From Nitrosospira sp. Nsp14 (GTDB taxonomy: Bacteria; Pseudomonadota; Gammaproteobacteria; Burkholderiales; Nitrosomonadaceae), in assembly GCF_900113575.1 (NCBI RefSeq), contig NZ_FOPV01000001.1, positions 124,001 through 188,000 of the forward strand: a stretch of 64,000 bases of DNA, written 5' to 3'. This document shows, in pieces, positions 1-64,000 of this stretch. The position numbers and the translations under genes were made by a program. The notes below the pieces were generated by a model that made no database searches, had not been told where the DNA came from, and was given only the letters and a program-made list of their open reading frames with translations. How positions within the stretch are numbered: position 1 is the first letter of the stretch; each line of letters starts with the position of its first letter.

Positions 1-48
1 GCGGACTACCTCCTCCGGACCGAGATTCATATCGTCGATATTAGACAT
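1..48 (-). CDS. N-terminus of a probable DUF484 family protein (cut by window edge)
   Basis: Only the first 16 codons are inside the window, reading M-S-N-I-D-D-M-N-L-G-P-E-E-V-V-R from an ATG at 48 on the minus strand. It lies 155 bases downstream of dapF on the same strand. In many proteobacteria the gene after dapF encodes a DUF484 (GAF-like) protein followed by xerC, and the start resembles that family's opening helix (x-E-E-V-x-R-Y-L). The assignment rests on position and a few residues, so it is tentative. No strong ribosome binding site is visible. Confidence 0.45.
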   Translation of the reverse strand, partial: MSNIDDMNLGPEEVVR

Positions 49-203
49 CGCTGATCAACCTTGGTAGGTTCCCGCTGCAGCAATTCAAGCCACCGCGGGA
101 CGTTTTCGCGTTTTAAAGAAGCCCCCTCTCAAGCCGTGGAGCCAGGTAATCTACTGATTTTACCAGCAACTGTACCTATGGACGATTTGCGCAGGGCTGA
201 GTC

Positions 204-1031
204 CTATAACTCAATCTCTCCTTCAAATACCGCGACGGCAGGGCCGGTCATCCAGACCGGGTGAGGTTCGCCTTCCCAGCGTATGCCGAGATCACCATTA
301 CGAAAGCTGACTGTCACCGATGACTCCAGCAATCCTCGCTGGATACCCGCCACCACCGCAGCACAGGCGCCTGTGCCGCAGGAAAGCGTTTCTCCGGCAC
401 CACGCTCGTAAACCCGCAAGCGAATATGATGTCTGTCGACCACCTGAAAATATCCAGCATTCACCCGTTGGGGAAAGCGAGCGTGACCTTCGATCAGTGC
501 GCCCTCAGTCGGCACCGGCGCCTGATCAATATCCGTCACCAGTTGAACCGCGTGGGGGTTGCCCATGGACAAAGCACTGATCTCCACCTGTTTGCCATCG
601 ATATTGAGCCGGTAAGTTGATGCGCGTTTTTCAGCAACGAAGGGAATTTCTTCCGGCTCGAACTTGGGCGCGCCCATGTTGACGGTAACTTCACCATTAC
701 TCTCCAGCTTGGGAATAATGATGCCAGCCAGCGTCTCGACGTGGATCTCCCGTTTGGCTGACATGCGGTTGTCATGCACATAGCGAACGAAGCAGCGCGC
801 GCCATTTCCGCACTGCTCTACTTCCCCCCCATCGGCATTGAAAATGCGATAACGAAAGTCTGCGCCGCCTTTTGCGGTCTCGATCAAGAGGATCTGATCA
901 CAGCCAATGCCGAAGTGGCGGTCAGCCAGTAAACATAGCTGTTCACGGTTAAGAGCGACCGGCCGGTTCACGGCGTCAATAACCACGAAATCATTGCCCA
1001 GGCCATGCATTTTGGTGAACTTGAGTTTCAT
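204..1031 (-). CDS. dapF: Diaminopimelate epimerase
   Basis: Converts LL- to meso-diaminopimelate, the last step before lysine and peptidoglycan precursors, in the cytoplasm. The 275-residue product starts [15 protein letters not shown], the standard family opening. Both catalytic cysteines are visible: Cys74 in E-Q-C-G-N-G-A-R-C and the partner Cys near residue 220 in S-C-G-T-G-A-C. A reading frame continues 17 codons upstream of the chosen ATG, but those residues do not belong to the family, so the start is placed at 1031. It is divergent from metK and is followed on the same strand by the probable DUF484 gene. Confidence 0.96.
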
Positions 1032-1213
1032 GAGTATAGCAGTGAAAAAATACCTAAATGAACGGCCGCCGGAGGACCGCAAAACTTCCCCGCTTCGGGC
1101 TATGGATCAATTTGTTAAAAGAGAGAGGGTATCAGCAATGTTATTCGTCTTCTTAATAACCGAGTAATTTGGTATTCTACAGGCCTTTTACGACTATAAA
1201 CGGGCTGGACGAC

Positions 1214-2419
1214 ATGAGCGATTATCTTTTTACTTCTGAATCCGTATCCGAAGGTCATCCTGACAAAGTGGCCGATCAGATCTCCGATGCTATTCTGGAC
1301 GCGATCCTGGCCCAGGATCCCAATGCACGGGTAGCCTGCGAGACCTTATGCAGTACCGGCTTGATCGTGATGTCCGGCGAAATCACAACCGAGGCCAATG
1401 TCGACTATATACAGGTGGCACGCGCAGCCGTGAAGCGGATCGGATACGACAGTTCCGACGTTGGCTTTGACTACCGGACCTGCGCAGTCCTGACCGCTTT
1501 CAACAAACAATCCCCCGACATTGCCCAGGGCGTGAACCGTACCAAGGAAGAGGAAATGGATCAGGGGGCGGGCGATCAGGGGCTCATGTTCGGCTACGCC
1601 TGCGACGAAACGCCGCAATTGATGCCGATGCCGATCTATTATGCCCATCGCTTGATGGAGCGGCAGGCCGAGCTGAGAAAGGATGGACGCCTGCCGTGGC
1701 TGCGCCCGGATGCGAAATCGCAGGTATCGGTGCGCTACCGCAATGGTAAACCGCAACGGATCGAAACCGTCGTAATTTCGACCCAGCATCATCCCGACAT
1801 TTCGCACGGCCAATTAAGCGAGGCGGTAATCGAGGAACTTATCAAACCAGTGCTTCCAAAAAATTTATTGACTGCGGACACCCGTTATCTAGTCAATCCG
1901 ACCGGGCGTTTCGTAGTGGGAGGGCCTATGGGGGACTGCGGCCTCACGGGTCGTAAGATCATCGTGGACAGTTATGGCGGTACCGCGCATCACGGCGGTG
2001 GCGCATTCTCAGGCAAGGACCCATCCAAAGTCGATCGTTCCGCAGCTTACGCGGGGCGGTATGTCGCAAAAAATATCGTTGCTGCCGGTATCGCGAGTAA
2101 ATGCGAAGTACAGATGGCCTATGCCATAGGAGTAGCGCGTCCTGTTTCCTTAATGGTGGACACCTATGGAACCGGGAAAATATCGGACGAGAAAATCGTC
2201 GCGTTGATCGAACAGCATTTTGACCTGCGACCGCGTGGTATTATCCATGACCTTGACTTGCTGCGCCCGATTTATCAAAAAACCGCCGCGTATGGGCATT
2301 TTGGTCGGGATGAGCCCGAATTTTCCTGGGAAGCTACCGACAAGGCTGCTCAGCTGCGCGCGGACGCCGGAATAGAATCAGCGGAGGAAGCGGACGCAAC
2401 CGCGAGTCTGCAGGTTTAG
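1214..2419 (+). CDS. metK: S-adenosylmethionine synthetase
   Basis: Makes SAM from methionine and ATP and is the entry to the activated methyl cycle. The 401-residue protein begins [18 protein letters not shown], with the methionine/ATP-binding G-H-P-D-K at residues 14-18. The ATP motif [11 protein letters not shown] and the glycine-rich G-G-G-A-F-S-G-K-D loop are also present. It is slightly longer than the usual 385-390 residues because of a 12-15 residue acidic C-terminal tail. The start at 1214 was chosen because the family's N-terminus begins there; 15 codons of open frame upstream are not conserved. The next gene is ahcY, 118 bases downstream behind an SAH riboswitch. Confidence 0.97.
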
Positions 2420-2436
2420 CTTACGTCAGCTTTAAT

Positions 2437-2515
2437 CCCTTCCCGCGCCGAGGAGCGCTGCAACGGGCACAGTCCCGCGAGGCTCGGCGGGGAAGGATCG
2501 CAACAACGGCGCTCG
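2437..2515 (+). promoter_or_regulatory. SAH riboswitch (ahcY leader)
   Basis: The sequence carries the conserved core of the S-adenosylhomocysteine riboswitch: C-C-G-A-G-G-A-G-C-G-C-T-G-C-A-A-C-G-G at 2448-2466, then A-G-G-C-T-C-G-G at 2480-2487, then C-A-A-C-G-G-C-G-C-T-C at 2504-2514. The main helix pairs 2440-2452 with 2483-2494. GAGCGC at 2453-2458 can pair with GCGCTC at 2509-2514, which is the family pseudoknot. It ends about 10 bases before the ahcY Shine-Dalgarno GGAGA. The known family switches on SAH hydrolase expression when SAH accumulates. It begins about 17 bases after the metK stop, so it probably acts on a metK-ahcY read-through RNA or has a promoter inside metK. Confidence 0.93.
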
Positions 2516-2537
2516 TTAATTTTCTGGAGAAAATTTT

Positions 2538-3986
2538 ATGAACGCTGTGCTCAGTCCGTCCGTGTCCACTTCCATTCCCGCGGATAACAAATTTACCGAT
2601 TATAGAGTCGCCGACATGTCCCTCGCGGAATGGGGGCGTAAAGAAATTGCCATTGCCGAAACCGAAATGCCTGGTTTGATGGCATTGAGGGAGGAATACG
2701 GCGCGGGCAAGCCCTTATCCGGCGCGCGCATCGCCGGTTCCCTGCACATGACCATCCAGACTGCGGTGTTGATTGAAACGCTGATCAAACTGGGGGCGCA
2801 GGTGCGCTGGGCATCATGTAATATCTTCTCAACGCAAGACCATGCCGCGGCTGCTATCGCGGCGGCAAACATTCCAGTTTTTGCATACAAGGGTGAATCG
2901 CTGGATGATTATTGGGAATTTACTCACCGCATTTTCGAGTGGCCCGATGAAGACAATGCGCCCAACATGATTCTGGATGATGGCGGCGACGCGACATTGC
3001 TGATTATTCTTGGCAGCCGAGCCGAAGCAGATCCGTCGGTGATCGCCAATCCCGCGAACGAGGAAGAACATGCCCTGTTTGCAGCGATTCGGAAGCGTCT
3101 AAGCACCAGTCCCGGCTGGTATTCCAGCAAACTGGCCAGCATCCGAGGCGTGACCGAGGAAACCACCACCGGCGTGCATCGCCTGTACGAGATGCAGAAA
3201 AAAGGTGAGTTGCCGTTTCCCGCATTCAACGTCAACGATTCCGTTACCAAGTCCAAGTTCGACAATCTTTACGGTTGCCGCGAGTCCCTGGTCGATGGAA
3301 TCAAACGCGCAACCGATGTGATGATCGCCGGGAAAATCGCGCTCGTATGCGGATATGGCGATGTAGGCAAGGGTTGTGCCCAGTCACTGCGCGGGCTGGG
3401 CGCAACGGTCTGGATTACCGAGATCGACCCCATTTGCGCGCTGCAAGCGGCAATGGAGGGATATCGCGTTGTTACCATGAACGAAGTTTGCGATCAGGCG
3501 GACATTTTCGTGACCGCCACCGGCAACCTTCGCGTCATTACTCATGACCACATGCTGAGAATGAAAGATCAGGCCATTGTTTGCAACATCGGCCATTTTG
3601 ATTCCGAGATAGACATTGCCTCCGTGCAGAAATACCAGTGGGAGAATATCAAGCCGCAGGTGGACCATGTCATTTTTCCGACCGGGCGGCGCATCATCGT
3701 GCTGGCAAAGGGACGCTTGGTAAATCTTGGCTGCGGTACCGGGCACCCATCATTTGTCATGTCAACTTCATTTACCAATCAGGTGCTGGCACAAATGGAG
3801 CTTTGGCAAAATGGTTCAAGCTATGAGAAGAGCGTCTATGTGCTGCCCAAACAGCTGGATGAAAAAGTGGCCAGGCTTCACCTTGGAAAGCTAGGCGCTA
3901 AACTTACCGAGTTGACCGATGAGCAGGCGCATTACCTGAATTTGGATAAGAAGGGCCCCTACAAGCCCGGAATGTACCGGTACTGA
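2538..3986 (+). CDS. ahcY: Adenosylhomocysteinase (SAH hydrolase)
   Basis: Hydrolyses SAH to adenosine and homocysteine, relieving product inhibition of methyltransferases. The 482-residue length is normal for the bacterial form. The NAD-binding loop [10 protein letters not shown] lies near residues 271-280. Catalytic-region motifs include [13 protein letters not shown] and G-H-F-D-S-E-I-D. The C-terminus [11 protein letters not shown] is the family's NAD-contacting tail. The ATG at 2538 has GGAGA seven bases upstream and directly follows an SAH riboswitch. A strong intrinsic terminator lies 14 bases after the stop. Confidence 0.98.
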
Positions 3987-3999
3987 TTTAGGGCGCCAC

Positions 4000-4044
4000 G
4001 GTGCGCGGTGGATTGCCGTTCGGCCGTCCACCGCGCACCTTTTT
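4000..4044 (+). terminator. Intrinsic terminator after ahcY
   Basis: A perfect 13-bp stem pairs 4000-4012 (GGTGCGCGGTGGA) with 4027-4039 (TCCACCGCGCACC) around a 14-base loop, and five T residues follow at 4040-4044. This should separate metK-ahcY transcripts from metF, which begins 18 bases later. Confidence 0.93.
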
Positions 4045-4062
4045 GTGCTTGGCTTGGCAGAG

Positions 4063-4908
4063 ATGGAATCCCAAAAAAAGTTCGCCCCCACTTTCAGTTT
4101 CGAATTTTTTCCACCGCAGACGCCGGAGGGAATCGAAAAGCTGCGCGCAACACGCAGGCAGTTGGCGCAACTCGACCCAAAATTCTTTTCGGTTACCTTT
4201 GGTGCAGGCGGATCAACGCGTGCCCGCACCCTTGATACGGTGCTCGAGATCCAGGCCGAGGGTTATACAGTTGCGCCTCACCTTTCCTGCATTGGTGCAA
4301 CTGGGGAGAATATCCGCAATATATTGAAGCAATATCGCGACCGTGGCGTACGTCATATTGTGGCACTGCGTGGCGATCTCCCGTCGGGCATGGCGCAAGG
4401 GGGAGAATTCAGATACGCCAGCGAGTTGGTCGCATTTATCCGCGCCGAGTTCGGTGACGCCTTTCATATCGATGTGGCGGCCTATCCCGAGTACCATCCC
4501 CAAGCTAATTCAGCGCAGGAAGACTTGCGCCACTTCAAACAGAAAGTCGAGGCTGGTGCGGATTCAGCTATCACGCAATATTTTTATAACGCCGATGCAT
4601 ACTTTAGCTTCGTTGAGGCCTGCGAGGCGATGGACATCAGTATTCCCATCGTGCCCGGTATCATGCCGATCAATAAATTCTCACAACTGGCGAGATTCTC
4701 CGATGCCTGCGGCGCTGAAATACCGCGCTGGATCAGGAAAAGATTGGAAGGCTACGCGGATGACAGCGCATCAATACGCGCATTCGGGCTTGATATCGTA
4801 ACGGATGTGTGCGACCGCCTGCTGAGCGGCGGAGCGCCCGGGTTGCATTTCTACACGTTGAACTCAGCAGGTTTGACGAGCACGATCTGGCAGCGGCTGG
4901 GGCTGTAA
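4063..4908 (+). CDS. metF: 5,10-methylenetetrahydrofolate reductase
   Basis: Reduces methylene-THF to methyl-THF, the methyl donor for methionine synthesis, using FAD. The 281-residue TIM-barrel protein opens with F-S-F-E-F-F-P-P (residues 11-18); Glu14 corresponds to the family's catalytic acid. Further family segments are F-F-S-V-T-F-G-A-G-G-S-T, H-I-V-A-L-R-G-D and P-G-I-M-P-I. A GTG at 4045 would add six residues, but the ATG at 4063 fits the family better. It completes the SAM recycling set with metK and ahcY but sits behind a strong terminator, so it needs read-through or its own promoter in the short gap. Confidence 0.96.
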   Translation: MESQKKFAPTFSFEFFPPQTPEGIEKLRATRRQLAQLDPKFFSVTFGAGGSTRARTLDTVLEIQAEGYTVAPHLSCIGATGENIRNILKQYRDRGVRHIVALRGDLPSGMAQGGEFRYASELVAFIRAEFGDAFHIDVAAYPEYHPQANSAQEDLRHFKQKVEAGADSAITQYFYNADAYFSFVEACEAMDISIPIVPGIMPINKFSQLARFSDACGAEIPRWIRKRLEGYADDSASIRAFGLDIVTDVCDRLLSGGAPGLHFYTLNSAGLTSTIWQRLGL

Positions 4909-4911
4909 TTT

Positions 4912-4955
4912 AAGTCCGCAGCGGGATCGGACTTCCGCTTTATTGCCTTTTTCCT
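4912..4955 (+). terminator. Possible terminator after metF
   Basis: A 7-bp stem pairs AAGTCCG (4912-4918) with CGGACTT (4928-4934), followed by T-rich sequence ending in a run of five T. The stem is short and the T tract is not adjacent, so this is a weak call. Confidence 0.4.
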
Positions 4956-5025
4956 CATGCCCGCACGGTTGTTATCGGCACCGGGCAGGCACTCCGTCGC
5001 TTAACCTGACTCGATGTGCTTACGG

Positions 5026-6273
5026 TCAAGCTGCCTTGGCAGACGCTTCGCTCGCCACCGGCAAGGGTAATGGATTATCGGCATAGGCGTTATGCGCCGC
5101 AGCCTCCGCTGTTCCAAATTCGACTTTTCTGCCCATATCTGACAACACCGTTTCCAGCGCACCCAGGCAAAGCATCACGTTTTCGATTCTGCTGGAATAA
5201 CCCATCAGCCCGAAACGCCAGATTTTTCCAGCCAGGTCCCCCAGTCCGGCCCCGATTTCGAGGCTGTAGTCGGCCAGCAGTCTGCGACGTACCTCCTTCT
5301 CGTCTGTGCCTTCCGGCACAAGCACCGAATTGAGTTGCGGCAGACGTGCCTTTTCTTCCACCAGATACTGCATCCCGAGCGTTTCCAACCCTGCTTTCAG
5401 CGCAATGTGGTTGCGTTGGTGGCGTGCCCATGAGTGTTCCAGCCCCTCCTCATACAGCATCACCAGCGCTTCGTGCAAGCCATAAAGCGCATTCGTGGGG
5501 GCAGTGTGATGATAAGTGCGGGTTGTGCCCCAATATCCGAGCAGCAGGTTCAGATCCATGAACCAGCTTTGTACTTTTCCTTTGCGATTTTTTACCATGT
5601 CCACCACCCGTTCCGAGAAACTGATAGGCGACAAGCCGGGCGGGCACGATAGACATTTCTGGCTGCCGGAGTAAATCGCATCGATCTTCCATTCGTCCAC
5701 TTTGAGGGGAGAACCACCCAACGACGTCACGGTGTCGACAATCGTGAGACAGTTGCGCCGATGGGCGATTTCACAAAGGGTCTTGGCATCCGACAGCGCC
5801 CCGGTGGATGTCTCGGCGTGTACAAAAGCGACTACCTTCGCATCAGGGTTCTGCTTCAACGCATCTTCCACTTTCTGCGGGTCGACCGGCGCGCCCCATT
5901 TGTCCTCCACCACTACTGCCGTGCCGCCGCAGCGCTGCACGTTCTCGATCATGCGAGCGCCAAACACCCCATTGCGGCACACAATCACTTTGTCGCCCGG
6001 GTTGACCATGTTGACGAAACACATTTCCATTCCAACAGAGCCGGGGCCTGAAACCGGGAACGTCAGCAGGTTGGAAGTTTGAAAGGCATACCGCAGCAGG
6101 CTCTTCAGTTCTTCCATCATGTCGGTAAATACCGGGTCGAGATGGCCCAGCGTTGGACGGGCCATGGCGGATAAGACGCGCGAATGCGTGTCCGATGGCC
6201 CCGGGCCCATCAATGTGCGCTGCGGAGGATAAAATGTGCTGATTTTTTTTGCGGGGCCGAAATGTTGGGTCAT
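5026..6273 (-). CDS. Serine-glyoxylate aminotransferase (class V, PLP)
   Basis: The 415-residue protein belongs to the alanine/serine-glyoxylate aminotransferase family. It has the N-terminal substrate loop L-M-G-P-G-P-S, the cofactor-binding stretch V-S-G-P-G-S-V-G-M-E near residues 74-83, and the Schiff-base lysine in G-S-Q-K-C-L, Lys206. It probably moves an amino group from serine (or alanine) to glyoxylate, making glycine and hydroxypyruvate; the exact donor cannot be read from sequence. In autotrophs this serves the glycolate salvage and serine pathways. The C-terminal 20 residues are Ala-rich and unconserved. It is convergent with metF. Confidence 0.9.
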   Translation of the reverse strand: MTQHFGPAKKISTFYPPQRTLMGPGPSDTHSRVLSAMARPTLGHLDPVFTDMMEELKSLLRYAFQTSNLLTFPVSGPGSVGMEMCFVNMVNPGDKVIVCRNGVFGARMIENVQRCGGTAVVVEDKWGAPVDPQKVEDALKQNPDAKVVAFVHAETSTGALSDAKTLCEIAHRRNCLTIVDTVTSLGGSPLKVDEWKIDAIYSGSQKCLSCPPGLSPISFSERVVDMVKNRKGKVQSWFMDLNLLLGYWGTTRTYHHTAPTNALYGLHEALVMLYEEGLEHSWARHQRNHIALKAGLETLGMQYLVEEKARLPQLNSVLVPEGTDEKEVRRRLLADYSLEIGAGLGDLAGKIWRFGLMGYSSRIENVMLCLGALETVLSDMGRKVEFGTAEAAAHNAYADNPLPLPVASEASAKAA

Positions 6274-6429
6274 GGTGGATCCTGATTATGATGGGCTGAA
6301 TTTTAATCGACGAAGGCATTGATTTTATCAAGGGCGCTGCGATTTGGCTATCGCGGAAGTTGGCCGGGATTCGTTCACTTCGTTCGAGCAGGATGCGAAC
6401 CATGCGGAAGGTCAACCATGCATCGGCAT

Positions 6430-7524
6430 TTACCGTATAAGCAACATTGGTCTGATGGATAAGCTTTGCGCGATTTTATCGGCGTCCTGACGAGCCACGT
6501 TTTGATCGAGATAAGGTCCCGCATGAACCTTGAATAAGCCATCTTTGGCCATGATTCCAAGGGAGCTTATGGAGGGAAGCTGGGCGCGCATGCGCACAAG
6601 AAAATTATCCGCATTATCATAGGCAGTGAAAGCGCCCAGTTGTAGGTAAATTCCACCCGTGTCTGCGGTATTCGGTGCGCCACCACTGGTATTGGCATCG
6701 CTATTGGAGTCGGATGTGCCGTACTGTGCCTGGGACGGGATTATTTCAAACAAATCCGGATTGGCCTCATCACTCTGTTGCTCTTCCGGACGGGCAAGTG
6801 GTGGGCTTCCCTTTTCCACGACAGCAAGGGCGATACGGGAAGGGGAGCGAGTAGCCGTTGAGGCTTTTGACGAGTTTGAGGTAAAGTCAGAATTCGAAAC
6901 CGGAGCGGGCGCCGCGGCCACCGCGAGGGTGGCCCCTCCGCCCGGAAGGATGGTCTCCACCTCCACCCAGGCGCTTCCCCCGCCTAGTACATCGAGCTTG
7001 AAAGCGGCGGTGTAGGAGAGATCTATAAGGCGTTCAGAGAGAAAGGGTCCGCGATCATTGACGCGCACGACTACAGAACGCCTATTGCTGATATTGGTAA
7101 CGCGGACGTAGCTGGGTATCGGCAGGGTGGGATGCGCCGCCGTCATGCCATACATGTCATAGAGTTCGCCCGAGGCCGTTTTCTGCCCGTGATAACGTCT
7201 GCCATACCAGGAAGCGATCCCTCTTTCCCGGTATGCTTCAAGCGTGGTTTTAGGCGTATACCACCTTCCTAGCGCCGAGTAAGGACGCATGTTGGCTGGG
7301 CGCAACGGCTCATCGCGCGGGGTGGCGTCAGGGATTGAAGCCAGGTCAACCGGGGGGTTTTCGCCAGGGCCATCGTCCAGATAATAGCCACCACGTTTTT
7401 TTGCGCTCGAGACGGCGCCACTGGCGGAGGCATTTTTTCCTGGTGAATCGCGCTTCAGGACGCTGCCGCAGCCAGCCACGAAAATAATGAGCGCGGCCGC
7501 GATAATTCGCGAGGACGAGGTCAT
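6430..7524 (-). CDS. rlpA: RlpA-like septal-ring lipoprotein with SPOR domain
   Basis: A 364-residue lipoprotein. The signal peptide ends in the lipobox V-A-G-C (Cys19). The double-psi beta-barrel domain (about residues 90-180) carries A-S-W-Y-G, T-A-S-G-E, T-A-A-H and V-N-D-R-G-P-F, including the catalytic Asp. After a long Ser/Ala/Pro linker, a SPOR domain (last 75 residues, Y-L-Q-L-G-A-F onward) binds denuded glycan at septa. Known relatives are lytic transglycosylases for daughter-cell separation. It is the last gene of the mreB-rodA operon. A GTG at 7566 overlapping the rodA stop could add 14 residues, but the ATG at 7524 gives the proper lipoprotein signal. Confidence 0.92.
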   Translation of the reverse strand: MTSSSRIIAAALIIFVAGCGSVLKRDSPGKNASASGAVSSAKKRGGYYLDDGPGENPPVDLASIPDATPRDEPLRPANMRPYSALGRWYTPKTTLEAYRERGIASWYGRRYHGQKTASGELYDMYGMTAAHPTLPIPSYVRVTNISNRRSVVVRVNDRGPFLSERLIDLSYTAAFKLDVLGGGSAWVEVETILPGGGATLAVAAAPAPVSNSDFTSNSSKASTATRSPSRIALAVVEKGSPPLARPEEQQSDEANPDLFEIIPSQAQYGTSDSNSDANTSGGAPNTADTGGIYLQLGAFTAYDNADNFLVRMRAQLPSISSLGIMAKDGLFKVHAGPYLDQNVARQDADKIAQSLSIRPMLLIR

Positions 7525-7562
7525 GCTGGCGGACCACAAATTCGATCTCGGATTGATGTGGC

Positions 7563-8663
7563 TCACGTCTTCACCAATTTCGGATGCATCTGTATGCTCA
7601 TCAAAATACCAAATCCCAACAGCATTGTCACCATTGAGGTGCCCCCGTAGCTGATCAGCGGCAACGGAACACCAACCACAGGCAGGATGCCGATGACCAT
7701 CCCTATGTTCACGAAAATATACGTGGCAAATGTAAGCGTAATCGATCCGGCGATCAAGCGCGTGAACTGAGTCGAGGCATTGGCGGCAATCACCATGCCG
7801 CGTGCGATCACCGCGATATACAAGAGCAATAGCAATGAATTGCCGACCAGCCCGAATTCCTCCGAAAATACCGCAAAGATGAAATCGGTGCTTTTCTCCG
7901 GGAGAAAGTCGAGATGGGTTTGGGTTCCCTGCTGCCAGCCTTTGCCCAGGGTGCCGCCCGAACCGATGGCAATGGTGGACTGAATGGTGTGATAGCCAGC
8001 CCCAAGCGCATCCTGCGTCGGATCAAGCAGGGTCATGACCCGGCGGCGCTGATAATCGTGCATCATCGACCACAGCACCGGTAAGCTGCCCAGTCCGGCA
8101 ATTGCCAGCCCCGCGATGATGCGCCAGGACAGCCCAGTGAGAAACAGGACAAAAAAGCCGCTGGACGCAATCAACAACGCGGTGCCCAAATCGGGCTGAC
8201 GCAAGATCATTACGACCGGCAGCAACAGTAGCAAGGTTGCAATCGCATAGTCGCGCAGCCGCAGCGTTGCTTCGTGCTTATCGAAATACCACGCCATCAT
8301 CAGCGGCACCGCTATTTTCATCAGCTCCGAAGGCTGGATGCGCGTTACGCCAATGTTCAGCCAGCGCCGCGCGCCATTGTTTATCTCGCCGAACAGCGCA
8401 ACGCCCAACAGCAGCAAGAGACCCGTCATATAAATAGGCAAGGCGATACGCATGATATGCTGAAGCGGAATGTTGGCTACCAGCCACATGATGCTCAGCG
8501 CAACCAGCATATTGACAGCCTGATTAGTGACACGATGTGGGTTTGCGTCCGTGGCGCTGTACAAAGTGAACAACCCGGTCAGCATGAGCAGCAGGATTCC
8601 GCTCAACAGAACCCCGTCAATGTACCGCGTGAGGTAGTGCCAGAGGCGCAAAGACCTAGTCAT
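7563..8663 (-). CDS. rodA: Rod-shape peptidoglycan polymerase RodA (SEDS family)
   Basis: A 366-residue polytopic inner-membrane glycosyltransferase of the SEDS family that polymerises lipid II during elongation. About ten hydrophobic helices are present. Family motifs include the catalytic-loop segment Q-P-D-L-G-T-A, F-L-P-E-K-S-T-D-F-I-F and the C-terminal P-L-I-S-Y-G-G-T-S. The ATG at 8663 overlaps the end of mrdA by 8 bases, which suggests translational coupling with its transpeptidase partner PBP2. Its stop overlaps a GTG just ahead of rlpA. Confidence 0.96.
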   Translation of the reverse strand: MTRSLRLWHYLTRYIDGVLLSGILLLMLTGLFTLYSATDANPHRVTNQAVNMLVALSIMWLVANIPLQHIMRIALPIYMTGLLLLLGVALFGEINNGARRWLNIGVTRIQPSELMKIAVPLMMAWYFDKHEATLRLRDYAIATLLLLLPVVMILRQPDLGTALLIASSGFFVLFLTGLSWRIIAGLAIAGLGSLPVLWSMMHDYQRRRVMTLLDPTQDALGAGYHTIQSTIAIGSGGTLGKGWQQGTQTHLDFLPEKSTDFIFAVFSEEFGLVGNSLLLLLYIAVIARGMVIAANASTQFTRLIAGSITLTFATYIFVNIGMVIGILPVVGVPLPLISYGGTSMVTMLLGFGILMSIQMHPKLVKT

Positions 8664-10566
8664 GCTCACCCTCCTCATCGATCTGATCGACAGGTTTAGC
8701 CGCTTCTTCCTCAGGCAGCTTGCCCAGCAGGTAATAGTCCATTACCACCCGCGCGATGGGGGCCGCGGCAGCGCCCCCATGCCCACCATTTTCGACCAGT
8801 ACCGATAGCGCAATTTTTGGCTTTTCTACCGGCGCATACGTGATGAATAGCGCATGGTCGCGATGACGGTCTTGTACCTTGCTCTCCACATATTTTTCGC
8901 CCTGTTTGATGCCGACCACCTGCGAAGTACCGGTTTTGCCGGCAAAAGTATAGGCGGCGCCAGTGCCGGCAAGCGCGGCAGTGCCTCCCGGCCGGGTTAC
9001 ATCCACAAGCGCGTTTTGAACCACCTGCAAGTGATTGGGATTGAGGTCTAACGTGTATAACGGCTGTGTGGCAATCTCCCGCACCACTTCATTATCGCTG
9101 CCCAGGATATTCTTCACCAAATGCGGGCGGAATGCCGTGCCCCTCCCGGCCAGGACCGCCGTCGCAAAAGCCAACTGTAGCGGCGTAGTCAGGTTGTAGC
9201 CCTGACCTATGCCGACGGAAATCGTATCGCCAGCGTACCATTTCTGCTTGTACCGTCTCATTTTCCAGTCCTGGGATGGCAGCAGACCACCCACTTCGCC
9301 ATCGATATCGATTCCCGTTTTTTTTCCCAGACCGAACTGACCGATGAAGTTGTAGATATTATCGATGCCGAGATCATTGGCGAGCGCATAGTAGTACGTG
9401 TCGCACGAAACTACGAGCGACTTGTGCAGATCTACGACACCGTGACCACCGGTCTTCCAGTCCCGGAAGCGGTGGGTGCTACCCGGGAGACTGAAGTACC
9501 CAGGATCGACAATGGCATTCTGAGGCGCACGTTTTCTCAGCTCCAACCCAGCCAGCGCCATAAACGGCTTGAAGGTGGAGCCCGGCGGGTAGAGCCCCCG
9601 CAGTGCCCGATTATTAAGCGGCCGATCAATCGAATTATTCAGCAAATCCCAATTTTCTGAATCGATGCCGTCGACAAACAGATTGGGGTCGAAACCTGGT
9701 TTGCTGACAAAGGCGAGAACATCGCCGGATGAAGGTTCGATCGCCACCAACGCCCCTCTTCGGTCGCCGAAGGCTTTTTCCGCAACTTCCTGCAATTTGG
9801 CGTCGAGCGACAGCGTCAGGTTATTACCGGAGACGGGTGGAGTGCGGGAAATCACTCTGATGACCCGCCCGGCTGCATCTGTTTCCATTTCTTCGAAGCC
9901 GGTGATACCGTGCAGGTCCTGTTCGTAGCTCTGCTCAATACCGATCTTGCCCATGTATTGGGAACCGCGATAATTGGCAAGTGCGTTGTTGGCCTCCAAC
10001 TGCTCCAGGTCCTTGTCGTTAATACGGCCGATATAACCAATCACGTGTGACGCCATTTCGCCCTTGGGGTACTGGCGGAATAGGCGCGCCTTGATTTCGA
10101 CGCCCGGAAAGCGATAGCGATTCGCGGCAAAACGCGCCACTTCCACATCCGAGAGACGGGTACGGATGGGAAGGCTTTCGAATCTCTTGCTCTCTTCCAT
10201 CAGTTTCTTGAACCGCTTGCGATCGCGGGCTGCTATCTCGACCACCGTGGACAGCTCGTTAATGAGATCCTCCAGGTTCTTCACTTTGCTCGGCACAATC
10301 TCGAGGGTGTAAGCGGAATAGTTGTGCGCGAGCACTTCGCCATTGCGGTCGAAAATCAGTCCCCGATTGGGAACGATGGGCGCGATTGAAATACGGTTGG
10401 CTTCAGCAAGCGTGTGGTAATGCTCGCGCTGGGATACCTGCAGATAAAAGAAGCGCGCGAACAATATAAGAAACAGCAACAGCACGAACCCGGCGCTGAT
10501 GGCCAGCCGCAGCTGGAAACGCTGCAGCTCGCGCGGATGATTACGAAGCTCTACCCTGGGACTCAT
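8656..10566 (-). CDS. mrdA: Penicillin-binding protein 2, elongation transpeptidase
   Basis: A 636-residue class B PBP. An N-terminal membrane anchor (about residues 20-45) is followed by the pedestal domain and then the transpeptidase domain. Active-site motifs are S-T-F-K (Ser330, Lys333), S-C-D (the SxN-type motif, S-C-D-T-Y-Y-Y) and K-T-G-T (544-547). The C-terminal tail is acidic. It crosslinks side-wall peptidoglycan together with RodA. Its ATG overlaps the mreD stop (ATGA at 10563-10566), and its end overlaps rodA. Confidence 0.97.
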   Translation of the reverse strand: MSPRVELRNHPRELQRFQLRLAISAGFVLLLFLILFARFFYLQVSQREHYHTLAEANRISIAPIVPNRGLIFDRNGEVLAHNYSAYTLEIVPSKVKNLEDLINELSTVVEIAARDRKRFKKLMEESKRFESLPIRTRLSDVEVARFAANRYRFPGVEIKARLFRQYPKGEMASHVIGYIGRINDKDLEQLEANNALANYRGSQYMGKIGIEQSYEQDLHGITGFEEMETDAAGRVIRVISRTPPVSGNNLTLSLDAKLQEVAEKAFGDRRGALVAIEPSSGDVLAFVSKPGFDPNLFVDGIDSENWDLLNNSIDRPLNNRALRGLYPPGSTFKPFMALAGLELRKRAPQNAIVDPGYFSLPGSTHRFRDWKTGGHGVVDLHKSLVVSCDTYYYALANDLGIDNIYNFIGQFGLGKKTGIDIDGEVGGLLPSQDWKMRRYKQKWYAGDTISVGIGQGYNLTTPLQLAFATAVLAGRGTAFRPHLVKNILGSDNEVVREIATQPLYTLDLNPNHLQVVQNALVDVTRPGGTAALAGTGAAYTFAGKTGTSQVVGIKQGEKYVESKVQDRHRDHALFITYAPVEKPKIALSVLVENGGHGGAAAAPIARVVMDYYLLGKLPEEEAAKPVDQIDEEGEHD

Positions 10567-11084
10567 CGTACATCATTATCAGACCTGGGCTTTTGCGGCA
10601 TTCTCAACAATGAAGAAAAGAACGGCCACAACAGGGTGCCGGTGATACTGGGAAGAAAGAAATCCCTGCCTGGGAATTGTGATCCGTCCAGAAGTCCGGT
10701 CAGAAGCATGATGAATTGTCCAATAAACAAAATCAATCCTATTTGGGGCGCCTGCTTCAATATGCCAAAAATGCTTAGGCGGCGGTGGAACACCAGCGCG
10801 ACAAACGCCATTATGCAATAGGCCAGCGCATGCTGCCCAAACGTGCTGGCGTTGCCAATGTCAATCAACAGGCCCATGATAAAAGCGGTACTGATACCGG
10901 CACGCTGCGGTTGGTTGATGCACCAGTAGAGTATTGTCAGGGCGACAAAATCAGGCCATAAAGTCATTGCGAGGCCTTCTACTGGCAAGAGATTCAGCAC
11001 GATCGCCAGTGTCAGGCTGAGTACGATGAACGAACTTTTTACCGGCCGGAGGATTTCCTGTTTGGGGTGATCAACGAATGCCAA
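10563..11084 (-). CDS. mreD: Rod-shape protein MreD
   Basis: A 173-residue protein with about five hydrophobic segments and the MreD family core M-G-L-L-I-D-I-G near the middle. It is a component of the elongasome. It overlaps mreC by 14 bases upstream and mrdA by 4 bases downstream, as in the standard mreBCD-mrdA-rodA order. Confidence 0.94.
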   Translation of the reverse strand: MAFVDHPKQEILRPVKSSFIVLSLTLAIVLNLLPVEGLAMTLWPDFVALTILYWCINQPQRAGISTAFIMGLLIDIGNASTFGQHALAYCIMAFVALVFHRRLSIFGILKQAPQIGLILFIGQFIMLLTGLLDGSQFPGRDFFLPSITGTLLWPFFSSLLRMPQKPRSDNDVR

Positions 11085-11973
11085 CTTTTTCCCGTTTCTT
11101 GTTATTAGGCTTCAATTCGATCACCTCCGCCGGGATCTCGGGAACCGGCGGTAGCATGGACAAAATTAGCAGCTGGCGGTTATTTGCTACACCGGCAACC
11201 GGTGTGCAGGTGACCCGGGCAAAAACATAAGCCGGGTTACGCTCTATCTTCGACACCACGGCCACAGGCAGTCCGGGCGGGTAGACGCCGTCGATTCCGG
11301 ACGTTACCAGCGTATCGCCCTCCTGAATATCGGTATTGCCGGCCATATAACGCAGCTCGAGCGTTGCTTCCTTACCCGTTCCAGATACCACCGAGCGCAA
11401 GCCGTTGCGCAGAACCTGGACCGGCACCGAGTGGTCCTTGTCTGTGATGAGTGTGACTTCGGATACCCACGGATAGTTGCGGGTGATTTGCCCTACTACT
11501 CCGGCGTCGTCCACGACTGCTTGGCCCGGCTGAATTCCGCTCTGGCTGCCTTTATCAAGTGTGACTTTGCGGTTAAAAGGGTCGCGCGGAATGTGGAGGA
11601 TTTCAGCCATGACTGCTTTGCCCTCGACTCGCTCCGAGGCATCCAGGAGCTTGCGCAAGTGCACATTTTCGGCTTCCAGTGCTTGTAATCGCTGCAACTG
11701 CCCCTGATCGAAGAGTTTCTGCTGCAGGAGCTCTGCGTTCTCGTCAGCCAGATGATGGCTGCTAAAGAATTCGCTTACATTGTCATAAATTGCGATAGGA
11801 ACAGTGGCGAGCTTTTGAAGTGGATAGATCACCGCAGACAAGACGTGTCGAACTTCAGCGACATATTTAAACCGGGTGTCAACCGCCATCAGAGTCAATG
11901 ACAGCATTACGAAAAAGACCAGCCGAGCCAGAAGACTGGGACCGTGCCGGAAAAATCGCGGGGCTGTTTCCAT
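11071..11973 (-). CDS. mreC: Rod-shape protein MreC
   Basis: A 300-residue bitopic protein. It has an N-terminal membrane helix (about residues 14-32), a periplasmic coiled coil (about 70-110, L-Q-R-L-Q-A-L-E-A-E-N-V-H-L) and the MreC beta domains with D-K-G-S-Q-S-G-I-Q-P-G-Q-A-V and V-T-S-G-I-D-G-V-Y-P-P-G. It links MreB to the periplasmic PBP2. The C-terminal tail is basic. It follows mreB by 66 bases. Confidence 0.95.
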   Translation of the reverse strand: METAPRFFRHGPSLLARLVFFVMLSLTLMAVDTRFKYVAEVRHVLSAVIYPLQKLATVPIAIYDNVSEFFSSHHLADENAELLQQKLFDQGQLQRLQALEAENVHLRKLLDASERVEGKAVMAEILHIPRDPFNRKVTLDKGSQSGIQPGQAVVDDAGVVGQITRNYPWVSEVTLITDKDHSVPVQVLRNGLRSVVSGTGKEATLELRYMAGNTDIQEGDTLVTSGIDGVYPPGLPVAVVSKIERNPAYVFARVTCTPVAGVANNRQLLILSMLPPVPEIPAEVIELKPNNKKREKVGIR

Positions 11974-12039
11974 TACTTTCCAGGTTGCGCGATTTCCAAT
12001 TCAAGACTCGTCCAGTCAAGAGCAAACCAGGGTGCCCAT

Positions 12040-13101
<1,062 letters not shown>

Positions 13102-13222
13102 TTACGGAATCCGTTGCAGACGACGATGGTAAAAAGCGCGTGAAAAGAATGCGTCACTAAGGCCGGCTATGATACTCTATTAGCTATTTGAATATAAGGG
13201 TTATAAAGGAATTCAGCTGGCA

Positions 13223-13510
13223 ATGTCTCTTTCCCTGGATGATGTGAAGCGGGTCGCCAATCTGGCCCGTATTGAAATTGGCGAGGAAGAGGCGACTACC
13301 GCGCTGGCGCAACTATCGGGGATTTTCAGCCTTATCCGGCAGATGCAGGCAGTGGATACGGCAGCAATCGCCCCCATGTCCCACGCCCAGGATGTCATGC
13401 AGCGGCTGCGTGCCGATATCGTGACCGAAACCGATCAGCGCGACCTGTTCCAATCGATCGCACCTCAGGTGGAAGCAGGCCTTTACCTGGTACCGAAAGT
13501 GATCGAATAA
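13223..13510 (+). CDS. gatC: Asp/Glu-tRNA amidotransferase subunit C
   Basis: A 95-residue subunit of the GatCAB complex that amidates mischarged Glu-tRNA(Gln) and/or Asp-tRNA(Asn). The family signature is visible in the N-terminal helix (V[11 protein letters not shown]), the central P-M-S-H and the C-terminal [13 protein letters not shown] lies 11 bases before the ATG. It leads the gatC-gatA-gatB operon. Confidence 0.95.
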
Positions 13511-13593
13511 CGCTTTCGCGCGATCTATGCAGCCTCCCTGTCTCCACCTTTGAGTCGTAATCGTCCACGATTTGCTTCATTCGGCGTAAACCT

Positions 13594-15042
13594 ATGTTGA
13601 ACTCCAGCCTCAGCCAGCTTTCCGCGCTGCTCGCCGAAAAAAAAATTTCCAGTGCTGAATTGACCGCTGAGTTTCTCAAGCGCGCCCGGGCACTGAACCC
13701 CCGCTACAATGCTTTCATTACGCTCTCCGAAGAAGCGAGTCTTGCTCAGGCGCGTGCCGCCGACCTGATGATCGCATCCGGTGACGCAAAGCCGCTGACG
13801 GGCGTTCCGATTGCCCAAAAGGATATTTTCTGTACCAAAGGATGGCTCACCACCTGCGGATCGAGGATGCTGTCAAACTTTGTTTCGCCTTACGACGCTG
13901 CGGTGATCGAGCGTTTCAATGCGGCCGGGGCCGTTAATATCGGCAAGACCAACATGGATGAGTTCGCCATGGGGTCAAGCAACGAAACCTCTTTTTACGG
14001 GCCAGTAAGAAACCCATGGGATGTCGCCGCCGTACCGGGCGGCAGCTCGGGCGGGTCCGCTTGCGCAGTTGCCGCACGCATGGCTCCGGCCGCTACCGGC
14101 ACCGATACCGGCGGCTCGATCCGGCAGCCCGCGTCCTTGTGCGGCATTTCCGGCCTCAAACCTACCTATGGGCTGGCCTCCCGCTACGGAATGATTGCTT
14201 TTGCTTCCAGTCTGGACCAGGCGGGACCGATGGCAAAGTCCGCCGAAGACCTGGCCTTGATGCTGAATGTAATGACAGGATTCGATCCTCGTGATTCGAC
14301 CAGCCTGCAGCGCGAGCCGGAAGATTACACCCGAGACCTGCGAAAGCCTTTAGAAGGGATGCGCATCGGCTTGCCGAAAGAATATTTTGTCGATGAGATA
14401 AGCGATGACGTGGCGCGCGCGGTAGAGGCGAGCATTGCCGAATACCGCAAGCTTGGCGCTAAAACCGTAGAAGTATCGCTGCCGAATACGAGCCTGTCCG
14501 TGCCTGTTTATTACGTACTCGCTCCGGCAGAGGCATCTAGCAATCTTTCGCGCTTCGACGGAGTGCGTTACGGGTATCGCGCGCCGAAATATGACGACCT
14601 GAATGACATGTACTGCAAAAGCCGTGCACAGGGTTTTGGCGCCGAGGTAAAGCGACGCATCCTGATCGGTACCTACGTCCTATCGCACGGATATTACGAC
14701 GCGTACTATATCCAGGCACAAAAGCTGCGTCGCCTCATTGCGCAGGATTTTGCGGAGGCGTTTGAGCAGTGCGACATTATCATGGGGCCGACTTCTCCCA
14801 CAGTTGCCTTTGATCTGGGGGAGAAAAGCAACGATCCGGTGCAAATGTACCTGTCCGATGCCTACACCATTGCCGTCAACCTGGCTGGGTTGCCGGGCAT
14901 GTCGATTCCGGTAGGTTTCGGTCAAAAAAACCGGCCGGTCGGCCTGCACATCGTCGGCAATTATTTTTCCGAAGCGCAGATGTTGAACGTCGCGCACCAG
15001 TACCAGTCGGTGACAGACTGGCACACCCGTATGCCGGGCTGA
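13594..15042 (+). CDS. gatA: Asp/Glu-tRNA amidotransferase subunit A
   Basis: A 482-residue amidase-signature enzyme that releases ammonia from glutamine for GatB. The Ser-cisSer-Lys triad is visible: Lys in P-I-A-Q-K-D, then the glycine/serine-rich stretch P-G-G-S-S-G-G-S-A, and the nucleophile region [10 protein letters not shown]. Length is typical. It starts 83 bases after gatC. Confidence 0.97.
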
Positions 15043-15151
15043 CCCGAAAACATGGCTTGAGGTGTGATCGTCGATAGGAAGCGGGTTGCCTGATTGGACT
15101 TTCCTGTGTGGCACGCACAGACGAGATGGTGTTAAAAGAGGATCCTTGGTA

Positions 15152-16630
15152 ATGCAATGGGAAACTGTAATCGGTCTTGAGGTGCATGCGCAGCTCTCGA
15201 CCCAGTCGAAAATATTCTCAGGCGCATCCATCGCATTTGGCGCCGCTCCCAATGCGGAAGCCTGCGCCGTGGACCTTGCGCTACCGGGGGTTCTACCCGT
15301 CCTGAACCGCGGCGCAGTCGAACGCGCAATCAGGTTCGGGCTGGCGGTAGGAGCAAAAATCAACTCGCCGTCAATTTTCGCACGGAAAAATTACTTCTAT
15401 CCCGATCTGCCCAAAGGCTATCAGATCAGCCAATATGAATTGCCGGTGGTCGAGGGCGGCACTGTCATGTTCCATGTCGCCGAAACAGAAAAAACAGTCC
15501 GCCTTGTCCGGGCGCATCTGGAGGAAGATGCGGGAAAGTCCTTGCACGAGGATTTTCACGGCATGACCGGTATCGATCTGAACCGGGCCGGAACCCCATT
15601 GCTCGAGATCGTTTCCGAGCCTGATATGCGCAGCAGCGCAGAAGCAGTCGCTTATGCCAAAACCTTGCATTCGCTGGTCCGCTGGATCAACATTTGCGAT
15701 GGGAACATGCAGGAAGGCTCGTTCCGTTGTGACGCAAATGTTTCAGTGCGGCCTCGTGGCTCGGGCAGGCTTGGCACGCGCTGCGAAATAAAGAATCTCA
15801 ACTCATTCCGTTTTCTCGAGAAGGCCATCGATCACGAAGCCCGGCGCCAGATCGAAATCATTGAGGACGGCGGAACCATACAGCAGCAAACCCGGCTCTA
15901 CGATCCGGATAGAGATGAAACTCGCGCCATGCGTAGTAAGGAAGACGCGCAGGATTACCGTTATTTTCCCGATCCCGATTTGTTGCCGCTCGAAATCCCG
16001 TCAAGCTGGATTTCGGAAGTGAGGGATGTATTACCCGAATTGCCCGCGCAAATGCGCAGCCGCCTGGAGCGCGACTATGGACTTTCGTCCTATGATGCTG
16101 AGACACTGACCGCGGACCGCGAGATCGCCGATTATTTTGTAGCGGTTGTCAGCAATCTTCCCTCCGACCCTAAACTGTGCGCCAACTGGGTGATGGGTGA
16201 AACTTCCGCCTATCTCAACGATGCGGGAAAGTCCTTCGAACATTGCCCATTGTCTCCGGGGGAGCTGGCTCAGCTTTTGACGCGCATCAAGGACGGCACG
16301 ATCTCAGGCAAGATGGCGAAGGAAGTATTCAGGCAGATGTGGAGCAGGCGCAGTGAGCAGGAAACGGGCTGGAAGAGCCTGCAGGCAAAAACGGATCAGA
16401 GTCTGGTCGATCAGATCATCGAATCGCAGGGATTGAAGCAAATCTCCGACTCAGGCGCAGTCGAAAAGCTGATCGACGAAGTTATCGCTACGAATCCAAA
16501 ATCGGTGGAAGAGTTCAAAGCGGGAAAGGAAAAAGCATTTAATGCCCTCGTGGGGCAAGTGATGAAGGCTGCCAGGGGAAAGGCCAATCCCGCGCAAGTA
16601 AACGAAATTTTGAGAAGTAAGCTGAAATGA
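15152..16630 (+). CDS. gatB: Asp/Glu-tRNA amidotransferase subunit B
   Basis: A 492-residue subunit that phosphorylates and amidates the glutamyl or aspartyl group on tRNA. It opens [13 protein letters not shown], the family hallmark, and contains [17 protein letters not shown]. The C-terminal tRNA-binding YqeY-like domain is complete, ending V-N-E-I-L. The ATG at 15152 has GAGGA 13 bases upstream; an open frame from 15086 is not conserved. Confidence 0.97.
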
Positions 16631-16648
16631 AGAGGGATGGCAACTGGC

Positions 16649-16677
16649 GCTCCGCCTAGGGGCATGTTATTTTTTTC
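16649..16677 (+). terminator. Possible terminator after gatB
   Basis: A 5-bp stem (GCTCC 16649-16653 with GGGGC 16659-16663, one G-T pair) precedes TTATTTTTTT. It lies between convergent gatB and the SDR gene. The stem is short, so confidence is limited. Confidence 0.4.
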
Positions 16678-16686
16678 TGCCCAATT

Positions 16687-17427
16687 CTACAAGTTCACGC
16701 TGCGTCCCCCATCCACTGCGATGATCTGGCCGGTGATATAAGGCGCATCCGCGATCAGGAAGGATACCGTCCTGGCGATGTCATCCGGCTCGCCGGTCCG
16801 TTTGAGCAGTGTACGCCCGATGATATGCTGGCGCGAAGCCTCATCCATCCATTCGCCCTCTTCCGGCCAAAGAATGGGGCCGGGAGAAATTCCGTTCACC
16901 CGAACTTCCGGTGCAAGTTCGACCGCGAGGGATCGGGTCAGCGAAGCAAGGCCGCCTTTAGCCGCGTTGTACACCACGTATCGTTTCAGTGGCCGCTCCG
17001 AGTGGATGTCGACAATGTTCACGATACAGCCTTGCTGCCTTTTGAGCTGTGGCGCAGCGGCTTGCGAAAGAAACAGGGGTGCCTTCAAGTTGCTGCCGAT
17101 GAGGTCTGCCCACCCGTCCTCGGTGATCTCTCCCAGAGGGGTTGGAAAAAAGCTGGAAGCATTATTGACGAGTGCATCCAGTCTGCCGAAATGGGTCACC
17201 GTTTCATCAATCAAACGCGGTAGACGCGCCGTTTCCAGCAGGTTTGCTTGCACGAGCGCAACCGAACCGGGACGGACCTGATCAAGTTCGCTCTGCAATG
17301 CCCGCGCTTCGCTTTCGGATGCTCGGTAATGCACGACCAAATTGGCTCCTTGCGCGTGCAGGCGTCGGCAGGTGGCCGCGCCGACACGCCTCGCCCCTCC
17401 GGTGACGAGTATCACTTTCCCTTGCAT
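16687..17427 (-). CDS. Pteridine reductase-like short-chain dehydrogenase
   Basis: A 246-residue NADPH-dependent SDR. The cofactor loop T-G-G-A-R-R-V-G is the T-G-x-x-x-R-x-G form typical of pteridine reductases (PTR1/FolM type). The usual catalytic Ser is replaced by Asp in N-I-V-D-I-H-S-E-R-P, while Y-N-A-A-K supplies Tyr and Lys, again as in PTR1. It probably reduces dihydropterins or dihydrofolate; the substrate is inferred from family. GAGGAG precedes the ATG. It is convergent with gatB and divergent from the MidA-like gene. Confidence 0.85.
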   Translation of the reverse strand: MQGKVILVTGGARRVGAATCRRLHAQGANLVVHYRASESEARALQSELDQVRPGSVALVQANLLETARLPRLIDETVTHFGRLDALVNNASSFFPTPLGEITEDGWADLIGSNLKAPLFLSQAAAPQLKRQQGCIVNIVDIHSERPLKRYVVYNAAKGGLASLTRSLAVELAPEVRVNGISPGPILWPEEGEWMDEASRQHIIGRTLLKRTGEPDDIARTVSFLIADAPYITGQIIAVDGGRSVNL

Positions 17428-17534
17428 TGCTATCTCCTCTACACTTGCACGCTGATGGAATAAGCAAGACCTTCAACTTCGCCTCGAGCCAGCCCTTAAA
17501 AAGAAGCCCGATCGTAAAGATTAGCATAGAGCCC

Positions 17535-18758
17535 ATGCAGCCACTATCGCCTCAACCGTCGTTACCTGCGCCGAACCACGCGGCCCTCCAGCATAGCCGT
17601 GCGGTTAAGGAGCTTATCAGGGCGGAAATTGCCGCAGCTGGCGGCTGGATTTCGTTTGAGCATTACATGAGGCTGGCGCTATATAAGCCCGGTTGGGGCT
17701 ATTACAGCGGAGGCGCAGCCAAGTTTGGACAGGAAGGCGATTTTGTCACCGCACCCCAGATTTCCTCGCTGTATGGTAGAGCCTTGGCGCGGCAGGCTGC
17801 GCAGGTGCTTGAACTAACGGACGGCGGGAATATTCTGGAGTTCGGGGCCGGGAGCGGCAAGCTCGCACTCGACATGTTGCTCGAGCTGGGAGAGCTCGGC
17901 AGTTTACCAAAACGGTATTTCATTCTTGAAGTCAGCGGCGAACTGCGACAGCGGCAACAGCGTTTGTTCGAACGGCTCGCACCACATCTCGCGCCCCGAG
18001 TAGCCTGGCTGGAGCATCTTCCTGAGCAATTCAGCGGACTGATACTTGCCAATGAGGTGCTCGACGCCATGCCGGTGCATCTGGTCCGATGGAGCGGTCC
18101 GGACCTGTTCGAGCGCGGTGTGTCGGGAGACGGGGACGAATTCGGGTGGAGCGATCGTCCGCTGATGCAAGGTGAGCTTTTCGATGCTGCGCGCAACCTG
18201 GGCATGATGGCTGGTCCTGCCATTGGCCACACTGGAGGATATCTTGACAGCTCCGGTCGAGAGGACTACGTGAGCGAAATCAACCTTGCCGGGCGCCATT
18301 TCATGAGCAGCCTGGCCGGTATTTTGAAAACCGGCGCGATTCTGCTGATCGACTATGGTTTTGGGCATGATGAGTATTATCACCCGCAACGTAATCGCGG
18401 GACGCTGATGTGCCATTACCGCCATTATGCGCACGACGATCCGTTTTATCTACCCGGCCTGCAGGACATCACCAGCCATGTGGACTTCAGTGCCATTGCA
18501 GAAGCTGCGGGCAAAGCGGGCCTGGATATGCTGGGCTATACCAGTCAGGCGCATTTTCTTATCAACTGCGACATAACCAGCCTTCTGGCGAAGATTCCCG
18601 TCGATAATGCGAAGGAGTATCTGCCGCGCGCAAACCAGGTCCAGAAGTTGCTGAGCCCGGCTGAAATGGGGGAATTATTCAAAGCGATTGCCTTAGGCAG
18701 AAATATCTCCACACCTCTGACCGGATTTACCAGCGGCGATAAAAGCCGTATGTTGTAG
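17535..18758 (+). CDS. MidA/NDUFAF7-like SAM-dependent methyltransferase
   Basis: A 407-residue class I methyltransferase of the family that includes mitochondrial NDUFAF7 (arginine methylation of a complex I subunit). Visible motifs are W-I-S-F-E-H-Y-M, Y-Y-S-G-G-A-A-K-F-G and G-D-F-V-T-A-P-Q-I-S. The SAM loop is L-E-F-G-A-G-S-G-K-L-A, followed by A-N-E-V-L-D-A-M-P-V-H. The bacterial target is not known from sequence. The start is uncertain: the ATG at 17535 leaves a short Pro-rich leader, and a TTG at 17427 overlapping the divergent SDR start seems unlikely. Confidence 0.85.
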   Translation: MQPLSPQPSLPAPNHAALQHSRAVKELIRAEIAAAGGWISFEHYMRLALYKPGWGYYSGGAAKFGQEGDFVTAPQISSLYGRALARQAAQVLELTDGGNILEFGAGSGKLALDMLLELGELGSLPKRYFILEVSGELRQRQQRLFERLAPHLAPRVAWLEHLPEQFSGLILANEVLDAMPVHLVRWSGPDLFERGVSGDGDEFGWSDRPLMQGELFDAARNLGMMAGPAIGHTGGYLDSSGREDYVSEINLAGRHFMSSLAGILKTGAILLIDYGFGHDEYYHPQRNRGTLMCHYRHYAHDDPFYLPGLQDITSHVDFSAIAEAAGKAGLDMLGYTSQAHFLINCDITSLLAKIPVDNAKEYLPRANQVQKLLSPAEMGELFKAIALGRNISTPLTGFTSGDKSRML

Positions 18759-18917
18759 GAGCCGCGAGTAACGACGCCCTTTCGCTTGTGAGTAAAAATC
18801 CGAATCGGAAGCTCTTTTAGAGGTTGAATACTTCCTGCTCAGGTCGTGTGTAGGGCGTGCTATGATTTTAAGAGAAATGCCCGAACAAGTTTCAATCCGA
18901 AGCGGAGGAATGATGCC

Positions 18918-19361
18918 ATGACAACGGTTAAGCAATTACTGGAAGGCAAGGGACATGAAGTCGCGAGCATCGAGCCCGATAAGTCGGTGCACGATGCCAT
19001 GCAGCTGATGGCAACAAGAAACATTGGCGCATTGCTGGTGCTAAAGGATGGAAAAATGGCCGGTATCTTTACCGAAAGGGATTATTCGCGCAAGGCGTAC
19101 TTGCTGGATAGGCTAGCGAAGGATATTCGGGTCAGCGAGCTCATGACACCGCAGGTCGCCTATGTCAGTCCCGACTATACCGCCGAGGATTGCATGGCAC
19201 TGGTTACCGAGATGCGCGTACGCCACTTGCCCGTGCTTGAAAGCAATAACGTCGTTGGTCTTGTGTCCATCGGCGATCTGGTCAAGGACGCGATTTCAGG
19301 CCAGCAATTTATCATCCATGAGCTCGAACGCTATATCCACGGCATCCGCGGACCGGATTAG
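18918..19361 (+). CDS. CBS-domain pair protein
   Basis: A 147-residue protein made almost entirely of two CBS domains (about residues 10-65 and 75-130), with I-G-A-L-L-V, F-T-E-R-D-Y and V-R-H-L-P-V-L motifs. Such stand-alone pairs bind adenosine nucleotides and regulate partners, but no partner is evident here. GGAGGA lies 9 bases before the ATG at 18918, which settles the start. TATGAT at 18861-18866 is a possible -10 element, but no good -35 box is seen. Confidence 0.88.
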   Translation: MTTVKQLLEGKGHEVASIEPDKSVHDAMQLMATRNIGALLVLKDGKMAGIFTERDYSRKAYLLDRLAKDIRVSELMTPQVAYVSPDYTAEDCMALVTEMRVRHLPVLESNNVVGLVSIGDLVKDAISGQQFIIHELERYIHGIRGPD

Positions 19362-19422
19362 GCAGCGTAGCGGACGCTCGGGTATTGCTGCGTTTGCGGC
19401 CAGGGGGTCGGACGTGCGGGTA

Positions 19423-19989
19423 TCAATGAAATTCGATTCCCCCCGCGAGCGACCACACTCCCATCAGCAGGAACAGAATAGCCGCAAGCCAGCGTGTCTT
19501 TCTCATATTGATCCGACCGGCAAGCGCTTCCCCAATCCAGACCGCCGGCGCGTTTGCCAACATCATACCGAGAGTCGTGCCGAGCACAACTGCCGTCAAC
19601 TCATCGTAACGCGCTGCTAATGCAACGGTCGCTAGCTGTGTTTTGTCCCCCATTTCCGCCAGGAAAAAAGCAATGAGCGTGGTGACGAACGCTCCCGTCC
19701 CAAATAGGGGTGGATGCTCCTCAAGCGTATCCGGCTTGAGTGCCCACAAGCCGCAGCCGATGAATGACGCCCCGACTATCCAGTTAATAAAATGAGAAGG
19801 AATCAGGCCCGCCAGCCAGGCGCCCGCCGAGGCGGCAAGCGCATGATTGAGTAGCGTCGCGGCAAATATACCCATCATGATGGGATAAGGACGCCGAAGT
19901 TTCGCCGCGAGTACGAATGAAAGAAGCTGCGTCTTGTCACCGATTTCAGCGATCGCGACCAGAACGGTGGACGTGAAAAATGTTTCCAC
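19423..19989 (-). CDS. TMEM165/GDT1 family cation exporter
   Basis: A 188-residue membrane protein with six predicted helices and the two family signatures, E-I-G-D-K-T-Q and E-M-G-D-K-T-Q, one in each repeat. Known relatives move Mn2+ or Ca2+ out of the cytoplasm; in bacteria the family includes Mn exporters. The GTG at 19989 gives the family's normal N-terminus (V-E-T-F-F-T-S-T) but lacks a clear Shine-Dalgarno. An ATG at 20112 behind AGGGATGGGGG would add 41 polar, unconserved residues. A leader metal riboswitch was sought and not found. Confidence 0.85.
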   Translation of the reverse strand: METFFTSTVLVAIAEIGDKTQLLSFVLAAKLRRPYPIMMGIFAATLLNHALAASAGAWLAGLIPSHFINWIVGASFIGCGLWALKPDTLEEHPPLFGTGAFVTTLIAFFLAEMGDKTQLATVALAARYDELTAVVLGTTLGMMLANAPAVWIGEALAGRINMRKTRWLAAILFLLMGVWSLAGGIEFH

Positions 19990-20163
19990 GATAGGTTGAG
20001 GGGGCGCCTGCAAGGATGGGTCCGAAATTGTAGCGTGATTTTTGTAGCCGGATCGAGCTGCGAGGCGCGTAGCAATCTCAAATTTTCGCTGGCACTGACG
20101 AATGCTAACCATCCCCCATCCCTATTCTTTATGCACCTTAGCGAGTAGACTCTTTTAACTACC

Positions 20164-20220
20164 CGCGGGCAACCTCATTGAAAAGACGACGGCCGGTAAG
20201 GTTAAAAGTTCTTGCCCGCG
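20164..20220. repeat. Nested inverted repeat between GDT1 and Fe-S genes
   Basis: A perfect 9-base inverted repeat, CGCGGGCAA (20164-20172) and TTGCCCGCG (20212-20220), encloses a second one, AACCT (20171-20175) and AGGTT (20199-20203). It lies in the 305-base divergent gap between the GDT1-family and Fe-S genes. It has no T tract, so it is not a terminator; it could be a structured leader or protein-binding site. Confidence 0.5.
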
Positions 20221-20294
20221 CTATTTCGGAACAAAAATGAATGCTCGCCCCGGGCTCGCGCGCAGGTGCGAACGGCTCCGGTAAAAGCCGGTCT

Positions 20295-21725
20295 ATGTTT
20301 AAGACCATGAAGCCAACGGACCTTCCAGCTGACCTTTCCTCCTCTTCCGAACATCGCGTTGAACGCGCCGATATCAGTTCGGAAGCAAGCCGCTGTGTCG
20401 CGTGCGGTCTTTGTCTGCCGCATTGCCCAACTTACCGAATAACCTTGTCCGAGGCGGACTCGCCGCGCGGCCGCATTGCGCTCATAGGTGGCGTCACGGC
20501 GGGACGAATTCCGATCAACGAGCGTTTCGCGCTGCATATGGATCGCTGTCTGACGTGTCGCGCTTGCGAGTCCGTATGCCCCAACCAGGTGCGTTTTGGT
20601 CCGTTGATGGATGCGGCCCGGACAATGCTGGAGTCTCCCCGAAATGGCTTTCGGGGAGAGCAGGTGAGGCGAAGGTCCGGCCTGCGAAAATGGATTGAAC
20701 GAGAATTCATCGCGAAACCCGCGCGTCTGGACGCGCTGCGTCCGCTTGTGCGTTTATATCAGAACAGCGGGTTGCAAAAATGGGTTCGGAAGTCCCGACT
20801 ATTACACGGAACGAGGCTTGCCGCGCTGGAGACGCAGCTGCCGTTCATTGATAAGCCTGCGACCTCATCCGGCACGATCAACGCGGGGAAATGGCGAGAA
20901 ATTTATCCTGCTTCAACGCGATCAGCGCAACCTGGCGGCGAAATCGGCCTCTTCCTCGGTTGCGTAGCGCGGCTGACGGATGCAGCCACGCTTAACGCGG
21001 CAATATTCGTGCTCAATCGCCTAGGCTACACGGTGCATGTGCCAGACACCCAAACCTGCTGTGGCGCTTTGCATCAGCATAGCGGCGACCGTATCACGGC
21101 AGAGAAGTTGGCGCTTGAGAACGTCGCAGCGTTCAACAGCTTGAATCTGGACGCGATCCTCAGTACGGCGTCCGGATGCGGGGTCCAGTTGGCGGAATAC
21201 GGGTTGTCACCGTTCTCGCAAATGTCCAGTTTACGTTCTCACGCGGGAGACAATGCGGCTGGAAGCCTCCTAGCCGATAGGCCAGCCTTAAAAAAACTTT
21301 CTGCCAGGGTCATGGATATCAGCGCCTTCTTGGCAACGGCTGAAGGTTGGGACGAGGTAACGCTCGTCCCTCTGCCGCATAAAATTGCGGTACACGAACC
21401 CTGCACCTTACGGAATGTGTTGCGGGGTTCGTCCCATGTCTATTCATTGCTCGCGCGCATCCCGGGCGCAGTGGTGGCGCCCATGGCTGGCAACGATCAG
21501 TGCTGCGGCGCAGCCGGCACGTATTTTATCGACCAGCCGGAGATGGCAGCGGCGCTGCTGCACGACAAGATGTCCGCGATCAAGGCCAGCGGTGCGCGCT
21601 ACCTCGCGACATCCAATATCGGCTGCGCCATGCAGATGGGCGCCGCGCTGCGCGAAGCAGGCTCGGAGATCGAGGTCGTGCATCCAGTGACGCTGATTGC
21701 GCGGCAAATGGGTATACAATTATAA
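20295..21725 (+). CDS. GlcF-like iron-sulfur oxidoreductase subunit
   Basis: A 476-residue protein. An N-terminal two-cluster ferredoxin region holds C-V-A-C-G-L-C-L-P-H-C-P and C-L-T-C-R-A-C-E-S-V-C-P. Two CCG (heterodisulfide-reductase type) domains follow, with C-C-G-A-L and C-C-G-A-A-G near residues 255 and 405. This is the layout of GlcF, the Fe-S subunit of glycolate oxidase. No FAD subunits (GlcD/GlcE) are nearby, so the electron donor is unknown and other 2-hydroxyacid or lactate oxidases are possible. A frame from 20241 is open; the ATG at 20295 is a judgement call. coq7 follows closely. Confidence 0.8.
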   Translation: MFKTMKPTDLPADLSSSSEHRVERADISSEASRCVACGLCLPHCPTYRITLSEADSPRGRIALIGGVTAGRIPINERFALHMDRCLTCRACESVCPNQVRFGPLMDAARTMLESPRNGFRGEQVRRRSGLRKWIEREFIAKPARLDALRPLVRLYQNSGLQKWVRKSRLLHGTRLAALETQLPFIDKPATSSGTINAGKWREIYPASTRSAQPGGEIGLFLGCVARLTDAATLNAAIFVLNRLGYTVHVPDTQTCCGALHQHSGDRITAEKLALENVAAFNSLNLDAILSTASGCGVQLAEYGLSPFSQMSSLRSHAGDNAAGSLLADRPALKKLSARVMDISAFLATAEGWDEVTLVPLPHKIAVHEPCTLRNVLRGSSHVYSLLARIPGAVVAPMAGNDQCCGAAGTYFIDQPEMAAALLHDKMSAIKASGARYLATSNIGCAMQMGAALREAGSEIEVVHPVTLIARQMGIQL

Positions 21726-21768
21726 ATATCCCAAATAATTGGTTAGTAATTGCTTAGGGAGGACTTCC

Positions 21769-22395
21769 ATGCCCAACATCGACAAGTTCATCATCGGTTT
21801 TGATCACGCGCTGCGCACATTGCTGACGCCGGCGCAAACGCTGCGGCCGGTGCCGGGGACGGAACTGCCGGAAAGCGAGCTGAACGATTGGGAGAGGCGC
21901 GAAGCTACCGCCCTGATGCGGGTGAATCACGTCGGAGAGATTTGCGCGCAGGCGCTTTATCAAGGCCAGGCTATGACCGCACACAATCCGGATGTACAGG
22001 ATACGCTGGCGCAGGCGGCGCGTGAAGAAACCGAACACCTCGCGTGGACTGAGCGGCGTATTGCCGAATTGAGCGGACGCAAGAGTGTCCTGAATCCGTT
22101 ATGGTACGGCGGGTCGTTCGCCATTGGTGCTTTAGCCGGCATGCTGGGCGATAAATGGAATCTTGGCTTTCTTGCAGAAACGGAGCGTCAGGTGGAGGCA
22201 CATCTCGCCGGGCATTTAAAGCGGCTGCCACATAACGACGGAAAAAGCCGCGCCATAGTCGCACAGATGCAGATTGACGAAGCCGGGCACGCCACGACCG
22301 CGATGGCTCATGGCGGGGCCGAGTTGCCGGCTCCGGTAAAGCTGATGATGAAAGTGGGTTCGTCTGTTATGACGAGAACGGCTTACTGGGTATAA
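21769..22395 (+). CDS. coq7: Coq7-type demethoxyubiquinone hydroxylase
   Basis: A 208-residue ferritin-like di-iron monooxygenase for the last hydroxylation in ubiquinone synthesis. The metal ligands sit in the expected repeats: [22 protein letters not shown] and D-E-A-G-H. A strong AGGGAGGA is placed before the ATG at 21769. The pathway supplies the quinone that ammonia oxidisers use for electrons from hydroxylamine oxidation. Confidence 0.95.
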
Positions 22396-22448
22396 ATAGC
22401 AATCCGTCCGAGAAGCGTTATTGTACTTTATCTCGTTTCAGGCCACTG

Positions 22449-22865
22449 TCATTCCTCCACGATCTCGAAGTTGTGTGTCAGTTCCGCCGTTTTTGCCAGC
22501 ATTATTGAAGCCGAGCAGTATTTTTCCGCAGAGAGCTTGATTGCCCGCTCCACCTGGGCGGAATTCAGTTTTTTTCCTGTCAGAATAAAATGGAAATGAA
22601 TGCGCGTGAACACTTTGGGTTCCTGAGCGGCGCGCTCGGCCTCGATTTCCACCACGCAATCGCTGATATCCTGACGGCTCTTTTTAAGGATCATCACGAC
22701 GTCGAAAGCCGCGCAACCGCCGGCTCCCATCAGCAGCATTTCCATCGGGCGCGGGCCCGAATTTTTGCCGCCTGCTTCCGGCGGGCCATCCATGAGCACG
22801 GTATGACCGCTCCCCGATTCCGCCAGAAAGCTTGCCTCATCCTTCCATTTGACGCGTGCTTTCAT
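22449..22865 (-). CDS. OsmC family peroxide-reducing protein
   Basis: A 138-residue OsmC/Ohr superfamily protein. The two redox cysteines are visible in G-G-C-A-A-F-D (about residue 55) and K-Y-C-S-A-S (about residue 117). It most resembles the YhfA-like branch (R-P-M-E-M-L-L-M-G-A-G-G-C). Relatives reduce organic hydroperoxides or act in thiol metabolism. The ATG at 22865 has a GGGAT upstream; 25 further codons of open frame are Arg-rich and unconserved. Confidence 0.9.
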   Translation of the reverse strand: MKARVKWKDEASFLAESGSGHTVLMDGPPEAGGKNSGPRPMEMLLMGAGGCAAFDVVMILKKSRQDISDCVVEIEAERAAQEPKVFTRIHFHFILTGKKLNSAQVERAIKLSAEKYCSASIMLAKTAELTHNFEIVEE

Positions 22866-23122
22866 GTGATCCCTTTCAAAAAAATTTGTCCCAAAACGGG
22901 CGCGAGCGCGCAATCTGGCGAACACCCTGCTGCGCGGCATTTTACCTATAGTCCGATTCTATCAGCTACGCGTTCCTGACGACTGCTGCTGAGAATTCCC
23001 CCTGATGGTCCAGGTACAAAAATAGCAACAGGAATGGATCGGCGGGCGGTTATGGACTGTCTTGGAAGGTGTCGGGCGTCCGAGGCGTCCGGTGCGTTTA
23101 TATAGAGCGTCCAGAGGTAAAT

Positions 23123-23869
23123 TCAGGAGGTGAGCCAATACCATCCTATACCAATGACCTCGTGGAAGAACAAACTGCTTTTTTGCAGCGCCGCAGCGGT
23201 AGGAATGAGTACGAAAATATCCGTTCTATGACGAGTCGTGTAGCCCGTGGCTGCAGGGCTGATTTTAAACCCTGCCTGTTCAAACTCTCTTGCCGCTCGA
23301 GGCATATGCCAGGCGTGAGTGACGAGGGCAATACGGCCGATGCCCTCCTTCTGCAGTATTGCAAAGCTGTTATAGGCATTTTCACGGGTGTTGCGCGCAA
23401 CAGTTTCGATCCATTTCACCGGAACCGTGAATTCCCGTTCCAGCACCGCCTTCATTTGTGCCGCCTCAACAGAACCATGGTCGGCGGGGTCGCCACCCGT
23501 GGCCAATATTGGTTTACCAGTTTGCTGATGCAGCCAAGCGGCATATCGGACGCGCTCCAGGCTGAAGCGTCCCACAGTATCGCCGTGATACTCCGGGGCA
23601 TTATAGTAGGTGCCGCCCCCCAGCACGACGATGGCCTGGATGTCTTTGTCCAGGGAATTGCGGCGTGGGGCGGGCTCCAATGTCCGCAGCAGTGCGTCAG
23701 CCACGAGCGGGATGGACAGCAGGTAGAGCAAAGCCAGCGCGGCGACGACCATAGCCTTACCCAATCCCGGCTTGCATCTCAGCAGCAGGACCCCTAGCAT
23801 GCCCAACAGAATGAGATTGAATGGAGGGAGCAGAAACGCGCTGGCCACGTTGGTCGCGAACCAGTTCAT
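23123..23869 (-). CDS. YdcF/ElyC family (DUF218) membrane protein
   Basis: A 248-residue protein with two N-terminal membrane helices (about residues 13-30 and 36-56) followed by a DUF218 domain. Motifs are I-V-V-L-G-G-G (about 78-84), A-T-G-G, the conserved S-x-x-T-x-E-N-A-like R-N-T-R-E-N-A, and V-T-H-A-W-H-M-P-R-A. ElyC-type members act in envelope glycan metabolism; the precise reaction is unknown. The 257 bases between it and the OsmC gene hold nothing recognisable. Confidence 0.88.
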   Translation of the reverse strand: MNWFATNVASAFLLPPFNLILLGMLGVLLLRCKPGLGKAMVVAALALLYLLSIPLVADALLRTLEPAPRRNSLDKDIQAIVVLGGGTYYNAPEYHGDTVGRFSLERVRYAAWLHQQTGKPILATGGDPADHGSVEAAQMKAVLEREFTVPVKWIETVARNTRENAYNSFAILQKEGIGRIALVTHAWHMPRAAREFEQAGFKISPAATGYTTRHRTDIFVLIPTAAALQKSSLFFHEVIGIGWYWLTS

Positions 23870-23954
23870 GATTAAGTGCGTACTTCAAGGAAACGAGGCA
23901 AACGATGCATCGCCGAGCGCTACCCGCGCCCAACTGTCTTTTCCGCAATCACAA

Positions 23955-23989
23955 ATAAAAAGCCGGCGACCACTGCGCCGGCTTTTTTG
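23955..23989. terminator. Bidirectional intrinsic terminator
   Basis: AGCCGGCG (23961-23968) pairs with CGCCGGCT (23976-23983), flanked by five A on one side and six T on the other, so it works in both directions. It lies just after the cytochrome c stop on the minus strand. Confidence 0.9.
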
Positions 23990-24005
23990 TGAGTCAACGT
24001 CAGGT

Positions 24006-24317
24006 TTACTTGAGCGTCAGAACCCATGCTGCCAGGGTTTTAGCATTGGCATCGCTAACGTGCGCATTCGGGGGCATCGGTACCGGACCCCAGACACCAT
24101 TACTTCCTTTCTTTATTTTATCTGCCAGATATGCTTCGGCTTTCGGGTCATCCTTATACTTGGCGGCGATATCCTTCAATGCGGGGCCGACCAGTTTCTT
24201 GTCAACAGTGTGACAGTTTGTGCACCCGTTGGCTTTCGCCAAGTCCGCGTTTGCTTGCGCGGTGCCCACCATCAACAGGGCTGATGCCGCAACCATTCCC
24301 ATCCAGACAGCTCTCAT
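24006..24317 (-). CDS. Class I cytochrome c (c-551/c-552 type)
   Basis: A 103-residue periplasmic mono-haem cytochrome. A signal peptide ends about A-Q-A (residue 22). The haem motif is C-T-N-C-H (32-36), and the distal Met ligand is M81 in P-V-P-M-P-P-N. It carries electrons between periplasmic complexes; in ammonia oxidisers such cytochromes accept electrons downstream of hydroxylamine oxidation, but its specific partner cannot be read. GGAG precedes the ATG at 24317. It lies 17 bases after the DUF255 gene and probably shares its transcript. Confidence 0.93.
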   Translation of the reverse strand: MRAVWMGMVAASALLMVGTAQANADLAKANGCTNCHTVDKKLVGPALKDIAAKYKDDPKAEAYLADKIKKGSNGVWGPVPMPPNAHVSDANAKTLAAWVLTLK

Positions 24318-24334
24318 ACTCACTCCTTTATCCG

Positions 24335-26428
24335 TTAATTATAGAAAGGGGCTCCTATCTTACCGTGAATTTCGCAGACGCGCAGCAATTCATGCACATC
24401 CGTAATCGCCGGTAAGCATTTAACGCCGTGGCAAACCCAGGCGTTGACAGTATTATCTACTCCTGCCGGTTTACTCAGACTCATCGGTAGATCAACAAGT
24501 TCCACGGGCAACACAAACACAAGCGTGTAGGGCGAAACGAACCGTAACGCGTCCTCCCATTCTTTCAGCGCTTGCGCCTGACCGCGCAGAATGACGAGCG
24601 TTGGTGGAAAGAGAGACTGTTCGAGTGTCGTCAACAGGCTGCAACATAAACTGGGATAACGTAATAACGTGGGATAGAACAAACTCAGGGCACGCTCCGC
24701 AGCCTGCAAGTAACGGAATTCGCCGAGCAAATGCCCTAACCGTTGCAACGCGGATGCTGCAACCCCGTTGCCAGACGGTGTGGCATCGTCATGGCTGGGC
24801 TTGGGGCGATGAATGAGCTTTTCGTGGTCGTGGCTGGTGAAAAAAAATCCGTCCGCCTCCTGATCTTCGAATTGCTCCAGTAGCACATCGGCCAGCGCGA
24901 CGGCAAAATCCAGGTCAGTCCGGCGAAACTCAGCCTGCATCAATTCCAGCAGCCCATCCAGCAAAAAGGCATAATCATCGAGGTAGGCATTGAGATGCGC
25001 TTTGCCATCCTTATAGGTTGCAAGGAGGCGATTGTTTTTCCATAGGGTGGAACGGATGAAATCCACCGCACGGGCAGCTGATCGGATCCAGTCTTGGCGA
25101 CGGAATACCCGCCCGGCGTGCGCCATCCCTTTTATCATCAACCCATTCCAGCTGGTAAGGATTTTCTCGTCTCGGCCTGGACGGACGCGTGATTCCCTCT
25201 GGTTTAAGAGTTTTTCCCGCGCCGATGCGAGCTTCTGTTGCGCTTCCTCCACACTGACGCCGACCGCATGTGCTACGACGTCAGCAATCGGCCGCGTGAT
25301 TTCGAGATTCCAATGCTTGCCCTCGAAGTTCGGGTCGTCCGAAAGTCCGTAGTAAGGAGCGACGATGGCATATTCTTCCGGGCGCAGAAGCCGCGCCACC
25401 TCATTGCGATCCCAAACATAGAATTTGCCTTCCTCGTTCTCGGAATCGGCGTCCAAGGTGGAGTAATAGCCCGCTCCGGTGACGTCTGATTCGGTTGCCT
25501 GCGGCTGCATTTCGCGCATGACCCAGCGGGCTGTTTCCTCAACAACCCGCTCAAACAGCGGATTACGTGTGGCTAGCCAAGCATCGGCATACAGTCGCAG
25601 CAGCGGCGCGTTGTCATAAAGCATTTTTTCGAAGTGGGGAATGCGCCAGTATGAGTCGGTACTGTAACGGCAGAAACCACCGCCCAACTGGTCATAGATA
25701 CCGCCTTCGGCCATCTTTTGCAGCGTATGGCTCGACATGTGACCCGCGTCCTTATCACCCGCGGCAAAATAGCGGCGCAGGCAGAATTCCAGTTCCGCGG
25801 GATGGAGAAATTTCGGCGTCTCGCCAAAACCGCCGTTGACCGGATCGAAACGCTTTTTCAATTCCACCAGAGCCTGGTCAAGCGGCTGCTCTGAAAAAGC
25901 TGGCGCAGACACACTTTTGGACGGCAGCAGGTTCGCGAATGACTTCAACAGCGAGGCACCCTGCCGCTCGATATCCGCACTGCGCGTGTTATAGGCCTCG
26001 GCGACGCGGGGCAAAAGGTCGAGGAAGCCTGGGAGGCCATGCCGTGACGTTTTAGGGAAGTACGTCCCACCGAAGAAAGGGTTCTGGTCGGGCGTGAGAA
26101 ACAGCGTGAGCGGCCAGCCACCGCTACGCTGCGTCAGCATATAGTGAGCGGTCTGGTAGATCTGATCAAGATCCGGCCGCTCCTCGCGATCCACCTTGAT
26201 GTTGACGAAGTAGTGGTTCATCGCCGCCGCAACCTGAGCGTCTTCGAAGCATTCATGGGCCATGACGTGGCACCAGTGACAGGCCGAGTAGCCCACGGAA
26301 AGCAATATCGGCTTGTTATGCGCGCGGGCGAGGGTCAGTGCCTCGTCCCCCCATGGGTACCAGTCCACGGGGTTATCCAGGTGCTGAAGAAGGTACGGGC
26401 TTGTCTCGCTGCCAAGATGGTTCGGCAC
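24335..26428 (-). CDS. DUF255 thioredoxin-domain protein (YyaL/spermatogenesis-associated 20 type)
   Basis: A 697-residue protein. An N-terminal thioredoxin-like domain opens [15 protein letters not shown] and carries C-H-W-C (Cys50, Cys53) plus [10 protein letters not shown] long alpha/alpha-toroid region follows that resembles carbohydrate-active folds ([20 protein letters not shown]). Its function is unknown. The GTG at 26428 gives the family N-terminus; the open frame up to 26557 would overlap ilvD by 94 bases and is not conserved. Confidence 0.9.
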
Positions 26429-26443
26429 GATTTTATCCCAGCG

Positions 26444-26462
26444 CCGAAGGTTGAACCTTCGG
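26444..26462 (-). other. Short hairpin after ilvD stop
   Basis: CCGAAGG (26444-26450) and CCTTCGG (26456-26462) form a perfect 7-bp stem with a 5-base loop, directly after the ilvD stop and before the DUF255 start. No T tract follows, so it is unlikely to terminate and may tune or stabilise the shared transcript. Confidence 0.5.
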
Positions 26463-26463
26463 G

Positions 26464-28137
26464 TTAATCGGTTACGGCTCCCTGGCTTGCGGTCGAAACC
26501 AGCCTCGCATACTTTGAGAGCACGCCGCGCGTATAACGCGGCGGCGGTGGAGTCCAATCCGCGCGGCGGCGCGCAAGCTCATCCTCTGGCACATTGAGCT
26601 GCAGCAGCCTTGCCTCGGCATCGATGGTGATCGAATCCCCTTCATGTACGAGTGCGATGGTGCCACCGACGAAAGCTTCAGGCGCAACATGCCCGACTAC
26701 CATCCCGTACGTCCCCCCGGAAAAACGACCGTCCGTAATCAGGCCGACCGAATCGCCTAAACCTTCGCCGATCAGGGCTGAAGTGGGGGAGAGCATTTCG
26801 CGCATGCCAGGCCCGCCTTTGGGGCCTTCGTAGCGGATGACGACCACGTCGCCGGGCTGGATCTGGCGCGCGAGGATAGCCGCCATGCAGGTTTCTTCCG
26901 ATTCGAAAACCCTTGCCGGTCCCGTAATTTTCGGGTTTTTAACCCCGGTAATCTTGGCCACGCAACCCTCGGTGGAAAGATTGCCCTTGAGTATGGCGAG
27001 GTGGCCCTGGGCATACATGGGATTGTCCCATTGCCGGATGATATCCTGATCGGTCCGCGGTGCGGCCGGCACATCTTTTAACACCTCCGCCACCGTCTGG
27101 CCGCTGATCGTAACGCAGTCGCCGTGCAAGAGACCATGTTCGAGCAGCATCTTCATTACCTGTGGAACCCCGCCCGCCTTATGCAGATCGGTGGCAACAT
27201 ACCGTCCCGAGGGCTTAAGGTCACACAGGACCGGCACGCTGCCGCGTATGCGTTCGAAATCGTCGATCGTCCATGGCACTTCGGCCGCATGGGCGATGGC
27301 CAGAAAGTGCAATACCGCATTGGTCGAGCCACCCACCGCCATGATTACGGCAATAGCGTTCTCAATGGACTTGCGGGTGATAATGTCGCGCGGCCGCAGC
27401 TGCTTCTTGAGGGCTTCAACCAGCACTTCCGCGGAACGGGCTGCGCTCTCGCCCTTCTCATCGTCCTCCGCCGCCATGGTAGACGAGTACGGCAGACTCA
27501 TGCCCATCGCCTCGAAAGCGGACGACATGCTATTCGCTGTGAACATACCCCCGCAGGAACCTGCACCCGGACACGCATGGCGCTCGACTTCGAGCAGTTC
27601 CTTTTCATCTATCTTGTGCGCAGTATATTGGCCGACAGCCTCGAAGGCGCTCACAATGGTGAGGTCTCGCCCTTTGTAATGGCCGGGCTTGATGGTCCCG
27701 CCATAGACAAAAATCGCTGGGACATTCATTCGCGCCATCGCGATCATTGCGCCCGGCATGTTCTTATCACAGCCACCCACCGCAATCACGCCGTCCATGC
27801 TTTCCGCCTGCACGGCAGTCTCAATCGAGTCCGCAATCACTTCCCGAGACACTAGGGAATACCTCATGCCTTCCGTTCCCATGGAAATCCCATCGGAAAC
27901 CGTAATCGTGCCGAACATTTGCGGCATCGCACCGGCTTTTTTCAGGGCGTGCTCTGCCTTCAGCGCCAGCTCATTCAATCCCTTGTTGCAGGGGGTGATG
28001 GTCGAGAAACCGTTGGCTACGCCGACAATGGGTTTGTCGAAATCCCTGTCGCTGAAACCGACCGCCCGCAACATGGCGCGGTTGGGAGAACGCTGCGCAC
28101 CCTGGGTAATAGCCCGGCTGCGTTGATTATCTGGCAT
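26464..28137 (-). CDS. ilvD: Dihydroxy-acid dehydratase
   Basis: A 557-residue Fe-S dehydratase of branched-chain amino acid synthesis, converting dihydroxyisovalerate and dihydroxymethylvalerate to the keto acids. Cluster cysteines lie in [13 protein letters not shown] and [16 protein letters not shown]. The C-terminal [10 protein letters not shown] motif is intact. TAAGGAGC lies close before the ATG. It starts a minus-strand run with the DUF255 and cytochrome c genes and is divergent from lgt over 317 bases. Confidence 0.97.
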
Positions 28138-28257
28138 GTATGCTCCTTAAATATCGAAAAACCTGAAGTGCCTCAATTGCCGAGGACGGGAACCAAAGGC
28201 TGAATTTTTCGCCCTGGGTGAAAGAAAGGCTGTTAACGGCCCTTTTTCCATGTCCTC

Positions 28258-28288
28258 TTGGGTGAACCGTGATCGCCGTATGTATAAT
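28258..28288 (+). promoter_or_regulatory. Candidate sigma70 promoter for lgt
   Basis: TTGGGT at 28258-28263 and a consensus TATAAT at 28283-28288 are separated by 19 bases, slightly long. It points toward lgt, giving a leader of about 160 bases. Nothing else is recognised in the 317-base gap between ilvD and lgt. Confidence 0.4.
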
Positions 28289-28454
28289 TGCTCAGCGATG
28301 CTGGAGACACATCCGCGGCGTCATCTCGGACTTCGCCGGGATTCGTCTAGATCAACAGATGTGGGCTTTGCATGTGCCGCAGCCCGCGCAAGCGGTATGA
28401 CATTTGTCGCTTTGCAGGATCCACAATCATTTTACATCAAATAAGCGGAAGACC

Positions 28455-29309
28455 ATGCTCGTCCATCCTCAGTTCGACCCCATTGCCGTTCATCTTGGGC
28501 CCCTCGCGGTCAGGTGGTATGGGCTCATGTATCTGTTGGGATTCGCTCTTTTCATACTGCTGGGTCGATACCGCATCAAGCAAAATTCCAAAGGGGCATT
28601 TACCAATAACATGCTCGACGACATGCTGTTCTATGGCGTGCTGGGGGTGATTTTAGGCGGGCGCCTGGGCTTTGTAATATTTTATCAGTTTGGCTATTAC
28701 CTGCAGCACCCGCTGGAAATCTTTGCCGTATGGCAGGGGGGAATGTCCTTCCATGGCGGTTTTCTGGGCGTTATCACCGCGATGGCCGTGTTGGCACGGA
28801 AATACAAGCTCCCCTGGCTGGCCGTGACGGATTTTATCGCGCCGTTGGTACCCTTGGGGCTGGGCGCGGGGCGCCTCGGCAATTTTATCAATGCAGAGTT
28901 ATGGGGACGCCCTACCGATGTTTCATGGGGCATGATCTTTCCAGATGTGGATGCGATCCCGCGGCACCCGTCCCAACTGTATGAGTTTGCCCTGGAAGGG
29001 ATCGCATTTTTTGTATTATTGTGGCTTTATTCGGCCAAACCGAGGCCGGTGGGCGCGGTTTCGGGCATGTTTCTAGTCGGCTATGGCGTATTCCGTTCAG
29101 CGGCGGAATTTTTTCGTGAACCTGACGATGGGTTCATGGGGGTGCTGACATTAGGGATCAGCATGGGGCAATGGCTGTCACTACCAATGATCGTGGCGGG
29201 GGTGATCATGATCGCTTGGGCCTATCGTACACCGTCCGTGCCACCTGTGCGGGAGACGGTGGACAAGCCCGCCAGACCGGCCCCCTCACGGAAACGAAAC
29301 GGGCGTTAA
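28455..29309 (+). CDS. lgt: Prolipoprotein diacylglyceryl transferase
   Basis: A 284-residue inner-membrane enzyme that adds diacylglycerol to the lipobox cysteine, the first step in lipoprotein maturation. It has seven hydrophobic segments. Motifs include the N-terminal V-R-W-Y-G-L, G-G-R-L-G-F and the Lgt signature [20 protein letters not shown] precedes the ATG at 28455. It would process the lipoproteins encoded at 6430 and 31507. The C-terminus is basic and Pro-rich. Confidence 0.96.
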
Positions 29310-29327
29310 AACTACGGCGTAAAATTT

Positions 29328-29927
29328 ATGTCCTTGCGCCGTTCCTATACAATCATCGCCCCGCTTTACGATGCCTTGCTCGAGACCGCAGGCGGCAGGC
29401 TGCGCGCTGCAAGCCTCGCGCAGCTGCCACAGCAAGGGACTCAGGACATCCTGATCAGTGGTATTGGTACCGGCCTCGATCTCCCTCATCTTCCTCCCGG
29501 ACATACTTATACCGGCCTTGATCTCACCGCGGCCATGTTGGAAAGGGTAAAACCCCGCATAGGAAACCTTCAGATGAACCTTGTGCAGGGCAATAGCATG
29601 GCTCTGCCTTTCGCGAACGAATGCTTCGACCATGTCGTGCTGCATCTAATCCTGGCGATTGTTCCCGATGGACGCGCCTGTCTGCGAGAAACGGCGCGCG
29701 TATTGAAGCCAGGCGGCAGCGTGCTGGTACTGGACAAATTTCTCAAGCCGGGCGAAACCGCGCCGTTGAGGCGCATGCTGAATCTATTGTCCCGGCATCT
29801 CGTGACGCGGCTCGATGTCGTGTTTGAGGAAGTGCTGGCGGCTGTGCCGGAATTGAAGGTTGCCGGCGATATGCCGGTGCTTGCGGGTGGCTGGTTTCGC
29901 AGCATTCGTTTAACAAAGGCTGGGTAG
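29328..29927 (+). CDS. Class I SAM-dependent methyltransferase
   Basis: A 199-residue methyltransferase of the UbiE/phospholipid type. The N-terminus S-Y-T-I-I-A-P-L-Y-D is typical of that group, and motif I appears as I-S-G-I-G-T-G-L-D-L. Motif II (H-V-V-L-H-L-I-L-A-I) and V-L-K-P-G-G are also present. The substrate is not known; phosphatidylethanolamine or a quinone precursor are possible. It lies 18 bases after lgt and 3 bases before the next gene, so the three form an operon. Confidence 0.85.
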   Translation: MSLRRSYTIIAPLYDALLETAGGRLRAASLAQLPQQGTQDILISGIGTGLDLPHLPPGHTYTGLDLTAAMLERVKPRIGNLQMNLVQGNSMALPFANECFDHVVLHLILAIVPDGRACLRETARVLKPGGSVLVLDKFLKPGETAPLRRMLNLLSRHLVTRLDVVFEEVLAAVPELKVAGDMPVLAGGWFRSIRLTKAG

Positions 29928-29930
29928 CTG

Positions 29931-30599
29931 ATGAGTCGGAAGCTCAAGCGCATACGGGGCTCCGCAACGGCGGGGCTGATCGTCCTCTTGTGGTGCGTGA
30001 TCCCTTTGGGATGGTCCCTGGACGTGCAGAGGCCGGGGACAGGCTGGACCGAAGCCTATCGAAGTGCGGAGCTTGTCATCTTTACCAAGGACGTGGAAAA
30101 AGGACGCAGGATTGTCGCGATCGCCGAGGTGGATGCTCGGCCGGAGGTGGTTTTCAATGTCGTCAACGACTTCGACCATTACCCGGAGTTTATGCCGTAC
30201 GTAATTGAATCCCGTGTACTCAGCCGCAATGGCGACAGCGAGGTTGTGGCGTATAACCGCATCGCGCCGCCTTTCGTGGCCGAGCGAGATTATCCGCTCA
30301 AGTTCAGGATGACGCGCGGCAGCCTGGCGAACGGCGGCGTATTCCGAAGCGAATGGACCGCGAGCCCTGAGGCTGAGCCTGAGGTCGAGGGGGTGGTAAG
30401 GATCAGGCTGAATGACGGGTCATGGGTGGCCGAACCGATCAGTGGGGGCTCACGTACGCGGCTTACCTATACGCTCCTTACCAATCCCGGCGGCATGATT
30501 CCCGACTTTGTCGCCAACATGTCGAATACGGTCGCAATACCCAAACTCTTCAAAGCGGTGATGAAGCGTTCGGTCGAAAAAGCAGGCGTGGGGGAATAA
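29931..30599 (+). CDS. Secreted START/SRPBCC-domain protein
   Basis: A 222-residue protein. An N-terminal hydrophobic signal or anchor (about residues 12-30) is followed by a polyketide-cyclase/START-like lipid-binding domain (A-R-P-E-V-V-F-N-V-V-N-D-F-D-H-Y-P-E-F-M-P-Y). Relatives in the cytoplasm include RatA/Coq10, but the signal suggests this one works in the periplasm or membrane, perhaps as a lipid or quinone carrier. It is adjacent to lgt and a methyltransferase. Confidence 0.8.
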   Translation: MSRKLKRIRGSATAGLIVLLWCVIPLGWSLDVQRPGTGWTEAYRSAELVIFTKDVEKGRRIVAIAEVDARPEVVFNVVNDFDHYPEFMPYVIESRVLSRNGDSEVVAYNRIAPPFVAERDYPLKFRMTRGSLANGGVFRSEWTASPEAEPEVEGVVRIRLNDGSWVAEPISGGSRTRLTYTLLTNPGGMIPDFVANMSNTVAIPKLFKAVMKRSVEKAGVGE

Positions 30600-30706
30600 A
30601 ACAGCGTTTTTCCCAACCGCCTGGTGCAGACTTGGCTATAGAATATTCCGAAGGGTTGCACGGTCGGGATTCAGCCAGCGTTCGCATTTCCCTGAACTAT
30701 ACGAGA

Positions 30707-31024
30707 GTGAGAAGTGGAAAAACAACAAGGTGTAAAAGGTGTAAAGGTGTCGCCAGGATAACTGCGCGGCCTGACGGAATCGACGAGCTGACACGCATTT
30801 TGCTGCGCCTTGTTGAGGAAACCCGTAAGGAAAAGGAGTGCCTCAGCTATCAGCTTTATCAGAATTTGGATGAGCCCAACGACTTTACCGTGGTTGAAGG
30901 TTGGGCAAGCGATGCGGCTATCGATAGCCATATGGTAACCGAGCACGTGCAGGACGCTTTTGCGAAGGCGGGCCCACTGCTCGCTGCGGCGCCGGAAATC
31001 AAAAGATACCGGGCCATTGGATAA
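30707..31024 (+). CDS. Antibiotic biosynthesis monooxygenase (ABM) domain protein, doubtful 5' end
   Basis: About 90 residues form a ferredoxin-like ABM domain (V-A-R-I-T-A-R-P-D-G, C-L-S-Y-Q-L-Y-Q-N, V-V-E-G-W-A-S, H-M-V-T-E-H-V). Small members oxidise quinols or degrade haem, or have unknown roles. The only in-frame start that fits is GTG at 30707, giving a Lys/Arg/Cys-rich leader unlike the family. A better-placed GTG at 30714 (GAGAG upstream) is one base out of frame. A repeat of AGGTGTAAA at 30729-30746 contains A4 then A3, so a lost A may have shifted the frame. Confidence 0.7.
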   Translation: MRSGKTTRCKRCKGVARITARPDGIDELTRILLRLVEETRKEKECLSYQLYQNLDEPNDFTVVEGWASDAAIDSHMVTEHVQDAFAKAGPLLAAAPEIKRYRAIG

Positions 31025-31052
31025 CTGCGAACAGCGGAGGGCTGGCTAAATA

Positions 31053-31385
31053 GTGCTCGAACTGAAGACTTTTTTTCTTTTCCTGGCCACCGCCATTGCG
31101 GAAATCGTCGGGTGCTATCTGCCTTATCTCTGGATCAAGCAGGGCCATAGCGCCTGGCTTCTTGTCCCCGCTGCCGCAAGTCTTGCGTTGTTTGCCTGGC
31201 TGCTTACCCTTCACCCTACAGCCGCGGGCCGAACATACGCCGCGTATGGGGGCGTTTATATTTTCACGGCTGTGCTGTGGCTCTGGGCGGTCGATGGCGT
31301 CAGACCTACTGCATGGGATGTGGCCGGGTCTCTGGTGGCTCTCGCGGGGATGGCCATCATTATGTTTGCGCCGCGACCGGCCTAA
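31053..31385 (+). CDS. YnfA/UPF0060 family membrane protein
   Basis: A 110-residue protein with four helices and family motifs A-E-I-x-G-C-Y-L-P, G-R[10 protein letters not shown], W-x-V-D-G and D-x-x-G. It is an SMR-like integral membrane protein; the family has been linked to drug efflux in some hosts, but the function here is unknown. It starts with GTG, GGAGG 12 bases upstream, 28 bases after the ABM gene. Confidence 0.92.
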
Positions 31386-31506
31386 GTATGGCAATCGTGG
31401 GGACTAGCGGTTTGAAGGGCTGGCAGGGTTGAATAGCCTGACATTTAATTCAGTCCAAAAAATCATCGACAAGTGATCAAAAAGATAGAGTCTGAGGAGA
31501 AAGCAA

Positions 31507-31857
31507 ATGATTAAAAAAACGAATGCCGCGTTGTCAGTTATTCTGCTAGCATTTCTTTTCGGTTGCTCGGCAACTCCGGCAACACCGGAGGGAAGAACTG
31601 TCGAGCTTGTAACGGAAAAGCCCGCTGGTAATTGCAAGCCGATAGGCGATGCCGTTGGCTCGCAGGGAAACTGGTTCACGGGAGACTATACATCGAACAA
31701 AAATCTCCTTGTTGGCGCGAGAAACGACCTTCGCAACAAGGCGGTAAAAATGGGTGGAAATTACGTCTGGGTACAGGACTCAAGCAATACCAACGCGTGG
31801 AGAAGCAGGGGCACCTCGAACACCACGGTCCTAGGCGTGGTCTATCGCTGTGATTAA
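31507..31857 (+). CDS. DUF4156-like outer-membrane lipoprotein
   Basis: A 116-residue lipoprotein with lipobox F-G-C (Cys20) after a typical signal. The mature part contains C-K-P-I-G-D-A-V-G-S-Q-G, A-R-N-D-L-R-N-K-A and G-N-Y-V-W-V-Q, as in DUF4156. Function unknown. GAGGAG precedes the ATG. The 121 bases upstream may hold its own promoter, but no clear boxes are seen. Confidence 0.85.
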   Translation: MIKKTNAALSVILLAFLFGCSATPATPEGRTVELVTEKPAGNCKPIGDAVGSQGNWFTGDYTSNKNLLVGARNDLRNKAVKMGGNYVWVQDSSNTNAWRSRGTSNTTVLGVVYRCD

Positions 31858-31908
31858 CGTGAAGCACTTGCGCTGAAGACCTGGCGCAGTTGAGCCGAGG
31901 ACTGGAGC

Positions 31909-32277
31909 GTGCCCACCAAGGTTTACTACAACAGTGCATGTCCCGTTTGCAATGCTGGTATCAAGGATCAGCGAAAGCGGATGGAGGCATGCGGCATTCG
32001 GGACATCGAGTGGATTGATGTACATACCCATCCGGAAGCGGCAGAAGAGGTAGGGTCTCCGCTGGAGCAAGTGCGGGAGCGCTTGCACGTTAAAGCCGCG
32101 GATGGTCGGCTCGATGTCGGTGCCGACGCCTTCACCCGGCTCTGGTCACGGACGCCCCGGCAGCGCTGGTTGGCAAAACTGCTGCGCTTACCCATCCTTA
32201 GGCAGGCCACGCGCCTGCTCTATAACGCCTTTGCCCGATTGCTTTATCGTTGGAATCGCGCCCAGCGTCATTGGTAA
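31909..32277 (+). CDS. DCC1-like (DUF393) thiol-disulfide protein
   Basis: A 122-residue thioredoxin-like protein with C-P-V-C at residues 11-14 (Y-Y-N-S-A-C-P-V-C), conserved D-I-E-W-I-D-V and a basic amphipathic C-terminus (R-W-L-A-K-L-L-R-L-P). The family is thought to do thiol-disulfide chemistry; partners are unknown. Start is GTG. The 205-base gap after it holds no gene I recognise. Confidence 0.85.
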   Translation: MPTKVYYNSACPVCNAGIKDQRKRMEACGIRDIEWIDVHTHPEAAEEVGSPLEQVRERLHVKAADGRLDVGADAFTRLWSRTPRQRWLAKLLRLPILRQATRLLYNAFARLLYRWNRAQRHW

Positions 32278-32482
32278 ACTACCCCGCCCCTCCTGTCCGA
32301 GAACGCAGGAGAATTTCCCCTGTTGTTTTGAATGCGATGCTTCCGCGGAAGCTGGTGGTACTCGTTTTGCACCCGGCTGATATGTGGTCTATTCTGAGAC
32401 CTGAAGAGGAAATTTTCAGCGGTCTCCGGGCTTCAAACGATCCCGATCCATAACCAACTGTTATGGAATAAAAGGAGGACTT

Positions 32483-32677
32483 ATGGCGACAGTCAATCCA
32501 ATTCAAGTTCAAAAGTTTTTATCCGGCATGCATTACCCGGCGAAGAAGGACGAACTCGTAAAGCACGCGAAAACGAAGGGAGCCGATGAAAAGATAATGC
32601 AGACGCTCGAGCAGTTACCGGAGGAAAGCTTTCAGACGCCGGCGGACGTCAGTAAAGCAATCGGTCAAATTGAGTAA
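32483..32677 (+). CDS. DUF2795 small protein
   Basis: A 64-residue soluble protein matching DUF2795 (V-Q-K-F-L-S-G-M-x-Y-P-A, L-x-x-x-A-K, L-E-Q-L-P-E-x-x-F-x-x-x-A-D-V-S-K-A-I). The function is unknown; family members are widespread and often linked to stress conditions. A very strong AAAGGAGGA ahead of the ATG suggests high expression. Confidence 0.88.
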   Translation: MATVNPIQVQKFLSGMHYPAKKDELVKHAKTKGADEKIMQTLEQLPEESFQTPADVSKAIGQIE

Positions 32678-32730
32678 TTTTTCGGGATGTGAGCCCGGCC
32701 TACACCGGGCGAGATAGTGTATCCACAAGG

Positions 32731-33915
32731 ATGACGAAGGCGAACGTTGGTTACGTCGATGACTTCAGCCATGGAGTCCTGCCCACCCCCCCAGGCAAAA
32801 TAGCCGTTCTTCATGCCAAAGCCCTGGGCGATCTCCTTGTCATCTTGCCGGCGTTAGGGGCGATCAAAGAAACGTACCCGGACGCCGAGTTAATCCTGCT
32901 CGCCAGGCCTTGGGTTAAGGAATTTCTGTCTGCACGGCCCTCAGCCGTGGATAGAGTGATCGACGTTCCTGTATTCCCGGGGGTAAATGATGACGACGCC
33001 GTGGCGACAAAAGGCCGAGTTGGCTGGATTGATGCGGCTGATGTTTCACCCGCAATACAGCAGTTTTACAAAGCGATGCGTACTGAAAAGTTTGCGGTAA
33101 TTATTCATCTGCAGGGCGATGGCAAAGCGGTTAATCCATTTATTAACAGGCTTGGGGCGGGCCTCACAGTGGGCCTTCGGAACGAAGGCGCCGAACCCAT
33201 CGACCGTTTTATTCCTTATGTGCATTACCAGAGTGAGATCCTCCGCAATCTGGAGGTAGTAGCTTTAGTTGGGGCGTGTACGACGAGGCTCGAACCTCAT
33301 GTCGAGGTGACAAAAATAGATGAACAAGAAACAGCTCCGATTCGGGAGACTATAAAAGGAAAGCCTTACGTCATCGTCCATGCCGGCGCTGATGACGTCC
33401 GGCGCGTGTGGCCGGCGTCGAAGTTTGCCAAAGTAGCGGATGGTCTTATTGATAAGGGATATCAAGTTGTCCTGACGGGCACGCCAAAAGAACAAGAGAC
33501 CGTGACGACCGTGATGCGGGCAATGGATCGCGCGGCAATTCCCTGCACTTCGCTTGGGCTTGGTGGATTGGCGGCGCTTTTAGGGAAAAGCTCGCTCGTC
33601 ATCAGCAACGACACCGGCCCCCTGCATTTGGCGCGGGCGGTGGGCGCGCCGACCATCGGGATTTTCTGGGCGCCTAATGTGCTTAACTGGGGCCCGCTTA
33701 CCCGCAACCGTCATCGCTTGGCAATAAGCTGGCGACTTGAATGTCCCTATTGTGGAATTACACCAGTTTCACCGTGGCCGTTTCAGCCCATGACGGAGCA
33801 TTGCGACCACGCTTGTTCGTTTGTTGAGAGTGTGTCGGTCGAGGAGGTATGTAATTTCGCAGCAGAATTATTGCTGCCCGAACAACCTACCGCGCCCTCT
33901 CGACAAAGCCGCTGA
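32731..33915 (+). CDS. Glycosyltransferase family 9 (heptosyltransferase-like)
   Basis: A 394-residue GT-B enzyme. The N-terminal domain has V-L-H-A-K-A-L-G-D-L-L-V, and the C-terminal donor-binding domain has V-I-V-H-A-G-A-D-D-V, W-P-A-S-K-F-A and S-N-D-T-G-P-L-H-L-A. Relatives add heptose from an ADP-heptose donor to lipopolysaccharide core. A C-terminal cluster C-P-Y-C-G-I-T-P / C-D-H-A-C is unusual. The start could also be GTG 32689; a hairpin at 32693-32710 (GCCCGG/CCGGGC) lies between the two. Its last 29 bases overlap the convergent GT4 gene. Confidence 0.88.
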   Translation: MTKANVGYVDDFSHGVLPTPPGKIAVLHAKALGDLLVILPALGAIKETYPDAELILLARPWVKEFLSARPSAVDRVIDVPVFPGVNDDDAVATKGRVGWIDAADVSPAIQQFYKAMRTEKFAVIIHLQGDGKAVNPFINRLGAGLTVGLRNEGAEPIDRFIPYVHYQSEILRNLEVVALVGACTTRLEPHVEVTKIDEQETAPIRETIKGKPYVIVHAGADDVRRVWPASKFAKVADGLIDKGYQVVLTGTPKEQETVTTVMRAMDRAAIPCTSLGLGGLAALLGKSSLVISNDTGPLHLARAVGAPTIGIFWAPNVLNWGPLTRNRHRLAISWRLECPYCGITPVSPWPFQPMTEHCDHACSFVESVSVEEVCNFAAELLLPEQPTAPSRQSR

Positions 33916-34837
33916 CAACGCGTTGCCAGTCGCTTGCGAATCGTTCTATGTTGAAACGGCGCCGAGCGTATGCCCGGCCATTTTCGCCTAGTTCCCGGGC
34001 ATGCTGGGGGTGATCCAGCAAATAGCGCATCCGCTCGAGAAGGGCGTCCACATCCGTTTCAACATAACCGCTCTGGCCGTTTTCGACGGTGGTTGCCATC
34101 TCCGTGGTGGCGAGTCCGATGATCGGAACGCCTGTCATCATCGCTTCGCAAACTGACAGACCGAGGCTGGTATAACGAATCGGATTAAAGAAGAAACGGT
34201 ATGTTGCTACAAACTGGGGTAGCGCATCATGGGGCACCTCTCCCAAGCCCCCAAGTTTCGCGGCTCCCATTCCCACCAGGTCCAGCGGTACCTCCCTGCG
34301 GATTCTCTCGAATACGTCCAACCCGAGGCGGCGGCCGCGTCTCTGGATATTATTTACCACCACAATGCCTTTCGCATGCTCGCCGGTATATTCGACGTTG
34401 GCCGGAACCATCACGCCGTGATCGATGACTGTAGTCGGGGTCCGGTTACTGTCCCACATCAAGCGGTTAAAAGCCGTGACGTGAACCAGCAGCATCGAAG
34501 GATCGTCCACACAGTGCCGGGTGTTGGTCGGATGTTCTTGCGGTGGATCGTGCTCGAGATAAATTTTCGGGAGCCGGCGCTGACGCTCAGACAATATATC
34601 GTATTGATCAACCTCATAATTCTTACGGTGCTGGAACAGTATCACGTCAAAATCGTGATCTGTTATCTCGCGGACGGGGACATCATGTACATTGTTTCCC
34701 CAAACGAAACCAGGCGTGCGCCCTCCGTAGCCTTCGCCTTCTCCTTTCGGTAAGTAAAATTCGAATGGAGCCTGGGTAAGGTAATAAAGATAATTTCCGT
34801 GGATATGCCACGTAAGTACCCGGAGTTTAGCTTCTAT
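33887..34837 (-). CDS. Glycosyltransferase family 4-like, no canonical start codon
   Basis: A GT-B glycosyltransferase. The N-terminal domain reads L-R-V-L-T-W-H-I-H-G-N-Y-L-Y-Y-L. The C-terminal donor domain has V-V-N-N-I-Q-R-R-G-R-R-L-G and the E-x7-E region L-G-L-S-V-C-E-A-M-M-T-G-V-P-I-I-G. The conserved protein begins before any ATG, GTG or TTG; the first GTG at 34645 would cut off 64 residues including the whole first beta-alpha unit. The frame is open to a TGA at 34855. The annotated start is the ATA at 34837, which overlaps the TAG of the preceding gene; ATC 34840 is the alternative. GAGAGG lies at a plausible distance upstream. Confidence 0.75.
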   Translation of the reverse strand: MEAKLRVLTWHIHGNYLYYLTQAPFEFYLPKGEGEGYGGRTPGFVWGNNVHDVPVREITDHDFDVILFQHRKNYEVDQYDILSERQRRLPKIYLEHDPPQEHPTNTRHCVDDPSMLLVHVTAFNRLMWDSNRTPTTVIDHGVMVPANVEYTGEHAKGIVVVNNIQRRGRRLGLDVFERIRREVPLDLVGMGAAKLGGLGEVPHDALPQFVATYRFFFNPIRYTSLGLSVCEAMMTGVPIIGLATTEMATTVENGQSGYVETDVDALLERMRYLLDHPQHARELGENGRAYARRRFNIERFASDWQRVVSGFVERAR

Positions 34838-35844
34838 GATGGGCTTGTCCTCTCATTGTCCATTATTGCTTTCGTCGCCAAAATGGCAGCCTCAGGCGTC
34901 TTTACAGCATTCCCTGCCACGATGCAGTGTTGAGCTTGATCGAGCGGAGCCCAAATCGAGGGATCGGTGGTGGTAAAGACGGTCACGCTGGGGGCGTTAA
35001 CCGCTACTGCTAAATGGGCAACGCCGGTGTCATTGGCGACAACTGCTCGACTGCTTTTTATAAGAGCAGCCAGCATTCCGATATCCGTTTTACCTGCAAA
35101 ATCGATAGCCGGGCTCGTCATTTTTTGCATTACCGCCCGGGTCAGATGCTTTTCTTGCATGGTGCCGGTCAACGCGACTTGCAAGCCTTGCTCTGTAAAA
35201 TTATCTGCAACTGCCGCGAAATGCTCGGCAGGCCACGGAGCCGCAGAGATAGCCCCTGGGTGTAAACAGGCATAAGGTCCGCTTCTGATTGATTGAAATT
35301 CTTTTAATGCCCCAAGTTTTTGAAAATCCGTTTCGAATAATGGAAAGTCCATTGCTTTATCTTCATGATCTATGCCGAGAAATTGAAGTAAACCGAGACT
35401 TTTTAGCACCTCGTGCTGACGCCCGGGATATGACAAAAAGAAATCCTGATTAGGCCAGTATGCGTCATCACTGGCGAAGCCGGCTACTACCCTGCCGCCG
35501 AAAAGGGAGACGAGCAGATTCGACACATTGCCGTTGCCGTGCATTTGCAACACGAGGTCATATTTTTGCTTCTGCACGAGGGTCAGAAAGGACGCGACCT
35601 TCTCAGCGTTGAACGGATTTTCCGGCAGTCCGGGAAAACCTGGGAATTCAACAAAATTGTCGATGTAACAATCGTACCGCTTTACCAGTTCGCTATTCCA
35701 GGGGAGACCTATATAATCAATAACCCCTTGTGGAAAAGAGCGCCGGATAGCTTTCAGGGCTGGGGTAAACAATAGGAAATCGCCCAGCTTCAGCGCGCGA
35801 AAGATCGCAATCTTTTTTATCGGGAATCCGGTCACTTGAGCCAT
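34834..35844 (-). CDS. Glycosyltransferase family 9 (heptosyltransferase-like)
   Basis: A 336-residue GT9 enzyme with I-F-R-A-L-K-L-G-D-F-L-L-F-T-P at the start, then C-L-H-P-G-A-I-S-A-A-P-W-P-A-E-H-F and A-N-D-T-G-V-A-H-L-A in the donor-binding half. It is likely to transfer heptose or a related sugar in surface glycan assembly. The ATG at 35844 gives the family N-terminus; 83 upstream codons of open frame are unconserved. The stop TAG sits in the proposed start of the GT4 gene, so the two are coupled. It is divergent from the YbhB-like gene. Confidence 0.88.
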   Translation of the reverse strand: MAQVTGFPIKKIAIFRALKLGDFLLFTPALKAIRRSFPQGVIDYIGLPWNSELVKRYDCYIDNFVEFPGFPGLPENPFNAEKVASFLTLVQKQKYDLVLQMHGNGNVSNLLVSLFGGRVVAGFASDDAYWPNQDFFLSYPGRQHEVLKSLGLLQFLGIDHEDKAMDFPLFETDFQKLGALKEFQSIRSGPYACLHPGAISAAPWPAEHFAAVADNFTEQGLQVALTGTMQEKHLTRAVMQKMTSPAIDFAGKTDIGMLAALIKSSRAVVANDTGVAHLAVAVNAPSVTVFTTTDPSIWAPLDQAQHCIVAGNAVKTPEAAILATKAIMDNERTSPS

Positions 35845-35977
35845 GTCGTTCTTCGTGATATACGGTTTACGGCGTTCTTCTTCTCGCAGCCAGAGGTGAT
35901 TCCAGCGCGGGGGTTTGGTCTGAAGAGAACATCTGTCCTTCAATCTGTCGGGCGATTTGGTAAGAAAGGAGCTTTTC

Positions 35978-36436
35978 ATGTTTATTACATGTCCGGAATT
36001 TTCGCACCTCACCCGCGTTCCCACTTCCCACACATGTAATGGAGAAAACATCAGTCCGCCACTCGAGTTTGGAGACTTGCCGGCAAAAACCAAAAGTCTC
36101 GTTCTTGTTGTGGAGGATCGGGACGCTGTTCCGGGCCCCTGGGTTCACTGGCTTGTTTTTAATATTCCCCCGACCACAATGTCGATCCCGGCCGGGCATA
36201 TTCCTGAAGGCGGCACGGAGGGAATTGCGAATGGCGGGACACACGGTTATGAGGGCCCTTGCGCTAAGTATTTCAGGGGTACCCACCATTACTCCTTTCA
36301 GTTATATGCGCTCGATACCGTGCTTGACCTGGGTGCAGGGGCTGATAAAAAACAGGTAGCAGCAACGATGCAAAATCATATTGTCGGTTCCGCGACGCTC
36401 ATTGGCTTGTGTGAGGGAACAAAAGCGGAGGCATAG
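35978..36436 (+). CDS. YbhB/YbcL (PEBP-like) protein
   Basis: A 152-residue phosphatidylethanolamine-binding-protein homologue, with N-I-S-P-P-L, V-V-E-D-R-D-A, W-V-H-W-L-V-F-N-I-P and G-Y-x-G-P-C in the anion-binding pocket. The bacterial role is unclear. AAAGGAG precedes the ATG at 35978. It is the only plus-strand gene inside the minus-strand glycan cluster, so it is probably transcribed alone. Confidence 0.92.
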   Translation: MFITCPEFSHLTRVPTSHTCNGENISPPLEFGDLPAKTKSLVLVVEDRDAVPGPWVHWLVFNIPPTTMSIPAGHIPEGGTEGIANGGTHGYEGPCAKYFRGTHHYSFQLYALDTVLDLGAGADKKQVAATMQNHIVGSATLIGLCEGTKAEA

Positions 36437-36445
36437 GCCCCCTGT

Positions 36446-37267
36446 CTACCTGAAACAAGGAAGATAGGCCTCAACCATTTCCGAAGAACCTGCTAGCACG
36501 CCGTTCGAATTGATCGTCCAATCCCTGCCTCCATAGTCCACTGCTTTCCCTCCTGATTCCCTAACCATGCAGATACCCGCCACCATATCCGATAGTTTGG
36601 TGGAAGGACGGAAGAACAGATCAAGCCGCCCGGCGGCCACTTCTGCTAGCGATAGGGCAGGCGCACCAAAAATCTTTACTGCGCGAGCTCGTTCCAATAC
36701 TCGCGCCAGTTGCTGAAGTGTCTGAGGGCGGGTGTCCATTCGCGAGGAAAAATCCAGCGCGACGATAGCCTTCGCTGGGTCGGTTTGAGGGCAGACCGAT
36801 GTAATTTCTCCGTTCACCCGTACTTGCGTGCCTTCTTGCGCACTGTATAGAGTTTCGTGGATCGGATCATAGATGACGCCGAGGACAGGTTTTCTATCGC
36901 GGAGGAGCCCAATGGAGACGGCAAGAAGCGGAGGATAGCCGTTCATATTCTCGGTTCCGTCAAGCGGGTCGACTACCCAGTGGTCGCCGTTGCGGGAAAT
37001 AGCCCCGCCTTCTTCCTCTCCGTAGAATCCACAGGCATATATTTTCAGAAGCCCTTCTTTGAGCAGCTGTTCAGACTCCTTGTCGGCACTGGTTGTGACC
37101 TGCCGCGCGGACTTAAATTCATGTGCGACTCCCTGTGAGTAGTGAGCCTTGACGATCTCGCCCGCACGCCTTGCTATTTTCTCTATTTCTTCGATCAATC
37201 TTGTCGTCTTCAGGGGGTTGTTGTTGAATGTACCTTGCCGTAATTGCGGGTCGCTGCGTAATAACAT
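36446..37267 (-). CDS. Inositol monophosphatase family phosphatase
   Basis: A 273-residue Mg-dependent sugar-phosphatase-like protein. Metal ligands appear in G-E-E-E-G (84-86) and D-P-L-D-G-T-E-N (100-107). The C-terminal site reads K-L-S-D-M-V-A-G where the family usually has W-D-x-A-A-G, so the Trp is replaced. Substrate could be inositol phosphate, a 3'-phosphonucleotide or a sugar phosphate of the neighbouring glycan pathway. Located 23 bases after the broken GT2 gene. Confidence 0.85.
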   Translation of the reverse strand: MLLRSDPQLRQGTFNNNPLKTTRLIEEIEKIARRAGEIVKAHYSQGVAHEFKSARQVTTSADKESEQLLKEGLLKIYACGFYGEEEGGAISRNGDHWVVDPLDGTENMNGYPPLLAVSIGLLRDRKPVLGVIYDPIHETLYSAQEGTQVRVNGEITSVCPQTDPAKAIVALDFSSRMDTRPQTLQQLARVLERARAVKIFGAPALSLAEVAAGRLDLFFRPSTKLSDMVAGICMVRESGGKAVDYGGRDWTINSNGVLAGSSEMVEAYLPCFR

Positions 37268-37290
37268 ATCAGTACGACATTCTCGGGAGC

Positions 37291-38004
37291 TTACAGAGCC
37301 AGCTCCCTTGGGATATCAAAGTTGCGGTTCGTTAAGGTTGTCGCCGCCTCCTGGTGATAGGCCCCCGATGGGATGAGACCGCTTCCTCCGTAGCGTTTCA
37401 TGACTCGCAGTTGCGCAAGCACGTCTTCGCCCGCGTGCTCTTCCGGTACATCTCTCCAAAATTCAAACCCACCGATTTCTCGCAGCTTTGCTGCGTCATA
37501 CAGTACGCAACCGCCCACCCAGGCTATTTTGTATTTGGCGTGATGAATTCCGGCTCAACCGGACCGTCCCATAACGCGATTGCCTGTTCGTGTGGGCGAT
37601 AATCATCCCTGAACGACATACCGGATCAGCGCTTGTCCCACAAATCCAATCTGTTCTTCTCTAAGAGCCTGCAGCATATTGCCGACGACAAAAGGCTCCA
37701 GTAGAACGTCATCATCGAGATACAGACAGTACGGCGACGTCGCCGAATCCAGTAAAAATTGACGCTGCTGGGCCAGGCGCCGCCGCGGGAGGTTGGATAA
37801 CTGACATACCGGATGACCCTTTTTCTCCAGTAGTCCGATAGCCGTTTGCACTGATGAATCCTGGTAAACGGGCCCGCTATCGCTCTGGTCGGAAATAGCG
37901 ACCGTGAAATCGCAGAACTGCTGAAAACAAAGTCCAGTGAGAGTGACGGCCAGCGTAGCAGGTCGATTGTAAGAAGGAATCAGTACCGTAATTCGATTTC
38001 GCAT
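37291..38004 (-). pseudogene. Glycosyltransferase family 2, broken by two frame changes
   Basis: The 5' part (38004-37603) encodes a GT2 N-terminus, I-T-V-L-I-P-S-Y-N-R-P and the metal-binding L-Y-L-D-D-D-V, and runs into a stop at 37605. In the next frame coding continues as S-F-R-D-D-Y-R-P-H-E-Q to a stop at 37526. From about 37536 a third frame carries K-Y-K-I-A-W-V-G-G-C-V-L-Y-D to the TAA at 37291. The first change fits one extra C at 37623-37624. The second junction is short, and some sequence may also be missing there. No acceptor can be assigned, and the gene as written cannot give one protein. Confidence 0.8.
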
Positions 38005-39074
38005 GACGCGTGCCTTACTAATTCATTAACGGCCGCCGTAATTGCAAGAGGCGACGCCTGAGGCCCCGATACGTCCGGAAAAGCCTGTAGCAACCGGTTC
38101 TTGGTCCGTAAGTCCGCGCGCACTGCAAAATAGAGCACACGGCTCGATACCTTCCATGGCGTATGCTGCGGGTTAGTCATCGCATACAGCACCACGACAG
38201 GGGTTCCGACGGCGGCAGCAATATGGACGGGACCGGTATTATTCGAGATTAAAACCGGTGCGGCTGCGATCAGTGCCATCAGTTCTGAAATTGATAATTC
38301 GCCTGCCAGGTTAGCGGCGCCATCACCTAGCCGGCGGGCAATGTTATTCACATATCCTTGCTCACTGCTGCTGCCCGTAAGGACAATTTCGTAGCCTTGC
38401 CCGATGAGCGAGCGGCAGGCGCTTATATACTCGTCCGCTGGGTAGCAGCGCTTTTCCTCGCTCACCCCGGCGTGGAGCACGAGCCATGGCCTATCCTTAC
38501 CGACCCGAAGTGCGGCCAACCTGGTCCGGATCGTTTGCCTGCTTTCACCCGGAACCCGGAGCGTCAGGTTTGTATCAGACGTCGCTGCGCCCACCGTTTC
38601 GACGAGCTGGAGCTGCCGTTGAACTTCATGGACAATGTAGTCCAAAGGTTCGCGATCAGGTATCCAGTGACTAATAAGCCGGTAGGGGTTTTCGCGGCAA
38701 TAACCCAGAACCGCTTTGATGCCCGCCTGGTAGCACAGCATGGCCGCAGGCAGCGGATTCTGGCTGTATGATGTAAAGATTACGGCTGCATCAAACCGCC
38801 TGCTTCTCAACTCATCGGCAAGCGCCAGCAGTTGCTGCTCTCCATTGATTTCATCCGTCTTTACCCACGGAACATCGAACGGGATGATTGCGTCCACCTC
38901 CGGTATAAAGGGAGCGATGGTTGCCCCTGTGCTTGATGTCAGCAGGGTGATTTGCCTGCCCAACCCCGAGTGTTTAAGCGCTCGCATGGCAGGCTGGCTC
39001 ATCAGTACATCGCCCATATTGTCGAGACGAATGCAGAGTATGTTCTTGTAGTTCCTCCAGGCGTCAGAGAACAT
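37980..39074 (-). CDS. Glycosyltransferase family 9 (heptosyltransferase-like)
   Basis: A 364-residue GT9 protein with I-R-L-D-N-M-G-D-V-L-M-S-Q-P at the N-terminus. Donor-domain motifs are L-V-L-H-A-G-V-S-E-E-K-R and S-N-N-T-G-P-V-H-I-A-A-A. It closely follows hldE (14 bases), which makes nucleotide-heptose, so heptose transfer is the likely activity. Its 3' end overlaps the broken GT2 gene by 25 bases. Confidence 0.9.
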   Translation of the reverse strand: MFSDAWRNYKNILCIRLDNMGDVLMSQPAMRALKHSGLGRQITLLTSSTGATIAPFIPEVDAIIPFDVPWVKTDEINGEQQLLALADELRSRRFDAAVIFTSYSQNPLPAAMLCYQAGIKAVLGYCRENPYRLISHWIPDREPLDYIVHEVQRQLQLVETVGAATSDTNLTLRVPGESRQTIRTRLAALRVGKDRPWLVLHAGVSEEKRCYPADEYISACRSLIGQGYEIVLTGSSSEQGYVNNIARRLGDGAANLAGELSISELMALIAAAPVLISNNTGPVHIAAAVGTPVVVLYAMTNPQHTPWKVSSRVLYFAVRADLRTKNRLLQAFPDVSGPQASPLAITAAVNELVRHASCEIELRY

Positions 39075-39088
39075 GGTTCGCCGCTTGG

Positions 39089-40564
39089 TTATGCGGTTTG
39101 CTCGTCAAGGCTTTTAATTTTCGAAATGAGGTTGGTTGTGGACCGATTCTGGACAAAAGGCATGATTTCGATTTTTCCGCCATAGCCAAGGACGACGGGC
39201 GCTTCGGGCAGGTTGTCGACAGTATAGTCGCCGCCTTTCACGTACAGATCAGGTTGAATAACGTCGAGCAGGCTTATAGGCGTATCTTCCTCGAAAGATG
39301 TCATGAACGTCACCGACTCCAGTCCAGATAGAACGCGGACACGTTCTTGCAGACTGTTGATGGGTCGATCGTTGCCCTTCAAGCGTTTGATACTTGCATC
39401 CGAGTTCAGGCCTAACACCAGCGCATCGCCTCGAGCCCGAGCCTGGTCGAGATAGGTGACATGCCCGCTATGAAGCAGATCGAAGCAGCCATTGGTAAAT
39501 ACAATACGTCGCGCCTCTTTTCTGAAATGCTCGATCCGGTTTTTTAGTTCTTGCCAGTCGTCGGTATATTTGCTGCCGTTCCCCAGGTAATGACTCAGCT
39601 CGTTCTTTGTGCAGGTAGCAGTGCCTGATTTTTGCAGGATCACTACAGCAGCTGACTTGGCGATCTCGCCCGCCACCTCGATCGGTGCGCCGCTGGCTAA
39701 CGCAAGGGTGAGGGCGCTGACATATGTGTCGCCAGCTCCAGCGGCTTTAGTGTTCGCCACCGGTTTTGAGAAGGTACGGTAGGGTTCTTTGCCACGCTGA
39801 AATAGCAGCGCGCCATCAATGTCGAGTGTTGCTGCGACATACTTTGTTCCTGTTTTTTTGAGGAGCCTCTGCCCGTGACGTTTAATTTGCTCAGACCGGT
39901 TGCTGCTTGACGTTGACTCGGTAATGGCAAGGAGCCTTACGAGTTCCTGATAGTTAGGCTTGGCGACCGTGGCGCGAACGCGGCTGTATTTATCCAGTGA
40001 CTTGGCATCAATTACCAGAATGTTCTCCCTATTGCGTTGCAAGGCGCCAAGGACGCTGATGATTCTATCGGTTAGGATGCCATAGCCATAATCCGAGACA
40101 ACGACGGCATCAACCCGGTTAAAGTTGTCTTTCAAATTGTCGATGAGCTGCCGCTCGTAATCACGTTGTATGACTTCCGTCGTGCCAGAGTCGAAACGCA
40201 CCAGCAGTTGATTACCAGCGGTTACCCGTTGTTTCGTAATTGTCCGACGGGTCGGATCACACAAAATGAGGGAGGTGTCCAAGCCATGACGAGCGAGTGC
40301 ATCTTTCAGCAGTTTCGCCTCGTGATCGCTCCCAACGACGGACAGATAGTTAACGCTGGCTCCTAACTGCGTCAGGTTAGCGGCGGTGTTGGCGGCTCCC
40401 CCCGGCACTGTTTTGACATCTGTGACATCGACTATCGGAACTGGCGCCTCTCTGCAAATCCTCTGGGCGGTGCCTTCCATATAAACATCAAGCATTGCAT
40501 CGCCAATTACCAGTACATTTAAACTGCTAAAGCGACCGATAGTGGCAAGATACTCGTTGTCCAT
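39089..40564 (-). CDS. hldE: Bifunctional heptose-7-phosphate kinase / heptose-1-phosphate nucleotidyltransferase
   Basis: A 491-residue fusion of a PfkB-type kinase (about residues 1-325, with P-G-G-A-A-N-T-A-A-N and the A-G-A-G-D-T catalytic loop) and a cytidylyltransferase-like domain (T-N-G-C-F-D-L-L-H-S-G-H-V, then S-L-L-D-V-I-Q-P-D-L-Y-V-K-G-G-D-Y). It makes D-glycero-D-manno-heptose 1,7-bisphosphate and then nucleotide-heptose for lipopolysaccharide core. The ATG at 40564 has AAAGGAGG upstream; an open frame to 40597 is discarded. It follows gmhB by 152 bases. Confidence 0.95.
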   Translation of the reverse strand: MDNEYLATIGRFSSLNVLVIGDAMLDVYMEGTAQRICREAPVPIVDVTDVKTVPGGAANTAANLTQLGASVNYLSVVGSDHEAKLLKDALARHGLDTSLILCDPTRRTITKQRVTAGNQLLVRFDSGTTEVIQRDYERQLIDNLKDNFNRVDAVVVSDYGYGILTDRIISVLGALQRNRENILVIDAKSLDKYSRVRATVAKPNYQELVRLLAITESTSSSNRSEQIKRHGQRLLKKTGTKYVAATLDIDGALLFQRGKEPYRTFSKPVANTKAAGAGDTYVSALTLALASGAPIEVAGEIAKSAAVVILQKSGTATCTKNELSHYLGNGSKYTDDWQELKNRIEHFRKEARRIVFTNGCFDLLHSGHVTYLDQARARGDALVLGLNSDASIKRLKGNDRPINSLQERVRVLSGLESVTFMTSFEEDTPISLLDVIQPDLYVKGGDYTVDNLPEAPVVLGYGGKIEIMPFVQNRSTTNLISKIKSLDEQTA

Positions 40565-40716
40565 ACCACCTCCTTTCACTTGGGGCCTCTTCAACACGCT
40601 AACACCAGGGAACGCTCAAAACATCGCTGGGACTGATAAATAGCCAATGCCGCATCACGTTCCTGGAAGGCGCAGAGGGAACGCCATTGACTCTGGAAGC
40701 GGGCTCTTTTTCGAAC

Positions 40717-41343
40717 TCATTTCGTCGTGGCAAGGCCTGCCTCTTTATATGCCCCTGCATCTGTCCGGTCGCCGCCACTACTGTTAACGGAGCCTGACGC
40801 AGCTGGAAAAATCAAATTGGCCGCTTCGATTAACCCCTTGACGGTGTACTCGGGTTGTCGGCATTCGCCCATTACCCACTGAGTTTCGTTGCCGTTATCG
40901 AAATGGATGCTGCGGCAGCCAGCACGATTACCCGCTTCGACGTCATGCAGGATGTCGCCTATCATCCAGGAGTTACGGAGATCGATCGCATGATCCTCAG
41001 CTGCTCGCAAAATCAGTCCCGGCAACGGCTTGCGGCATTCGCAACCGTCGCCCGGTCCGTGAGGGCAGTAATAAAACGCATCCATTTTTACCCCATATGG
41101 CGCAAGCAAGGTTTGAATCTCGCCGTTAATAGCCAGCAGATCACTTTCCTTAAATAACTTTCTCGCTACCCCCGGTTGATTGGAGATGACGATCAGCTTA
41201 TATCCCGCATTTTTTAAGCGGCGAACCGCTACGCCAGCGCCCGGAGTAAGTCGCAACCAGCGGGGATCAACGTTGTAGGGAACGTCGCGAATGAGCGTCC
41301 CGTCTTTATCTATAAAGACAGCCTTGCCCAGCGCTAGGGCCAT
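40717..41343 (-). CDS. gmhB: Heptose 1,7-bisphosphate 7-phosphatase (GmhB, HAD family)
   Basis: A 208-residue HAD phosphatase. The nucleophile and acid are Asp12 and Asp14 in F-I-D-K-D-G-T-L, motif II lies in V-I-S-N-Q-P-G-V, and the GmhB/HisB zinc loop is C-P-H-G-P-G-D-G-C-E-C-R-K-P. It removes the 7-phosphate between the two HldE steps. The last 25-30 residues are a Gly/Ser-rich extension. The ATG overlaps the SDR stop by 10 bases. Confidence 0.93.
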   Translation of the reverse strand: MALALGKAVFIDKDGTLIRDVPYNVDPRWLRLTPGAGVAVRRLKNAGYKLIVISNQPGVARKLFKESDLLAINGEIQTLLAPYGVKMDAFYYCPHGPGDGCECRKPLPGLILRAAEDHAIDLRNSWMIGDILHDVEAGNRAGCRSIHFDNGNETQWVMGECRQPEYTVKGLIEAANLIFPAASGSVNSSGGDRTDAGAYKEAGLATTK

Positions 41344-42065
41344 GATGTTTCCCTCAGTGGCAACACCATGACCTCCGGGATCACAGTCTCGTCTGGCTGC
41401 GTCACGACGAAGTGCACGGTTTCGGCCACATGCTTGGGATCCTGAAGAACATTTGGATCAGTCTGGGGAAATCTATCCAGGATGAAGGGCGTGCGCATCC
41501 CTCCTGCGACTACCGAGGTAACTTTTATATTGTTCCGCCGGGCTTCGGCATGCAGGGCGTGGCCAAAGCCCAGCAGACCCCACTTGCTTGCATGGTAGGC
41601 AGTGGCTTCGGTCCAGGCGCGCTTGGCTGCGGTAGAGGTAATATTGACAATGTGACCCTTACCCTGGCGCTTTAGGAACGGATAGACGGCTTTCGACAGG
41701 AGGAAGGGACCCCTTAAGTTGACATCAAGCACCCGGTCCCAATCGGCGATGGTTAAATCTTCGATGGGGAGTGTCGTATCGGTCCCCGCATTATTTATCA
41801 GGATGTCGATCTGGCCGTGTTCCGCCAGAATTCGATCGACCGTTTGCTGAACGTCATGTTCGTTACTCACATCCAGCACATAAGCATAAGCACTGCCGCC
41901 TGCTTCCTTGATCGCCCGCGCTACATTTTTTACCTGCTTCTCCTGAATATCACAGCCACAGACAACGGCGCCGGCTGCGCCGAGCCTGAGCGCAATCGCC
42001 TCGCCCAGCCCCTGGCCCGCGCCGGTGACAACAACCACTTTATCCGTTACGCTCTGTCCATTCAT
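41334..42065 (-). CDS. Short-chain dehydrogenase/reductase
   Basis: A 243-residue classical SDR. The cofactor loop is T-G-A-G-Q-G-L-G (15-22), with N-N-A-G, N-I-T-S-T-A-A and the catalytic Y-H-A-S-K. It sits between the GT4-GmhA fusion and gmhB with a 1-base gap and an overlap, so it belongs to the sugar cluster. It is not an HldD-type epimerase, which is a longer extended SDR. It may oxidise or reduce a sugar intermediate; the substrate is unknown. Confidence 0.88.
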
Positions 42066-42066
42066 A

Positions 42067-43998
42067 TTACATTTTCCCCTTGCTGACGGACTTGACCGAC
42101 GGGCGAGTCAGCTGGAATTGCATCATCGAATAATCCTCTGGAACTTTGAGATTATTCAGTTCATCGGCCATGATTTCCTGCTCGATCAGATGGCTCAGCA
42201 CATGGACAACATGCAACTGTATCTCCTGAATACGCGAGGTCTCGTTCGACGGAACGATGATGTTCACGTCGGTCAATTCCCCAGCAGGCCCACCGTCCTT
42301 GCCGAGCAGGCCGATACAAAACATTTCCCGCTTTCGAGCTGCCCGGACTGCGTTGACGAGATTGGGCGACCGGCCGCTTGAGCTGATTACGACTAGAACA
42401 TCCCCGGTTTGGCCATGTGCCTCGATCTGCCTGGCGAACACCTCATCAAAGCTGAAGTCATTTGCCCACGCCGTCACAAATGTTGTGTCTGCCGTTAGCG
42501 CCATGACAGGCAAGCCACGCCGGCCGCTAGCCTCAAACCTGCCAACCAATTCGGATGCAAAGTGTTGCGCTTCGGCGGCGCTGCCACCATTGCCGCAGAC
42601 CAGCATCTTTCCTCCCCGCGCAAGCGAGCGGTAAATAGCCTCGGCCGAGTCGAGAATGGCCAGACGAATTTTTCCCCTAGATTTTTTTATTGTTTCAATC
42701 AAAGACTCGAAAGAATCGTCAATGTAGGAGAGGGGATCATCCTCGCCGTCGGCGCGTAATGGACTGCGCGTGGCAACCCGCTCATACATGTTGGCGGTCA
42801 GGTGCGTGGCCTTCATCCAGGTGAAGTTTTCGTTCACGTGACGAACCGCGTTTTCCTTGAAGTAGGTCATCAGCGTACTGCTGCTCAGTAACTCGAGAAT
42901 GCGCTGGGCGAGTATGGCAGGGTTGTTGGGGGGCACCAGGAAACCAGTCTTGCCATCGACGATTGTTGATTTGATTCCGCCCACGTTAGAGCCAATTACA
43001 GGCGTACCGCACGCCATGGCTTCAAGCGGGGTGATTCCGAAGGGCTCATACCATGGCGTGGTTGTGAACACGTCCACGGCGCTGTAGTAGTAATGCAGCA
43101 TGTTGCGCGACCGGCGCCCCACAAATGTCACGAGGTCGCGTATGCCTTCCGTCTCAGCGAGTTTTTGAAGGCGACCGATTTCCGGGGTTATTTCAGGATC
43201 GGGCTCTTCCGATTCACCGCCTACAACCAGCAATCGCGCCTTGAAGTTATGCTCCCGTCGCATATGGGCAACGGCCTTAATGACGTTATCGACTCCCTTG
43301 CGCGGCACCAATCGGCCAAGCTGCAGGATGATTTTTTCCTTTGGCTCAAGGTTCAACGCCATGCGCGCGAACAGCTTGTCAACAGGATAAATCTCATCCG
43401 ACCGGAAACCGTTTGGAATAATCGTGATTCTGTTGGGATCAGCCTGATAGAGACTGACCAGATCGTCACGGTCCTGGGGGCATAACGCCACGATTTGGTC
43501 GGCCTCTGCCAGCACCCGTTCTTCGACGGCAAAACCTTCATCGGGAAACCAGTCATTCTTGCCTTGATGGGTGCGGCGCACCTTCGCCAGGGCATGTAAG
43601 GTAACGATGAAAGGAATGCCTATTTGTTGCTTTATATTGGCTGCCACCAAGGCCGACATATAGAAGTGGGCATGTATAAGCTTGTAAGGATTATTTTCCG
43701 CTTTGATAAAGTGCAGCATATCCCGGGTAAAAGCCGGCATATGGGGAAGCAGTTTCTCCTTGGGAATAAAAGTCAGCGGACCGGCTTCGACGTGGATAAT
43801 CCTTATACCGCTTCGCCAGTTAATGACCTTTGGCACACGTTGGTCGTCCCAGCGAGTAAAAACATCGATCTGGTAACCTATAGCCGCCAGATGTTGAGCT
43901 AATTCAGCTACCGCGATATTTTGTCCGCCGGTGTCAGCGCCGCCGATTGCTGCTAATGGCGAGGCGTGCTCGCTTACAAGTGCGATTCTCTTATTCAT
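42067..43998 (-). CDS. Fused GT4 glycosyltransferase and GmhA-type SIS isomerase
   Basis: A 643-residue two-domain protein. Residues 1-430 form a GT-B glycosyltransferase of the sucrose-phosphate-synthase-like GT4 type (G-G-A-D-T-G-G-Q-N, P-N-G-F, Q-L-G-R-L-V-P-R-K-G, the donor site Y-E-P-F-G-I-T-P-L-E-A-M-A). Residues about 445-620 form a SIS domain like sedoheptulose-7-phosphate isomerase (C-G-N-G-G-S-A-A-E-A-Q-H-F-A-S-E-L-V-G-R-F, I-S-S-S-G-R-S-P-N). The SIS half would supply heptose-7-phosphate for HldE. GGAGGAAT precedes the ATG at 43998; an open frame further up to 44322 is unconserved. Confidence 0.92.
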   Translation of the reverse strand: MNKRIALVSEHASPLAAIGGADTGGQNIAVAELAQHLAAIGYQIDVFTRWDDQRVPKVINWRSGIRIIHVEAGPLTFIPKEKLLPHMPAFTRDMLHFIKAENNPYKLIHAHFYMSALVAANIKQQIGIPFIVTLHALAKVRRTHQGKNDWFPDEGFAVEERVLAEADQIVALCPQDRDDLVSLYQADPNRITIIPNGFRSDEIYPVDKLFARMALNLEPKEKIILQLGRLVPRKGVDNVIKAVAHMRREHNFKARLLVVGGESEEPDPEITPEIGRLQKLAETEGIRDLVTFVGRRSRNMLHYYYSAVDVFTTTPWYEPFGITPLEAMACGTPVIGSNVGGIKSTIVDGKTGFLVPPNNPAILAQRILELLSSSTLMTYFKENAVRHVNENFTWMKATHLTANMYERVATRSPLRADGEDDPLSYIDDSFESLIETIKKSRGKIRLAILDSAEAIYRSLARGGKMLVCGNGGSAAEAQHFASELVGRFEASGRRGLPVMALTADTTFVTAWANDFSFDEVFARQIEAHGQTGDVLVVISSSGRSPNLVNAVRAARKREMFCIGLLGKDGGPAGELTDVNIIVPSNETSRIQEIQLHVVHVLSHLIEQEIMADELNNLKVPEDYSMMQFQLTRPSVKSVSKGKM

Positions 43999-44711
43999 AT
44001 TCCTCCGGGTATAGTAAGGCCGGCCCGGTTGCGTAATTGTGATGCGATAGAAGCGGCCGACACGCGATTGTGTTTCAGCTAGCACAGAGAAGAGCATGGA
44101 GTAGCCATCTCTGCAGGTCTTGGTCGCAGTTGATTTTCCCCCGGGGACGACAAAATGATTGTTGTCATCCTTAAGAAAAATCAAAATAGTCCAGAGGTTC
44201 CTGTCCAGTCTGTGCGGCGGCGCACTAAATCGTCGCGCTGGATGAGAACGTCGCAGTCTCGATACTTCATTGTCCCGCTTACAGCCAGCCTCGGTCTCGG
44301 CGCTGCCCCTCCCGTGCCGCAAGGGTTATTGAAGGTGGAATTTTGTGCCGTGAAGGGAAGATCAAGCGTCGTGTACAGTCGTTGGTTGGGAGAAACCGGT
44401 CGTGGTGGAAAAAAATGGATGTTTCAGTAGACGTGATCGGATGCTTGCCGATAGCTGGAAGACTTCAGCTCTGACAATCCTCGTGGTGCGGGCGAGTTGC
44501 GGTTGAAGAAGGGGTGCTACAGTGTCGCGAGAATGTTCTCACCAAACCGTCGCGTGTCCGTCGGTTGACGCTACCGCAACCACTGTGCAAGGATCAGACT
44601 TGGGTTCTGGTTTGCGGACGGGGCAGCCGCCGAGGGCGGTGCGGATGGATGAGATTCTGGTGAAGAACCCCCAGGATGAAAGCTTGTAGCTATACAAAAG
44701 TATCTATAGGA
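43999..44711. other. Long gap without a recognisable gene
   Basis: About 710 bases separate the start of the glycan operon from the end of pyrC. Short open frames occur (for example 44155-44430 on the plus strand) but lack a ribosome site and family features. It should hold the promoter of the minus-strand glycan operon: ACTATA at about 44010-44015 on the minus strand is a weak -10 candidate. A CCGCC/GGCGG hairpin is visible at about 44630. No terminator for pyrC or mobile-element remnant was recognised. Confidence 0.4.
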
Positions 44712-45746
44712 TCAGTCAAGCAGTTTCCACGTTACGCTTTTCCCGGCCTTGAGCGGGATCAGCACATCTCCCGCAAATTCCAGTTGTGCGGGAACGTCCC
44801 ACTTTTCTTTCATTAAAGTGATGCTGTCCTCGTTTCGCGGCAAACCGTAGAAAGCGGCGCCGTTAAAGCTGGCGAAGCCTTCCAGCATATCCAGCGCGCC
44901 CGCTTGCTCGAACACCTCAGCGTAAAGTTCTATCGCCGCATGAGCGGTATAGATGCCTGCACACCCGCAAGCGGTTTCCTTGACGGACCTTGAATGGGGG
45001 GCGCTATCGGTGCCAAGAAAAAACTTAGGGTTACCGCTCGTGGCTGCTTCAACCAGTTTTTCGCGGTGGCTTTCGCGCTTCAGTATTGGGAGGCAATAAT
45101 GGTGGGGATTAATCCCCCCCCCAAACAAGGCGTTGCGATTCAGTAGCAAGTGATGAGCGGTAATGGTGGCGGCGACGTTGTCTGATGCATCTCTAACGAA
45201 TTCCACCGCCTCGCGGGTCGTGATGTGCTCGAACACAACTCGTAGTTTTGGAAACCGCTGTGTAATTGGGATCAACACCCTGTCCAGGAAGAATTTTTCC
45301 TTATCGAACACGTCCACGTCAGAGTCCGTCACTTCCCCATGCACCAGCAGCGGCAAGCCGATTTCTTCCATTGTGGAAAGCGTCCGATAGCAGTTGGAAA
45401 TGTTTGTTACCCCCGCATCGGAGTTGGTCGTTGCACCAGCGGGGTAGTATTTCACGGCGTGTATTGCGCAGCTTTTGCTGCCATGCAGGATTTCCGCTGG
45501 CGGCGTGTTATCGGTAAGGTAGAGCGTCATCAAAGGCGTGAAATGCAAGCCCTGAGGCAGCGCAGCGAGGATACGGGATTGATATGCCAACGCCATGTCG
45601 GTCGTCACCACCGGTGGTTGGAGGTTGGGCATGACGATAGCGCGGGCGAAACGCCGCGCGGAATCCGGCAGCACTGCCCGCAGTTGCGGACCGTCGCGCA
45701 AGTGAAGATGAAAGTCGTCTGGGCGAGTGATCGTTAGCGTAGCCAA
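44712..45746 (-). CDS. pyrC: Dihydroorotase (class II)
   Basis: A 344-residue zinc amidohydrolase of pyrimidine synthesis, closing carbamoyl-aspartate to dihydroorotate. Zinc ligands lie in H-L-H-L-R-D-G (His13, His15), the carboxylated Lys is K99 in V-K-Y-Y-P-A-G-A-T-T-N-S, and F-E-H-I, I-T-A-H-H and L-G-T-D-S-A-P-H are present. The start is TTG at 45746, the only codon that gives the family N-terminus; no ATG or GTG is available nearby. Confidence 0.95.
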   Translation of the reverse strand: MATLTITRPDDFHLHLRDGPQLRAVLPDSARRFARAIVMPNLQPPVVTTDMALAYQSRILAALPQGLHFTPLMTLYLTDNTPPAEILHGSKSCAIHAVKYYPAGATTNSDAGVTNISNCYRTLSTMEEIGLPLLVHGEVTDSDVDVFDKEKFFLDRVLIPITQRFPKLRVVFEHITTREAVEFVRDASDNVAATITAHHLLLNRNALFGGGINPHHYCLPILKRESHREKLVEAATSGNPKFFLGTDSAPHSRSVKETACGCAGIYTAHAAIELYAEVFEQAGALDMLEGFASFNGAAFYGLPRNEDSITLMKEKWDVPAQLEFAGDVLIPLKAGKSVTWKLLD

Positions 45747-45959
45747 TACAGATCCTGGTCGAGGTTCTAGATTCCAAATCCGAGCAAATTAGACACTGCC
45801 CCCTGAAACGTATTGTCTGTATGAATATTTGCGAGAGGTGGATGGAGTATAAAAAGAAATTCGAAAGTTGACGGAACTGAATCGGGACTGGAAGCATTCT
45901 TTGGAGATGAAGCGTGTCCTAAAGCCGTCCTCCCAATTCAGCCCGTTTCACTTCATCTG

Positions 45960-47144
45960 CTAATCCGAGATACGGCCCGCCAGTGTTTCGCTGGTATGAA
46001 CCGCATTTTCGCCTATCAGCTCAGTAGCGGCGGCCACCTGCCCCCAGGTATTCCACAAGAGCACACCCCTCACGCGGCCATCACGCAAATAGTAGATGAC
46101 GCCTTTGCGAAACGGCTCTTGCCAGTCCTCAACGACCTCCAGGCGGGGATCGAGTTCTCCTACCGCTTCATATCCGAGATCGAACAGATCGGAATAAAAG
46201 AACGGCAGATGGAGGTAGGCGTTTGATTCTCCCGCCATGTTCCGGCCGGCCGTCTCGCCCATCACATTGGCATTGTCCTCGTGTTCGACGCGGGTGCGTT
46301 TATCCACCAAGGAATTGTAGAAATTCGCCACATCGCCCGCGGCATAGATGTCCGGATCACTCGTGCGCAGAAGTTCATCCACCACCACGCCATTATCAAC
46401 GGAAAGTCCAGCTTGTGCCGCCAATTCTGTATCGGGTTGGATTCCAAGGCCTGCCACAACCCCGTCGGCGGATATCTCCGCCCCGTTGCTTGTGGTGACT
46501 ATCGTTTTGGCACCTTCGGTCCGTGTGGATGCCACTGTTTCTGATGTATGTAGGGTGATACCTTTTTCACGGTAATAGGAATTCAGGAACTCGACCAGCG
46601 GCGCGGGATACACACGCGCTCCTATTCCATTTTCAGGGAACACCATCGCAACCCGTTTATTGTTCATGGCAAGCGCAGCCGCAATCTCGGAGCCGATGAA
46701 GCCGCCGCCGATAACGATAAAATCCTGGCCGTGTTCGCTTAGTTCCCGCAGCTTCCGATAGTCGTCCACCGTCCTGTAATAGATGATGTTCCCGTCGAAC
46801 TCCGGAAAGCGACGGGGACGCCCGCCCGTGGCGAGCAACAGCTTTTCATACGTATAGACATTTCCGGCATCATCGCTTGCCGTCTTTTTTTTCGCGTCGA
46901 GGGCGACTATTTTCTTACCCAGATGCAGGGCGACATTCAGGCCGTGCTCGTTGCGCCAGATGGATTCGTACGGTGTGCCTTTCCATAAGGCCTTGGAAAG
47001 CGGCGGCCGGTCATACGGCGGATGCCGTTCCTCGCAGATCATGGCGATGGCCCCATCCTGGTCAATTTGACGAATGCCGTGAATAGCGGAGTCTGCGGCC
47101 ATCCCGCCGCCGACGATGAGGTATTTGTGATGTTTCATTATCAT
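45960..47144 (-). CDS. FAD-dependent pyridine-nucleotide oxidoreductase (AIF/ferredoxin-reductase type)
   Basis: A 394-residue flavoprotein. The N-terminal FAD loop is V-G-G-G-M-A-A-D-S-A, the NAD loop is V-I-G-G-G-F-I-G-S-E-I-A, and the second FAD motif is D-I-Y-A-A-G-D-V-A. The C-terminal domain resembles the AIF/rubredoxin-reductase group (D-L-G-Y-E-A-V-G-E-L). It transfers electrons between NAD(P)H and a ferredoxin, rubredoxin or other acceptor; none is encoded next to it. GGAAG precedes the ATG; a second ATG is two codons in. Confidence 0.88.
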   Translation of the reverse strand: MIMKHHKYLIVGGGMAADSAIHGIRQIDQDGAIAMICEERHPPYDRPPLSKALWKGTPYESIWRNEHGLNVALHLGKKIVALDAKKKTASDDAGNVYTYEKLLLATGGRPRRFPEFDGNIIYYRTVDDYRKLRELSEHGQDFIVIGGGFIGSEIAAALAMNNKRVAMVFPENGIGARVYPAPLVEFLNSYYREKGITLHTSETVASTRTEGAKTIVTTSNGAEISADGVVAGLGIQPDTELAAQAGLSVDNGVVVDELLRTSDPDIYAAGDVANFYNSLVDKRTRVEHEDNANVMGETAGRNMAGESNAYLHLPFFYSDLFDLGYEAVGELDPRLEVVEDWQEPFRKGVIYYLRDGRVRGVLLWNTWGQVAAATELIGENAVHTSETLAGRISD

Positions 47145-47487
47145 TATTCTTCCTTTTTAGACGTCCGCAGGGCGGTGATGGAAAATAGCAATGACAACAT
47201 TAAAAAACTCGAACCCTTCTGCTATTAAGGCTGTTTGACCAAACTCGGAACTCTGAATGGATGTCCCCCTCCAATGCCAGAAGCTTTTAGTAAATTCGGT
47301 CGAATCTCTGAAGGTTTCATTTCGATTAACTCGGCAGTATACGAGGATAACGGGTGGCAAGCATTAAGCAAGACTGCTCGAACAATGCAAAACAGGCGGC
47401 TCATCCTTATTCATGACGCTTATGCCAGTATATAATGGGTTCCTCTACTAATTCAAAATTAAGACGGGCATGGCCCGAAAGTAAGAC
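47145..47487 (+). promoter_or_regulatory. Gap with candidate -10 box for the downstream membrane-protein gene
   Basis: The 343-base gap holds no convincing gene. TATAAT at 47431-47436 is a perfect -10 box about 50 bases before the plus-strand gene at 47488; a matching -35 is weak (TTCATG at 47410-47415, spacing 15). Confidence 0.35.
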
Positions 47488-48144
47488 ATGGACGAAGCGA
47501 AAACCGAAACCGGAACACTGCCAGTAGATGTATGCGTGCAGCATGCGCGCGACATACTCGCGTCCCAGCTTCCGCAACTTAAGGATAAGGGCTATGATTT
47601 TGCCCCACCCTTCAGGCAAATGACCATCCAGCTCTACCTATTGGGGGTGATGTGGAGATGCGGCGAGAACCTCCATTTGCCAATTGATGCTCGCGACCAC
47701 GCGTTTCATGCGCTTCAGTCAATGCTCATCAGCGACGGCATGTCCAAAAAGGAGGCGGGAAAGCGGATTGCATTTCTGAGTAGTATGTCAAAAGTCGAAG
47801 GCGGGGCAGATACGCTCGCAGTAGCGGTGGGCTACGAGGCGACCTTGAATGACAACAGTATGGTATCCGTATTCGAAGAGTACAGGCATGAGACGAAGGT
47901 TTCGGGCGCGTTATGGCGCCTTTTTGAACGTGGCAAGAAGATCATGTTTATTGGAGGGGCAGCGGCAGCCGTCGTCACGATCTGGGCAGTCACGATCTTT
48001 CTTCCGAAAACCGAGGGCATCGACATCCTTGCAGCAGGACTGATAGCGGCCGCTCTGGTTGTCATTCCGACATTTCTAATTGGATTGCTGATTTATCGCT
48101 TGAAGATAAAAAAAACGAACCCGCCCGCCTCGTCGCCCTTGTAA
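47488..48144 (+). CDS. Hypothetical protein with two C-terminal membrane helices
   Basis: I do not recognise this 218-residue protein. Residues 1-145 are soluble and helical, with W-R-C-G-E-N-L-H-L-P-I-D-A-R-D-H-A-F and a D-G-M-S-K-K-E-A-G-K-R segment that resembles a small helical regulator fold. Residues about 152-173 and 180-205 are two membrane helices, and the tail is Lys-rich. Codon use resembles the neighbours. It stands alone between an FAD reductase (opposite strand) and folD. Confidence 0.75.
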   Translation: MDEAKTETGTLPVDVCVQHARDILASQLPQLKDKGYDFAPPFRQMTIQLYLLGVMWRCGENLHLPIDARDHAFHALQSMLISDGMSKKEAGKRIAFLSSMSKVEGGADTLAVAVGYEATLNDNSMVSVFEEYRHETKVSGALWRLFERGKKIMFIGGAAAAVVTIWAVTIFLPKTEGIDILAAGLIAAALVVIPTFLIGLLIYRLKIKKTNPPASSPL

Positions 48145-48301
48145 CCAGGCAACGACCGTGCGCCACATTAACCGCACCACCCCGAGGAGGGTACCCACAC
48201 CTCTAGCAATGTTCACTCCCGTTGGGAAATTGATTACACGTTGCGCCGCGGGTGGGGCTTACTCCTGCGGCGTGAGGGGAGAAAGCTGGAGCCGGACAAC
48301 G

Positions 48302-48307
48302 TATAAT
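48302..48307 (+). promoter_or_regulatory. Candidate -10 box upstream of folD
   Basis: TATAAT at 48302-48307 lies about 45 bases before the folD ATG in a 208-base gap that otherwise shows nothing. No good -35 box is seen 16-18 bases upstream. Confidence 0.35.
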
Positions 48308-48352
48308 TATCCGTTTTGTTTTTCAAGGGTGTCGGCCCAGGCCTGATAAACA

Positions 48353-49210
48353 ATGACTGCGAAAATCATGGATGGCAACCTGCTCGCCAGAGAAATGCGG
48401 GCCGCGTGGAAGGGTCGCGCGCAACATTTAGCGGAGCAAGGCAGTCAGCCAGGCTTGGCGGTGATCATTGCCGGTAACGATCCGGCTTCCCGTATATACG
48501 TACGCAACAAGGCCAAGGCCTGCGTCGAAACCGGGATATATTCGGAAATACATGAGTTTTCGGAGAATGTGAGCCAGGATGAAGTCATCCGACGCATTCA
48601 GGAGCTAAACGAAAACCTGCGGATCAATGGCATTCTGGTGCAATTGCCGCTGCCGCCGCACTTCGAAAACGACAAGGTGTTCGCGTCTATTGCGGTAGAA
48701 AAGGATGTGGATGGGTTCCATCCTTATAACGTGGGCGCGCTTGCAACCGGCAACGCCATTTTTCCGCCATGCACCCCTCATGGCGTGATGCACATGCTGG
48801 AGAAATACGGTATTCCAGTCGAGGGGCAGCACGCGGTAGTGGTGGGACGCAGCAATATAGTCGGCAAGCCAATGGCGTTGATGCTCTTGCAAAAAAGCGC
48901 GACCGTCACCATCTGCACATCCAAAACACGTGACCTGGCCGAACATACACGCCGTGCAGACATCCTGGTGGTTGCGGCAGGAAAGCCGCGCATGATTAGC
49001 GCCGCGATGATCAAGGCAGGCGCGGCGGTGATCGATGTGGGTATCAATCGCCTTCCCGACGGCAGCCTCACGGGCGACGTAGACTTCGATTCCGTCAAGG
49101 AGAAAGCAGGATACATTACCCCGGTTCCGGGCGGGGTAGGGCCGATGACAATTACCATGTTACTCTGCAACACCATCGAGGCCGCGGAACGCGCTCAAAC
49201 ACAGTGTTAG
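48353..49210 (+). CDS. folD: Methylenetetrahydrofolate dehydrogenase/cyclohydrolase
   Basis: A 285-residue bifunctional folate enzyme that interconverts methylene-, methenyl- and formyl-THF. Signatures include Y-V-R-N-K-A-K-A-C with the catalytic Lys, the substrate loop V-Q-L-P-L-P, the NADP site G-R-S-N-I-V-G-K-P and V-P-G-G-V-G-P-M-T. It provides one-carbon units to MetF and purine synthesis. aceE follows 62 bases later. Confidence 0.97.
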
Positions 49211-49230
49211 CCGCAGCGCTGCAGGCTAAC
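49206..49230 (+). other. Strong hairpin at the folD stop
   Basis: GTTAGCC (49206-49212) pairs with GGCTAAC (49224-49230), and the inner GCAGCGCTGC is itself palindromic. The folD TAG lies in the stem. There is no T run, so it is probably not a simple terminator; it may be a pause, processing or stabilising structure between folD and aceE. Confidence 0.5.
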
Positions 49231-49272
49231 GGGCGACCCAGGCACGTTTACAACATTCCGAGAATATGAAAC

Positions 49273-51942
49273 ATGGAACCCTTACCCGATATAGACCCTT
49301 CTGAAACCCAGGAATGGCTGGATGCGCTGGACTCCGTGCTGACCAACGAGGGAACGGAACGAGCGCATTATTTGCTCGAAAGGCTGGTTGAAAAAGCGCG
49401 CCGTTCGGGCGCGTACCTTCCCTATAGTGCGACCACGGCTTATATCAATACCATACCCCCGGGGAAAGAAGAGCGCTCGCCCGGAAATCATGCACTTGAG
49501 CACCGCATTCGGTCTTATGTGCGGTGGAATTCCATGGCAATGGTTCTACGCGCGAACAAAAACTCCAACGTTGGCGGGCATATCGCGAGCTTTGCATCTG
49601 CCGCGACGCTTTATGATGTGGGTTATAACCACTTCTGGCAGGCAACCTCGGAGGACCGTGGAGGCGATTTGGTATATGCCCAGGGGCATTCCTCCCCCGG
49701 ACTTTATGCCTATGCTTTTCTACTGGGAGAGCTGACGGAGGAACAACTCAATAATTTCCGCCAGGAGGTCGAGGGCAAAGGCTTGTCGTCGTATCCCCAT
49801 CCCTGGCTGATGCCGGACTTTTGGCAATTTCCCACGGTATCAATGGGCCTGGGCCCCTTGATGGCAATTTACCAAGCGCGTTTCATGAAGTATTTGGACA
49901 GCCGGGGTCTCGTAAAAACTCAGGGGCGCAAGGTTTGGGCCTTCATGGGAGACGGGGAAATGGACGAACCGGAGTCGATGGGGGCCATCTCGCTGGCCTC
50001 GCGCGAGAACCTGGACAACCTTATTTTTGTCGTCAACTGCAACCTTCAACGCCTCGACGGGCCGGTTCGTGGCAATGGCAAGATTATCCAGGAACTGGAA
50101 GCTGCCTTTCGTGGTGCTGGCTGGAACGTCATCAAGGTCATATGGGGCTCGTACTGGGATCCGCTGCTCGCAAAGGACACCAAGGGATTGCTACAGCAAC
50201 GCATGATGGAGTGCGTCGATGGCGAATACCAGACTTTCAAGTCGAGAGACGGCGCATATGTTCGCGAGCACTTCTTCGGCAAATATCCGGAGCTGTTGGA
50301 AATGGTTGCCAACATGTCCGACGATGACATTTGGCGACTGAACCGGGGTGGGCACGATCCGCACAAGGTGTATGCTGCTTATTCGGCTGCCTCAAAGCAT
50401 AAGGGACAGCCTACTGTAATCCTTGCCAAAACGATCAAGGGCTATGGCATGGGCGAGGCAGGAGAGGCCCAGAACATTACCCATCAGCAGAAGAAGATGG
50501 GCACCACTTCTCTTAAAGCTTTTCGGGATCGCTTCGGCCTGCCAATCGCGGACGACATCATCGATGACATACCCTATTTGACATTCGACAAGGATTCTCC
50601 TGAATCCGTGTACATGCACCAGCGACGGCAGGCGCTGGGAGGATTTCTCCATCGCCGCCGGCGTTCGGCCGACGCCTTGCAAATACCGCCACTATCAGCC
50701 TTCGAGACATTACTCAAGGCCAGCGGCGAGGGCCGGGAATCTTCCACCACCATGGCGTTCGTGCGCATACTGAATGTACTGGTGAAAGACAAGAACATCG
50801 GTAAGCGGGTGGTGCCCATCGTTGCGGATGAGTCGCGCACCTTCGGCATGGAAGGCATGTTTCGCCAGTTGGGCATCTGGTCTTCGACGGGGCAACTTTA
50901 TACGCCGCAAGATGCCGATCAACTGATGTATTACAAGGAGGACAAGAACGGCCAAATCCTGCAGGAGGGCATTAACGAGGCGGGTGCCATGTCTTCATGG
51001 ATGGCTGCCGCAAGTGCTTACAGCACGCATGGTGTGCAAATGATCCCGTTTTATATTTTTTACTCCATGTTTGGTTTCCAGCGCGTGGGGGATTTGGCTT
51101 GGGCGGCGGGCGATATGCGCTGCCGCGGCTTCTTACTGGGAGGGACGGCGGGGCGCACCACCCTGAACGGGGAAGGATTGCAGCATGAGGACGGTCATAG
51201 CCATCTAATCGCCTCCACAATTCCTAACTGCATTTCCTACGATCCTACGTTTGCATACGAGCTCGCTGTAATTATCCGGGACGGCCTGCGGCGCATGTAT
51301 GAGGTCCAGGAGGATATTTATTATTACATCACGGTCATGAACGAAAACTATCCTCATCCGGAAATGCCGGCAGGCGCTGAGGAGGGCATACTGAAGGGGA
51401 TGTATCTGTTCCAAGAGGGTAGCGCGTCGGATAAGACGGATGCCAGCCTCAGAGTTCAGCTGCTCGGTTCGGGCACTATTTTGCGTGAGGTGATCGCCGC
51501 GGCAGAGATTCTGGAGAAGGAATACGGCGTTACAGCCGATATCTGGAGCGTCACCAGCTTTAACGAATTGAGACGGGAAGCATTAGATGCAGCTCGCTGG
51601 AACTTGCTGCATCCGGCAGAACCGGCGAGGTTGTCATATGTGGGCACCTGCCTGACAGACAGACCAGGTCCGGTGGTGGCCGCTACGGACTATATGAAGG
51701 TATTCGCCGACCAGATACGCGAGTTTGTGCCCGGAAGATATAAAGTCCTGGGTACAGACGGCTTCGGGCGTTCGGACACGCGGCCACGGTTGCGGCGGTT
51801 TTTTGAGGTTGATCGCTATTACGTCGCTTTGGCCGCGCTTAAAGCCCTGGCCGAAGAAGGCAGCATTACTGCTGGGGTGGTGGACCAGGCGATAGCGAAG
51901 TTTGGCATTGACCCGGATAAACCCAACCCGGTGACGGTGTAA
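49273..51942 (+). CDS. aceE: Pyruvate dehydrogenase E1 component (homodimeric)
   Basis: An 889-residue thiamine diphosphate enzyme that decarboxylates pyruvate and acetylates the lipoyl group of E2. The ThDP-binding region begins G-D-G-E-M-D-E-P-E-S and continues to N-C-N-L-Q-R-L-D-G-P-V. The active-site loop and C-terminal domain are complete (G-R-T-T-L-N-G-E-G-L-Q-H-E-D-G-H-S). Length is standard for the AceE type. aceF follows after 225 bases, in which I see no gene. Confidence 0.97.
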   Translation: MEPLPDIDPSETQEWLDALDSVLTNEGTERAHYLLERLVEKARRSGAYLPYSATTAYINTIPPGKEERSPGNHALEHRIRSYVRWNSMAMVLRANKNSNVGGHIASFASAATLYDVGYNHFWQATSEDRGGDLVYAQGHSSPGLYAYAFLLGELTEEQLNNFRQEVEGKGLSSYPHPWLMPDFWQFPTVSMGLGPLMAIYQARFMKYLDSRGLVKTQGRKVWAFMGDGEMDEPESMGAISLASRENLDNLIFVVNCNLQRLDGPVRGNGKIIQELEAAFRGAGWNVIKVIWGSYWDPLLAKDTKGLLQQRMMECVDGEYQTFKSRDGAYVREHFFGKYPELLEMVANMSDDDIWRLNRGGHDPHKVYAAYSAASKHKGQPTVILAKTIKGYGMGEAGEAQNITHQQKKMGTTSLKAFRDRFGLPIADDIIDDIPYLTFDKDSPESVYMHQRRQALGGFLHRRRRSADALQIPPLSAFETLLKASGEGRESSTTMAFVRILNVLVKDKNIGKRVVPIVADESRTFGMEGMFRQLGIWSSTGQLYTPQDADQLMYYKEDKNGQILQEGINEAGAMSSWMAAASAYSTHGVQMIPFYIFYSMFGFQRVGDLAWAAGDMRCRGFLLGGTAGRTTLNGEGLQHEDGHSHLIASTIPNCISYDPTFAYELAVIIRDGLRRMYEVQEDIYYYITVMNENYPHPEMPAGAEEGILKGMYLFQEGSASDKTDASLRVQLLGSGTILREVIAAAEILEKEYGVTADIWSVTSFNELRREALDAARWNLLHPAEPARLSYVGTCLTDRPGPVVAATDYMKVFADQIREFVPGRYKVLGTDGFGRSDTRPRLRRFFEVDRYYVALAALKALAEEGSITAGVVDQAIAKFGIDPDKPNPVTV

Positions 51943-52167
51943 CGTTATCAGCGGGAACGCAAATACGTCTGCTGTTGCAGGTCCTACCTGTGTATTGATA
52001 TGCGAGCGCGCGGATACGTAACTATTACACCGCGCCGCGGCGCCGGTGGCGGACAAAGAGATAAGCGACTGGCGGATATATCCGCGAAGCCATCTTCTTG
52101 GCTCGCAGCCCAGGATCTCACGGGTCGGAATTGGAGAGCATCGTAAACAGAGTCAAGGGGGAAAGGC

Positions 52168-53565
52168 GTGGCAGAAACCAAACGGGTGTTAATTCCGGAT
52201 ATTGGCGACTTTAAAGACGTTCCGGTGATTGAAGTATTGGTAAAGGCCGGCGATAAGGTGAAGGCGGAAGATTCCTTGATCGTGCTTGAATCAGACAAGG
52301 CGACCATCGAGGTGCCCTCACCCTTTTCCGGCGTCGTCAAAGACGTATCGGTGAAGGTGGACGACAAGGTTTCCGAAGGTACGCCAGTTTTGGAAATGGA
52401 AGTCTCGGCTACGGACAGCGCCGCATCGGCCGAACCTTCGGTTAAAGCCCAAGTTCCGTCGCCGCCCGAAGCCCAGCCCCAAGCCCAAGCCCAACTCCAG
52501 CCCCAAGCCCAACCCCAGCCCCAGCAAATCATGGACGCGGCCGCGGCCGAGAACTCCCGCCCCGCTCCAGGTCCGATCGCCGAGGTTTCTGATTCCGCTT
52601 TGGCTCTATCCCCTCTCCGCCAGCCGGAATCCAAGATCCCGCCGCCGGACGAAGCCATGTTTGCAAAGGCACACGCCGGTCCCGCCGTGCGACGCCTCGC
52701 GCGCGAACTGGGGGTAAACCTTGGCCTGGTCAAAGGTACCGGGACGAAACAGCGGATACTAAAGGAAGACGTACAGGCTTACGTCAAAGCAGAACTTGCG
52801 CGGCCACGAGGTGGCGCTGGGTTGGAGCTTAATCTGCTGCCGTGGCCCGACGTCGATTTCGCCAAATTCGGGCGCGTGGAGTTGCGGCCGCTGTCGCGGA
52901 TTAAAAAAATAGCTGGGGCCAATTTACACCGTAACTGGGTAATGATCCCGCACGTTACGCAATTTGATGAGGCCGACATAACCGAGTTGGAAGCATTACG
53001 CAAGGAATCCAACGAGTCGACGAAGGAAGAAGGGGTAAAAGTAACGATACTTGCGTTTTTGATGCGGGCAGTAGTAGCCGTATTGAAAAAATTTCCCGAG
53101 TTCAACGCTTCGCTCGCCGGTGATGGGGAAAATCTGGTGGTCAAGAATTACTACCATCTCGGATTCGCGGTAGATACCCCGCACGGATTGGTGGTGCCCG
53201 TGATTCGGGAAGTGGATCAAAAAGGGGTGATTGCGATTGCAAAGGAAATGGCCGACCTTGCAGTGCTGGCCCGTGAGGGCAAGCTGAAGCCAGCCGATAT
53301 GCAGGGGGCGAGCTTTACTATTTCGAGTCTCGGCGGCATAGGCGGCACGGCATTCACGCCCATCATAAACGCACCCGAAGTTGCCATTCTGGGAGTGTCT
53401 CGCAGCAGCATGAGGCCCGTCTATCATGATGGGCATTTTGTCCCCCGCTTGATGCTGCCGTTATCCCTGTCTTATGATCACCGCGTGATTGACGGTGCAA
53501 CCGCCGCACGCTTCACATCTCACTTGGTCGAGGTTCTCGCGGACATGCGGCGAGTCCTGCTGTGA
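52168..53565 (+). CDS. aceF: Pyruvate dehydrogenase E2 (dihydrolipoamide acetyltransferase)
   Basis: A 465-residue E2. One lipoyl domain (residues 1-75) has the modified Lys in E-S-D-K-A-T-I-E-V-P. An Ala/Pro/Gln-rich linker follows, then the E1/E3-binding domain (about 170-210, A-V-R-R-L-A-R-E-L-G-V). The catalytic acetyltransferase domain has the terminal S-Y-D-H-R-V-I-D-G-A. The GTG start at 52168 has AGGGGGA upstream. No E3 (lpd) gene follows in the window; nadD is next. Confidence 0.97.
   Translation: MAETKRVLIPDIGDFKDVPVIEVLVKAGDKVKAEDSLIVLESDKATIEVPSPFSGVVKDVSVKVDDKVSEGTPVLEMEVSATDSAASAEPSVKAQVPSPPEAQPQAQAQLQPQAQPQPQQIMDAAAAENSRPAPGPIAEVSDSALALSPLRQPESKIPPPDEAMFAKAHAGPAVRRLARELGVNLGLVKGTGTKQRILKEDVQAYVKAELARPRGGAGLELNLLPWPDVDFAKFGRVELRPLSRIKKIAGANLHRNWVMIPHVTQFDEADITELEALRKESNESTKEEGVKVTILAFLMRAVVAVLKKFPEFNASLAGDGENLVVKNYYHLGFAVDTPHGLVVPVIREVDQKGVIAIAKEMADLAVLAREGKLKPADMQGASFTISSLGGIGGTAFTPIINAPEVAILGVSRSSMRPVYHDGHFVPRLMLPLSLSYDHRVIDGATAARFTSHLVEVLADMRRVLL
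52468..52525 (+). repeat. Low-complexity repeat encoding the E2 linker
   Basis: Imperfect repeats of about six bases (CCCAAG/CCCCAG-like) encode alternating Ala/Pro-Gln in the flexible linker after the lipoyl domain. Such tracts can change length by slippage without shifting the frame when units of three or six bases are gained or lost. Confidence 0.7.
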
Positions 53566-53620
53566 TCTTCAACTATACTGGAGGAGGCCACGCGCTCCCG
53601 TTCCACCGCTTCCCCTTCAT

Positions 53621-54298
53621 ATGGTAATGCGTAACAGTGGACGTCCACTTCTCGGGATTTTTGGTGGAACCTTTGATCCTATTCACTACGGTCATTTACG
53701 GGTAGCCGAAGAAATTGGCGAAATGGCCGACTTGCGGGAAGTGCGCGTTATCCCTGCCGGGATGCCCCGTTTGCGCGCCGATCCCGTCGCATCCCTTCAT
53801 CATCGAGTGGCGATGGTTCATCTGGCGACTGAGAATAACCCCAGATTCAAGCTGGACGACCGTGAAATTCGACGGCACGGCATAAGCCGGACCGTGGATT
53901 CGCTAAGAGAAATCAGGCAGGAGCTGGACGGGGTGGCGCTGTGTGTCATTACGGGTGCTGACGCGTTCATTAAACTTGCTGAGTGGCACAGTTGGCGCGA
54001 ACTTTTCCAGCTATGCCATTTCATTGTTGCGGCCCGCCCGGGCCACGCGCTGACGATAAGCCGCGATGACCTGCCCCGGGAGTTAAAGGACGAGTGCGCC
54101 GGACGGTGGGTTAGCAGCGCAGAGGGTCTCAAGCAGATTTCCAGTGGACTGATTTTTATAGCTCCGACCACCTTGCTGGATATTTCTGCCACAAACATAC
54201 GTGCCCGTGTGGCTGCCGGAAAAAGTCTTCGTTATCTGGTTCCCGACGCCGTTCTAAATTATATTGCGACCAACCACTTGTATTCGGGAGAATTATGA
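53621..54298 (+). CDS. nadD: Nicotinate-nucleotide adenylyltransferase
   Basis: A 225-residue enzyme that makes deamido-NAD from nicotinate mononucleotide and ATP. The nucleotidyltransferase motif G-G-T-F-D-P-I-H-Y-G-H is at residues 15-25 and the C-terminal I-S-A-T-N-I-R motif is present. A long open frame upstream (from 53489) overlaps aceF and is not conserved; ATG 53621 or 53627 are both possible. Its TGA overlaps the rsfS ATG. Confidence 0.95.
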   Translation: MVMRNSGRPLLGIFGGTFDPIHYGHLRVAEEIGEMADLREVRVIPAGMPRLRADPVASLHHRVAMVHLATENNPRFKLDDREIRRHGISRTVDSLREIRQELDGVALCVITGADAFIKLAEWHSWRELFQLCHFIVAARPGHALTISRDDLPRELKDECAGRWVSSAEGLKQISSGLIFIAPTTLLDISATNIRARVAAGKSLRYLVPDAVLNYIATNHLYSGEL

Positions 54299-54768
54299 CG
54301 CTTGCCAAACTCGTGAAAACTATTGTGGCTGCGCTTGAAGAAATCAAGGCGCGAGATGTTGAAGTGTTGGACGTGAGGAAGATATCTACGCTATTCGATC
54401 GGATGATTATCGCGAGCGGAGATTCTACCCGCCAGACGAAGGCGATTGCGAATAACGTGGCCGAAAAGGTCAAGGCCGCCGGAGGTTCGGTTTATGGCAT
54501 AGAAGGGGAAGAAACCGGCGAGTGGATTCTTGTCGACCTGGGAGATGTGCTGGTGCATGTCATGCAAAGTGCCGCCCGCGCGCACTACAACCTGGAAGAA
54601 CTGTGGGCGGAGGCGAAAAAAATAAAACGCGCCACGGCGTCCGCTCCAGGCGGCATAAGTTCGGTATCGGCCTCGGGCGAGCGTAGCAAAGCTCCAGCTC
54701 AAGCCGGACCCAAGTCAAAAATGAGCAAAACCGCTGGATCTCAATTGGATCTCGGTGGAGAAGACTGA
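54295..54768 (+). CDS. rsfS: Ribosome silencing factor
   Basis: A 157-residue protein binding ribosomal protein uL14 and blocking subunit joining under starvation. The core (residues 1-110) has A-R-D-V-E-V-L-D-V and D-L-G-D-V-L-V-H-V-M. A 40-residue Ser/Ala/Lys-rich tail goes beyond the usual 105-120 residues. It is coupled to nadD through an ATGA overlap and is 12 bases before rlmH. Confidence 0.95.
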   Translation: MTLAKLVKTIVAALEEIKARDVEVLDVRKISTLFDRMIIASGDSTRQTKAIANNVAEKVKAAGGSVYGIEGEETGEWILVDLGDVLVHVMQSAARAHYNLEELWAEAKKIKRATASAPGGISSVSASGERSKAPAQAGPKSKMSKTAGSQLDLGGED

Positions 54769-54780
54769 CTTAGTTATGCC

Positions 54781-55251
54781 ATGAAGTTCATCATTTGCAC
54801 GGTTGGACACAGAATGCAGCCCTGGGTCGCAGCCGCGTTTGAGGAATACGCCAAGCGGATGCCTCATGAGGCTGGGATTGAATTGGTCGAAATCAAGCCT
54901 GAGAAGCGGGGAAACGGTAAAACTGCAGCGCAATTGCTGGTGGCGGAAGGTGCCCGTATCCGGGCGGCGATACCCCCGCGATGTCGAGTCGTGGCAATGG
55001 ATGAACGCGGCAGCCAGTGGACGACCAGCATGCTGGCCGATTCCATTGTCAAGTGGATGACGAACGGCAGTGACACGGCATTTATCATCGGTGGCGCGGA
55101 TGGGCTGGATCCCAGCATCAAGCGTTCCGCTGACGAAGTTTTGGCATTGTCGGCCCTGACGCTCCCGCATGGGTTCGTGCGTGTACTGCTGGCGGAACAA
55201 CTATATCGAGCCGTGTCGCTTATCAAAGGTCATCCTTATCATCGGGCATAG
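54781..55251 (+). CDS. rlmH: 23S rRNA pseudouridine-1915 N3-methyltransferase
   Basis: A 156-residue SPOUT methyltransferase. The trefoil-knot region has D-E-R-G-S-Q-W-T-T and F-I-I-G-G-A-D-G-L, and the C-terminus L-A-E-Q-L-Y-R-A-x-S-L-I-x-G-H-P-Y-H-R is diagnostic. It uses SAM to modify helix 69 of 23S rRNA. Confidence 0.97.
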   Translation: MKFIICTVGHRMQPWVAAAFEEYAKRMPHEAGIELVEIKPEKRGNGKTAAQLLVAEGARIRAAIPPRCRVVAMDERGSQWTTSMLADSIVKWMTNGSDTAFIIGGADGLDPSIKRSADEVLALSALTLPHGFVRVLLAEQLYRAVSLIKGHPYHRA

Positions 55252-55298
55252 AACGACTGCCCGGACTTCCTGAAGGAATCTGGAGATCGTCACGCTTC

Positions 55299-55912
55299 GT
55301 GAAAATTGCATTTACCTCGCTTCTCGCAGTCCGCGGCGGCAGCAGTTGTTATCGCAGATTGGCGTCGATTTCGAGGTTTTATCGCTGCGCGAAGCTTCGC
55401 CCCGGGTTGCGGATGTGGATGAAAAGCCGCTGCCGGATGAACTTCCGTTGGACTACGCCCGACGTATTGCACGCTTAAAGGCTGAAATGGGTCGGCTCCG
55501 GCTGCTCGAGCGCGGTTTGCGCGACCTTCCGCTGTTAGCGGCGGACACGGCGGTAGCGCTGGGCAAGCGTATTCTCGGGAAGCCGGTTGATTGCGCGCAT
55601 GCAAAGGAAATGCTGGAGGCGCTTTCCGGGCAGACCCACCACGTGTTAACCGCGATTGCGGTGGCTGCCCAGATCGGCATACAAGTGCGTGTCTCCACAA
55701 CCATGGTTCGGTTCCGCCATATCAGCGAACGTGAAATTCGCGCATATCTCGCACACGGCGAGGCGCAAGACAAGGCAGGTGCCTACGCAATTCAAGGACG
55801 TGCGGCAGTTTTTGTATCCGCTATTTCGGGCAGCTACAGTGGCGTGGTGGGGCTGCCGCTATACGAGACCGCACAGTTGCTGGAAGAGTATGAAATATCG
55901 CTTTTTACCTGA
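55299..55912 (+). CDS. maf: Maf family nucleotide pyrophosphatase, frame broken near the start
   Basis: The body (from 55310) reads I-Y-L-A-S-R-S-P-R-R-Q-Q-L-L, then P-L-L-A-A-D-T-A-V and I-S-G-S-Y-S-G-V-V-G-L-P, the Maf pyrophosphatase signatures. No ATG, GTG or TTG is available in frame before the conserved A-S-R-S-P-R-R; the first is TTG 55346 inside it. A GTG at 55299 followed by A4 would enter the right frame if the run were A5 (M-K-N-C-I-Y-L-A-S-R). Either one A is missing from the sequence, or a rare start (ATT 55310) is used. If neither, it is a pseudogene. Confidence 0.8.
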
Positions 55913-55937
55913 AATGTATTAGTACCCGGCTATCGTT

Positions 55938-57389
55938 ATGAATAGCGAAATTCTCGTCAATATCACCCCACAGGAAACGCGGGTTGCCGTGATCGAACAA
56001 GGCGCCGTGCAAGAATTGCATATCGAGCGCACCAGCAGCCGCGGCATCGTTGGGAACATCTATAATGGCCGTGTCATCCGGGTACTCCCGGGAATGCAAT
56101 CAGCTTTTGTCGACATCGGACTTGATCGCGCCGCCTTCCTTCACTTGGCAGATATCTGGCGGTTGCGGCAGGGCGAGGATGCGGGAAAGCCCATAGAAAG
56201 ATTGCTGCATGAAGGCAAGAATATCGTCGTCCAGGTGATCAAGGATGCAATTGGCACAAAGGGCGCGCGTCTGTCTACTCAGGTCAGTATCGCGGGGCGC
56301 ATGCTTGTCTATCTTCCGCAGGTATCGCATATCGGTATTTCCCAGCGCATCGAGGATGAAACCGAGCGAAAGTCCCTCCGCGAGAAGCTCAGACATCTGG
56401 TGCCGGCCGGCGAAAAAGGCGGTTTTATCATCCGGACCATGGCGGAAGCCGCCAGCGAGCCGGATTTGCAGACCGATATAGAATATCTGCATAAGTTATG
56501 GCGCGACATCAACGAAAAGTCATTCAGTGCTCAGCCTGGACTGCTGTACCAGGATTTGAACCTTAGCTCCCGCGTATTGCGCGATTTTATTAATGACGAT
56601 ACTGTGCGCATTTTGGTTGATTCGCGCGAAACCTTCCAGAAAATGACCTCATTTGCCGAAATCTATATGGCAAATGTAAAGGAACGAATCGATCATTACG
56701 CCGGCGAGCGTCCGCTATTTGACCTCTACGGAGTGGAAGATGAAATTGAAAAGTCGCTGGCGAGACGCGTCAACCTGAAATCCGGCGGTTATCTCATCAT
56801 CGATCAGACCGAGGCATTAACCACGATAGACGTGAACACAGGAGGATTTGTCGGCATACGCAGTTTTGACGATACCATTTTCAAAACCAATCTCGAGGCT
56901 GCACAGGTTATCGCCCGCCAGCTTCGCCTGCGAAATCTCGGGGGTATCATCATCATTGATTTTATTGATATGGAGAATGCAGAACACAAGAGTGCCGTGC
57001 TCACCGAATTCAAGAAATCATTGACGAAAGACCGAACGCACATGACTGTTAACGGCTTCACCGCGCTCGGGTTGGTGGAAATGACACGCAAGCGCACACG
57101 CGAGAGCCTCGCCCACATCGTGTGCGAACTATGTCCGACCTGCCAGGGCAGAGCCAAAGTGAGAACAGCGCAGACGATGTGCTACGAAATTCTGCGTGAA
57201 TTATTGCGTGAATCCCGTCAATTCGACGCGCGCGAATTTCGCATTCTTGCTTCACAGCAAGTCATCGACTTATTTCTCGATGAGGAATCCCAAAGCCTTG
57301 CTCAACTGGCGGACTTTATCGCCAAACCTATCAGCCTTCAGGTTGAGGCGACTTATACTCAGGAACAATATGATGTGATCCTGATGTAG
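55938..57389 (+). CDS. rng: Ribonuclease G
   Basis: A 483-residue endoribonuclease processing 16S rRNA 5' ends and mRNAs. An N-terminal S1 domain (G-N-I-Y-N-G-R-V, residues about 36-120) is followed by RNase H and DNase I-like regions with the catalytic T-I-D-V-N-T-G-G-F and I-I-I-D-F-I-D-M. The zinc-link is C-E-L-C-P-T-C-Q-G. The RNase E C-terminal scaffold is absent, which sets it apart as RNase G. It ends 13 bases from the convergent Rh gene. Confidence 0.95.
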   Translation: MNSEILVNITPQETRVAVIEQGAVQELHIERTSSRGIVGNIYNGRVIRVLPGMQSAFVDIGLDRAAFLHLADIWRLRQGEDAGKPIERLLHEGKNIVVQVIKDAIGTKGARLSTQVSIAGRMLVYLPQVSHIGISQRIEDETERKSLREKLRHLVPAGEKGGFIIRTMAEAASEPDLQTDIEYLHKLWRDINEKSFSAQPGLLYQDLNLSSRVLRDFINDDTVRILVDSRETFQKMTSFAEIYMANVKERIDHYAGERPLFDLYGVEDEIEKSLARRVNLKSGGYLIIDQTEALTTIDVNTGGFVGIRSFDDTIFKTNLEAAQVIARQLRLRNLGGIIIIDFIDMENAEHKSAVLTEFKKSLTKDRTHMTVNGFTALGLVEMTRKRTRESLAHIVCELCPTCQGRAKVRTAQTMCYEILRELLRESRQFDAREFRILASQQVIDLFLDEESQSLAQLADFIAKPISLQVEATYTQEQYDVILM

Positions 57390-57402
57390 GACCGCTCGCG
57401 CG

Positions 57403-58635
57403 CTAGGTCTTGTGGTGCGTCTCAATCTCCAGTCCTACTCCAGACTCGATCTCCGCTCCCGCAGGCCCCTCAACATGCGTGAACGCTTCACTGTCCTCAT
57501 AAGCCAAGTCGGTGGTACCGGTGGCCTTTATCAGCTTACCGGCAATGAGTCCTGTGGCGAACGCAAACGTTACGCTGAACACGATGCCGATGAATTGAGC
57601 CATTGCGATGCCGGGTACGACAAGCATCGCAATAAACGCACCCAATAGACCAGGCATGCCGTGCAGATTATGGACGCCGCAGGTATCCACGATTTTGAAG
57701 CGAGCTTCCAGCGCGGGTTGTATGAACACGTAACCGATGACGCTGAGACCGCCGGCCAACAGACCGATTGCAAAAGCACCTGTCGGTGACACAATATTGC
57801 ATGTTGACCCGATAGCGACGCCCCCAGCCAGTGCTGCGTTTGCCATGTCGACCATGGATGTTTTGCCTTTATGAAAATAGGTGCTCAAGAAATAAGTGCC
57901 TATTGTGGCTCCGCACAGGGCGAGTACTGTATTGACGACGGTCTGCGGCATTTCCTCGAATGGAACAATTGCGGTCGCAAAACTGGGCCAGAAAAGCCAC
58001 AAGACCATTGAACCGAGCATGGCGAAGCGATCAGATGTTGCATCGGATTCGATGGCTTGCATCCGCTGTCGGGAGGTTGTCAGCGCAAGCGACAATCCGA
58101 GGCCGAAGTAGGCGCCAAACGCATGAATGATGACTGACCCGGCGGTGTCCTGATAGCCCTCTGTCAGTCCCATTCCATTATCCAGCACGAGCCATTCGTT
58201 CATGAGGTAGGCGGGAACCAACAAAAGCGCGAGGAGCGCGTATTGAAAAACCCGGAGCCGCCCAAGCACGGCGCCCATTGCAATCAACGCGGTAGCGACC
58301 GCAAATTCCGCGAAAAGCAGGGCTTTGACTGTATTAGGCGCAATTTCATGCGCGAACACGCCGTTGGCGCGGAGCAGCATATAAAAAGGAAGGCCAACGG
58401 CAACCACCAGATAGGTTCCAGTCGTCGCCCCAAAGCCGTATCGTCTGACAAACACCATCAGAAAACCAAAACCTACCAGCAACATGGCAAGGATGTGGAT
58501 AACATAATTGTACTGGGCGACCTGACGGGCTTCGCTCAGCTCGGCGGTGAGATCGCCCTCGCTTGCCCAGGCGCCGAAACACAGCAGAAACAGGTTGGCG
58601 ATACCAAACAGCGTTAAGCAGAGGTTTTTCTTCAT
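57403..58635 (-). CDS. Rh-type ammonia/ammonium channel (Rh50-like)
   Basis: A 410-residue Amt/Mep/Rh superfamily protein with a cleavable-looking signal (residues 1-24) and 11 helices. The stretch D-T-A-G-S-V-I-I-H-A-F-G-A-Y-F-G (163-178) is the Rh signature, not the Amt one. The pore twin-His are H171 and H325 (V-H-N-L-H-G-M-P-G). Rh50 proteins occur in Nitrosomonas and relatives and carry ammonia passively. The C-terminus is acidic. GGGAGGG precedes the ATG. The 304 bases on its upstream side hold no other gene. Confidence 0.93.
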   Translation of the reverse strand: MKKNLCLTLFGIANLFLLCFGAWASEGDLTAELSEARQVAQYNYVIHILAMLLVGFGFLMVFVRRYGFGATTGTYLVVAVGLPFYMLLRANGVFAHEIAPNTVKALLFAEFAVATALIAMGAVLGRLRVFQYALLALLLVPAYLMNEWLVLDNGMGLTEGYQDTAGSVIIHAFGAYFGLGLSLALTTSRQRMQAIESDATSDRFAMLGSMVLWLFWPSFATAIVPFEEMPQTVVNTVLALCGATIGTYFLSTYFHKGKTSMVDMANAALAGGVAIGSTCNIVSPTGAFAIGLLAGGLSVIGYVFIQPALEARFKIVDTCGVHNLHGMPGLLGAFIAMLVVPGIAMAQFIGIVFSVTFAFATGLIAGKLIKATGTTDLAYEDSEAFTHVEGPAGAEIESGVGLEIETHHKT

Positions 58636-58939
58636 TTGATTTTCCCTCCCTTCTTCAGATTGTTGAGTTACCCACCAAGGAGTGTGATCCTCAATAGCCT
58701 TAAAAACAATAGGGATTTAGTGAATATCTGTCCTATTTGAAGATAGCGGGGCGGGGATTCGACTGGTGCTAACCAACATTGATTTTTCAATCCCGGCCTT
58801 CGGGATGAATATAGGCGGAACGATTTCTCTCGCTGCTATGCAAACTGATGGCGGAAGCGCGATTCGGGACGCGACATGAATGCCCGCGCAGCGTTCAGAT
58901 GAGGATGGGGTAGGGATGCAGCTTGCTAAAGCACTTCTT

Positions 58940-59722
58940 TTATTTTGTTACGGCCTTCTGGATATCGGCCGCAATGGCATGGTACAGAGAATGAAATATC
59001 GTGCGCATTTCGGTGATAATGTTGGCGACATTCATCATGGCCGGGACCCGCTCGCCACGATGCTCAATTGCTTCCCCAATGCGTTGCAGTTTGACGCCGA
59101 GCTTGCAAAAATGAGCTGCCTGTCTGGGTTCCGTGAGGACGAATAAGGTCTCTATTCCGCTGATACGTGCAAGTTCGGTCGTGCCAAGGTAGAGCCCGAG
59201 CGGAATATAGGGAAAGCGGCGGGATTTTCCTATATCTGAATCTTCATCAGCGAGACTTACCGGGCTATTAGCCTCGCCTTTACGTCGCCGATAGCTTGCG
59301 ACAACGGCGAGCCGCGATACCTCGGCGATACGATCACGGGGTAATCGTGCTGGATCAATAATCGACCGGTCGAGCGCCGTGGCACAGGTTGTTTCGAACG
59401 GCAAATGGTAGTTGGAATCGTCCGGTCGTGGCCGCACGATGCGCGTGCAGCCTATAAATTCCCCCGTCTTAACGCTGCGCAGCAGAAGGTGCAGCGAATT
59501 CGAGTCATGCTCGTCGGTTTCAAGCCTATCTGGCCGCGCGGATTCAAATTGCAGGTCCTCGCAATACACTTGGTGCCGAACGCGATATACCTCGTCCTTA
59601 AGCGCATTTGAGAAAGCCGGCACGATTTCAAAGTATTGATGGAAAATACTGCCCAGGTCGAGGGACTCGGACACAGGCGTTGCTTGATCTTCCACGCCGT
59701 TTGTCGCTATAGTGTTTGGCAC
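58940..59722 (-). CDS. PEP-CTERM/exosortase-associated acyltransferase (LuxI-like fold)
   Basis: A 260-residue protein resembling the acyltransferase family found with PEP-CTERM/exosortase systems, distantly related to acyl-homoserine-lactone synthases. The core has D-E-V-Y-R-V-R-H-Q-V-Y-C-E-D-L-Q-F-E (43-60), matching the LuxI R-x-x-V-F-x-E motif. E-H-D-S-N-S-L-H-L-L-L, T-R-I-V-R-P and I-A-E-V-S-R-L-A-V resemble its later conserved blocks. The acyl donor and product are unknown. It starts with GTG, 13 bases after the LolA-like gene on the same strand. Confidence 0.85.
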   Translation of the reverse strand: MPNTIATNGVEDQATPVSESLDLGSIFHQYFEIVPAFSNALKDEVYRVRHQVYCEDLQFESARPDRLETDEHDSNSLHLLLRSVKTGEFIGCTRIVRPRPDDSNYHLPFETTCATALDRSIIDPARLPRDRIAEVSRLAVVASYRRRKGEANSPVSLADEDSDIGKSRRFPYIPLGLYLGTTELARISGIETLFVLTEPRQAAHFCKLGVKLQRIGEAIEHRGERVPAMMNVANIITEMRTIFHSLYHAIAADIQKAVTK

Positions 59723-59735
59723 TTCCAGTCACTCG

Positions 59736-60488
59736 CTATTCAAGTTTTTTCAGATAGTCTTTCGTAAACATCTTGTCCTCCAAGTCCCGCAGTTTCATTT
59801 CAGAATATTCCAGTGTGGATTTCTCGCCCTGGCGGAGCGCATCTTCCATAACAAGGCGGGTTGGGCGTTGCTTACCCAATATCGTCTGGAAATTCTCATA
59901 ACTAGCCGTCTTGAGAAGGCGATTGGAGAGGGAGTAAAACTCAGCGCGGTAGGGCCAGAAATTAGATTGCCGTACCCAATATAAGACTTTATGATACGTC
60001 ACGCTTTTATCGACGCCCGTTAGGTCGAGGACGTAATAATTTTCACCATTAAGGGCTTCTGTGCGCAAAATTGTAGCGGTATAGTCCCCGGTAAAATTTG
60101 CTCGCGCCAAGTCGCCGTTTGCTACCTGCCCGGTTAGCCGCTGCGATAGTGATAGACGTACTGGCTGGGAAACGTCCGGAACAAAAATCCAGAGGTCGCG
60201 TCCTTTCATCAGCAGTATCTGGCCCCGCTCCGAAGCAGGGGCGGTCTTCATCACCAGGCTGTTCTCGTTGCCCTTGGATAGGACCCGGTATTTATGCATA
60301 TCTTCCGGTTGGGCGGGACCGGTGGTGTTGATTGTGACATCGACCTGAAAACTCTCCCGCGGAAAACGTATCTGGTCCGACTTCTCCAGTATGCTTTGGG
60401 CCAACTCGGGGTCGCCCGACCCGTGGGAAACCGTCGTAATAAATATAAAAATTACCGACAATGAATACTGCAAAGATTTTTTATGCAT
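59736..60488 (-). CDS. LolA-like outer membrane lipoprotein-sorting protein
   Basis: A 250-residue periplasmic protein. A signal peptide (residues 1-23) is followed by a LolA/LppX-like half-barrel domain with D-L-W-I-F-V-P-D-V-S-Q-P and N-Y-Y-V-L-D-L-T-G. Relatives bind hydrophobic molecules and often neighbour ABC or RND exporters. It is divergent from the ABC ATPase gene with 55 bases between and is followed by the acyltransferase. Confidence 0.88.
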   Translation of the reverse strand: MHKKSLQYSLSVIFIFITTVSHGSGDPELAQSILEKSDQIRFPRESFQVDVTINTTGPAQPEDMHKYRVLSKGNENSLVMKTAPASERGQILLMKGRDLWIFVPDVSQPVRLSLSQRLTGQVANGDLARANFTGDYTATILRTEALNGENYYVLDLTGVDKSVTYHKVLYWVRQSNFWPYRAEFYSLSNRLLKTASYENFQTILGKQRPTRLVMEDALRQGEKSTLEYSEMKLRDLEDKMFTKDYLKKLE

Positions 60489-60543
60489 TTCAGTTTCCTG
60501 TTGTGAGTGCCGTTGATCCTCAAGCTGCCCATCAGGAGTCCTT

Positions 60544-61284
60544 ATGAGCCTTGTACGACTTGAGAATGTTTCGAAACATTACACCCTTGGCGAACAGCAA
60601 GTCCAGGCACTCAAGGATGTCAGTCTTTGCATTCACGATGGGGAGTTCCTTGCCATCGCAGGCCCATCAGGTAGCGGCAAGTCCACTCTGCTCAATCTGA
60701 TCGGTTGCATCGATACGCCATCGCTGGGTAAGATTTTCATCAACGGGACGGACGTCAGCGGCCGTACATCAGATGAGCTTTCCGATCTCAGGGCTCGGAC
60801 TATTGGTTTTATTTTTCAAACGTTCAATTTATTTCCGGTTCTTTCCGCCGAGGAAAATGTCGAATACCCCTTGCTACAGTTCAAGGAACTGAGCGCCAAG
60901 GAGCGCCGCCACCGTATCTCGACATACCTTTCCATCGTGGGTCTGTCCAGGTTCGCCACGCATCGCCCTAACCAGCTTAGTGGTGGGCAGCGCCAACGGG
61001 TAGCCATCGCAAGGGCCCTTGCAACGCAACCCAAAATTGTCCTTGCGGACGAGCCAACCGCAAATCTTGACCACAAGACCGGCGAAGGCATTCTCCAGTT
61101 AATGAAAGAAATTAACGGCAATTTCAAGACAACCTTTATTTTCTCCACTCATGACGCGCGTGTGATGGCCATGGCTGACCGAGTCGTATCTATCGAAGAC
61201 GGGCAGCTAACGAAGGAAGAGGTAAGGGATGAGAAGAAAAACGTCAATCAAATGCGCGGCGCCACGCCGACGAAAATTGGGTGA
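60544..61284 (+). CDS. ABC transporter ATPase (LolD/MacB type)
   Basis: A 246-residue nucleotide-binding subunit. Walker A is G-P-S-G-S-G-K-S-T (40-48), the signature L-S-G-G-Q (145-149) and Walker B V-L-A-D-E-P-T (Glu170), with the H-loop in F-S-T-H-D. It is most like the ATPases of LolCDE and MacB exporters, which need an FtsX-type permease; none lies next to it. AGGAG precedes the ATG. The next gene, 18 bases later, is an outer-membrane DUF1302 protein. Confidence 0.92.
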   Translation: MSLVRLENVSKHYTLGEQQVQALKDVSLCIHDGEFLAIAGPSGSGKSTLLNLIGCIDTPSLGKIFINGTDVSGRTSDELSDLRARTIGFIFQTFNLFPVLSAEENVEYPLLQFKELSAKERRHRISTYLSIVGLSRFATHRPNQLSGGQRQRVAIARALATQPKIVLADEPTANLDHKTGEGILQLMKEINGNFKTTFIFSTHDARVMAMADRVVSIEDGQLTKEEVRDEKKNVNQMRGATPTKIG

Positions 61285-61302
61285 TCGAAGGCGCCGGTCA
61301 AA

Positions 61303-62973
61303 ATGGGACGGATGGAAGACAGCGATAAGTTTGGATATGCGATATCCACATCAGCGCTGATTGTATTGCTGCTAAGCAGCTTCGCCGCCCGGGGAGCTGA
61401 TTCTCCCACCGGCACCAGCCAGGAGCGATCAAACTCGGCTAAAGCATATGTCGATGAGCCGTTATCTCTGGCATTGTCTTTGTCCCTGGCATCGTTTTCC
61501 GGGCCATATCCGCCTATGCCAGCCAATGACACCAGTTTGAGCGTGCATGAGGAAGCTCCTATCCGAAACGGAGCGAATGGAACGGGCGCGGACCCAATGC
61601 TCTCGCTATCCCAAACGCTTTCCTCGCCATTGCCCCCGGTAACTGCCAACAAGGACGAGAATTTAGCAGCGATCGCGAAAGATGGCGGAGCCGGCGGATT
61701 TACCTCACGGGAAGCCCTGTTCGGTGGCGATGAGCAGCCAGAAATAAAATCTCCTCCGGTCCCCGCATGGAAAACATTGGTGACGGGTTGGAAGGGATTT
61801 TCTCAAATGGAGATTGCCCAAACCTATGCTGATCCGGAGCATTTTTCCAAGGCAAAGCTGCGGACTGAATTGTCCCGCACCGGGCAATTCAACGAATATC
61901 TTAAATGGAAGATCAGCGGACGGTTTGACTACGACGCCGCCTATGATTTGTCCAATTTTTATCCTTCCGCTGTGCGCCAGGATCAGCGGTACGATTTTTT
62001 CCTGCGTGAGAACTACCTGGACATTTCAGCTGGCAACTTAGACTTTCGCCTCGGTCGCCAGCACGTCATTTGGGGGGAAATGGTCGGCCTGTTTTTCGCA
62101 GATGTGGTATCCGCCAAGGATATGCGCGAATTTATTCTGCCGGCGTTCGATATCCTGCGCATTCCGCAATGGGCGGTTCGGGCGGAATATTCAAAAAACG
62201 ATTTCCATGCGGAAGTGTTGTGGATTCCCGTTCCGACCCTGGACGAGATCGGGAAGCCCGGCGCCGATTTTTACCCTGGCCCGCTTCGAGGAACAGCCAG
62301 CTATATTGAGGAGGACCGCTCCGGACGCAACATTGGGAACTCGAACTATGGGGTCCGTTTATCGCAACTGATAAAGGGGTGGGACGTTTCCGGATTTTAC
62401 TATCACAGCCTAGATGCCGCCTCCACGTTCTACCGGGTGAGCGGACCGACGGAGCCGCTCGTTTTCCAGCCTCGCCACGACCAGATCGATCAGTTTGGGG
62501 CAACTGTCACCAAAGATCTCGGTTCGGCTGTATTCAAGGGTGAACTGGTTTATACCGATGGAAGACAATTTAATGTCGGGCAACCTTCTGCTCCAAATGG
62601 GCTGGTCAGGCAAAATACCCTGGACTATGCGCTTGGTCTCGATTTCAGTTTGCCCGCTGACACTCGCCTGAACGTTCAGTTTTTTCAGCGGGTCTTTTTC
62701 GGATACGATCCCGGTATTTTTTCGGATCGGGTAGAAAACGGGGCGAGCGTTCTTCTCAATGGCAAGCTCTGGCAAAAGCTGGAAGCACAAGTGTTGCTCA
62801 TACATAGCTTAAATCGCAGCGACTGGATGTTCCGCCCCCGGCTGTCGTGGAATTTTCAACGGAATTGGCGCTGGGCGGTTGGAGCCGATGTTTTCGGGGG
62901 TAAACCCACTGGGTTGTTTGGCCGCTTCGATCAGAGCGACCGCGTCTATACAGAACTGAGGTTCTCTTTCTGA
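61303..62973 (+). CDS. DUF1302-like outer membrane beta-barrel protein
   Basis: A 556-residue protein with an N-terminal hydrophobic segment, then about 100 unconserved Ser/Leu/Pro-rich residues. From about 165 a beta-rich region follows with G-R-F-D-Y-D-A-A-Y, L-D-F-R-L-G-R-Q-H-V-I-W-G and alternating strands that end in E-L-R-F-S-F, a typical barrel terminus. DUF1302 members are putative outer-membrane channels for lipids or hydrophobic compounds. It sits 18 bases after the ATPase and is convergent with the desaturase. Confidence 0.85.
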   Translation: MGRMEDSDKFGYAISTSALIVLLLSSFAARGADSPTGTSQERSNSAKAYVDEPLSLALSLSLASFSGPYPPMPANDTSLSVHEEAPIRNGANGTGADPMLSLSQTLSSPLPPVTANKDENLAAIAKDGGAGGFTSREALFGGDEQPEIKSPPVPAWKTLVTGWKGFSQMEIAQTYADPEHFSKAKLRTELSRTGQFNEYLKWKISGRFDYDAAYDLSNFYPSAVRQDQRYDFFLRENYLDISAGNLDFRLGRQHVIWGEMVGLFFADVVSAKDMREFILPAFDILRIPQWAVRAEYSKNDFHAEVLWIPVPTLDEIGKPGADFYPGPLRGTASYIEEDRSGRNIGNSNYGVRLSQLIKGWDVSGFYYHSLDAASTFYRVSGPTEPLVFQPRHDQIDQFGATVTKDLGSAVFKGELVYTDGRQFNVGQPSAPNGLVRQNTLDYALGLDFSLPADTRLNVQFFQRVFFGYDPGIFSDRVENGASVLLNGKLWQKLEAQVLLIHSLNRSDWMFRPRLSWNFQRNWRWAVGADVFGGKPTGLFGRFDQSDRVYTELRFSF

Positions 62974-63028
62974 TCACTGTCCTCGCTTGATTCCGTATGC
63001 CTATATATCGCGTGTCTTACTCATTAAG

Positions 63029-64000
63029 CTATGCCGGGGGCGCCGATTGGGGCCAATTTGCTGGAGCTGCCGGGGAATGTTGTTCGCCCAGTACGCGTCG
63101 CCGAATGAAGTCCCCGTATCCATGCAAAATATTTTCCTGGTGCACGAGGTCTGCCTCCTTATACATCTGATGAACAAGCGGCAAAGTCGCGAATGACAAG
63201 CCAGGATACATGTGGTGGTAGTGATGCAAGGTAAAATTCATATTGGGCAATAGCAGACGCTCCCACCACGAAAGCTCGATCAGGTGTGTGGAGTCATTGA
63301 GTTCGGGAGAATTGACGTTGTACTTGTGCTCGCTCAGGGCACCTAGTCGAACCAAACATTGAGCGACGGTAATCAACGGCAAAACCCAGTACAACAGGAA
63401 ATGTGCCCAGCCACCGCTATACGTCAGCGCGCCTGCGACGATGATCCAGTACGTCGGGCGCACCCACTGCGGGGTGGGATGGCGCCGGCGAAACTCGTCA
63501 CGCACGCCATCTGTATAAGGTTTCTTGCTGCGAATCAGGCGCAGGATATTTAAGCCCAGGATGTCATGCAGGAACAGCCTTGCGAATTGTCCCCGCGACA
63601 TGGGGATGCTCCATTCCGGTCCGGATTTACGCGCGTAATCGGGATCCTTTCCCGTATAGAAGTACTTGTGATGGGCGAGGTGCACTTGAGCGTACCCTTC
63701 GACCGTCAACACCAGCAAGGGATAAGCGGCAAAAAGATTCGTTAACAGGTCACCATAGGGTCCACGGGAGCCCAGCCGATGGACCTGCTCATGAACCAGG
63801 AGCCCAAGCAAATTTTGGCGGGTCGCAACCAGAAATATCGCAATCAGACTCATCCAGACGTTGTCGAGCCAGATCGCAAGTGTGATCGCAATAGTGATTA
63901 CCAACCAGGCGCTGATCAGCTGGCGCATAAACGGAAGGGGGCGTGCGCCAAACAGATTCCTTACCCGAACGCGTATCTCGGCTTCCAGCTCCGGACTGGC
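63029..64000 (-). CDS. Membrane fatty-acid desaturase (5' end beyond window)
   Basis: The open frame continues to the window edge without a start; codons from 63929 to 64000 read plausibly (R-V-R-N-L-F-G-A-R-P-L-P-F), so the ATG at 63928 is probably internal and the first residues are missing. The 323 visible residues carry the three His boxes of membrane desaturases: H-E-Q-V-H, H-L-A-H-H and H-H-Y-H-H. It would insert a double bond in an acyl chain or act as a related hydroxylase. It is convergent with the DUF1302 gene. Confidence 0.88.
   Translation of the reverse strand, partial: ASPELEAEIRVRVRNLFGARPLPFMRQLISAWLVITIAITLAIWLDNVWMSLIAIFLVATRQNLLGLLVHEQVHRLGSRGPYGDLLTNLFAAYPLLVLTVEGYAQVHLAHHKYFYTGKDPDYARKSGPEWSIPMSRGQFARLFLHDILGLNILRLIRSKKPYTDGVRDEFRRRHPTPQWVRPTYWIIVAGALTYSGGWAHFLLYWVLPLITVAQCLVRLGALSEHKYNVNSPELNDSTHLIELSWWERLLLPNMNFTLHHYHHMYPGLSFATLPLVHQMYKEADLVHQENILHGYGDFIRRRVLGEQHSPAAPANWPQSAPPA

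Follow-up and report, generated by a model that had tools for sequence, protein, structure and literature searches.

A candidate modular locus for synthesis and export of tailored N-acyl amino acid lipids in Nitrosospira and its relatives

In Nitrosospira sp. Nsp14, five genes at the end of the window and eight just past it make up what we judge, on balance, to be a modular biosynthesis-and-export cluster for tailored N-acyl amino acid lipids, with export as its putative part. The window is the whole 64,000-nucleotide stretch of DNA that was analyzed, and its edge cuts the locus, leaving eight further recognizable genes within 11 kb beyond position 64000. The five genes named in the first-pass annotation were all present as open reading frames (ORFs) where it had placed them, each scoring above the Pfam cutoff of its family. 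These are an acyltransferase of the TIGR03694 N-acyl amino acid synthase (NAS) type (58940..59722, minus strand; ORF and profile matches), starting 13 bases after the stop of a gene for a LolA-like periplasmic carrier (PF17131; 59736..60488, minus strand; ORF and profile, signal peptide assigned by eye); a LolD/MacB-type ABC ATPase (60544..61284, plus strand; ORF and profile), divergent from the carrier; a DUF1302 protein, presumed to be an outer-membrane beta barrel (61303..62973, plus strand; profile, signal peptide by eye, C-terminal Phe); and a membrane enzyme of the fatty acid desaturase fold (63029..64000, minus strand, start codon uncertain), which continues past the window end.

On the contig, the locus is designated L004 (window coordinate = L004 + 55999), and the desaturase occupies L004:7030-8100. 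Beyond the window on the same contig follow a LolE-like permease (L004:8295-9506, minus strand) and a LolC-like permease (L004:9515-10741, minus strand), which complete the ABC transporter, and then an O-methyltransferase (L004:10909-11955, minus strand), an FAD oxidase (L004:12412-14277, plus strand, start uncertain), two PEP-CTERM proteins (L004:14359-15204 and L004:15778-16671, both minus strand), a GDSL lipase (L004:16843-17832, minus strand), and a FeeM-type NAS (L004:18174-18974, minus strand), which closes the locus. The earlier statement that no PEP-CTERM substrate was visible is accurate inside the window, but two such genes lie just past its edge. There was no exosortase at the locus; PF09721 detected two in the genome, both on contig 8, one of them XrtA. 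Genes were called as longest ORFs and PEP-CTERM proteins by a home-made rule, and both procedures may miss genes.

Judging by their sequences, the cluster's genes probably make fatty-acid-tagged amino acids. The first acyltransferase scored 262.2 bits against TIGR03694 (cutoff, 111.95) in a profile search, a model that we take to describe NAS enzymes, and 57 bits against the Pfam family Acetyltransf_5 (cutoff, 22.4). Its predicted model (pLDDT 83) has a LuxI/FeeM-type GNAT fold, matching RpaI (8.7e-10), LasI (1.9e-9), and FeeM (2g0b; 7.3e-7) in Foldseek, with TM values by target of 0.63, 0.68, and 0.73, respectively. The second acyltransferase matched the FeeM family PF21926 at 188.3 bits (cutoff, 27). 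The LuxI fold and a partial LuxI profile match of the first enzyme would also be expected if its product were a homoserine-lactone-like signal, but we consider this very improbable, as the TIGR03694 score is far over its cutoff and the genome carries a separate TraI-like homolog on contig 27 (144 bits, under that model's cutoff of 292). Acyl-homoserine lactone synthesis was rejected on the Autoind_synth (PF00765) score, 19.8 bits against a family cutoff of 24.

The transporter components resemble the Lol lipoprotein machinery while diverging from it. The carrier scored 171.2 bits against LolA_like (PF17131; cutoff, 30) and is orthologous to NE2245, a protein of solved structure (PDB 3BUU; profile E 3.9e-140), which we take to come from Nitrosomonas europaea. 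The ATPase matched ABC_tran (123 bits; cutoff, 25) and fell under the cutoff of the LolD equivalog (226.3 bits against 307.75), as did the two permeases against the lolCE equivalog (93.9 and 95.4 bits against 362.45). We therefore rejected a true Lol lipoprotein release system; a separate true LolC/E gene elsewhere in the genome scored 511.7 bits. The DUF1302 protein reached 51 bits (Pfam cutoff, 23.2). Its predicted model was poor (pLDDT 53), with a mostly beta C-terminal part, and a search for solved relatives found none at E values up to 1, so its barrel shape and role rest on knowledge of the family.

Four of the five window genes proved to be stable neighbors. Across 32 Nitrosomonadaceae loci with an orthologue of the LolA-like carrier, NAS, LolD-like ATPase, and DUF1302 genes were each present in 32/32 and LolC/E in 30/32, and at all 32 intact loci the carrier lay within 3 kb of a TIGR03694-type NAS. 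The desaturase, grouped with these genes at first, matched in only 17 of 125 family genomes and was rejected as a core member; we regard it as optional. It scored 104 bits against FA_desaturase (cutoff, 29.7), and it also matched an arginine hydroxylase model at 85.9 bits, under the cutoff of 380. The middle of the locus is strongly variable between strains and is flanked by rne/amt-like and suhB/trx-like genes, so the genes might be chance neighbors in a variable hot spot. We hold this to be very unlikely, since the LolA-LolD-DUF1302 unit recurs in other families, often near NAS and in other gene orders, and since NAS genes, absent from all 20 random regions (hand-chosen positions, Nitrosomonadaceae only), occurred at 14 of the 20 order-level loci that were fetched. 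The background in these controls was 6/20 for PEP-CTERM genes, 4/20 for LolD-like, 1/20 for LolC/E-like, and 1/20 for a weak export-protein match. Co-occurrence counts thus led us to reject chance clustering for the core, and chance may still explain the placement of the GDSL lipase and the desaturase.

The transporter is also tied to NAS and to the exosortase XrtA at the level of whole genomes. In a sample of 250 genomes from the order, in which related genomes do not count as independent, NAS was found in 26/26 genomes with the carrier versus 33/224 without it, and XrtA in 25/26 versus 35/224; within one genus, XrtA was present in 12/13 carrier genomes and 14/72 noncarrier genomes. All 28 genomes in this sample with a TIGR03694 match had an exosortase, because the four NAS genomes lacking one were FeeM-only. 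This argues against the first-pass suggestion that the acyltransferase may have a role separate from the exosortase system. The same annotation had allowed that the acyltransferase might always sit with exosortase genes elsewhere and be placed here by chance; the exosortase link is real, as the XrtA counts attest, but the chance placement does not hold.

This linkage of the carrier to XrtA could mean that the transporter runs inward or moves a different lipid (e.g., a membrane lipid or one tied to exopolysaccharide), sharing its locus with the acyltransferases only through an XrtA biofilm program. Consistent with this, of the 57 named carrier loci lying outside the family, 34 had no NAS in the fetched flank; among these 34, 14 had XrtA export genes and 20 had neither. 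XrtA export or chain-length genes flanked the carrier in 18 of the 57 (TIGR03027 and TIGR03007 were each confirmed for one flank protein). However, the tightest linkage is to NAS, which lies within 15 kb of the carrier in 22/26 genomes of the order sample, compared with 9/26 for XrtA within 36 kb. Moreover, the carrier tracks NAS among XrtA genomes (25/25 with the carrier versus 26/35 without; P = 0.007) and tracks XrtA less among NAS genomes (25/26 versus 26/33; P = 0.07). We therefore view another lipid cargo or inward transport as rather unlikely.

A further association that bears on cargo is between the permeases and the tailoring genes. A divergent permease type was accompanied by ThiF (the fold to which TcdA presumably also belongs), a nitroreductase-like protein, and a GT1 glycosyltransferase at 6/6 loci, whereas 0/10 loci with ordinary permeases had this set; this comparison was not blind, because the split was already visible in the identities before testing. 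The comparison left out L039 and L044, whose contigs end before the tailoring region; L051 and L056-L059 have no permeases. ThiF and nitroreductase profiles were built separately, with three u0 proteins in neither. In the trees of LolC and LolE the divergent type groups as a single clade, but it is scattered in the LolA, DUF1302, and ACYL trees. Between L040 and L160, which belong to different families, identities were 86% for LolC, 86% for LolE, 83% for LolD, 91% for ThiF, 78% for the nitroreductase-like protein, and 72% for GT1, and lower for LolA (61%) and DUF1302 (51%). The carrier and DUF1302 protein thus stay native while the divergent permease type and these tailoring genes occur together, also in another family. 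There are exceptions: L153 combines ThiF, the nitroreductase-like protein, and GT1 with a permease not of the divergent type, and L047 has a close ThiF with an ordinary permease. The profile PRK14852 describes one 989-position protein; along it match, in order, the FeeM-type protein, then ThiF, and then, at a weak level, the nitroreductase-like protein, all under its own cutoff. That permeases tend to swap with product-modifying enzymes suggests that the transporter carries that product out, although in Nitrosospira the swapped genes adjoin one another, and linkage alone could move both.

The PEP-CTERM proteins provide a competing candidate for the cargo. One of their families is found at 3/6 divergent-permease loci, at 3/3 further such loci in other families, and at 0/10 ordinary loci. 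The lipid is hence not the only cargo to which the permease link could point, and we keep a protein-sorting role as a rival. Here XrtA would attach a lipid, which may be the NAS product, to PEP-CTERM proteins, and the LolCDE/LolA-like system would deliver either the tagged proteins or the anchoring lipid to the outer membrane. The LolC/E and LolA families are lipoprotein sorters, which fits such a role, as do the XrtA counts and flanking genes given above and the enrichment of PEP-CTERM genes at these loci (24/32 in the family and 17/20 at order level versus 6/20 random regions). A precedent comes from archaeosortase substrates, described as lipid-anchored in the part of the source available to us (PMC7157517). 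On the other hand, the permease-linked PEP-CTERM family is only 27 to 38% identical across families, versus 77 to 87% for LolC, and another PEP-CTERM family is common to both permease types (L040 and L041 with L046, L049, and L050). The tailoring enzymes, by comparison, track permease type in 6/6, and 35 genomes have XrtA without the carrier. In the portions of the literature at hand, we found no report of lipidation by a bacterial exosortase. We consider protein sorting improbable, yet worth keeping in view. Its fullest form, a second, exosortase-linked Lol pathway in which the NAS product is the lipid that XrtA puts on PEP-CTERM proteins, LolCDE/LolA-like/DUF1302 sorts these to the outer membrane, and permeases are tuned to the strain's lipid, seems a little less probable again.

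Under the reading we prefer, biosynthesis and export of a tailored lipid, one or two NAS enzymes of the TIGR03694 and FeeM types would acylate an amino acid with a long chain drawn from acyl-ACP. Strain-specific enzymes would then modify the acyl amino acid: here the desaturase, O-methyltransferase, and FAD oxidase, and elsewhere ThiF plus the nitroreductase-like protein, glycosyltransferase, P450, and GMC. The LolC/E-like permeases and LolD-like ATPase would pull the modified lipid out of the inner membrane for the LolA-like protein to ferry over the periplasm, and DUF1302 would take it over at the outer membrane. In this scheme the carrier and outer-membrane part stay constant, and the permeases are fitted to the lipid they move, which probably works alongside exopolysaccharide or biofilm functions of the XrtA/PEP-CTERM system. 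We infer the substrate, the direction, and every transport step from the observed gene content, conservation, co-occurrence, and permease/tailoring association. The last of these strengthens the original proposal of joint synthesis and export, which stays conditional and no longer counts the desaturase in its core. The transporter route is dispensable, because NAS is common without it (TIGR03694 matches in 113/125 family genomes, 109 above the cutoff, with the carrier in 32) and because G105 and G106 keep the remaining genes with a decayed carrier.

To our knowledge, the reason why NAS genes are sited with the PEP-CTERM/exosortase system has been open since 2011. A transporter found, in the order sample, always with NAS and nearly always with XrtA offers a handle on this question, as do a solved carrier structure and clear deletion targets, and the natural permease/tailoring combinations yield predictions of the product that each permease carries. 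In wastewater plants, ammonia oxidizers and Accumulibacter grow as flocs and biofilms, a setting in which the NAS product may matter. The role of N-acyl amino acids for their makers was called unclear in 2016, in the part of that source available (PMC4897644).

Several known systems share features with this locus. NAS enzymes associated with PEP-CTERM are already known, and the first acyltransferase belongs with them by its profile and its adjoining PEP-CTERM genes; exosortase/PEP-CTERM loci differ in having the exosortase gene that the present locus lacks. Such synthases were reportedly described by Craig, Cherry and Brady in 2011 (J Bacteriol 193:5707), in whose account we know of no Lol-like exporter or DUF1302 partner, and our literature search found no paper on this exporter. 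FeeM (PDB 2G0B), from an environmental-DNA cluster, is represented by the FeeM-family synthase at the locus end, and the first acyltransferase shares its fold. Another such system is the stieleriacine cluster of Stieleria maiorica, which, in the part of its description available, holds several NAS genes, a desaturase, a methyltransferase, an oxidoreductase, a PEP-CTERM gene, unspecified transporters, and a gene annotated as tRNA threonylcarbamoyladenosine dehydratase (TcdA) (PMC7293339). By family content only, our locus matches it in NAS, desaturase, methyltransferase, oxidoreductase, and PEP-CTERM genes, and its TcdA gene has a parallel in the ThiF of relatives of the present locus; however, its host is a planctomycete, and its methyltransferase resembles a C-methylase in that partial account (PMC7293339). 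The Lol system has the same two permeases, LolD-like ATPase, and LolA-like carrier, but the proteins here fall under the equivalog cutoffs, and LolC/E is encoded separately in the genome. Finally, the 3BUU structure is titled "Uncharacterized LolA superfamily protein" with its function unstated, and the genomic context described here suggests one.

The five genes that the first-pass annotation had grouped at 58940-64000 as a possible acyl-product synthesis and export locus (a LuxI-like acyltransferase, a LolA-like periplasmic carrier, a LolD-like ATPase, a DUF1302 outer-membrane protein, and a desaturase) are all present as ORFs, and profile searches upheld their family assignments. The locus is split by the window edge; the window spans positions 124001-188000 of contig 15, and the contig continues beyond it. 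In the next stretch, which we fetched and called for genes, the desaturase is followed by two FtsX/MacB_PCD permeases closest to LolC and LolE, an O-methyltransferase and a FAD_binding_4 oxidase (all by profile), two proteins with PEP-CTERM motifs, a GDSL lipase (by profile), and a FeeM-family N-acyl amino acid synthase (NAS; 188 bits), past which lie housekeeping genes named by eye. The ATPase thus has permeases, and the PEP-CTERM proteins belong to the locus; the earlier remark that no PEP-CTERM substrate was visible holds inside the window but not past its edge, where these two genes lie. An ammonium-transporter-like gene (57403-58635, named by eye) directly adjoins the acyltransferase; it occupies the same spot in many Nitrosospira loci and is absent from it in L046, L047, L049, L050, L054, and L055, among others.

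The acyltransferase scored 262 bits against TIGR03694 in the profile search (cutoff, 112), and a structure search with its predicted fold (pLDDT 83) placed acyl-homoserine-lactone synthases nearest and ranked FeeM among the top hits as well. R47, D70, D73, R94, E134, and R137 were invariant in an alignment of 35 relatives, and the first four were aligned in the match to BjaI; comparable residues are catalytic in LuxI enzymes. The TIGR03694 family is said to produce long-chain N-acyl amino acids, a result credited to Craig and others in 2011. That work is cited in the available portions of PMC11072679, PMC6602434, PMC7293339, and PMC4897644. As far as the accessible text of each paper goes, one study expressed a meningococcal gene annotated as a TIGR03694-type synthase in E. 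coli in search of N-acyl amides (PMC9762135), and another, on a polysaccharide band, disrupted a methanotroph gene with the same annotation along with two others (PMC11072679). Related genes also lie on other contigs: a second TIGR03694 gene, not accompanied by the transporter (L005:9392-10375), near phosphate-binding-like, porin-like, and GGDEF/EAL proteins named by eye, and a TraI-like homologue of acyl-homoserine-lactone synthases (L006:9609-10238; 144 bits, model cutoff 292).

Across 125 Nitrosomonadaceae genomes, TIGR03694 matches occurred in 113 (109 over the cutoff) and intact carrier orthologues (64 to 80% identity) in 32, namely, 19 of the 23 genomes of Nitrosospira and 13 of the 85 of the genus holding Nitrosomonas. 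In all 32 intact loci, no more than 3 kb separated the carrier from the TIGR03694 gene, and the LolD-like ATPase and DUF1302 were present; LolC/E were present in 30 (exceptions, L051 and L072), a PEP-CTERM protein in 24, and FeeM in 21, with several loci standing on contigs that end early. Twenty random 20-kb Nitrosomonadaceae regions, used as controls, gave NAS in 0, PEP-CTERM in 6, LolD-like genes in 4, and LolC/E-like genes in 1, and neither NAS nor PEP-CTERM was found at five loci of distant LolA_like paralogues (0/5 each). The usual order is acyltransferase, LolA, divergent LolD and DUF1302, and then LolE and LolC, with variable genes (ThiF, nitroreductase-like, glycosyltransferase, hexapeptide transferase, GMC oxidoreductase, SDR, P450, and cupin) mostly between DUF1302 and FeeM. 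Four of the five genes first grouped together are therefore constant neighbors in the relatives with an intact carrier, whereas the desaturase, matched in 17 of the 125 genomes, is not. Loci L074 to L077 of the Nitrosomonas genus hold distant LolA_like paralogues with their own common neighbors and, in the fetched stretch, neither a NAS nor a PEP-CTERM gene; they are a different transport unit.

Two close relatives (G105 and G106, loci L058 and L059) retain the acyltransferase, methyltransferase, oxidase, PEP-CTERM genes, lipase, and FeeM, as well as the desaturase with a stop in its matched stretch; their carrier persists only as broken remnants with internal stops, and the transporter genes are absent. 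This is a recent loss of the transporter with the same tailoring genes, and it could serve as a natural knockout. The carrier is wholly absent from genomes G100 and G103; at the transporter's expected place, the latter (L056) has a P450 and two large adhesin-like ORFs, recognized by eye.

In a sample of 250 genomes spread evenly over the order, with matches counted at the per-search E value, the carrier was found in 26, exosortase in 90, XrtA in 60, TIGR03694 in 28, and FeeM in 47. With p values read as guides, genomes being treated as independent although related, any NAS occurred in 26/26 carrier genomes versus 33/224 without the carrier (p = 3e-19), and XrtA occurred in 25/26 versus 35/224 (p = 7e-17). 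Among XrtA genomes only, NAS was present in 25/25 with the carrier versus 26/35 without (p = 0.007); among NAS genomes only, the carrier-XrtA link was not significant (25/26 versus 26/33; p = 0.07). Within the Nitrosomonas genus alone (85 genomes), the XrtA counts were 12/13 versus 14/72 (p = 8e-7). Of the 26 carrier genomes, 22 had a NAS no more than 15 kb from the carrier and 9 had XrtA no more than 36 kb from it, and 20 fetched order-level loci contained NAS in 14, PEP-CTERM in 17, ThiF in 12, and LolC/E in 19. The dependence is one-way: the transporter is accompanied by NAS and XrtA, both of which also occur without it.

When genome contigs were scanned with the carrier alignment by a pattern-based method, 169 relatives were obtained, and 57 of the best 80, which were kept, lay outside Nitrosomonadaceae, many under the names Accumulibacter, Dechloromonas, Azonexus, Propionivibrio, or Rhodocyclus, members of the Rhodocyclales. 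The fetched flanks of these 57, many cut by contig ends and some the same records as order-level loci, held DUF1302 and LolD-like genes in 56, PEP-CTERM in 29, LolC/E in 27, NAS in 23, ThiF in 19, and XrtA-type export/chain-length genes in 18. One export and one chain-length protein were confirmed by profile (TIGR03027 and TIGR03007), and a weak export-protein match occurred in 1 of 20 random regions. NAS was not found in the fetched flank of 34 of the 57; 14 of these had XrtA genes and 20 had neither.

Two permease types occur in Nitrosospira, with 65 to 76% versus 47 to 51% identity to the LolC of the window's genome, while carrier identity is 72 to 80% throughout. ThiF, nitroreductase-like, and GT1 glycosyltransferase genes occurred together in 6/6 loci with the divergent permease and 0/10 with the other type (p = 1.2e-4; two loci with cut-off contigs dropped). 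The divergent type forms a single, fully supported clade in the LolC and LolE trees, but the trees for LolA, DUF1302, and the acyltransferase disperse these six strains, and the one for LolD joins L040, L041, and L055 in a clade and leaves the other three outside it. This permease also occurs in another family with the same three genes (L160 and L176) and in a third with ThiF and GT1 (L161). Identity between L040 and L160 was 86% for LolC and LolE, 83% for LolD, 91% for ThiF, 78% for the nitroreductase-like protein, and 72% for GT1, compared with 61% for LolA, 51% for DUF1302, 57% for the hexapeptide transferase, and 47% for FeeM. The permease/tailoring set is not one contiguous block in L160, since the carrier, LolD, and DUF1302 sit between its two halves. 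Exceptions were L153, which combines the three genes with another permease, and L047, which combines a close ThiF with the ordinary one.

The single-protein profile PRK14852 aligned with the FeeM-type protein (90-225), ThiF (312-586), and, weakly, the nitroreductase-like protein (623-688), all below its own cutoff, which supports a putative common pathway for the three. A ThiF-fold protein (L040:6235-8172) scored 458 bits against PRK08223 ("hypothetical protein"; cutoff, 266), and its partner is an Acg-like FMN oxidoreductase (below cutoff). Two related profiles, PRK14851 and PRK14852, point to fusions and to a possible undescribed amino-acid-activating step.

One PEP-CTERM family was present in 3/6 divergent-permease loci of Nitrosospira, 0/10 ordinary loci, and 3/3 divergent-permease loci of other families, with only 27 to 38% identity across families; another was common to both types (L040 and L041 with L046, L049, and L050). 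PEP-CTERM proteins thus partly follow the permease too, and it is possible that the transporter has a role in sorting them. On the simplest reading, each permease type fits its own modified product, and the carrier and outer-membrane protein are general.

From family knowledge and fold, NAS is predicted to make an N-acyl amino acid, which the variable enzymes, judged by their families, would tailor. By Lol resemblance and co-inheritance, a LolC/D/E-like machine would extract the product, the LolA-like carrier would transfer it, and DUF1302 would accept it. A true Lol system was rejected, as scores fell short of the family cutoffs and the genome has a separate LolC/E. A carrier orthologue has been solved (3BUU), without a stated function.

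Searches of mostly nonsubscription literature found no publication on exosortase with LolA, PEP-CTERM with DUF1302, N-acyl amino acids with DUF1302, or NAS in Nitrosospira, and the accessible part of PMC4886054, the one paper found for NAS with an ABC transporter and an exosortase, does not describe the present system. The association of NAS with PEP-CTERM genes is already known: according to the available text of PMC6602434, antiSMASH includes a rule that covers clusters of this type, and the stieleriacine cluster, whose transporters go unnamed in the accessible portion of PMC7293339, contains kinds of enzymes similar to those of the present locus.
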